From: a virus
Reading direction: 5' to 3' (one strand)
Length of the DNA: 30,750 nt
IMG/VR virus record: IMGVR_UViG_3300020451_000731
Span: 1 to 30,750 of that record
This document shows, piece by piece, positions 1 through 30,750 of the stretch. How positions within the stretch are numbered: the first letter of the stretch is position 1; the number at the start of each line of letters is the position of its first letter. Made by a program: the position numbers and the translations under genes. Below the pieces are notes generated by a model. That model saw only the letters and a program-made list of their open reading frames with translations, did not search any database and was not told the DNA's origin.

Positions 1-1756
1 CTGACAACCCTACTGCATCAGCTAATGCTTTTTGTTGATGTGGCATCATTGCATTAAACTTATCTACACCTCCTACCTGCTTTAATACATCCTCAACTGC
101 TTCACCTGTTTTACCCATCATTGCAAGTTGTCTAGCTCTACCAAAATCAAGATTTCTTCCTGTGATGAGCTGTGCTTCCATTTCTTTTTCTATAGAAGTT
201 TCAAAGTCAAGTAGTGTTTTAGCTACATTAGCCATATCATCTAGAGTTAATCCCATTCTCCTTGCTTGAACTGCAGCTTTACCTAATGCTACTGCTCCAC
301 CTGAGAAATATCCTAGTGTTTCACCAGACGCTGCAGCTATATCTTTGAATGGACCTGCTGGATCTAAACCATGCTGTTCTGCTAACTGATAAGTTAAATC
401 AGCTGCATTAACTGCTGCTCCTTTAGTTAATCCTGATATAGAATCAAAATTATTAAGTACTTTAGCTGATTCTTCATCACTCAGTCCTATACCTAATTTT
501 AATTGAGACATAGTTTCAACTAAGTCACCTGATACAAATCCAACTCGACCAAATTGTTCACTTAAAGCGACTGTAGCATCTACAGCACTTTCTAAACTTT
601 GAGCAAACCCTTCACCTGCTCTAGAAAACTCACTTTCGATTGATTTTGCATGTTTTAATATATTTCTTTGATACTCTCCAGCACCTGCTAATTTTTTGTT
701 AACTCGATCTTGCTCTTCTGCTAACTGGTTTGCATACTGACGCATAGTTTCATAACGTTTAATACCTAACGCTAATAGTCCAGTAAATAAGGTTAAAGGA
801 TTAGTAACAATATCTTTAATAGTACTCATTACTTGACCGAATGCAGTATTCATACCAAATACAGTATCTTGAATCTCTTTATTTATTTTTTCTATTTGTT
901 GATTTTTCTGCTCTAGTTTAGATAAAGTTTGATATTGCAGATTCATATCACCTAAAGCAGCTAAACGAAGTTCTTGTTCTTGTGTTAATCCTTGAACTTG
1001 CTGTTCTTGTAAATATGCCATCTCAGCTTGAATCTCTCTTATTTTATCCATGTGAGGAATTTCTTCCCGTCTAAATAAAGTAATTTTGGCAGATTCTCTT
1101 GCAGCTGTTACTAAAGATGAATTGATAGTACCTCTATCGGTAATGGTTTGTTCTAATAAAGCTTTGTCTTCGATAGATAAATCTAAACTTCGACGTTTTT
1201 GAGCTGCTATTTCTTTTTCCATACTAGCAGCAATTTGTAATTTAGAAGCGTAATCTTTTTGCTCTCCATACAAATTAGACAAAGTATTTTTTTGATCATG
1301 TATGCTCTGGCCTATCTGGGCCATTACAGTTTCTTCTTCTTGAAGTTTGTTTAGATAATCTTGTTTAGAATCATTAAGTTTTTGTTGTGCTAGGTCTATT
1401 TTTTCTGTTTGATCAGCAGTTTCTTTTGTTATACGAGTATTTTCTTGACCTACTTTTTTTAGTTCTTCATCGAATTTAAGTATTTCTTCTTGAGTTCTTC
1501 TTCTTTGTGTATAATGTACACTGGCAAGTTTTTCGTCTTCTAGCTGTTGTCGTTTTATATCTCGTTCTTGCTCTAATTGTGCAATACGCTCTCGGCCCGC
1601 TATCAATTGTTCTTGCGAGTTTCTGTAACTTTCAGATTGAAGTTTGTTTAGTGCTTGTTGGTCAATTTGTTGCTGTTTATAAGCTTTTCCTGATTCTGAA
1701 TCAACTTTACCGACACCTACAACCCTTCTTCTATTACTTTTATTAGGTTTAGCCAT
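1..1756 (-). CDS. Tail tape measure protein, N-terminal part (runs off the left edge)
   Basis: An uninterrupted minus-strand frame of 585 codons runs from an ATG at 1756 to the left edge without a stop. It begins MAKPNKSNRRRVVGVG and an AGAGG stands about 13 bases upstream of the start. Residues from about 25 to 300 are a Gln/Glu/Lys-rich coiled coil. A short hydrophobic stretch follows near residue 315 (DIVTNPLTLFTGLLALGIK). After it comes a small-residue-rich helical region (LGIGLSDEESAKVLNNF, FSGGAVALGKAAVQARRMG). That layout, and the position after tube and hub genes, are typical of tape measure proteins, which fix tail length inside the tube and help deliver DNA. It does not look like T4 gp29 by eye; it resembles tape measures of other marine myoviruses. 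The C-terminus and any lytic domain lie outside the window. The family call is inferred from architecture and context. Confidence 0.72.
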   Translation of the reverse strand, partial: MAKPNKSNRRRVVGVGKVDSESGKAYKQQQIDQQALNKLQSESYRNSQEQLIAGRERIAQLEQERDIKRQQLEDEKLASVHYTQRRRTQEEILKFDEELKKVGQENTRITKETADQTEKIDLAQQKLNDSKQDYLNKLQEEETVMAQIGQSIHDQKNTLSNLYGEQKDYASKLQIAASMEKEIAAQKRRSLDLSIEDKALLEQTITDRGTINSSLVTAARESAKITLFRREEIPHMDKIREIQAEMAYLQEQQVQGLTQEQELRLAALGDMNLQYQTLSKLEQKNQQIEKINKEIQDTVFGMNTAFGQVMSTIKDIVTNPLTLFTGLLALGIKRYETMRQYANQLAEEQDRVNKKLAGAGEYQRNILKHAKSIESEFSRAGEGFAQSLESAVDATVALSEQFGRVGFVSGDLVETMSQLKLGIGLSDEESAKVLNNFDSISGLTKGAAVNAADLTYQLAEQHGLDPAGPFKDIAAASGETLGYFSGGAVALGKAAVQARRMGLTLDDMANVAKTLLDFETSIEKEMEAQLITGRNLDFGRARQLAMMGKTGEAVEDVLKQVGGVDKFNAMMPHQQKALADAVGLS

Positions 1757-1775
1757 AGAACGTTCTGCCTCTTAA

Positions 1776-2018
1776 TTACCTTTGTTTTAAGATATTTTCA
1801 AGGTCATCCTTATATCTTTGATCTTTTGCACCTACTTTATCAAAATGACGTTTTAGATCACTAGCTGATTTTTCAAATTCTTTAGAAAGTTTTCGAAGTT
1901 TTGAGTCCGTCTTGATAGCAGCATAATATCGCAATTTTGCATTATTATCCTTACCAACAAGTTTAGATAATAACCAATTAAATAAACCTTCTTTTATAAT
2001 GTATTTTTTAGATGACAT
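1776..2018 (-). CDS. Small basic helical protein of unknown function
   Basis: An 80-residue, Lys-rich protein starting MSSKKYIIKEGLFNWLLSKL. It is probably all helical: an amphipathic N-terminus is followed by a charged stretch (KLRKLSKEFEKSASDLKRHFDK). I do not recognise a family. It has a good ribosome site (AAAGGGG, about 7 bases before the ATG) and is the first gene after a CATATTTATATATG motif at 2043-2056. The tape measure gene starts 19 bases after its stop, so the two are very likely co-transcribed. A role as a small tail-assembly or tape-measure-associated factor would fit the position, but this is only context. Coding status is supported by the ribosome site, the tight packing and the absence of any competing frame. 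Confidence 0.7.
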   Translation of the reverse strand: MSSKKYIIKEGLFNWLLSKLVGKDNNAKLRYYAAIKTDSKLRKLSKEFEKSASDLKRHFDKVGAKDQRYKDDLENILKQR

Positions 2019-2042
2019 AGTATTCCCCTTTACATAGTTTCA

Positions 2043-2056
2043 CATATATAAATATG
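2043..2056 (-). promoter_or_regulatory. Block-leading motif CATATTTATATATG (probable late promoter element)
   Basis: The coding strand reads CATATTTATATATG, then GTGAAACTATG nearly adjacent, and the ATG of the 80-residue gene follows 24 bases after the motif. The same motif precedes six other gene blocks. The opposite strand contains the T4 late octamer TATAAATA. The promoter role is inferred from recurrence and spacing. Confidence 0.55.
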
Positions 2057-2071
2057 GAATACCTAGAAAAC

Positions 2072-2350
2072 TTACTGTTTTGGCGTTACAGGAGGTGAAA
2101 ATACCTCTGACTTACCCTGCGTTTTATTATCCATTTTCTTTTGATCTTCTTGCTGTTTCTCAAAGACTTTTTGGATCTGTTTTAGATAGAAAGTTCGTAA
2201 GTAACGAGGCATATTATATACTTCATCATGAGTAAATCCTCCTTTACCGTAATAACATAGACTAAATATTTCTTCGTGTATTAATGGTCTATGAATCGGA
2301 GCTAGGCCAAAAAAACCCGGTGTCGATTGGCATATCGACGGTCTCCTCAT
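2072..2350 (-). CDS. gp51-position baseplate hub assembly protein, overlapping the gp26 gene
   Basis: This frame runs past the end of the gp26 gene and yields about 92 residues from the ATG at 2350 (MRRPSICQSTPGFFGLAPIH). The frame stays open upstream to a TTG near 2371. The conserved-looking core is RPLIHEEIFSLCYYGKGGF followed by THDEVYNMPRYLRTFYLKQI, with a Gln/Lys-rich, probably disordered tail. In T4 the small gene 51, a baseplate hub assembly factor, directly follows gene 26, so position and size suggest the same role. Similarity to T4 gp51 itself was not established. No convincing Shine-Dalgarno precedes the ATG (only GTGG). The 62-base overlap contains a T7 run where gp26 could shift by +1 into this frame, so the protein may exist partly or only as a gp26 fusion. 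The start is therefore uncertain. Confidence 0.6.
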   Translation of the reverse strand: MRRPSICQSTPGFFGLAPIHRPLIHEEIFSLCYYGKGGFTHDEVYNMPRYLRTFYLKQIQKVFEKQQEDQKKMDNKTQGKSEVFSPPVTPKQ

Positions 2351-3092
2351 GTCCACAAGCTTCACACTCAAAATTAAACTTTGTCAATACATCTGGCGTT
2401 GAAGTTCTCATATAGTTACGTAATGCTAAAGAATCTTGTGCAAATAATTCTTCGTCTACGAACTGTCTGATTGCCTTTGTATCACGATTGCTATCTATAG
2501 CAATTATCTGATGTTTTAATCTTGTTGTGAGGTCCTTACCTGGACCTTTCTTGTTTGCAAATTTCGCTAATCCTTTTAACTCACTTTCAAGTGCTTTTTC
2601 TGACTTACCATCCATTAACTGCCAAGTAATAATTTTCTTGCTTAATGGTAATTCAAATTCAAACTCATTTGAACCTTTTTGATATGCATCGAAATCAAAT
2701 TCTTTATTATTAAGATTAGTTAAATCAATAGTTAATTTGTTAATTTCACCACATTTAGGGCAAGGAAGATCAATATCATAATCTTTACCATAACCTAAAA
2801 TTCTTGCAGCTATCATAATTGCATTCTTATCACCAACTAATACATCATTATAATCACATGGTGTTACTAATAATGCATTGATTAATGTATCAATTACTTT
2901 ACCTTGTCTAATAAGATTTGCGGAAGTTAAGATATCTTCTTCTCTAGCAGTCATGTATTTTAATTCTACCTGACCAGTAGCTAAAGGGTGGCCTTCTGGA
3001 TAGAACCACCCCTTGCTTGGAAGATCAATAAATTCGGTTGGAAATTTCTTTTTTTCTGTTTGTTTAGCCGTAACTTTAGTGTTTTCGCTCAT
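2289..3092 (-). CDS. 26: Baseplate hub protein gp26-like (T4 base plate protein family)
   Basis: A 267-residue protein beginning MSENTKVTAKQTEKKKFPTE, with an AGAGG ribosome site before the ATG. The opening FIDLPSKGWFYPEGHPLATG, then VELKYMTAREEDILTSANL, and the mid region are what I know from the T4 gp26 / T4_baseplate family, whose members help build the baseplate hub. Two CxxC pairs are visible, C111-P-K-C114 and C243-E-A-C246, which would suit a structural zinc site. The length is larger than T4 gp26 (about 208 residues). It lies between the tail tube gene and a small gp51-position gene, the expected setting. The last codons pass through GGG TTT TTT TGG at 2309-2318, a candidate slip site, and the zero frame stops six codons after TTT TTT. 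Confidence 0.8.
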   Translation of the reverse strand: MSENTKVTAKQTEKKKFPTEFIDLPSKGWFYPEGHPLATGQVELKYMTAREEDILTSANLIRQGKVIDTLINALLVTPCDYNDVLVGDKNAIMIAARILGYGKDYDIDLPCPKCGEINKLTIDLTNLNNKEFDFDAYQKGSNEFEFELPLSKKIITWQLMDGKSEKALESELKGLAKFANKKGPGKDLTTRLKHQIIAIDSNRDTKAIRQFVDEELFAQDSLALRNYMRTSTPDVLTKFNFECEACGHEETVDMPIDTGFFWPSSDS

Positions 3093-3130
3093 AACTTTTT
3101 TCCTCTATTTGTTTTATGTTCTAATATATA

Positions 3131-3619
3131 TTAGAATTGTAAGATTGCGTAGTCGTATGCAACGGTAATTGAAAGCATAAGTGCTGAATCAGTTGCCCAA
3201 TCTAAACTACCTTTTGCAGTAGATTGTACATACGCACCTTTCAATGTCCATTCTTCAACTTTGTCACCTACAGGACCTAATACATTAAAAGTAATGTCTT
3301 TTTTGTAGAAATCAGCATATCCGTCTCGACCAGTAACAGATTCGTGCGATAATCTAACCCATTCCATTACTGCTTGTGCTGCAGATGGAACAACTGGATC
3401 ATATAAATCACATGTAATGTTTCCCCAATCAGCTTTACCTTTTAGTTTTCTTTTCACGTTAATGTGATCAAGAGTTACATCACCAAAAGTAATTGATGGT
3501 CTGTCGATTTTCTTAATTAAATATGCAGGAATACCATCTATATACATGATAAACCTATTCTGCGTTTTCGGCTCAAATGCCGTGAACATTGCTTCAGTTG
3601 GGTCGATTAATTGTGCCAT
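3131..3619 (-). CDS. 19: Tail tube protein gp19
   Basis: A 162-residue protein, the same size as T4 gp19 (163). It starts MAQLIDPTEAMFTAFEPKTQ and ends with a run of beta-strand-like sequence (LMLSITVAYDYAILQF). Motifs such as NRFIMYIDGIPAYLIKKIDRP and the late WTLKGAYVQSTAKGSLDW are characteristic of the T4-like gp19 tube family. It polymerises as hexameric rings around the tape measure to form the inner tube through which DNA passes. The start has an excellent ribosome site (CGAGGAGAACAA before ATG), and the gene is the first after the motif at 3647-3660. It follows two sheath genes, matching the T4 18-19 order. The call is firm. Confidence 0.92.
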   Translation of the reverse strand: MAQLIDPTEAMFTAFEPKTQNRFIMYIDGIPAYLIKKIDRPSITFGDVTLDHINVKRKLKGKADWGNITCDLYDPVVPSAAQAVMEWVRLSHESVTGRDGYADFYKKDITFNVLGPVGDKVEEWTLKGAYVQSTAKGSLDWATDSALMLSITVAYDYAILQF

Positions 3620-3646
3620 TTGTTCTCCTCGTTTATTCTGTTTCTA

Positions 3647-3660
3647 CATATATAAATATG
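3647..3660 (-). promoter_or_regulatory. Block-leading motif CATATTTATATATG before the tail tube gene
   Basis: A perfect copy of the 14-base motif on the coding strand is followed by TAGAAACAG, and the tube ATG lies 27 bases downstream with GAGGAG between. It would give the very abundant tube protein its own start of transcription. The function is inferred from recurrence. Confidence 0.55.
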
Positions 3661-3693
3661 CAGTACTATAAAAAGTATCCTTTTTTTTAATTA

Positions 3694-6600
3694 TTATTCA
3701 GGGAATACTGCTCCTGTTGGTAAAATGTTAAAGTCTAGTATAATAAATTCTGCTGACTTAGCTGGTTGCAAGAATATTTCTCCTATCATTTGATTTCTAT
3801 CAATTACATCTGGAGTATTGTTTGTAGCATCCATTATTACTTTGTATGCATAAAGACCTTGTCTTTGCTGTATACTTTCGAAATATGGATTAGCTATATT
3901 CAAGAAACGTTGTCTAGTTGCATTAGTATTATTTTCAAATACTAGATATTTAGTTGCTGATGCGATAAATTTCTTCGCTGCTATCAGTAATCTACGTACG
4001 TTAATTCTATCAAGTGCTGAAGGTTTAGCTTGTAGTGTCTTTTGACCCCAAATACAAATTCCTTCTTTGAAAGTTGCTATTGGATTAACTCTACCTTCAT
4101 ATAAATCATCTCTTTCAGCATGTGTTAATCTTGTTGGTACATCTATAGCTTCTGTTAGAATACCTCTGTTAAGACCTGCTGGAGCGAACCATTCAAATGC
4201 TACTTGATCGTTTTTAGCGATTACCCCTGCCATTACTGCTGAAGGTGGTACCCATACTGGTTTGTTTTTATCAGTATCGAGTATTTTAACCCAAGGCCAG
4301 TAAGTAGCTGTGTAGTTTGAGTCAAGTGCTTCAACTGTATTAGTTACTGTAGCGATTGTTGTTGTATCATATCCTACTGCATCCATTAAGTATAAAGCAT
4401 CTCCCCTATCTTCACAAAGATTTTTAGCGTGAGTTGTTACTGCAGAGTGTAGTCTATGATTTGGACCTGGTGTTACAACAAGGTTTATATCATATTCATC
4501 TGGATTAGATACAGCATTAAGAGCTCTCTTATATGCTTTTGTTCCATCCGTTTCTGCAGTTGATAAATCAAATCCTAACATGTTAGTTGAAAGAATATTA
4601 GTATCACGTGCAATATAACGTGCTGGATTTAATCCGTCAAATCCTCCTTGGAATGGTACTATAAATTTCTTTGTTGAAAGGTTTATAGTTGAACCATCTG
4701 GTGTGATTGCTGTTTCATTACCACTATTAAGTGATGCTGATGGGTGTTGGAAGCAATGTGATAAATTAAAGTGTTTGTTATTTCCTACTCCATATCCTGT
4801 AGCGTTAGCATCAGGTAATGGTAATAAGTAATTATAATTATCTTTATCTAAATAGTCAAATCCATAGTGAATCTTCTTATTATATACATTGTCTGCAACT
4901 TGTGTCTTCTTAATGTAATGACCTGTTGTTGCTCCATCTTTTCTTTGTCGTTTATCGTTAGTATGTCCAACAAATGATGCTGTTGGTAATGTACCACAAC
5001 CTGTTACAATTGGTTGATATAATGCTTCAAATCCAAAAGGAACTAGATCAGGTGCTGTACCTTGATCTTTTACCTCTTGCGGAACTTCTACATATACATG
5101 TCTTGATAAGTTAGGATAATCTCCAAATACAGTTACTTTACCAAGTTCACTAATTTGTTGATATCTATCACCAATTACTCTTGCGATAAAGTTAGGTGAA
5201 TTTGGATCTAAAGTTAAATTATTCCATTGTTCTACTATATGTGGTCTCATATCTGAATCACCAGATTTAGCATATGGATTATTAGCACCGTGAATAGTAC
5301 CATCAGTATCTACTCTTCGTATTTGTACTGAGAATGAACCGTAATCACTTCCTGCTACTGATCCTGGATCTTTAATATTTGATATTGCAACTTTATATTG
5401 ATAGTTAGTTGACGATCCGTGTGATCTTGTATGGAATTTGAATAATCTAGTTGTTTTTGCACTTCCATAAGAGCCAATATTTTGAGATACTATCCAAGGC
5501 GTTCTTGCTTCAAATGCATCTTTTGATGAATATGCGTAAGATTGATCATTTACTGCTACAGTTGTTGATATGTATAAGTTTGGATCAGCAGCATATGATT
5601 TAGATGCATAGTTGTTAAATAGCATGTAATTATATACTGGTTTTACTCTATCCTTAGGTGTTTTACCAAATACTTTACCAATCCACTCTTCAGACGTTGT
5701 ATCTATAGAACCTGAGTAAGATGTTTGTGCAGATAATATGTTACCTGAATCTGTATGAGCTCCATTTGCAAATGTAGTAGTGCTTGAGTACGAATTAGTT
5801 CCACCATCACCTTTAAGGAATAGTGTAAATGCTGTACCCTCTATACGACCATAAGATGCAGAAGGATTATGTTGTGTTGCATCAACTTCATCTAACAAAG
5901 AGAATGATGCAGTTTCTGCTCCAACTCCTGTTAAAGATGTATTAAGAAATCCTGCATCTAGGTCTCTAGTACCATAAACCTTTCCTGCAAATCTATTAAT
6001 AATTTTAATAGTATTTAAGTTTGATGTAGTACTGTATCCTGATCCTGAACTAGAGCCTGACATTTCCATGGATGCACTAAATAGTGTTAATCCTGATGTT
6101 CCACTGGCAGTAATAGAGTTAATTGCAGTTCTAATTTGAGATGCGATAGATGCAGATATACCTGCTACATTAGTTCCTCCGTGTGTATGACCGGCAGCTC
6201 CTGCTTCACCTTTTGTTAATTCAATAGATTTATTAAATGTTGTACTTAAAGAAGTAAATGCTGATGCAACTGTTGGTTGAGGTCCACCTGCTTGAGTAAA
6301 TCCTCCTCCATCAAAAGCTGAACCTGAGAAGTAGAATCCATAGTTAAGGTTTGTTCCATCACCTGCTGGATCTATTGTTGATAATACAAAATATGAACCA
6401 GAGAATGAACCAGATATATCTGAAGAAGATCCTGTTAAGTGCATATAAATTACTTGTTGAGTAGAATCATTTAATGTTGCATTAAATGTTGCTGCTGGAT
6501 GTACTTGTGTAGGGTGTAATACTCCCCATGTAAGTCCTGTACCACCTGCTGAATTCAACTGTGATGATGTAAGCTCATTAGTTTGTAATGTTATTAATGA

Positions 6601-6876
6601 AGGTGAGTACCCGCTTAAACCTAACGTTCTAACAACCGTTACTCTACCTGCACTCTTCAAATAAGCTTCAACTGTATAAGGTACATAACTGTCTAGCGTT
6701 TTTGGACCAAATGTTGCTTCAAATTCTTTGAATGATTCAATAATTACTGGTTCGAAAGCAGGTCCTTTTACTGTTGGACCAACTATTGCCGCTCCAATTT
6801 CAGCAACTCCTGCTGGTAAGAACGATAAATCTCTTTCACGTGTAAATACACCTGGGCTAACTATTTTTTCTGCCAT
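3694..6876 (-). CDS. 18: Tail sheath protein gp18, second and longer paralog
   Basis: A 1060-residue contractile sheath subunit starting MAEKIVSPGVFTRERDLSFL. The C-terminal 400 residues carry the sheath hallmarks: NPDEYDINLVVTPGPNHRLH, then CEDRGDALYLMDAVGYD, YPWVKILD-like (YWPWVKILDTDKNKPVWVPP), GRVNPIATF, ICIWGQKTLQ and FIILDFNILPTGAVFPE. It is far longer than T4 gp18 (659). Compared with the upstream sheath, almost all of the extra length lies between about residue 95 and the shared KVFGKTPKDR near residue 398. That region is rich in Ser, Gly and Thr (SGSSSDISGSFSGSYF) and probably forms an outward-facing domain. The ribosome site CTAGGAG precedes the ATG. Only 31 bases separate it from the first sheath, with no block motif, so the two are co-transcribed. 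Confidence 0.93.
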   Translation of the reverse strand: MAEKIVSPGVFTRERDLSFLPAGVAEIGAAIVGPTVKGPAFEPVIIESFKEFEATFGPKTLDSYVPYTVEAYLKSAGRVTVVRTLGLSGYSPSLITLQTNELTSSQLNSAGGTGLTWGVLHPTQVHPAATFNATLNDSTQQVIYMHLTGSSSDISGSFSGSYFVLSTIDPAGDGTNLNYGFYFSGSAFDGGGFTQAGGPQPTVASAFTSLSTTFNKSIELTKGEAGAAGHTHGGTNVAGISASIASQIRTAINSITASGTSGLTLFSASMEMSGSSSGSGYSTTSNLNTIKIINRFAGKVYGTRDLDAGFLNTSLTGVGAETASFSLLDEVDATQHNPSASYGRIEGTAFTLFLKGDGGTNSYSSTTTFANGAHTDSGNILSAQTSYSGSIDTTSEEWIGKVFGKTPKDRVKPVYNYMLFNNYASKSYAADPNLYISTTVAVNDQSYAYSSKDAFEARTPWIVSQNIGSYGSAKTTRLFKFHTRSHGSSTNYQYKVAISNIKDPGSVAGSDYGSFSVQIRRVDTDGTIHGANNPYAKSGDSDMRPHIVEQWNNLTLDPNSPNFIARVIGDRYQQISELGKVTVFGDYPNLSRHVYVEVPQEVKDQGTAPDLVPFGFEALYQPIVTGCGTLPTASFVGHTNDKRQRKDGATTGHYIKKTQVADNVYNKKIHYGFDYLDKDNYNYLLPLPDANATGYGVGNNKHFNLSHCFQHPSASLNSGNETAITPDGSTINLSTKKFIVPFQGGFDGLNPARYIARDTNILSTNMLGFDLSTAETDGTKAYKRALNAVSNPDEYDINLVVTPGPNHRLHSAVTTHAKNLCEDRGDALYLMDAVGYDTTTIATVTNTVEALDSNYTATYWPWVKILDTDKNKPVWVPPSAVMAGVIAKNDQVAFEWFAPAGLNRGILTEAIDVPTRLTHAERDDLYEGRVNPIATFKEGICIWGQKTLQAKPSALDRINVRRLLIAAKKFIASATKYLVFENNTNATRQRFLNIANPYFESIQQRQGLYAYKVIMDATNNTPDVIDRNQMIGEIFLQPAKSAEFIILDFNILPTGAVFPE

Positions 6877-6907
6877 TTCTTATACTCCTAGAGTTTATAT
6901 TTTAATT

Positions 6908-9484
6908 CTATTCAGGGAATGCTGCACCTGTAGGTAAGATGTTGAAGTCTAATATAATGAATTCAGCTGCTTTAGCTGGTTGCAAGAATAACTCACCGAT
7001 CATTTGATTTCTATCGATTACGTCTGGTGTATTATTCGTTGCATCCATTATTACCTTAAATGCATATAATCCTTGTCTTTGTTGTACTGATTCTAAATAA
7101 GGGTTAACTATGTTTAAGAATCTATTTCTTGTTGCGTTTGTATTGTTTTCAAATACTAGATATTTAGTAGCTGATGCAATAAATTTCTTAACAGCAATTA
7201 ATAATCTTCTTACGTTTACTCTGTCTAAAGCAGATGGTTTACCTTGAAGTGTTTTTTGACCCCAGATACATACACCTTGACCAGGGAATGTAGCAATTGG
7301 GTTTACTCTACCTTCATATAAATCATCTCTCTCTTCGTGAGTTACTCTATCTGCAGTTTCAATCACTTCAGTTAAAGATCCACGATTTAATCCAGCTGGT
7401 GCAAACCATTCAAATGCTACTTGATCATTATATGCTATTGCTCCAGGTACCACTACTGATGGTGGAACCCATACTGGTTTGTTTTTGTCTGTATCTAATA
7501 TTTTTACCCATGGGTAATAAGTTGCTGCATAATTTGAATCAAATGCTTTTACTGTATTAGTAACTGTATTGATTGAATCACCATATGCTGCTGCATCCAT
7601 TACAAAGAATGCGTCACCACGATCCTCACAAGTATTTTTAGCATGTGTAGTAACTACGGAGTGTAATCTATGATTTGCTCCAGGTGTTACCATTAAATTA
7701 ATATCATATTCATCAGGATTAGATACTGCGTTTATTGCTCTTTTGTATGCTTTACCACCATCAGATTCTGCTGTAGATATATCATATCCTTGCATATTCG
7801 TAGCTGATATATTTGTGTCTAATGCTACAAATCTAGCAGGATTGAATCCATCAGCACCACCTTGCATTGGTACTATAAACTTTTTAGTTGATAAGTTAAT
7901 AGTTGAACCACCTGGTGATATAGTTGAACCATCCGATGCTGTTTCTAATGAAGCAGATGGGTGTTGTTTCTCATTACTCAAGTTAAATGCAGCATTATTA
8001 TTTGCTGAACTATTAGTACTTGGTATTGGTCTTAAGAAGTTGTGATTATCTGCGTCTGCATAATCGAATCCGTAATAAACATTTTTATTATATACGTTGT
8101 CTAAAATTTGTGTCTTTTTAGATGTAGTTGAATTTTTCTGACCTATAATAGATGATGAAGGTGAACCTGTGAAGCTTGAATCAGATGATGGTACGCAATC
8201 TTTAATTGCTGCATATCCGAAAGGAACTAAATCAGGAGATGTACCTTTGTCTTTAACTTCTTCTGGAACTTCTACCCATATATGACGAGATAGATTAGCA
8301 TAGTCACCTTTTATAGTTACCTTACCATTTGCGTCAATTGCTTGATACTTGTCACCAATAACTCTCGCAATAAAGTTTGGAGAATCTGGATCTAAAGTTA
8401 AATTATTCCATTGTTCTATAATATCTGGTCGTCTATCAGAATCACCTGATGCAGGAAACGGTGATAATTGTGCGTTAATTGTTCCATCTACGTCAACTCG
8501 TCTTAATCTTATAGAGAATGAACCGTAATCACTTCCTGCTATAGATCCTGCTGCTCTAATATTATCAATTGCAACCTTAAATTCAAAACTAGTTGCAGTA
8601 CCATGAGATCTTCTATGAATCTTAAATAAGTTTGTTGTCTTTCCACCAATTTTTTGTGAAGTAATAAAAGGTGTTCTTGCTTCTAATTCATCTTTGTTAG
8701 TGCTATATGCAGATGCAAAAGCAATTGTTCTACGACCTCTTACTGTTGCTTTAGTAATACCAGTTGTAACTGATAATGCATTTGATCGTGAAGCATGATT
8801 ACCAAACCAGTTTAGTAAATATACCGGCTTATTTCTATCTTTTGGAGTTTTACCAAATACTTTAGTTGCATAATTATCAGAAGCTGGATTTAATGACATT
8901 GAATATGCTGTAGATCCTGTTTTAACTGATGTCAAATGCTCTGCTGCAGTTGCTGGTGATACTGTATGTCCTGTAATTCCAACTGCTGTATTAGTAGCTG
9001 CATTGTAGTCTGCTGCACCACCAGATAAGAATAATAAGAATCCTGAACCTGTCCAGTCGTTAGCTGATGCAGATAGTGCTGTAAATTTTGCATTAGAGTC
9101 AACTTGAGAAGGATGTAATACACCTACAGTTCTTGATACACCAGTACCTGTTACTGTATTTGTTCCTGCTGGATAAGTTGTACTAACTATTTCAAGTATT
9201 GATTCATCTGCTGTATACCCATTTAATCCTAATACTCTTACAATAGTTACTCTACCTGCACTCTTTAGATACTGCTCAACCGTATATGGTACGTAGCTCT
9301 CAAGAGTTTTCGGTCCGAATACTTGCTCGAATTCTTTGAATGATTCTATAATAGTTGGTTCGAATGCTGGACCTTTTACAGTTGGTCCAATAATTGCCGC
9401 ACCTATCTCTCCGATAGCTGCTGGTAAGAAAGATAAGTCTCTTTCTCTTGTAAATACACCTGGACTGACGATTTTTTCTGCCAT
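6908..9484 (-). CDS. 18: Tail sheath protein gp18, first paralog
   Basis: An 858-residue contractile sheath subunit that starts with the same MAEKIVSPGVFTRERDLSFL as its neighbour. It shares the core and C-terminal motifs, including NPDEYDINLMVTPGANHRLH, CEDRGDAFFVMDAAAYG, WVKILDTDKNKPVWVPPS, VCIWGQKTLQGKP and FIILDFNILPTGAAFPE. The sheath wraps the gp19 tube and contracts on infection. The shared KVFGKTPKDR occurs near residue 205, against about 398 in the second copy. The DNA of the conserved regions differs at many third positions, so the duplication is not recent. TAGGAG precedes the ATG. It lies 20 bases after a coiled-coil gene in the block led by the motif near 9844. Which paralog is the main sheath cannot be told from sequence. 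Confidence 0.94.
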   Translation of the reverse strand: MAEKIVSPGVFTRERDLSFLPAAIGEIGAAIIGPTVKGPAFEPTIIESFKEFEQVFGPKTLESYVPYTVEQYLKSAGRVTIVRVLGLNGYTADESILEIVSTTYPAGTNTVTGTGVSRTVGVLHPSQVDSNAKFTALSASANDWTGSGFLLFLSGGAADYNAATNTAVGITGHTVSPATAAEHLTSVKTGSTAYSMSLNPASDNYATKVFGKTPKDRNKPVYLLNWFGNHASRSNALSVTTGITKATVRGRRTIAFASAYSTNKDELEARTPFITSQKIGGKTTNLFKIHRRSHGTATSFEFKVAIDNIRAAGSIAGSDYGSFSIRLRRVDVDGTINAQLSPFPASGDSDRRPDIIEQWNNLTLDPDSPNFIARVIGDKYQAIDANGKVTIKGDYANLSRHIWVEVPEEVKDKGTSPDLVPFGYAAIKDCVPSSDSSFTGSPSSSIIGQKNSTTSKKTQILDNVYNKNVYYGFDYADADNHNFLRPIPSTNSSANNNAAFNLSNEKQHPSASLETASDGSTISPGGSTINLSTKKFIVPMQGGADGFNPARFVALDTNISATNMQGYDISTAESDGGKAYKRAINAVSNPDEYDINLMVTPGANHRLHSVVTTHAKNTCEDRGDAFFVMDAAAYGDSINTVTNTVKAFDSNYAATYYPWVKILDTDKNKPVWVPPSVVVPGAIAYNDQVAFEWFAPAGLNRGSLTEVIETADRVTHEERDDLYEGRVNPIATFPGQGVCIWGQKTLQGKPSALDRVNVRRLLIAVKKFIASATKYLVFENNTNATRNRFLNIVNPYLESVQQRQGLYAFKVIMDATNNTPDVIDRNQMIGELFLQPAKAAEFIILDFNILPTGAAFPE

Positions 9485-9504
9485 AATTAGCGACTCCTAC
9501 GTTT

Positions 9505-9783
9505 TTATGATTGGGCTGGCTTAAATTCTCCGGTTTGTGGATCTAATGTACCTGCACCATACTTTTCGTTTAATTCTTTGACTAGTGCTCGTTCTTGTTG
9601 CTCTAAATCTATAATTTCTTTTTTTAACGTTACTTCAGCATTTGTTGCAGTTTCTAATTGTCTCTCTAATTGAAACTTTTGAAAACTTAATTGACCAAAT
9701 ACTGCTGTCTTTTGTTGATACTCTGTTTGTACCTCTTTAATTTTGTTCATTTCCTCTTCGGTAAACTTAATTGATTCTGCCAT
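9505..9783 (-). CDS. Small coiled-coil protein of unknown function
   Basis: A 92-residue protein starting MAESIKFTEEEMNKIKEVQT. Most of its length is predicted by eye as one charged helix (LERQLETATNAEVTLKKEII and DLEQQERALVKELNEKYG), ending in a short Pro-containing tail (GTLDPQTGEFKPAQS). I do not recognise a characterised family. The ribosome site ACAGGAG precedes the ATG and the stop is 20 bases before the first sheath gene, so it is produced with the sheaths. A role as a sheath-assembly helper or minor tail component is plausible from context only. It is the first gene after a motif variant at 9841-9852, with a rather long leader of about 55 bases. Confidence 0.75.
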   Translation of the reverse strand: MAESIKFTEEEMNKIKEVQTEYQQKTAVFGQLSFQKFQLERQLETATNAEVTLKKEIIDLEQQERALVKELNEKYGAGTLDPQTGEFKPAQS

Positions 9784-9840
9784 AACTTAACTCCTGTATT
9801 TTAATTTGTAAATTGAACATGCTACACCTCGATGTAGTCT

Positions 9841-9852
9841 TAAATAAATATA
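9841..9852 (-). promoter_or_regulatory. Variant block-leading motif TATATTTATTTA
   Basis: The coding strand reads TATATTTATTTA, sharing the central TATTTAT with the other copies but lacking the ATATG end. It sits in the 103-base gap between the 102-residue gene and the coiled-coil gene, about 55 bases before the next ATG. It is weaker than the other copies. Confidence 0.35.
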
Positions 9853-9886
9853 CAGAATAGCACTCAAACACTCTTATTTATTATAC

Positions 9887-10195
9887 TTAATCATCTTGTT
9901 CAGCTGCTAAACTAGCTGATAACCAGTATGCTCCAGATGCAGAAGAAATTGATGCTGATGGTGTGGTCCACTCTGTTTGAGTCATTACATCGAGTATTTC
10001 ACTTTCACTATATCTAGTTAAAGATGTTATACAAGATGGCAGTTCTTCTCTTTTTGGAAATTTAAGTACACATTTAGTATTACCTGTATTATATCTTGCT
10101 GACGAGGTGTAATTGCTGCAATGAGATTCTATTTCATTACGATCTGCATTATTATGATTAGCAACTGTTAGTATTATATATTCGAATGTTTCCAT
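9887..10195 (-). CDS. Small protein downstream of the LamG-like gene, unknown function
   Basis: A 102-residue protein if started at METFEYIILTVANHNNADRN. This ATG begins one base after the TAA of the preceding gene (TAATATG), which suggests translational coupling. A longer in-frame start at 10231 (MADHGLQRHL) would overlap the neighbour and has no better ribosome site. The protein has two parts: a mixed alpha/beta region with Cys residues (ESHCSNYTSSARY, KCVLKFPKREELPSCITSL) and a Ser/Ala-rich tail (SASISSASGAYWLSASLAAE). I do not recognise the family. Its location directly behind a receptor-binding-type gene suggests a fibre accessory or attachment protein, but this is inference. Confidence 0.6.
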   Translation of the reverse strand: METFEYIILTVANHNNADRNEIESHCSNYTSSARYNTGNTKCVLKFPKREELPSCITSLTRYSESEILDVMTQTEWTTPSASISSASGAYWLSASLAAEQDD

Positions 10196-10196
10196 A

Positions 10197-11615
10197 TTAG
10201 CTAGGTGTCTCTGTAGTCCATGATCCGCCATAGTTTACTATATCTCGAGTTAACAATTCTCGATTATTATACATAGTTTGCCATGATACTTCATTTATAT
10301 ATTCAGTGCTAGTTGTTCTGCCTATGCCAGCACCAATTTGTAATCTATTATCTGATCCTGATACTGCAGGACCATCTAGCGGCCAGTTACCTTTCAGAAA
10401 ATCACTACCGCTTGCAAAATTATGTTTATTTAATACTGCTCCTGCTCCTGTTCCTGAGATTACTATATCTGTATTACCAGTAGATCCTCCTACCATTTGG
10501 TGCAAGGTTAATACACCTGCTCCGTTGTTAGAACCAGATATTCTTAAATCACCATTTTTATCTACATGGCCATTTGAACCAGTTATCGCATTAAGTAGTT
10601 CGGTAGCAGTATATCCACTACTTGCAAGCATATGAAACAAAGTTTCTGTTTCCCCTTCAGCTATCGTTCCTGTCATACCATTATTTCCACCTTCTCCAGC
10701 TGTAATTCCTTTGTAGGTAACTTCATGACCATCAGTAGATGTTAAACTAATTTTACAATCTACTTGAGAAGATTGAAGTTCTAAACTACCTGTAGCAGTA
10801 TTACCTAATGCTTTTGTATAATTACCAGAGTTAGTAATTAGACTTGCAAGTGGTGTACCACCATTATATATTGCAGTTACATTAGCAGTGTCAAGTTTTG
10901 TATTTTCCCAGAATGCACATTCAGCTATCCACATTGCTGTATATTGTGTTCCACTCCTTCCAATATATGAATTTTGAAATTGTGGTTCTGTGCCGGTGTA
11001 ACCGAGTACAAGCATATTATTCCCAGTTAATTCTCCTGAGCTTATTCCAGAAGGGTAATGTGCAGTTAGTGTTTGCGCATTTACAGTACCTCCTGTGTTA
11101 ACCCACATTTCTAGCAGTATATCTCCGCTAGAAGGATCTCTACCGCAAAAATTTACTACTATGTTGTACCATGTATCTGGAGCTATAGCTGTACTACCTC
11201 TCCGAATTGTACGATGGCTTACACCTGTTCCTTGAGATCTTCCGAAACCTGCTGCAATTTTTACATCATCGTTTCCGTCACCAACTAATCCAATAAAGTA
11301 ACCACCCCATTTTCTGGATTCAACACCTCCCCAATCAGCTAAATTTTCTTTAATAATATATTTAGATAAGTCTCCACCTGCTGTATAGTTAGTTGTTACT
11401 GCAGTTAAAGTAGAAGATGGAAATTTTACCCAAAATGACCAACATGCTGGTCTATAATATACAGAATCTGTTGGTCTAGATCTATGACCGTACCAAAAGA
11501 TATATGAGCTTTTACCTTGCAAATCAAGATAATCACTTATACCATCTAAATATATAGACCGTCCTCTAAAGCTTGGCATTCTACGAGGGCGATAAAATCC
11601 TATTCTTCTACTCAT
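10197..11615 (-). CDS. LamG/concanavalin A-like tail-associated protein
   Basis: A 472-residue protein starting MSRRIGFYRPRRMPSFRGRS. The stretch SIYLDGISDYLDLQGKSSYI, then WSFWVKFPSS, DTWYNIVVNFCGR and MWIAECAFWE are the pattern of a LamG-type jelly-roll lectin domain, as often seen in phage adhesins. The lectin-like pattern seems interrupted after NGGTPLASLITNSGNYT by about 135 Gly/Ser/Thr-rich residues with their own domain character (GTIAEGETETLFHMLASSGY, TGSNGHVDKNGDLRI). It resumes with a NWPLDGPAVSGSDN segment. No signal peptide or membrane helix is seen. It starts 12 bases after the giant fibre gene and is probably made from the same transcript. Carbohydrate or surface binding during adsorption is the likely role, inferred from fold and context. 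The ribosome site is weak. Confidence 0.7.
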   Translation of the reverse strand: MSRRIGFYRPRRMPSFRGRSIYLDGISDYLDLQGKSSYIFWYGHRSRPTDSVYYRPACWSFWVKFPSSTLTAVTTNYTAGGDLSKYIIKENLADWGGVESRKWGGYFIGLVGDGNDDVKIAAGFGRSQGTGVSHRTIRRGSTAIAPDTWYNIVVNFCGRDPSSGDILLEMWVNTGGTVNAQTLTAHYPSGISSGELTGNNMLVLGYTGTEPQFQNSYIGRSGTQYTAMWIAECAFWENTKLDTANVTAIYNGGTPLASLITNSGNYTKALGNTATGSLELQSSQVDCKISLTSTDGHEVTYKGITAGEGGNNGMTGTIAEGETETLFHMLASSGYTATELLNAITGSNGHVDKNGDLRISGSNNGAGVLTLHQMVGGSTGNTDIVISGTGAGAVLNKHNFASGSDFLKGNWPLDGPAVSGSDNRLQIGAGIGRTTSTEYINEVSWQTMYNNRELLTRDIVNYGGSWTTETPS

Positions 11616-11627
11616 AGTTATTTACAC

Positions 11628-14600
11628 TTATTCGTTTTGTCCAGTTCCCCAGCTAACTTCAGCTGAATTTCTTTCTCGGTATTGAACTTCTACACCAAGT
11701 ACGCGCACGTCTTCAGTATAATTATCAGTAGCGTGAGTTGGATTTCTTCTTAATCGGAAATTAGTAAGTGAACCAGTAGCCCAAGTTGATGTTGCGTTTG
11801 CAACTGTTATAGTAACTGGATCAGAAATTATTAGTTTTTCATTATCTGCTACATCACCAATCGATGAAGAGAATTCGTTCCAAGTATTCTGTACTGTGTC
11901 TAGATCTTGTTTATGAGTAATTTCACTTGCATTCATTCCAAAAATTGCAAATCTAGAAGTAAGTGTTCCAGTAGATGAATGATAATAGACTCTAGCTTTA
12001 ACTGTACCTCTATCCCATTCGTATGGCATTGCCATTTGGAAGTTTGCATGTTCAGCTGCTGATGCACCAAATGCAAGGTAGTCATACGAATTATATGTTC
12101 CATCTGTGTATTCTTCAGTTGCTGCTTCTGCTCCATTTGTTGTAGAAGGCGTCATACCAGCAGCTGCTACGTAGAATGATCTATAATTACGAGATGAAAT
12201 TGATCCACTTGATTTTATATTACCATCTATAATTGCATCACCTGAACCGGAAATTCGACCTGATACTTGTAGTACATTATCAGTAGCAGCAAATTTAGTT
12301 GCAGTATAAGTTCCAGGTTTTTGTAAGAATAACCCTTCTGCAGCTAAAGTAGCTCCCATTGTATCATCATACAACCAAGCTGTTCCTCCTGAGCCATCTC
12401 TGAATACAAATCCGTTTTGAGCCGATGAATTACCGATATAATAATCACCTGAAGTTGAAGAATCCGCATGAGATGCATTTTTAATTACAAGTGAGACTGA
12501 GTCACCGAAGAATTCAGCAAGTGGTGTACCTACGTCTGTATCTTGAATTCCTGGAGCTCCTGGATTTGGTGCAGCTACAATCTTAAGGAATCCAAATGAA
12601 CCAGTTCCACTTGCACTTATATTTCCAGAAGCTGTTATATGAGATAAAGTTGAAATATTACCACTTGAACTTATATTTCCAGTTACTTGTAATTTTTGTG
12701 TTGGGCTAGTTGTTCCTATACCAACATTGCCAGAATCAAGTTTCATAGTTACATTAGCATCTGTTGCATTGTAAACTTCTAAACCAGTCCCTGACGATTG
12801 TCTTAAGTTATATGTATCATACGCCCCACCTCTTGCAACAGTAATATCTTTTGCTAATACTGTAGCACTTGAGCTTATATTACCTGAAGCTGTTACGTTT
12901 CCTTTTATTGTATGAGTTGAAGTTGGACCTCCTAGTGTTAATGAACCAGTAGCATATACATCTTTTGCATATAATGAACCAGATGTCCATAATCCTTTAC
13001 TTGCACTAATATGGCTTCCAGATACAGAACCTGATACCATTAGATCATTAGCAACAAATAATTCTGTTACATGTATTGATGAACCGGATATTGATCCAGT
13101 TACTTTTAATTTTCCAGTTACATTTACATCACCTGATGCTGTTACGTGACCTCGTAATCTTATTATGTGTGATAAATCGCTTGTTCCACCTAAATTAGTT
13201 TCTAAACCATTTACTGTTAACCCATCACCACCAACGGTTTCGTGAGTATGAATAACTACATGCTCAACATTTATTCTACCAAATGAACCAGTACCTTCTT
13301 TTCCAGATCCAGTAACATTAATATTTAAGAAACTAGCTGATGTTGCTGATAATGAGCTAGCAGAGAAGTGCCCGCTCATACTTATATTTCCAGAAGCTGT
13401 TATATGTCCTGCTGTTCCATTTATTACAACAGTATTAGTTCCGAAAGTAGCTAATCCACCGATAGTCAGCGTTGAAGTTGCACTACCACTTATATTTCCA
13501 GATGCTGTTATGTGTCCAGGCGCTACAGATGAACCAACAGATAAACTTCCTGATGGTAGGTAAGCATTACCTAGATAATCTATTCTAAATCTTGTTCTAC
13601 GTTGTGAATAACTTGTAGATGCTTCGTTAATTGCTATTAAATCTGTACCAGATCCTGATCCGTTAGCAGTCATTCTTTCAAATACATATTGAGTAGCGCT
13701 TCTAGCTCGACCTATAAATGCTAGACCTGGTTGAGTAAATGAATCGTCATAATAAACCATTTGAGCGTTAGGATCTGCAGTTGGTGCACTAGTTTTATCG
13801 TAATCTGAACGGAATATTAAGTTTGGATCTGATCCTCCATTAGCTCCTATTGTTAACGAATTATCATCATCGTGATCTATTCGAACAGCTGAACTTGATA
13901 AATTTAATTGGAATTGTGACTGAACTATCATTCTACCAGCGTTAGATGATTGACCTGTATCTGGTTGAAGTGTAGATATAAAGTTTTGTTCAGTATTAGA
14001 AGCCATATTTTGGCTAAAATCTATTTTATCCGTATATAACGCAGAACCTGAACCTATTCTCACATTTCCACTTGCACTAATCTCTCCAGACGCAGTTATA
14101 TTTCCAGTTAGAGTTAAACCAGTAGGAGAATTACCTTCTGATAATGTGTTTGTGTATATTATACCACTTGCGCTTATATTATTTGAAGCAGTTACATTTC
14201 CTATGAATGATGTTCTACCACCTAGTGAATGAGTACCAAGTAAATTACTTGCAGATATATTTCCTGAAGATGTAATATGTCTTACACTAATATCACCGTG
14301 TAAATACAAGTTTCCACTTGCACTAATCGAACCTGAAATTGTTAATGCTTTAGTAGGGTTACTTGTACGGATTCCAACCGCTCCAACTTGCTGGATTGCT
14401 GGCCATCCTTCGTTAATTAAAGCCCCACCTGATACAAATAGTAAATGCTCATCATTATGAGGGTTAGATGATGCATCATATGCACTCTCTACCCTGAAGT
14501 TCATTAATTTTGCACCTTCATTTACAATTACTTCATTATTTGCATCAAGACTTCCTGATATACCTAGTGTATAACCTCCAGCTGAAAATTCTGAAGTATT

Positions 14601-17600
14601 TTTACTTAACTTCCAGTGTGTATCTGTGTCATTATTATGATAAACATAAGAATATACATTAACATAGTCTGATGAACCGCTTCCTACACCAAGATTACCT
14701 GCAACATCTAATTCATAAGTTGGAGATATAGTGTTTATACCTACCATAGCATTTTGAGTTCCTGGATTATTGTTTCCAACACGTCTACCTACAAAGTAAT
14801 GTGGGCCTGAACCAGTAACTCGAAGTGAACCAGTCATTTGTTGCTGATCATCGTTGGAATTACCCATTTTGTTAGAACCAGATGAGAATGCAATAGATGC
14901 TGATACGAATTCTGTGTGGAATTCTTGTGCTATTACAATATCTGATACTATCAAGTTACCTGTTATATACATATTTCCGCGGAAATTAGTAGTTCCAGAT
15001 ACTTCTAGAGCTCTCATTTGTCTATATGTACCAGGTGTGTTTAATGTACCAGACATAACTGTTGTACCGATAGTTTTTAATGTATACCCATCGTGACCAG
15101 GTCCATTAACATGACTACCTGAGAATAATGCAGATCCAGTAAAGTTAGCTGTACCGGATACTTCTAAAGTTGCGTTAGGTGCTGTAATTCCACCCATACC
15201 AACTGTAAATCTTTCTCCTGTCTGTCCACCAAATACAGCTGAATTGTTTGCTGTTACTGAGGCTTGAGTACCAATTGCATATGCATTATTAATACCAGCT
15301 CCTGCTGATGAACCAGATCCTATTAAAATATTTTTATCGTTAGTAGTTACTGCTTTACCTGCAGCTGAACCGAGTATAATATTATCATCACCAGAAGTGA
15401 TTTTAGCCGATGCTGATGCACCCATAATAATATTTTGATGTCCTGTTATTACACCATCTCTACCTGCATCATCACCAATAATAACATTTCTTGCTAACGA
15501 GGTCGCATTTTCAGCAGCATTTGTTCCGATAATAACATTATCAACACCCGTCACTACCCCCTCGTAACCAGCTTGATATCCCATAACAACATTTCTTGCT
15601 GCTGTATCAGCTGCATCACGTAATGCTCTAAATCCTATAGCAATATTATTGTGTGCTCCAGCAGCATCTTTTAATGCTAAATACCCTATTGCGATATTAG
15701 CATCTCCAGTTGTTACACCTGCTGACATTGCTAGTTGACCTATAGCAATATTATGGTCACCGGTAGTAAGTTCGTCTGCTGCTTGCATCCCAATCGCAAC
15801 ATTTCCAAATCCTGTAGTTAAATCTTCTAATGCGTAAGAACCTATACCAATATTATCACCAGTAGATGGTCCTGATACTGCAACACCTTTACCCATTGAT
15901 CCTGAACCAATAGCTATGTTAGCATTACCAGTAGTATGTTTTCTTGCCGCCATATGACCGATAGCAATACTTCCACTAGCAGCAGTCGCATCTTCTAATG
16001 TCGATACTCCTATAGCAACATTTCTATAACCAGTTACTACTCCTTTCATCATTGAACCGGAACCAATTGCAATATTATTGTAACCAGAAGTTAAGTTATC
16101 TAATGTTTTTGTACCTATTCCTATATTATCATGACCAGTAATGTCACCTGTACGTAAAGCTGATTCCCCAATAGCTATATTAGCAGTATTATCAGATACT
16201 GACCCGCTCATTGCATTAAATCCTATTGCTATTGCAAATTCACCTGTTTTTCCACCTTTTAATGATCCTGACCCAATAGCTATATTATATCTACCAGATG
16301 TAAGATCAGTTAATGCTTCTTGACCAATTGCTATATTTCCAACACCTGTTACTGTTCCATCAGATATTGAACCTGAACCAATAGCAATGTTAGAATCACC
16401 AGTAGTAATGTTTTCTCCTGCTGAAGGTCCAACTGCTATATTATCCGTTCCTGAAGTTAGATTTAGTAGTGTGCGAGCTCCTAATCCTGTATTATCATGA
16501 CCAGAAACAAGACCTTCTTTCATAGAATAGTGACCAATAGATATATTACGTGCTATTGCTGCATTAGTTGCATTACTAGTATATAATGCATGTGTACCTA
16601 TAGCTATATTATTTGCATGTGCTGTAATATTAAATCCAGCATTGTCTCCTATAAGAACATTAGTTTGGCCAGCTGTTAAATCCGCTCCTGCAAAACGTCC
16701 TATTGCAACATTTCTATAACCAGTTACTACTCCAGATTGTGCAGCTCCTTTACCTATAAAGACATTATCATAACCTGAAGTCATGTTAGCTGCAGAAGAT
16801 GCTCCTACTACAATATTATCGTCACCAGATAAATCACCAGTGTTAACTGCTTTATATCCAATTACAACGTTAAAATCAGCATCATCAGCTGATGCTTTTA
16901 ATGTTTCAAATCCAATTGCTACGTTTCCAATATTAGTTGTAATAGATGCAGCTGATCCTGAACCTATTGCTATATTATTTGAACCTGCTGTTATATCTTC
17001 GAGAGCGAAGCTACCAACAGCTATGTTATCTCTTCCAGTTACTGTTCCTATACCCATAGAACCAGAACCAACTGCTATGTTTGATATACCAGTTGTTAAG
17101 TTAGAAGCTGCTTTTTTACCTATTGCTGTATTATCATTACCTGATGTTGCGTCTTCAAGTGCTTGAGGGCCAATTCCTATATTGTAATGACCTGTTAATA
17201 TTCCTGTTCCTAATACATTAGTACCAACTGCTACATTTTCATATCCTGTCTGTGACCCGCTCAATGCATTTAGACCGATTCCAACGTTTTGATAACCTGT
17301 TGTTATACCCCGTAATGAATATGCTCCAGCTGCAACATTAAAGTGCCCAGTTGTCGCAACTCCATGACCCATTGAACCTGAACCAATAGCTACGTTTCCT
17401 CCAGCTGCTGTATGTGCCTTACCAGCTTCATGGCCTATGAAAACACTTCCACTTGCAGTCGTTATTCCATTACCTACATTTTGCCCAATCCCTATATTAT
17501 TATTACCAGTAAGAGCTCCTGCAGCTAATGCATTTGTACCAATACCTACATTATCAAGACCAGTTGTTAATTGAGAAAGTGCACTTCTTCCTACCCCAAT

Positions 17601-19412
17601 ATTATCAGCACCTGAGGTCAATTTAGCATATACCTCGTACCCTAGACCGATATTATAGTTACCTGTAACTAAAGTTGGAGACATTGCATTATTACCTATA
17701 GCGATATTGTAACTTGCTGCTTGTGAAGCAGATAAAGCAAGTACACCGATTGCTATATTAGCTATTCCCGTTCTTTGCCCTCGTAATGTATTTTGTCCAA
17801 GTGCTACATTACCGGTTCCTGATGTTAAAGTAGTGAGTGCTATATCCCCGATACCTATATTCATGTCTCCAGTTGATAATGATCTTAAGACTTGATTACC
17901 AATACCGATATTAGATAATGATGTAGTTGATGTTTGATTACCAGTTGTATTTCCGAAATATAAATTTGTTGTTGTTCCAGAACCTGATACATATATAGTT
18001 TTTTGATTATTAAAGTATATACCATTCATTCCATCTGAATCGTGGAATGTTCCAGCTGATATATCTGTTGATCTACCTTGAATTATATTAATAGAACCAC
18101 TTACGTTAAATTCTTGTGGATATGTGTATTTATCTTGGCTTGGTAATTGTATACCAACCTTTCCATATGGATCTATACGAAGTGCTTCGAAGTATGTACT
18201 TCCTGCACCAAATGTATTCTTACCAAATTTACTTAAATTATGACGAAATACTAATGAACCACTTAATGCATTTCCAGTTCCTGTTGATGCACTAGCAACT
18301 GCTATTTCCCATCTGTCTTGCCCACTTTCAAAGTATAAGGAAGCAGATGTAGCAGCTGTTGCTGATTCTATTTTAACTCTTGTATTAGTTGAACCACTTA
18401 TTACTAAATTTTCATCTACTTTAGAATTTGATCCTGATGGTACCCCTATTCCAACATTATATTTATCATTAGTTGTAAAGAATACTGATTTAGATACTGC
18501 TGATATAACAAATACATCATCTCCAATACCTGAATCTCGGAATCTTACTGTATCACTTGCTGATACGTGGGTACTTAACCATGGATAGCCCCATGCCCCA
18601 TATACGAGTTTACCTTTACCATATTGTAATGCATCGTGACCAGGGTCTTCAATAGTTAATAGATGTGATAAATTTATTGCTCTATCTTGTCCAGGCTCAT
18701 CATAAGTACCTGGTTTCATACTCCCTGTTACACCGAGTCCAATTCCGTTTAAGAAATAAGAATCAGAACCAGATTGAAATATACTACCAGTAACTTGCAT
18801 AGTATCGTTGAAGTCACCACCAAACTTGGTTGAACCACTAGTATAGATTATAGATGATGAAACGTGTTCAGTATGAAATTCTTGAGCAAAGACAGTATCT
18901 TCTACTATAAGTGAACCAGATATTACTGCATTTCCATAGACATCTAATGCTGCATTTTGACCTCCAAATCTAGGAACATTATATTTACCTCTAATCATAC
19001 CACGAGTAACTCGTGCTGGTTTTTGATCTTCTATACTAGGATTATCTAAATATATAAATTTAGCTTGCCCTATACTTCTAAATGATCCTTGACATGAGCC
19101 ACTAACAGTTAATGAACCTGATACCCAGGTATTACCTACTATCTTTACTTGATCTTCTGAACAATCGTCTCCTAAAAACGTAGAACCAGTTACTGATAAA
19201 TGCTCAGTTACTTGTACCCGTGCTGCTGATAAGTGCTGTAAATCTTGAATTGATCCAAGTGAAGCTTTACTTGCAGTGATACGTGTTACGTCTAGATCTT
19301 CAATACGAGATCCGGTACCATCATATATACGGTGGTTAGAATCGCTATACTGAACTATAGCTTTATACGTATTTTTTATTTTTCTGCTACTTAAATCACC
19401 TGGTGTGGCCAT
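11628..19412 (-). CDS. Giant tail fibre protein with about 50 NIAIG-type repeats
   Basis: A 2594-residue open frame starting MATPGDLSSRKIKNTYKAIV, with a TAGGG ribosome site. Residues 1-500 mix SGS/TGS-rich beta segments. Residues about 501-1395 consist of some 50 copies of a 17-18 residue unit, consensus N-[IV]-[AG]-[IV]-G-xx-[AS]-[LM]-xxxx-T-[TS]-G-xx. This resembles the beta-roll heads of trimeric autotransporter adhesins but with a different period. Residues about 1690-2275 contain many ITASGNISASG-like units typical of phage fibre shafts. The last 180 residues are non-repetitive and look globular, a likely receptor-binding tip; I see no S74 peptidase/chaperone domain. It lies after gp15 and before a LamG-like gene. 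A trimeric host-recognition fibre is the best reading, inferred from repeats and context. Confidence 0.82.
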   Translation of the reverse strand: MATPGDLSSRKIKNTYKAIVQYSDSNHRIYDGTGSRIEDLDVTRITASKASLGSIQDLQHLSAARVQVTEHLSVTGSTFLGDDCSEDQVKIVGNTWVSGSLTVSGSCQGSFRSIGQAKFIYLDNPSIEDQKPARVTRGMIRGKYNVPRFGGQNAALDVYGNAVISGSLIVEDTVFAQEFHTEHVSSSIIYTSGSTKFGGDFNDTMQVTGSIFQSGSDSYFLNGIGLGVTGSMKPGTYDEPGQDRAINLSHLLTIEDPGHDALQYGKGKLVYGAWGYPWLSTHVSASDTVRFRDSGIGDDVFVISAVSKSVFFTTNDKYNVGIGVPSGSNSKVDENLVISGSTNTRVKIESATAATSASLYFESGQDRWEIAVASASTGTGNALSGSLVFRHNLSKFGKNTFGAGSTYFEALRIDPYGKVGIQLPSQDKYTYPQEFNVSGSINIIQGRSTDISAGTFHDSDGMNGIYFNNQKTIYVSGSGTTTNLYFGNTTGNQTSTTSLSNIGIGNQVLRSLSTGDMNIGIGDIALTTLTSGTGNVALGQNTLRGQRTGIANIAIGVLALSASQAASYNIAIGNNAMSPTLVTGNYNIGLGYEVYAKLTSGADNIGVGRSALSQLTTGLDNVGIGTNALAAGALTGNNNIGIGQNVGNGITTASGSVFIGHEAGKAHTAAGGNVAIGSGSMGHGVATTGHFNVAAGAYSLRGITTGYQNVGIGLNALSGSQTGYENVAVGTNVLGTGILTGHYNIGIGPQALEDATSGNDNTAIGKKAASNLTTGISNIAVGSGSMGIGTVTGRDNIAVGSFALEDITAGSNNIAIGSGSAASITTNIGNVAIGFETLKASADDADFNVVIGYKAVNTGDLSGDDNIVVGASSAANMTSGYDNVFIGKGAAQSGVVTGYRNVAIGRFAGADLTAGQTNVLIGDNAGFNITAHANNIAIGTHALYTSNATNAAIARNISIGHYSMKEGLVSGHDNTGLGARTLLNLTSGTDNIAVGPSAGENITTGDSNIAIGSGSISDGTVTGVGNIAIGQEALTDLTSGRYNIAIGSGSLKGGKTGEFAIAIGFNAMSGSVSDNTANIAIGESALRTGDITGHDNIGIGTKTLDNLTSGYNNIAIGSGSMMKGVVTGYRNVAIGVSTLEDATAASGSIAIGHMAARKHTTGNANIAIGSGSMGKGVAVSGPSTGDNIGIGSYALEDLTTGFGNVAIGMQAADELTTGDHNIAIGQLAMSAGVTTGDANIAIGYLALKDAAGAHNNIAIGFRALRDAADTAARNVVMGYQAGYEGVVTGVDNVIIGTNAAENATSLARNVIIGDDAGRDGVITGHQNIIMGASASAKITSGDDNIILGSAAGKAVTTNDKNILIGSGSSAGAGINNAYAIGTQASVTANNSAVFGGQTGERFTVGMGGITAPNATLEVSGTANFTGSALFSGSHVNGPGHDGYTLKTIGTTVMSGTLNTPGTYRQMRALEVSGTTNFRGNMYITGNLIVSDIVIAQEFHTEFVSASIAFSSGSNKMGNSNDDQQQMTGSLRVTGSGPHYFVGRRVGNNNPGTQNAMVGINTISPTYELDVAGNLGVGSGSSDYVNVYSYVYHNNDTDTHWKLSKNTSEFSAGGYTLGISGSLDANNEVIVNEGAKLMNFRVESAYDASSNPHNDEHLLFVSGGALINEGWPAIQQVGAVGIRTSNPTKALTISGSISASGNLYLHGDISVRHITSSGNISASNLLGTHSLGGRTSFIGNVTASNNISASGIIYTNTLSEGNSPTGLTLTGNITASGEISASGNVRIGSGSALYTDKIDFSQNMASNTEQNFISTLQPDTGQSSNAGRMIVQSQFQLNLSSSAVRIDHDDDNSLTIGANGGSDPNLIFRSDYDKTSAPTADPNAQMVYYDDSFTQPGLAFIGRARSATQYVFERMTANGSGSGTDLIAINEASTSYSQRRTRFRIDYLGNAYLPSGSLSVGSSVAPGHITASGNISGSATSTLTIGGLATFGTNTVVINGTAGHITASGNISMSGHFSASSLSATSASFLNINVTGSGKEGTGSFGRINVEHVVIHTHETVGGDGLTVNGLETNLGGTSDLSHIIRLRGHVTASGDVNVTGKLKVTGSISGSSIHVTELFVANDLMVSGSVSGSHISASKGLWTSGSLYAKDVYATGSLTLGGPTSTHTIKGNVTASGNISSSATVLAKDITVARGGAYDTYNLRQSSGTGLEVYNATDANVTMKLDSGNVGIGTTSPTQKLQVTGNISSSGNISTLSHITASGNISASGTGSFGFLKIVAAPNPGAPGIQDTDVGTPLAEFFGDSVSLVIKNASHADSSTSGDYYIGNSSAQNGFVFRDGSGGTAWLYDDTMGATLAAEGLFLQKPGTYTATKFAATDNVLQVSGRISGSGDAIIDGNIKSSGSISSRNYRSFYVAAAGMTPSTTNGAEAATEEYTDGTYNSYDYLAFGASAAEHANFQMAMPYEWDRGTVKARVYYHSSTGTLTSRFAIFGMNASEITHKQDLDTVQNTWNEFSSSIGDVADNEKLIISDPVTITVANATSTWATGSLTNFRLRRNPTHATDNYTEDVRVLGVEVQYRERNSAEVSWGTGQNE
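15227..17912 (-). repeat. Array of about 50 coding repeats of 51-54 bases in the fibre gene
   Basis: Within the fibre gene the coding unit N-I-A-I-G plus 12-13 residues recurs roughly 50 times in a row, mostly with 17 or 18 codons per unit. Copies such as IAIGSGSMGxGxVTG return many times. Units differ by substitutions and synonymous codons, so this is an old, diverged protein repeat and not a recent DNA amplification. Count and borders are by eye. Confidence 0.85.
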
Positions 19413-19434
19413 AATTTTTCCCTAGTTTCTATCT

Positions 19435-19446
19435 TATATAAATATG
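19435..19446 (-). promoter_or_regulatory. Block-leading motif CATATTTATATA before the giant fibre gene
   Basis: The coding strand reads CATATTTATATA, then AGATAGAAACTAGGG and the fibre ATG 22 bases after the motif. The motif fills most of the 38-base gap after gp15. The downstream GAAACTA box matches those of the other copies. Confidence 0.5.
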
Positions 19447-19450
19447 ACTT

Positions 19451-20329
19451 TTATAGAATTTCATCTAAATTATCGATGTCAGAAACAACCCTTGTTCCAA
19501 ATCTAATATTAAAGTTAGTAATATTTCTTTTTGTTGTTGGCTCAAAATCTTTATTTTCTGAAATTAGTCCTGCCTTTACATTTAATCCGAATGAACTTTT
19601 AGTAATTCTATCACCATTTTCTGGAACACTTGTGTCTAGATCCATAGAATCTTGACTTGTCATAAATTTATATTCTATTCCCCATGCTCGACCATGATGA
19701 TCCCAAAACATTTCATTTATCTGATTTACTTGTTCTATAAAGTCACAAAATATTTGTATATTATATGATATATTAACAAAAGTCGGTACTACCATACTAT
19801 ACCGTTCTCTTTTTGGTTGTCTATTTTTAAGAGCTGAAAACCTATCATATTTATTTATGTTTGTGTATCGATTAATATAGTGATCCATCATATGCTTATC
19901 TTGAGATTGTATAACATTTAATTTAGATAACTCTTCATTCTTGCTTACACTCGTTCTAGTATAAACTATCAATGGAAAATTAGCTTTAGCTCGATTGTCT
20001 CTTAATGCAGCTAATTTTTGCATTGATGTCCATTTTTCTGGTGATCCATACTGTACTGGAACAGGTACTCTTCTACCGTTTTCTAATATAGCAGGTTTAA
20101 TTGTACTTTCTATATACCGTTTAATTGCGAAATCTATATCATATAAAGTAATACTAAAACTTTTTGGCCTAGCATCATCATCTCTTCGGATTTGAGTTTC
20201 CCGTCTTACTAACTTTCTAGATTTAGGAGCTTTAGTAAATGCTTCAGATACAGGCTCAGCTATCTCTAAAGGATTAAAAGCTGCTGGGTGAAATCTGTGC
20301 AGTGTTGATATTGGTTTTCGTCTACTCAT
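19451..20329 (-). CDS. 15: Tail completion / sheath stabiliser protein gp15
   Basis: A 292-residue protein, close to T4 gp15 (272). It starts MSRRKPISTLHRFHPAAFNP. Three gp15-like stretches can be seen: RRVPVPVQYGSPEKWTSMQK (T4 has a RVPITYASKEHF-type segment), the central VPTFVNISYNIQIFCDFIEQ followed by VNQINEMFWDHHGRAWG, and the late TKRNITNFNIRFGTRVV. gp15 forms the hexameric terminator on top of the tail tube and sheath and joins tail to neck. The ATG lies three bases after the stop of the gp14-like gene (TAATATATG), and the gene order 13-14-15 matches T4. The identification rests on motif pattern plus order. Confidence 0.75.
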   Translation of the reverse strand: MSRRKPISTLHRFHPAAFNPLEIAEPVSEAFTKAPKSRKLVRRETQIRRDDDARPKSFSITLYDIDFAIKRYIESTIKPAILENGRRVPVPVQYGSPEKWTSMQKLAALRDNRAKANFPLIVYTRTSVSKNEELSKLNVIQSQDKHMMDHYINRYTNINKYDRFSALKNRQPKRERYSMVVPTFVNISYNIQIFCDFIEQVNQINEMFWDHHGRAWGIEYKFMTSQDSMDLDTSVPENGDRITKSSFGLNVKAGLISENKDFEPTTKRNITNFNIRFGTRVVSDIDNLDEIL

Positions 20330-20332
20330 ATA

Positions 20333-20857
20333 TTATATACCTGCTGGAAAATTATAATCAGGTTCTCCTTGTCCGTATCTTACATCTTCTATATTTAATC
20401 TACTCATTCTTGTCATATGACAGTTACATATAATAGAATGTGAAGAACCGTGAAGTTCTCCTGCTAGTGAATAATCTGGATCTTTACCTCCTACTATCTG
20501 ATTATCTACTAACGAATCTATTTCAAAATATGCTTTATCCCATTCTATAATATCACCAACTTCTGGTACTAAATCTTTTTTAGTAAACTCTTTACGTAAA
20601 AAAGAAAACATAGATAGCTGTTGCAGATCTACACCATAAGCTTCTTCAACATATGATTGATCTTCTCTATCAACTAATGCAGGTAGTTTTACTCCTGCGT
20701 AGTATCTTTTATCTGTACCTTCTCCATACACATTATCGCTTGTCTCATCTAATATTAATTTATAGAAATATATTTCAGTTTGAATAACGCTGTTAATAAG
20801 CTCTTCATTCAACTTTTCAATTAAACTTATATCTCTTGCTCCTGCAAATAATGGCAT
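20333..20857 (-). CDS. 14: Neck protein gp14-like
   Basis: A 174-residue protein starting MPLFAGARDISLIEKLNEEL, shorter than T4 gp14 (256). The middle has the gp14-like arrangement: a helical FSFLRKEFTKKDLVPEVGD, then a beta hairpin IIEWDKAYFEIDSLVDN. This corresponds to the T4 segment in which a PKEGDLIYFP strand is followed by SLFEINWVEP. gp14 with gp13 forms the neck that closes the filled head and receives the tail. The ATG begins two bases after the gp13-like stop, with AGGA inside the preceding codons as ribosome site, and gp15 follows after three bases, so the three genes form one tight operon. Confidence comes as much from gene order as from sequence. Confidence 0.66.
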   Translation of the reverse strand: MPLFAGARDISLIEKLNEELINSVIQTEIYFYKLILDETSDNVYGEGTDKRYYAGVKLPALVDREDQSYVEEAYGVDLQQLSMFSFLRKEFTKKDLVPEVGDIIEWDKAYFEIDSLVDNQIVGGKDPDYSLAGELHGSSHSIICNCHMTRMSRLNIEDVRYGQGEPDYNFPAGI

Positions 20858-20859
20858 AT

Positions 20860-22038
20860 TTATCCTATATAAATTTTAAGTGGCACTCTATTTAATGATT
20901 GTTGAAGATTTTCTGATTCTTCTCGCTTCATTTCTAGCTGCCTTTGTCTACTAGTTGCTTCTAATGTTTCACGCAACTGAGTAATTAATATTTCTTTTTC
21001 TGTAGCTGCTTCCGATTTTAATGTTGATCCATCCAATGAAACTTCAGCATTAGGGATAGGGATAGAACCATATTTACTACGAACTGCTCCTAATAATTCC
21101 TTTGCTAATGCAGCTGCATATTTCCATATCCATTGCTTACCAACACTATTAATTTCTTTATACGTTAGATTAGTCAAAGGTACATTACTATAGTCGCTTA
21201 TAACACCACCACCAGTAACGCTAGAATGGTCATTTGTTCGTAGTGGATTATTTCTATCTGCTTCTACATAATATTCAAACCAAACCTTTTCACCTGCATC
21301 AGATGATTGAGGTATTGGAAATAATTTTAATTCATTATTGTGCATTTGAAAACTATAAGCAGATTTACGTATTTGATCATTAAACTCAATTGCTTGAATT
21401 CTTAATGCATCTGCAAACACTGGCATAAGTAAAAAGCTGATACCTGGAGAATAGTTACCCCATCCAAAACCATCAAGCATTTGTTGTGCACCTGCTCCTG
21501 TTCCTACATAAGGATCAAAAAATCTAGTAATAGCAGGTGTAGCTTCGTAATGAACTTTTGTTACTACAATACGGTTACCACTTTCATTATCAGCTGCCCA
21601 TAAAGTCTGTAGATTATAATCTTGTTGATTAGCTACTAATGTAATTGAACCAGATTTGTATGCTACATTTCCACCAGATCCTGCTTCAGTTCCATAATTT
21701 TCTGCTATTGCTATTTGCGGTCCTAGGGTAGGTGTAATTTCTTTTCCTGTAAAAGAACTTCCAGTTGAATAACCTCTTACATCTAACATAGTTTCACGAA
21801 TTCGAAACTGATTAACTTGAGCGCTATATTCAGTTACTGATTCTTCCAAGCAGGCGTAAAATTGCTTGGATTGCATTTCAATATCAGTTATAGGGTAGCC
21901 GAGTTTTTGAGCAGCAAAATCTGCTACTTTAGGTCCATCGGCCTGGTAGGTTGAATCATTATCATACAAACCGAATGGTGTACTCTCACTTACAGCGCTT
22001 CCACTTCCAGGCCATATTGCTATATTTAATCTTGCCAT
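20860..22038 (-). CDS. 13: Neck / head completion protein gp13-like
   Basis: A 392-residue protein starting MARLNIAIWPGSGSAVSEST, longer than T4 gp13 (309). The N-terminal third contains FAAQKLGYPITDIEMQSKQF and YACLEESVTEYSAQVNQFRI. This 'LGYP...E...Q...C..EA...Y' pattern is typical of gp13-type head completion proteins and related connector proteins. The C-terminal part carries a long charged helix (ATEKEILITQLRETLEATSR) and ends RVPLKIYIG. It is the first gene of the 13-14-15 operon, with AAGGGA upstream of the ATG and the block motif at 22069-22082. It probably sits below the portal to seal the packaged head. The symbol follows context; sequence similarity to T4 gp13 itself is slight by eye. 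Confidence 0.62.
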   Translation of the reverse strand: MARLNIAIWPGSGSAVSESTPFGLYDNDSTYQADGPKVADFAAQKLGYPITDIEMQSKQFYACLEESVTEYSAQVNQFRIRETMLDVRGYSTGSSFTGKEITPTLGPQIAIAENYGTEAGSGGNVAYKSGSITLVANQQDYNLQTLWAADNESGNRIVVTKVHYEATPAITRFFDPYVGTGAGAQQMLDGFGWGNYSPGISFLLMPVFADALRIQAIEFNDQIRKSAYSFQMHNNELKLFPIPQSSDAGEKVWFEYYVEADRNNPLRTNDHSSVTGGGVISDYSNVPLTNLTYKEINSVGKQWIWKYAAALAKELLGAVRSKYGSIPIPNAEVSLDGSTLKSEAATEKEILITQLRETLEATSRQRQLEMKREESENLQQSLNRVPLKIYIG

Positions 22039-22068
22039 AAAATTCCCTTAATTATGATTATAGTTTAT

Positions 22069-22082
22069 CATATATAAATATG
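22069..22082 (-). promoter_or_regulatory. Block-leading motif CATATTTATATATG before the neck operon
   Basis: A perfect 14-base copy on the coding strand is followed by ATAAACTATAAT, and the gp13 ATG comes 30 bases later. It occupies the 51-base gap between phoH and the neck operon. Confidence 0.55.
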
Positions 22083-22089
22083 GAGGAAC

Positions 22090-22752
22090 TTAAGAAGAAG
22101 GGAAGTTTTTGTACACTTCTAGTAGATCTTTAAGTATCGGGTGTCGATAATTCTCTAACAGCTCTACTGTATGGATACCTTTTACATGCTTGATAGAAGA
22201 TAAAAATGACAATCCACTATCTCTCTGTCTTTTCAAATCTACTTGACCTACATCACCACAGAAGAACATTTTTGAATCTACACCTATACGTTGTAATATC
22301 ATTAACGTCTGTGCGTTGTCTAGATTTTGACATTCATCAACTATTACAACTGAATTTGTAAAAGTTCTCCCTCTCATATAAGATACAGGAACTATTTCTA
22401 TTTGCTCTCTAGCTACAAACTCATCAATACGTTCCTTACGTAATAACTGATACATATTTCCATATATAGGGGCTACCCATGGATCCATTTTTTCTTTAAT
22501 ATTACCTGGTAAGTGACCTATATCTTCTTTAGATATTGTAGGTCTCGTTATTATCAATCTATTAACATCCTTATCCAATAACGCTTGCAATGCTATTTGA
22601 CAAGCTAACAAAGTTTTTCCAGAACCAGCTTTTCCTATTATTACTGATACATCGTTTTCTAAAATCTCTGCTTTAGCTTGTTTTTGTTCTTGGGTTAATG
22701 ATAATTTGAAGCGATAACCTTTTTTGTTGTTTTTTGGTCGGTCTTTGTACAT
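22090..22752 (-). CDS. phoH: PhoH-like P-loop ATPase
   Basis: A 220-residue protein starting MYKDRPKNNKKGYRFKLSLT. It has a Walker A GKAGSGKT at residues 40-47 and a Walker B VVIVDECQN at 135-143. It also shows the PhoH-type segments RLIITRPT, IGHLPGNIKEKMDPWVAPIY and MRGRTFTNS, and a sensor-like FFCGDVGQVDL. PhoH-like genes are widespread in marine phages; their role is unsettled, with proposals around RNA metabolism and phosphate response. It lacks fused PIN or KH domains, so it is the short phage form. An AGGAG ribosome site precedes the ATG. The gene stands alone between the terminator after the capsid gene and the motif of the neck operon, suggesting separate expression. Confidence 0.93.
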   Translation of the reverse strand: MYKDRPKNNKKGYRFKLSLTQEQKQAKAEILENDVSVIIGKAGSGKTLLACQIALQALLDKDVNRLIITRPTISKEDIGHLPGNIKEKMDPWVAPIYGNMYQLLRKERIDEFVAREQIEIVPVSYMRGRTFTNSVVIVDECQNLDNAQTLMILQRIGVDSKMFFCGDVGQVDLKRQRDSGLSFLSSIKHVKGIHTVELLENYRHPILKDLLEVYKNFPSS

Positions 22753-22759
22753 GTATTAT

Positions 22760-22795
22760 CTCCTAAAACTTTTATATAAGTAGCAAGATTGAGTC
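22760..22795 (-). promoter_or_regulatory. Possible promoter of phoH
   Basis: Between the capsid terminator and the phoH start the coding strand carries ATGACTCAATCTTGC followed by TTATATAAAAG, then TTTTAGGAG and the ATG. TATAAA could serve as a -10 hexamer and ATGACT as a poor -35. The CATATTTATATATG motif is absent here, so phoH may use a different promoter class. The evidence is weak. Confidence 0.28.
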
Positions 22796-22801
22796 ATAAC
22801 C

Positions 22802-22836
22802 AAAAAAAAAGACCTCAAATAAATGAGGTCTTTTTA
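22802..22836 (-). terminator. Rho-independent terminator after the major capsid gene
   Basis: On the coding strand AAAAAGACCTCA pairs with TGAGGTCTTTTT around a six-base loop, and the T run continues to nine T. The stem is perfect and starts about 20 bases after the capsid stop codon. It would end the highly expressed scaffold-capsid transcript before phoH. Confidence 0.9.
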
Positions 22837-22857
22837 ATATTAAATCAATTAAGATAA

Positions 22858-24603
22858 TTACAGAGTATGTAATCCTCTTACGTTGATCTTACCATAGAAT
22901 TCTGGTCTTACGATTTTCTTCGCGTAACGAGTCATTACACCTTTACGTGGAGTAAAGTTTGTAGGATCGTATACTAAAGGAGTCATAATTAACGGAACAT
23001 ATGGAGCATATACAGCACCAGTTTCCAAGAATTGAGTTCCTCTAAAGCCCATTAAAATAGTGTTAGCAGTTACATAAGGATTTTTGTAAACAGTAAATCT
23101 GTTATTCAATTGTCCTACTTTCTGAACACCCATTGCAAATGAAGATGCATTTCCATCAGTATCAGCTGCATATCCTGGGATAGATTCTAAAATAGTTGCT
23201 ACGTCTGGAGAACAAACTAACCAGTTTGCACCACCACGCATAGTTTTTTGATGAATCTTGTTAGAAACTTTTTGTATCTTAGTACCTAAAGTTTGGAACC
23301 AAGTACCTTGATTATAAGCTTCACCAGTATTAGCTGTTACCCAGCTATTAGTACCTTCCCATTTTTCACCTACAGTTACTGACCAGTTTTCTTCAACTAA
23401 TGCATTGTTCATTAACATATCTAATATTTCTAAATCAATCTCTTGTGAGATGTATTCAGATAACATAGAAGTTAATTCTGCTTCTGCATCGATTGAGTGA
23501 TAAGCATTAAGATCTTGCGCGAACTCTGGAGTCCATACAGCCTTAAGCTTTCTAGTTTTAGCAACAATAGCGATACTTTTCATTTCCAAGTTAATTTCTG
23601 GAATTTCCAAGTTATCAGTATTTCTAGGTTGTCCTGCTTTACCATCCTCAAAGTCACCTCTTGTAGTATCCGTTGGATCTTTAGAGTAACCTATTATAAA
23701 TGATTGTCCTGCATCACCAACTGCTGGAGTAGCTGATTGAGCATAGCCTGATCCTGAAATCACGAATTGTACGTGAGTTGCATTGTCTGGCTGTACTTCA
23801 GTTCCTGCTGCGTTAGTAAGTTTAGTAAACTCTTTGAATTGCTTAAGAACAACACCAGCTGTTACACCGTTTGTTAATTCCCAAGATTTAACTGAGTTTA
23901 AGTCATAATCTGTACCTGAAGCACCTGATTCAGTAACTTGATTTAATGCTACTAATACAGAGAATACATTGTTAGCCATGATTGAAGATCCAGCACCACC
24001 ACCTACTGTACCAAATTGGCCAGCATATGATTGAGAGAATACAGTATTGTAGTTATAGTCAACTGATTCTAACGATGCAGTAGTTCCAAGAATACCTGCA
24101 GATGAAGTTACAAAGTTAGTTGAGTAACCATATCTACCAGATCCATAAAGACCTTCTGTAGGGTCACCAGTTGCATCAGTTTCACCAAATACTGAGTCTT
24201 TTTGTGAATCTTTACCTTGGTTAGTTAAAAATCCTTTAGAGTCATCAGTTCCATACTTGTAATCCAAGTAGAAAATTAGACCTGAAGGAAGGTTCATTGG
24301 TTGAACGCTTACAAATTCTTTTGCAGCGATCTCGGCGAATACACGTCGAACTAATGGTAATGCAACACCTGACCACTCTTCTGAGTTAGATGCTGTACCA
24401 GTTCTTGATGCTTCGTCGATAAGTTGTTTAGCTTGGTTTTCTAATAAGATAGCCATACCATGCTTTTCGTATTCGTTAGATAGTCCTTCTAATAAACCAG
24501 TTCTGTTCCACTTTGATACGATGCCTTTAGTTTCAGCTAATTGCGCTCTGTGGTTGTTACTAGTATTAGCAAGGATAGATCCAACAGTAGTTTGTCTTGC
24601 CAT
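22858..24603 (-). CDS. 23: Major capsid protein gp23
   Basis: A 581-residue protein starting MARQTTVGSILANTSNNHRA. T4-like capsid features include LVRRVFAEIAAKEFVSVQPM followed by NLPSGLIFYLDYKYGT, the central LEIPEINLEMKSIAIVAKTR followed by KLKAVWTPEFAQDLNAYHSI, and FYGKINVRGLHTL at the end. A gp21-type cleavage motif I-D-E lies at 62-64 with Ala65 next, almost exactly where T4 gp23 is cut (after Glu65), so the mature shell protein would start at Ala65. CGAGGAG precedes the ATG and the gene follows the scaffold by 21 bases. It forms the icosahedral shell around gp22, and a strong terminator follows it. The call is firm. Confidence 0.96.
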   Translation of the reverse strand: MARQTTVGSILANTSNNHRAQLAETKGIVSKWNRTGLLEGLSNEYEKHGMAILLENQAKQLIDEASRTGTASNSEEWSGVALPLVRRVFAEIAAKEFVSVQPMNLPSGLIFYLDYKYGTDDSKGFLTNQGKDSQKDSVFGETDATGDPTEGLYGSGRYGYSTNFVTSSAGILGTTASLESVDYNYNTVFSQSYAGQFGTVGGGAGSSIMANNVFSVLVALNQVTESGASGTDYDLNSVKSWELTNGVTAGVVLKQFKEFTKLTNAAGTEVQPDNATHVQFVISGSGYAQSATPAVGDAGQSFIIGYSKDPTDTTRGDFEDGKAGQPRNTDNLEIPEINLEMKSIAIVAKTRKLKAVWTPEFAQDLNAYHSIDAEAELTSMLSEYISQEIDLEILDMLMNNALVEENWSVTVGEKWEGTNSWVTANTGEAYNQGTWFQTLGTKIQKVSNKIHQKTMRGGANWLVCSPDVATILESIPGYAADTDGNASSFAMGVQKVGQLNNRFTVYKNPYVTANTILMGFRGTQFLETGAVYAPYVPLIMTPLVYDPTNFTPRKGVMTRYAKKIVRPEFYGKINVRGLHTL

Positions 24604-24624
24604 TTTCTTATCTCCTCGATATTA

Positions 24625-25824
24625 TTATTTTGTTAGCCCGGCTAATTTTTTGAATCTAGAAGCCATGTCAGCACCTTCTGAAAGAACTGATCTTCGTGGT
24701 TTAGTTGATGCTACCGCTTTAGATGCAAATCCTTCTTTGATTGCTTTTTTGTTTCTAGTTGTTCTTGTTGCCATTGTAGATTCTGCTAAAGTAGTATACA
24801 CTAATTTAACTTCTCTAGTTGATTTCGCTCTGTCAAAAGTTTCAATTACTTTTAATTTTTGACTTTCATTTAAGTTACCATTTCTAAATAATTTGTTAGT
24901 AAATAACAATTTTGCATTTAGTAAGTTAACTTCATTGATTTTGCTTCGTAGGAATTTTACTACTGAGTAAGATTCTTTAAGCTTTTCAGTTAGGTTGTTA
25001 ATCGTTTCTGATTCACCTTCCATACCGTCTTCAGATTCTTCTAATTCTTCTTCTTCTTCACGTAAAGATCGGATAACTTCTTCTAGGTCGATGTCTTCAC
25101 CTTCCTCTAATTCGTCACCTTCTTCTTCATGTAAATTGTCTAAAGTTTCAGATTCACCTTCCATACCGTCTTCTGACTCGGCTACAACTTTAGCACCTGT
25201 TCCTTCTGGATCATCTGTGCTGTCTGCGTTAGCTGCTGGTGCAGGTTGTTTGTTATCGGATGCTCCGATACCTGATGATGCATCATTACTTTCTTCAAGC
25301 TCATCTTCATGACCTTCTTCTAGTTCTTCATGCTCATCTTCTTCGATTTCGTCTTCAAGCTCTTTGATAATAGCTTCTAACTCTAAATCGTCTTCTTCAG
25401 CAACCGGCTCGTCTTCGTGCTCGTCTTCTCGCATTTCGTCATGGCTTTCGTGGTGAGCGTCATCATGAGTTTCTTCATCTTCTCTCATACCATCGTGAAG
25501 TTCTTCGTCTTCATCTTCGCGCATTCCGCCTTCTTCTACATCATGCTCTTCATCCTCTCTCATGCCATCGTGAAGTTCTTCGTCTTCATCTTCTCGCATT
25601 CCGCCTTCTTCCATATCATGCTCTTCATCTTCACGCATTTCGTTATGGTCTTCCATTTCTTCTTCTTCTAAATCTTCTACTTCTGCTTCCTCACGGATTT
25701 TAGCAGAGATCATAGATTGAAGTTTTGGTGTGAAAGCTTCTTCAAGAGCAAGTTTAGCATTAGCAAGTGCAGTCTTACGAACAGCTTTAGCATCAGCGAT
25801 TGCTTCTTTTAATAGATCATTCAT
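24625..25824 (-). CDS. 22: Prohead core scaffold protein gp22, with acidic tandem repeats
   Basis: A 399-residue, extremely acidic protein starting MNDLLKEAIADAKAVRKTAL. Residues 50-265 are mostly Glu and Asp with His and Met. A 25-residue unit (MREDEEHDMEEGG plus MREDEDEELHDG) is present twice at residues 63-112, and SEDGMEGESET occurs twice further on. The last 130 residues are a basic helical region (SVVKFLRSKINEVNLLNAKL) ending SRFKKLAGLTK, a C-terminal pattern I know from gp22 of T4-like phages. gp22 forms the internal core on which gp23 assembles and is degraded by gp21. T4 gp22 is shorter (269); the extra length is the acidic repeat region. TAAGGAG precedes the ATG, and gp23 follows. 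Confidence 0.88.
   Translation of the reverse strand: MNDLLKEAIADAKAVRKTALANAKLALEEAFTPKLQSMISAKIREEAEVEDLEEEEMEDHNEMREDEEHDMEEGGMREDEDEELHDGMREDEEHDVEEGGMREDEDEELHDGMREDEETHDDAHHESHDEMREDEHEDEPVAEEDDLELEAIIKELEDEIEEDEHEELEEGHEDELEESNDASSGIGASDNKQPAPAANADSTDDPEGTGAKVVAESEDGMEGESETLDNLHEEEGDELEEGEDIDLEEVIRSLREEEEELEESEDGMEGESETINNLTEKLKESYSVVKFLRSKINEVNLLNAKLLFTNKLFRNGNLNESQKLKVIETFDRAKSTREVKLVYTTLAESTMATRTTRNKKAIKEGFASKAVASTKPRRSVLSEGADMASRFKKLAGLTK
25489..25638 (-). repeat. Two 75-base tandem repeats in the scaffold gene
   Basis: The coding units for MREDEEHD-M/V-EEGG followed by MREDEDEELHDG occur back to back (residues 63-87 and 88-112), with nearly identical DNA. Further MREDE starts at residues 113 and 131 are partial copies. 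This looks like a recent in-frame expansion. Confidence 0.85.
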
Positions 25825-25855
25825 TGTCTATTCTCCTTAAATTTGTTTGTGGAAA

Positions 25856-25936
25856 TAAGAATATTAGGATTCTTAATAGGTAATTAGTTTCTATATTTTC
25901 ACACTACATAAAGAATGCTTGTATTAAGCGTAGTGT
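25856..25936 (-). promoter_or_regulatory. Structured 5' leader of the scaffold gene (two hairpins)
   Basis: Between the block motif and the gp22 ribosome site the coding strand can form two hairpins. The first has an outer stem ACACTAC/GTAGTGT (25930-25936 with 25901-25907) and an inner GCTT/AAGC stem. The second is TAAGAAT/ATTCTTA with a six-base loop (25869-25875 with 25856-25862). Neither has a T run, so they are not terminators. A role in mRNA stability or translation is possible. Confidence 0.45.
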
Positions 25937-25947
25937 ATTCTTATCTA

Positions 25948-25960
25948 GAAATAAATATGG
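25948..25960 (-). promoter_or_regulatory. Variant block-leading motif CCATATTTATTTC before the scaffold-capsid block
   Basis: The coding strand reads CCATATTTATTTC, the left half of the common motif, immediately after the terminator of the previous block and then TAGATAAGAATAC. The gp22 start is about 125 bases further on, so this transcript would carry a long leader. Confidence 0.45.
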
Positions 25961-25961
25961 C

Positions 25962-25990
25962 AAAAAAAAAGAAACCAGTCAGGTTTCTTT
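25962..25990 (-). terminator. Rho-independent terminator after the bS21 gene
   Basis: On the coding strand AAAGAAACC pairs with GGTTTCTTT around a five-base loop TGACT, followed by more T. It starts about 25 bases after the bS21 stop and closes the head block. The plus strand also has T residues after the stem, so it could act in both directions. Confidence 0.88.
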
Positions 25991-26014
25991 AATTTTTTAT
26001 GTATTTTTATAAGT

Positions 26015-26386
26015 TTATTGGGCTTGACCGTTAATAATTGCTGTCCATACTCGTTTATTACCCATTCTTATCTCTTTTTTAGTCTGACTACGTTGGATTC
26101 CGGCAGCTCTCTTCTTTGCCATATAACGTTTTTTAGAGGGCTTAATAAACTCTCTTCTTTCTTTAAGTTCTGTAATAACATCAGTTTGTTTCATCATTTT
26201 TTTGAAACGTTTTAATGCCTGTTCGATATTCCCATCAGGAACCTTTACTGCTCGAGGTTGACCAGGTATTTGAAAGTCTTCTCGAGTTAATCGTTTTTTT
26301 CGTTTGAAATGTTTCTTTTTGGAATTGTGATTTCGTGTGTTGGTATCGGATTGATTCCGATGTTTTTGATTTCTGCTATAAGCCAT
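26015..26386 (-). CDS. rpsU: Phage-encoded ribosomal protein bS21 homolog with N- and C-terminal extensions
   Basis: A 123-residue, strongly basic protein. Residues 47-99 align by eye with bacterial bS21: VKVPDGNIEQALKRFKKMMK followed by ERREFIKPSKKRYMAKKRAA, against the E. coli pattern [20 protein letters not shown] then [20 protein letters not shown]. Cellular bS21 is about 70 residues. Here a 46-residue Lys/Arg/Asn/His-rich N-terminal part (MAYSRNQKHRNQSDTNTRNH) and a 24-residue C-terminal part are added. bS21 sits on the 30S subunit near the anti-Shine-Dalgarno end of 16S rRNA and helps mRNA engagement; bS21 genes are known in other phages. Unlike nearly all neighbours it has no Shine-Dalgarno: the leader is CTAAACTAAATTAA then ATG. 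It lies between a small unknown gene and a terminator. Confidence 0.85.
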   Translation of the reverse strand: MAYSRNQKHRNQSDTNTRNHNSKKKHFKRKKRLTREDFQIPGQPRAVKVPDGNIEQALKRFKKMMKQTDVITELKERREFIKPSKKRYMAKKRAAGIQRSQTKKEIRMGNKRVWTAIINGQAQ

Positions 26387-26410
26387 TTAATTTAGTTTAG
26401 TTTATTACTT

Positions 26411-26430
26411 AATTTATATTAAATATACGA
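26411..26430 (-). promoter_or_regulatory. Possible T4-type late promoter before bS21
   Basis: In the 64-base gap before bS21 the coding strand reads GTATATTTAATATAAATT. It contains TATAAATT, one base off the T4 late octamer and here in the sense orientation, 24 bases before the ATG. It also has TATATTTA, part of the common block motif. Such AT-rich sequence could arise by chance. Confidence 0.3.
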
Positions 26431-26450
26431 AAAATTATTTAAGGAACCAA

Positions 26451-26870
26451 CTATTTTGAATTATTTGGTGCTAACGGTATAGTTTTATCGATATCAGCTA
26501 TTTCATAATAACGACTTAATTTACCACCTATATCTTCATATAAAGCTTCTAAACGATGTTGTAATGTACCGACTTCTTTTGCTGCTTTTTCAAATAATTT
26601 AACTGCATTTCCAATCTCTTTAACATCTTTCTTAACCGTTACTCCATCAAACCAGTCTTCAGTTTCATCTAATGCTAATCTGCCAGCATATTCACTAATA
26701 GTTTTAATTGCTTCAACTACTTCACGAACATCTTTTTGTCTGTATATATGTTGCTCAAACTTGTTAAACTTGTTGACTGCATCAAGGACTAACTGTCTTT
26801 CTTTTTTATCAAGTTTTCGATAGTTTTCTTCTTGCTTACTTTCACGTATTATTTTAGCCATTCTAATCAT
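26451..26870 (-). CDS. Small helical protein between gp21 and bS21, unknown function
   Basis: A 139-residue protein starting MIRMAKIIRESKQEENYRKL. The start is supported by TAGGGAATAATTATG, in which the AGGGA ribosome site overlaps the stop codon of gp21. A second ATG three codons in has no better site. The protein is charged and probably all helical (DKKERQLVLDAVNKFNKFEQ, IGNAVKLFEKAAKEVGTLQH), ending in a flexible tail (TIPLAPNNSK). I do not recognise the family. Its location between the prohead protease and the scaffold is where T4-like phages often keep small core or internal head proteins, but nothing in the sequence proves a structural role. No signal peptide or membrane segment is seen. 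Confidence 0.72.
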   Translation of the reverse strand: MIRMAKIIRESKQEENYRKLDKKERQLVLDAVNKFNKFEQHIYRQKDVREVVEAIKTISEYAGRLALDETEDWFDGVTVKKDVKEIGNAVKLFEKAAKEVGTLQHRLEALYEDIGGKLSRYYEIADIDKTIPLAPNNSK

Positions 26871-26879
26871 AATTATTCC

Positions 26880-27512
26880 CTAGTCTACTGGACAGCAGCC
26901 TTTCATTTCACAAAGGATGTCTCTTATTATTGTATTAACTTTTTCATAACTTTGATTATTTTTAACTACATTTTCTGCAAGTACGCCTTCATTTTGAATA
27001 GGTTTCATAAATGCACCATGAGTTGATGGATTAGAAACAAAGTCCCAACATATAAGTTCAAAATCATCTTCTACTGCTACCGTACCTTCATCTAACTCTC
27101 TAACTGAACCTAAGCCTCTAGAGCTGATGCCTAGCAGTATACCTGCTTGGAGAAGTTCCTTAAGGATATTACCTGATGGAGTTCCTAAGATTTCAACTTT
27201 ACCAATCACATCATCACCTTTCCACCAACAATCTAAAACATTATGAGATACATTATTTAGATTAACTACAGATGATTCTGGATGATCTAATTCTCCTAGA
27301 GCACGTTTTTCAGCTATTTGAACTTTTTTATAGTTAGCTACTTCTCGCGCTAAAATTTCTTTTGGATATATTCTACCGTTTTGGTTTTTAGCTCCTGATC
27401 TTTGTAAAACGCCTTCTACTACCACTCGGCCATTGTTGATAGCCATAGATTCGTTAATCTGTTGCGGTGTTACTTGGAATGGTATATAATCTACTAGTAC
27501 TTGTCTTGCCAT
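26880..27512 (-). CDS. 21: Prohead maturation protease gp21
   Basis: A 210-residue protein, the size of T4 gp21 (212). It starts MARQVLVDYIPFQVTPQQIN. Family landmarks follow in order: RVVVEGVLQRSGAKNQNGRI then YPKEIL, the catalytic-histidine motif GELDHPE (His77), GTPSGNILKELLQAGILLGI then SSRGLGS with the nucleophile Ser at 130 or 131, and DFELICWDFVSNPSTHGAFM. It cleaves the scaffold, the major capsid protein and itself after short-motif glutamates during head maturation. It follows the 168-residue gene by one base, with GGGAT as a modest ribosome site. The next gene's ribosome site overlaps its stop. The firm identification anchors the head module. Confidence 0.93.
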   Translation of the reverse strand: MARQVLVDYIPFQVTPQQINESMAINNGRVVVEGVLQRSGAKNQNGRIYPKEILAREVANYKKVQIAEKRALGELDHPESSVVNLNNVSHNVLDCWWKGDDVIGKVEILGTPSGNILKELLQAGILLGISSRGLGSVRELDEGTVAVEDDFELICWDFVSNPSTHGAFMKPIQNEGVLAENVVKNNQSYEKVNTIIRDILCEMKGCCPVD

Positions 27513-27513
27513 T

Positions 27514-28020
27514 TTATGATCCCAGTTTTCTCATTGCGTGACCTACCCGTACCATACGTTCACTAATTTTACCAAATTTAGCTCGAGTTGACTTCCAGTA
27601 GTTTTCACTTGTTATACCCATCTCTGTTTTTAACTTGTTATTCTGATGGATTATCCTTTCTATCTCGTAAAGCTTTCGATTAACTTCTTTTATTGAGTTG
27701 TTAACTTTTTGCTTTGCTGACATGGTTTCATCTTTTTTATATTCGCGATAATTTATTTCACTCATTACTTTTTTGTATATTGATTCACCCATGTTACCCT
27801 TAAATACTTTTTTAGGCTTTTCTTTAACTATAGAAAATCCTGTACTGTTTGTTGATATGTCTTTAGTCTTCTTTTTATCCATGTTACGACCTTTACCGAA
27901 AGCAAATGGAGTCTTTGGAGGTCCTTCTCCTCCATCTAAATTACCAGTTACACTCATCTCATCTAATTCCTCTTGAGATTCTTCTAACTCGTTTAATATT
28001 TTTTTAATATATGATTCCAT
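27514..28020 (-). CDS. Unrecognised head-region protein upstream of gp21
   Basis: A 168-residue protein starting MESYIKKILNELEESQEELD. A Gly/Pro-rich segment (VTGNLDGGEGPPKTPFAFGK) is followed by a Lys-rich stretch and a C-terminal helical domain (KQKVNNSIKEVNRKLYEIER, ending RMVRVGHAMRKLGS). The EM(S/T)-x-TG...TPFAF segment recalls small proteins that sit beside portal and protease genes in marine T4-like phages, but I cannot name a function. In T4 this position is held by the small internal head proteins gp67 and gp68. The start codon overlaps the stop of the upstream gene by one base (TAATG), with AGAGG before it, and gp21 begins one base after its stop. Translation is therefore tightly coupled. 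Confidence 0.72.
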   Translation of the reverse strand: MESYIKKILNELEESQEELDEMSVTGNLDGGEGPPKTPFAFGKGRNMDKKKTKDISTNSTGFSIVKEKPKKVFKGNMGESIYKKVMSEINYREYKKDETMSAKQKVNNSIKEVNRKLYEIERIIHQNNKLKTEMGITSENYWKSTRAKFGKISERMVRVGHAMRKLGS

Positions 28021-29021
28021 TATTTTTCTAAACCTCTTAATTCTTGAATAGATTCATATACCCTTGCTTCTTGGATTTTTACAGATTCTGAAGTTTCTGA
28101 CGATTTATATTTACCAGCACCTGATACTGCCATTGCCATAAAATCAGGTCTTTTTGCTTTTTTAATTTTGTCAGAGTAGTGTTTTATTCCCTCTGGTTCC
28201 AATGGAGTTTCAAACTCTTCTAAAGCTCTTTCATACCGTTTAACTTTTCCAAAGTTTGTTTCAAAATGATTTCTCCAATGTTTATTAGCTGGTATATACT
28301 CACCAGTTTCAGGATCACGAGAGCTCTTAACCATCTTATCTTCATCATAAGAATATTTCTTTTTTAGAGCATCTAGACCAGCGTGAGCTTGTTTTTTTGT
28401 CATTTGACTGAATGTATTATGAATATATGGTCGTTCAAGAGATGATTGATTCATCAATGTATCTAAACCAGTGAGTATCCCTTCTGCAGACGATTCGGAT
28501 CCAGAAAAATCGTGTGGCATAAAATCATATCGTTCGAAGGTACCTCCTGGATTTTCAGGACCTTGAACATTAAGCTTATGATTTAACCATTCCTTATCAT
28601 ACTTATCATAATCATTTTTGTATAGTTCCCCACGCATATTTTTTTGTATTTTCTTTATTGACTGATCTGATAATCCTGATCTAGGATTTATTGTTGCTGG
28701 TTTAGCATTGTATTCTTTTGCTACTGCAGCTACCTTTTTATCTGTATATTTTTTAGCTGCTTTAGCATATGTAGCTTCGTAATCATCACCTGCTTTTTTA
28801 GGCTTGGTTGCCTTTTTATCAACAGGAGCTGATTTTTTACCTCCACCTGCATCACCTGCTGTTGTAGTTTTACCACCGATAGTTACTTTAGTGGTTGGAC
28901 GCATTTTATGTTTAGCATCGTACTTTTGAAAAGCCTTTTGAGATTTGAAATCTATTTCTTTTTTAAGTTTAGATTCCTCGATAAGGTGTTTGTCTTGCCA
29001 CTTTTTTATATCGAATCGCAT
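28020..29021 (-). CDS. Lys/Ala-rich head-region protein, unknown function
   Basis: A 333-residue protein starting MRFDIKKWQDKHLIEESKLK. Residues about 40-115 are low-complexity and basic (GGGKKSAPVDKKATKPKKAG, YAKAAKKYTDKKVAAVAKEY), recalling DNA-binding tails. The rest is a charged, Tyr-rich domain (NYDKYDKEW-like, GTFERYDFMPHDFSGSE, HIHNTFSQ-type segments) ending KIQEARVYESIQELRGLEK. I find no catalytic motif that I recognise. Position between the portal and the protease suggests a core, internal or DNA-associated head protein packaged in the capsid. That is inference. A good ribosome site (AGGGATAGGAT) precedes the ATG, and the gene overlaps the next by one base. Confidence 0.72.
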   Translation of the reverse strand: MRFDIKKWQDKHLIEESKLKKEIDFKSQKAFQKYDAKHKMRPTTKVTIGGKTTTAGDAGGGKKSAPVDKKATKPKKAGDDYEATYAKAAKKYTDKKVAAVAKEYNAKPATINPRSGLSDQSIKKIQKNMRGELYKNDYDKYDKEWLNHKLNVQGPENPGGTFERYDFMPHDFSGSESSAEGILTGLDTLMNQSSLERPYIHNTFSQMTKKQAHAGLDALKKKYSYDEDKMVKSSRDPETGEYIPANKHWRNHFETNFGKVKRYERALEEFETPLEPEGIKHYSDKIKKAKRPDFMAMAVSGAGKYKSSETSESVKIQEARVYESIQELRGLEK

Positions 29022-29031
29022 ATCCTATCCC

Positions 29032-29877
29032 TTATTTAATATTTTTAAGTTCTTTGATTAACTCGTAGAATCTCATTAAAGATAATACTTCTTGATCTTT
29101 GATAACATTTCGTTTACCCAAAGCAGTTGCTTGTTTAGCTACCTCTTTAAGTTTGATTCGAACAACTGGATCTTTTATAGATCTCATCTTGTTTCGAAGT
29201 GTGCGTTTAATATGTGGCACTTCAGATGATATAAGTTCTTTCAGATTGTTTGTGTTAGAAACGTTGTTTATATATTCACGTAAAACCTTTTTCTGTTTTA
29301 CTGATAAATCACCATACTTCTCATTGAACTTATCAACTAATATTTGATATGATAGCAATTGCATATCTTTATCTTGTTGTTGATATTCAGATACTATCTG
29401 TTTTTTAATTTGCTTATTAGCTCGTTTACCTGTTACTGCTTCCACTAAATTATATCTTAGTTTTACAGAATCAGCTGGAGGTAATGTTGTATTTTCAAAT
29501 ATAGTAAATGTAGACGCTAGAGTTCTATAATTATCTATTCGAGCTTTTGTAAACTTGTCTATATCGTAATGTTCTTTAATATCCTTTATAAGGTTATACT
29601 TTTCACGTCGAAGTTTACTATTATTTAATTTTTTTCTAGAAGATAAAACTGCATCAACGAATCTATTTGCTTGAGATTCGCTATTAAACTTTTCTTTCAG
29701 GATTGTTTGATATAGTTGTAATTCTTTACCTAGTTGAGTTTTATTAGAAAAATATTCTTTAATAATTCTGACAGCTTCTGAATTATCTTTAGATAGCGTA
29801 TCAGACGCTACCTGCCTCACAAGTAGTTCAAACAGGATACCTGTATTCTTAAATTTTGAGTGTTTTATTGTGCTCAT
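29032..29877 (-). CDS. Helical basic protein following the portal gene, unknown function
   Basis: A 281-residue protein if started at MSTIKHSKFKNTGILFELLV, where a GGTGAAAG stretch lies just upstream. Earlier in-frame ATGs at 29910 and 29895 have no ribosome site, and the first is inside the CATATTTATATATG motif, so I prefer 29877. The protein is Lys-rich and largely helical (EAVRIIKEYFSNKTQLGKEL, KQKKVLREYINNVSNTNNLK) and ends VLSLMRFYELIKELKNIK. No domain is recognised. Placed first after the portal and followed 10 bases later by another unknown head gene, it could correspond functionally to the T4 gp67/gp68 core proteins, though it is larger. That comparison is positional only. Confidence 0.72.
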   Translation of the reverse strand: MSTIKHSKFKNTGILFELLVRQVASDTLSKDNSEAVRIIKEYFSNKTQLGKELQLYQTILKEKFNSESQANRFVDAVLSSRKKLNNSKLRREKYNLIKDIKEHYDIDKFTKARIDNYRTLASTFTIFENTTLPPADSVKLRYNLVEAVTGKRANKQIKKQIVSEYQQQDKDMQLLSYQILVDKFNEKYGDLSVKQKKVLREYINNVSNTNNLKELISSEVPHIKRTLRNKMRSIKDPVVRIKLKEVAKQATALGKRNVIKDQEVLSLMRFYELIKELKNIK

Positions 29878-29909
29878 ATTTCTTTCACCATTAGACATAG
29901 TATTTATCA

Positions 29910-29923
29910 TATATAAATATGAT
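29910..29923 (-). promoter_or_regulatory. Block-leading motif CATATTTATATATG after the portal gene
   Basis: A perfect 14-base copy on the coding strand fills most of the 60-base gap. It is directly followed by ATAAATACTATG, which itself resembles the extended T4 late consensus TATAAATACTATT in sense orientation. The preferred start codon of the next gene is 32 bases further on. It would open the head block ending at bS21. Confidence 0.58.
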
Positions 29924-29937
29924 GTTTTGCAAAAAGA

Positions 29938-30750
29938 TTATATACTCCCGTCAATAATATTGCCTTCGTCGAGTAGACCACCTTTATCGTTATACTGCTT
30001 TTTTTCTTCACTTAAAGTTTCTTTCAAAACACTTTTTGATTTAACTTTAGATTGAAGTGATTTAATTACATTTTTATATTTTTGTCGTTTGTCTTCTCTA
30101 GCTAATGGACTATTTCCTCTAAAATTATGCTTTAATGGTTCTTTAGATATATTAAAGGTTTTTGCTAGATCTTTATCACCTATTGGATCTTGACCTCCTG
30201 GGTGTTCAGTTGTTTTATATTTCATTCCAATATCAGGTCTTCCAACTGGTTCATCACTCTCTTCATCATATGATTGTTGACCAGCTGTTGCAAGATCATG
30301 CGGTGTACCAAATGATCTTAAAGTTTTTGATGGATCATTTCCTTCTTGTTCAATTTGAGATTGTCTAAATTTAAGTTTAAGGTCTGCAATAACGTTTTCT
30401 CTTTCAGCGTTCCAAGCTTGGTCACCCATGTTTAGAATATTTTCATATATCCATTCATCAGATAATAATTTAGAAGATTGAATATCAGTAGCTAATCTTA
30501 TCTTTTCTTGCCAGATTGAAATTTTCTCTTGCTCATATACAGTAGATGGAGTTGTTAATTCCAAAGAGAAATCAACTAAATCTTCATCCTTAAATCCTTG
30601 AGTATATAGATGTACTATTGCAATCTTAGTTAATTCTGATATTGCTATTTTTTGAATTCTTTCAATCGTTCTTGCAAATCTAATATCCTCTGCCGCTAAT
30701 GTTGCTTTACCTTCTACCTGTTCATCGTACCCTAGGAATGCTTTTGGTAC
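29938..30750 (-). CDS. 20: Portal vertex protein gp20, C-terminal part (starts beyond the right edge)
   Basis: The minus-strand frame is open from the right edge to a TAA at 29938-29940, 270 codons. The first visible residues read VPKAFLGYDEQVEGKATLAA followed by EDIRFARTIERIQKIAISEL and TKIAIVHLYTQGF. This is a hallmark segment of T4-like portal proteins. A frame beginning at the TTG near 30564 is only an internal piece of it. After ELTTPSTVYEQEKISIWQEK the tail becomes charged and probably disordered (KKQYNDKGGLLDEGNIIDGS). The portal dodecamer sits at one head vertex, starts prohead assembly and passes DNA. Its position before the protease, scaffold and capsid genes matches T4. The N-terminal part lies outside the window. 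Confidence 0.93.
   Translation of the reverse strand, partial: VPKAFLGYDEQVEGKATLAAEDIRFARTIERIQKIAISELTKIAIVHLYTQGFKDEDLVDFSLELTTPSTVYEQEKISIWQEKIRLATDIQSSKLLSDEWIYENILNMGDQAWNAERENVIADLKLKFRQSQIEQEGNDPSKTLRSFGTPHDLATAGQQSYDEESDEPVGRPDIGMKYKTTEHPGGQDPIGDKDLAKTFNISKEPLKHNFRGNSPLAREDKRQKYKNVIKSLQSKVKSKSVLKETLSEEKKQYNDKGGLLDEGNIIDGSI

What the first reader, a model, noticed from the sequence alone, without database searches (positions are those of the whole stretch)
2289..2350. Possible +1 frameshift at a T7 run joining gp26 to the overlapping gp51-position frame
The gp26 frame ends through GGG TTT TTT TGG CCT and stops six codons after TTT TTT. The overlapping downstream frame reads the same run as GGT TTT TTT GGC, so skipping one T after TTT TTT gives a smooth ...DTGFF-GLAPIHRPLIHEE... 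fusion of about 339 residues. The downstream frame has only a weak ribosome site for its own ATG at 2350, and its distinctive sequence begins right after the slip site. Overlapping tail-assembly genes joined by frameshifting are known in many phages (G/GT type). I do not know of a report for the 26/51 pair.
Basis: partly seen in the sequence, partly recalled or inferred. Interest (0 to 1): 0.6.

Follow-up and report, generated by a model that had tools for sequence, protein, structure and literature searches.

The report
Frameshifted tail-chaperone gene in T4-like phages
A contractile-tailed phage distantly related to T4 most likely makes two versions of a tail-building helper protein from one gene, because some ribosomes skip one base at a conserved run of T's; over a hundred distinct relatives keep this signal, T4 itself uses two separate genes instead, and one branch slips the other way.

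Summary
The gp26-like gene (3092-2289) ends ...TTT TTT TGG CCT..., and the overlapping +1 frame (to 2072) encodes the gp51-like C domain. Of 251 loci analysed (many re-fetch the same contigs), 229 keep the C domain in the +1 frame. Of 127 distinct +1 representatives, 51 have no possible start codon for it. TTT TTT TGG CCT is nearly fixed even at silent sites, and the reading frame under selection switches there. An AGGAG-like element and an RNA hairpin just upstream are also under silent-site selection. The gene lies between tail tube and tape measure and belongs to the T4 gp26/gp51 family, described as tail assembly chaperones. Best reading: a programmed +1 ribosomal frameshift giving a short and a long chaperone, as in lambda G/GT. 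One nested clade instead has a classical -1 heptamer (A_AAT_TTC), and a cyanophage, HTVC008M and Aeromonas phage 65.2 have T_TTT_TTN (-1) at the same gene. T4 carries two separate genes on opposite strands. It is a new variant of a known kind. No protein-level proof was possible, and the key paper (Vladimirov 2022) was not held, so overlap with it is possible.

The parts
2289..3092 (-). gp26-like ORF, short tail assembly chaperone (TAC-N), 267 aa, stop TAG at 2291-2289
   Evidence: PF12322 E 3e-13, phrog_150 E 7e-17; N-domain model pLDDT 88, matches gp26 family in BFVD
2343..2348 (-). SD-like element GAGGAG, about 27 nt 5' of the slip codons
   Evidence: GAG 121: GAA 62 at -42..-33 versus 130: 626 elsewhere; anti-SD pairing peak
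2322..2339 (-). Hairpin GTCGAT-ATGCCA-ATCGAC just 5' of the slip site
   Evidence: 53 lineages: MFE -4.97 versus -2.85 under a synonymous-codon null, Fisher p 2.7e-14; control windows null
2310..2315 (-). Slip codons TTT TTT
   Evidence: TTT in 49/50 and 51/51 representatives versus 85% elsewhere; positions -6..-1 near invariant in 127
2304..2309 (-). TGG CCT: slow A-site codon TGG and dual-coded CCT
   Evidence: CCT 50/50 versus 42% elsewhere
2072..2308 (-). gp51-like C domain in the +1 frame (78 codons and stop), reached by skipping T2309; fusion 339 aa
   Evidence: Open in all relatives with a closed end (65-105 codons), +1-frame third-position substitutions
3131..3619 (-). Context: tail tube protein gp19
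   Evidence: PF06841 E 7e-7, phrog_4542 E 1e-25
2..1756 (-). Context: coiled-coil ORF in tape-measure position, 585 aa, runs off the contig end
   Evidence: Position and sequence; annotated tape measure protein at the same place in phage immuto

Best explanation
This is a programmed +1 ribosomal frameshift in the tail assembly chaperone gene of a phage distantly related to T4. Most ribosomes read gp26 to its stop and make the short chaperone (267 aa). A fraction slip forward one base with tRNA-Phe on UUU in the P site while UGG waits in the A site, and read on in the +1 frame to make a 339-aa protein with an added gp51-like domain. By analogy with lambda, the short form coats the tape measure protein and the long form also recruits tube subunits. 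An upstream SD-like element and hairpin probably raise the slip rate. Shown here: the frame relation, silent-site conservation, lack of start codons, coding selection in both frames, selection on SD-like element and hairpin. Inferred: the slip itself, its efficiency, the tRNA involved and the chaperone function.
For: 229 of 251 loci have the C domain in +1. Slip codons TTT TTT TGG CCT are near invariant at silent sites. Substitution phase switches at the site in 58 non-overlapping pairs. 51 of 127 representatives have no start codon for the C domain and only 12 have one with an SD-like tetramer. SD-like element and hairpin under silent-site selection. Gene order tube - chaperone - tape measure. 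gp26/gp51 family membership. Best solved-structure matches of the N domain are YqbN and the HK97 chaperone, at modest Z 6.2 and 5.3.
Against: No protein or ribosome data. Linear distance SD to slip (about 27 nt) does not fit the 3-nt rule for +1 unless the hairpin folds out. The rare TTT CTA TGG form does not re-pair well in +1 if CTA is the P-site codon. Structural similarity to known chaperones is weak (Foldseek E above 1). Function is taken from related families.
Confidence: 0.88

Rival explanations
1. Two ordinary overlapping genes: gp51 starts by itself (for example at ATG 2350) through translational coupling.
For: Some loci, the window included, have an in-frame ATG upstream of the C domain (39 of 127); the AGGAG element could serve an internal start.
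Against: 51 of 127 representatives have no ATG, GTG or TTG there; only 12 have one preceded by an SD-like tetramer. The +1-frame stop is often 2-29 nt upstream. No conserved N-terminus upstream of FF. It does not explain fixed TTT TTT codons.
Confidence: 0.05
2. Transcriptional slippage: RNA polymerase drops a U in the U7 run, and the edited mRNA is read normally.
For: A T7 run is present in most members.
Against: 42 or so loci keep the +1 relation with TTT CTT TGG or TTT CTA TGG, and 3 with TTC TTT TGG, where no run exceeds 4 T.
Confidence: 0.05
3. Sequencing error or decayed gene: the two frames were once one gene.
For: None beyond the homopolymer.
Against: The same frame relation occurs in 229 loci and in the complete genomes of isolated phages immuto and Mel-JY01. 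Both frames are under coding selection.
Confidence: 0.005

Closest known systems
Lambda G/GT-type tail assembly chaperones (Xu, Hendrix and Duda 2004; reviewed in PMC5009743)
   Different: Lambda and most others use -1 at a heptamer; here it is +1 at UUU_UGG, in the unrelated-by-sequence gp26/gp51 family.
T4 gp26 and gp51 (Vladimirov, Gautam and Davidson 2022, title only; PF12322, phrog_150)
   Same: Same protein families; T4 gp51 is a gp26-like domain plus the C domain, equal in layout to the fusion.
   Different: T4 makes them from two separate genes on opposite strands; here one gene and a frameshift.
HF1-group haloviruses and HSTV-2 (PMC7230728, PMC5009743)
   Same: Predicted +1 frameshift between two chaperone frames in a myovirus; HF1 motif TTT-CGC also has UUU in the P site.
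   Different: Archaeal viruses; different A-site codon; the papers read here describe no SD-hairpin module.
Bacterial release factor 2 (prfB) +1 frameshift
   Same: +1 slip of a pyrimidine-rich P-site codon onto UUU, with an internal SD; 37 loci of this family use CTT (TTT CTT TGG).
   Different: Sense codon UGG, not a stop, in the A site; SD about 27 nt before the slip codons with a hairpin between, not 3 nt.
Vandenendeviridae/Andersonviridae chaperones (phage Adele, PMC12846349)
   Same: Conserved T-rich slip site in a myovirus chaperone gene whose second frame is annotated as a separate hypothetical gene.
   Different: -1 at GTTTTT; different genome group.

Membership tests
G/GT-type tail assembly chaperone | Gene lies between tail tube and tape measure | tested here: met
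   gp19 tube 3619-3131 before, coiled-coil tape-measure-like ORF after; annotated tape measure in immuto
G/GT-type tail assembly chaperone | Second frame joined to the first by a frameshift near its 3' end | tested here: met
   Comparative evidence only
G/GT-type tail assembly chaperone | Chaperone fold of the N domain | tested here: inconclusive
   YqbN Z 6.2, HK97 chaperone Z 5.3 best of 388 chains, but both modest; Foldseek E above 1
G/GT-type tail assembly chaperone | Binds tape measure and tube, absent from virion, defined product ratio | not testable with these tools
   Needs biochemistry
T4 gp26/gp51 family (PF12322, phrog_150) | Profile match of N domain | tested here: met
   PF12322 50.4 bits (cut-off 24.5); phrog_150 E 7e-17
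T4 gp26/gp51 family (PF12322, phrog_150) | C domain of gp51 aligned to the +1-frame extension | tested here: inconclusive
   Fusion aligns to phrog_150 up to position 276 of 282 instead of 235, but adds only 0.3 bits
Canonical -1 frameshift (X_XXY_YYZ) | C domain in the -1 frame after a heptamer | tested here: not met
   Window and 229 loci are +1; met only in the L054/L058/L060/L074 clade and in outer relatives
RF2-type +1 frameshift | SD 3 nt before the slip codon and stop codon in the A site | tested here: not met
   SD-like element ends about 27 nt before the slip codons with a hairpin between; the A-site codon is TGG

The most novel reading that the evidence does not exclude
The upstream module is a new kind of +1 stimulator: an internal SD whose distance to the slip codon is closed by an extruded hairpin (about 27 nt shrinking to about 3-5 nt, the +1 optimum), or a hairpin that zips up behind the ribosome and pulls the mRNA by one base, as proposed for the T4 gene 60 5' stem-loop. 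One clade of the family then changed the direction of the shift from +1 to -1 by replacing the +1 slip site with a classical heptamer.
Probability: 0.4. Interest if true: 0.75.

Novelty: new variant of a known kind. Interest (0 to 1): 0.62.

Why it matters
A standard review states that the G-GT frameshift is conserved among long-tailed phages except T4 (PMC5009743). These data suggest that T4's wider relatives do use it: +1 in this group, -1 in a cyanophage, Pelagibacter phage HTVC008M and Aeromonas phage 65.2, while T4 has two separate genes. The two-product chaperone would then be kept by three genetic routes, which makes the T4 exception testable. It also gives a natural +1 signal with a conserved SD-like element and hairpin for studying ribosome slippage, and shows that tiny annotated 'gp51' genes in some phages are probably mis-annotated.

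Tried and rejected
Independent gp51 start, transcriptional slippage and sequencing error were tested and rejected. A downstream stimulator was looked for: folding at +28..+88 is stronger than a synonymous null (-9.76 versus -7.75, p 2e-5), but no specific pseudoknot was modelled and no covariation count was made for either structure. Single-sequence hhalign of T4 gp26/gp51 to the fusion profile gave low probability; the PHROG and Pfam profiles showed the relation instead. A sequence search of the Protein Data Bank with the N-domain profile gave nothing significant. No match in plasmids. A scan of bacterial genomes for the C-domain-like Pfam DUF6760 found contractile-system loci with the two domains fused in frame or adjacent; that link is weak and was not pursued. 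[quoted passage not shown]

Full report
What is there. The region lies on the minus strand of a 30,750-base virus contig. A gp26-like ORF runs 3092-2289 (267 aa) and ends GGG TTT TTT TGG CCT AGC TCC GAT TCA TAG. The +1 frame runs open from before that point to 2072 and encodes FFGLAPIHRPLIHEEIFSLCYYGKGGFTHDEVYNMPRYLRTFYLKQIQK.... Skipping one T gives a 339-residue fusion. The gene follows two sheath-like genes and the tail tube gene gp19, and is followed by an 80-aa ORF and a long coiled-coil ORF in tape-measure position.

Conservation of the junction. A search of IMG/VR with the gp26-like protein gave 80 loci at 46-100% identity. Further scans raised the set to 253 loci, many of them repeat fetches of the same contig. 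Of the 251 that could be analysed, the C domain is in the +1 frame in 229, in the -1 frame in 11, and not placed in 11 (contig ends or very distant homologues). The slip codons are TTT TTT TGG CCT (174), TTT CTT TGG CCT (37), TTT TTT TAC CCT (5), TTT CTA TGG CCT (4), TTC TTT TGG CCT (3) and a few rarer forms. Among 51 +1 representatives (all 55 representatives have a median pairwise identity of 50%) the two Phe codons are TTT in 49/50 and 51/51 (85% TTT overall) and the Pro codon is CCT in 50/50 (42% overall). In 127 representatives all positions from -6 to +5 around the TGG codon are near invariant, including silent ones, while silent sites just upstream carry little information. CCT can be explained by the Leu codon of the +1 frame; the TTT choice is what a slip site needs.

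Two frames, one switch. In 58 non-overlapping pairs of related loci, substitutions upstream of the slip fall mostly on zero-frame third positions (1275 versus 499 and 236). Downstream they fall on +1-frame third positions (969 versus 352 and 199). The +1 frame stays open 65-105 codons in the 123 cases whose end lies on the contig, whereas the -1 frame over the same stretch contains a stop in 116 of 123.

No start for a separate gene. 51 of 127 representatives have no ATG, GTG or TTG between the nearest upstream +1-frame stop and the conserved block, and that stop lies within 35 nt in 79. Only 12 have any start preceded by an SD-like tetramer. In the window the ATG at 2350 overlaps the AGGAG element and is not conserved.

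Signals around the site. An SD-like element lies at -42..-33: glutamate codons there are GAG 121 to GAA 62, against 130 to 626 elsewhere (Fisher p 6e-37, ignoring relatedness), and predicted pairing with the anti-SD peaks there. In the window it is GAGGAG, 2348-2343. Between it and the slip codons is a hairpin (window GTCGAT-ATGCCA-ATCGAC, 2339-2322). Against sequences with randomised synonymous codons, folding energy at -33..-6 is -4.97 versus -2.85 kcal/mol over 53 lineages, 22 significant on their own (Fisher p 2.7e-14, lineages treated as independent). Three control windows show nothing. Known SD stimulators sit 3 nt (for +1) or 9-14 nt (for -1) before the slip (PMC5009743). Here the linear distance is about 27 nt, but hairpin extrusion would leave about 3-5 nt. 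Alternatively the hairpin may act like the gene 60 5' stem-loop, which is thought to pull mRNA as it zips (same source). Which of these holds is inference.

A change of direction. Loci L054, L058, L060 and L074 and their duplicates carry A_AAT_TTC, a classical -1 heptamer, with the C domain in the -1 frame. Of the six such loci examined, four have no start codon there and two (L074, L076) have only a TTG nine bases into the site. On a protein tree three representatives form one clade (SH-aLRT 100) nested among +1 members (quick method). Further out, cyanophage S-RIM8, Pelagibacter phage HTVC008M, Agrobacterium phage OLIVR6, Sinorhizobium phage phiM9, Aeromonas phage 65.2 and Pseudomonas phage Paride have T_TTT_TTN at the end of gp26 with the extension in the -1 frame. 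By eye, all but Paride have an SD-like stretch about 7-9 nt before the heptamer, close to the -1 rule (contexts). The 'gp51' of S-RIM8, HTVC008M, OLIVR6 and phiM9 is annotated as a 45-59 aa ORF, and 65.2 and Paride have none annotated there. Bacillus SP-15, Listeria LIS04, Streptococcus GXN1 and Streptomyces BRock and LuckySocke have the extension in the +1 frame with other codons, such as TTT CGT or TTT CGC; their slip codon is not settled. T4 has gp26 and gp51 as separate genes on opposite strands; both match phrog_150 and gp51 extends to its end, as a gp26-like domain plus a C domain.

What it does. [quoted passage not shown] 2022, cited in PMC12846349 and PMC10885494; not held). The AlphaFold model of the N domain (pLDDT 88) matches the gp26 family in BFVD. 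Its best solved-structure matches are YqbN (Z 6.2) and the HK97 chaperone (Z 5.3); an uncharacterised PICI protein follows at 4.3, and everything else is at 2.4 or less. These scores are modest. With gene order and two-product design, the lambda G/GT model fits: the short form binds the tape measure, the long form adds a tube-recruiting domain. That part is inference from lambda (PMC5009743).

Novelty. +1 chaperone frameshifts have been proposed for haloarchaeal myoviruses (PMC7230728, PMC5009743), and -1 ones are common. New here, as far as the held library shows, are the UUU_UGG +1 signal with its SD-like element and hairpin, its wide conservation in this T4-related group, and the direction switch within one family. 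It is a new variant of a known kind.

Noticed in passing
L262 4128-4369; L263 4101-4333; L264 4128-4360; L265 4137-4300; L268 16366-16600 (-); L087 3766-3990: gp26 of cyanophage S-RIM8, phiM9, OLIVR6, Aeromonas 65.2, Pelagibacter HTVC008M and Pseudomonas Paride ends in T_TTT_TTN with the gp51-type domain open in the -1 frame; the short annotated 'baseplate hub assembly catalyst' ORFs look like mis-annotated ends of a frameshift product.
   Followed up: partly
L269 640-1194 (-), L270, L271, L272, L273, L275: Bacterial contractile-system loci (sheath, tube, gp26-like, DUF6760) have the gp26-like and DUF6760 domains fused in frame (L270, L271, L275) or adjacent in another frame (L269, L272, L273; GGGGGAA/GGGGGAG at the junction of L269 and L273, which could be an SD or a -1 site). 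DUF6760 matches the window's C domain only weakly (E 3e-4, below cut-off).
   Followed up: partly
L081 5995-6958; L082 5917-6997: In cultured phages immuto and Mel-JY01 the chaperone's second frame is annotated as an unrelated short ORF (36 aa in immuto; TTG-started in Mel-JY01), missing the fusion.
   Followed up: yes
window 3694-6876 and 6908-9484 (-): Two tandem sheath-like genes start with nearly the same sequence (MAEKIVSPGVFTRERDLSFLPA...) but differ in length, 1060 and 858 aa.
   Followed up: no
window 11628-19412 (-): A 2594-aa ORF with many degenerate repeats of the type G..NIAIG..AL, probably a fibre or adhesin-like structural protein.
   Followed up: no
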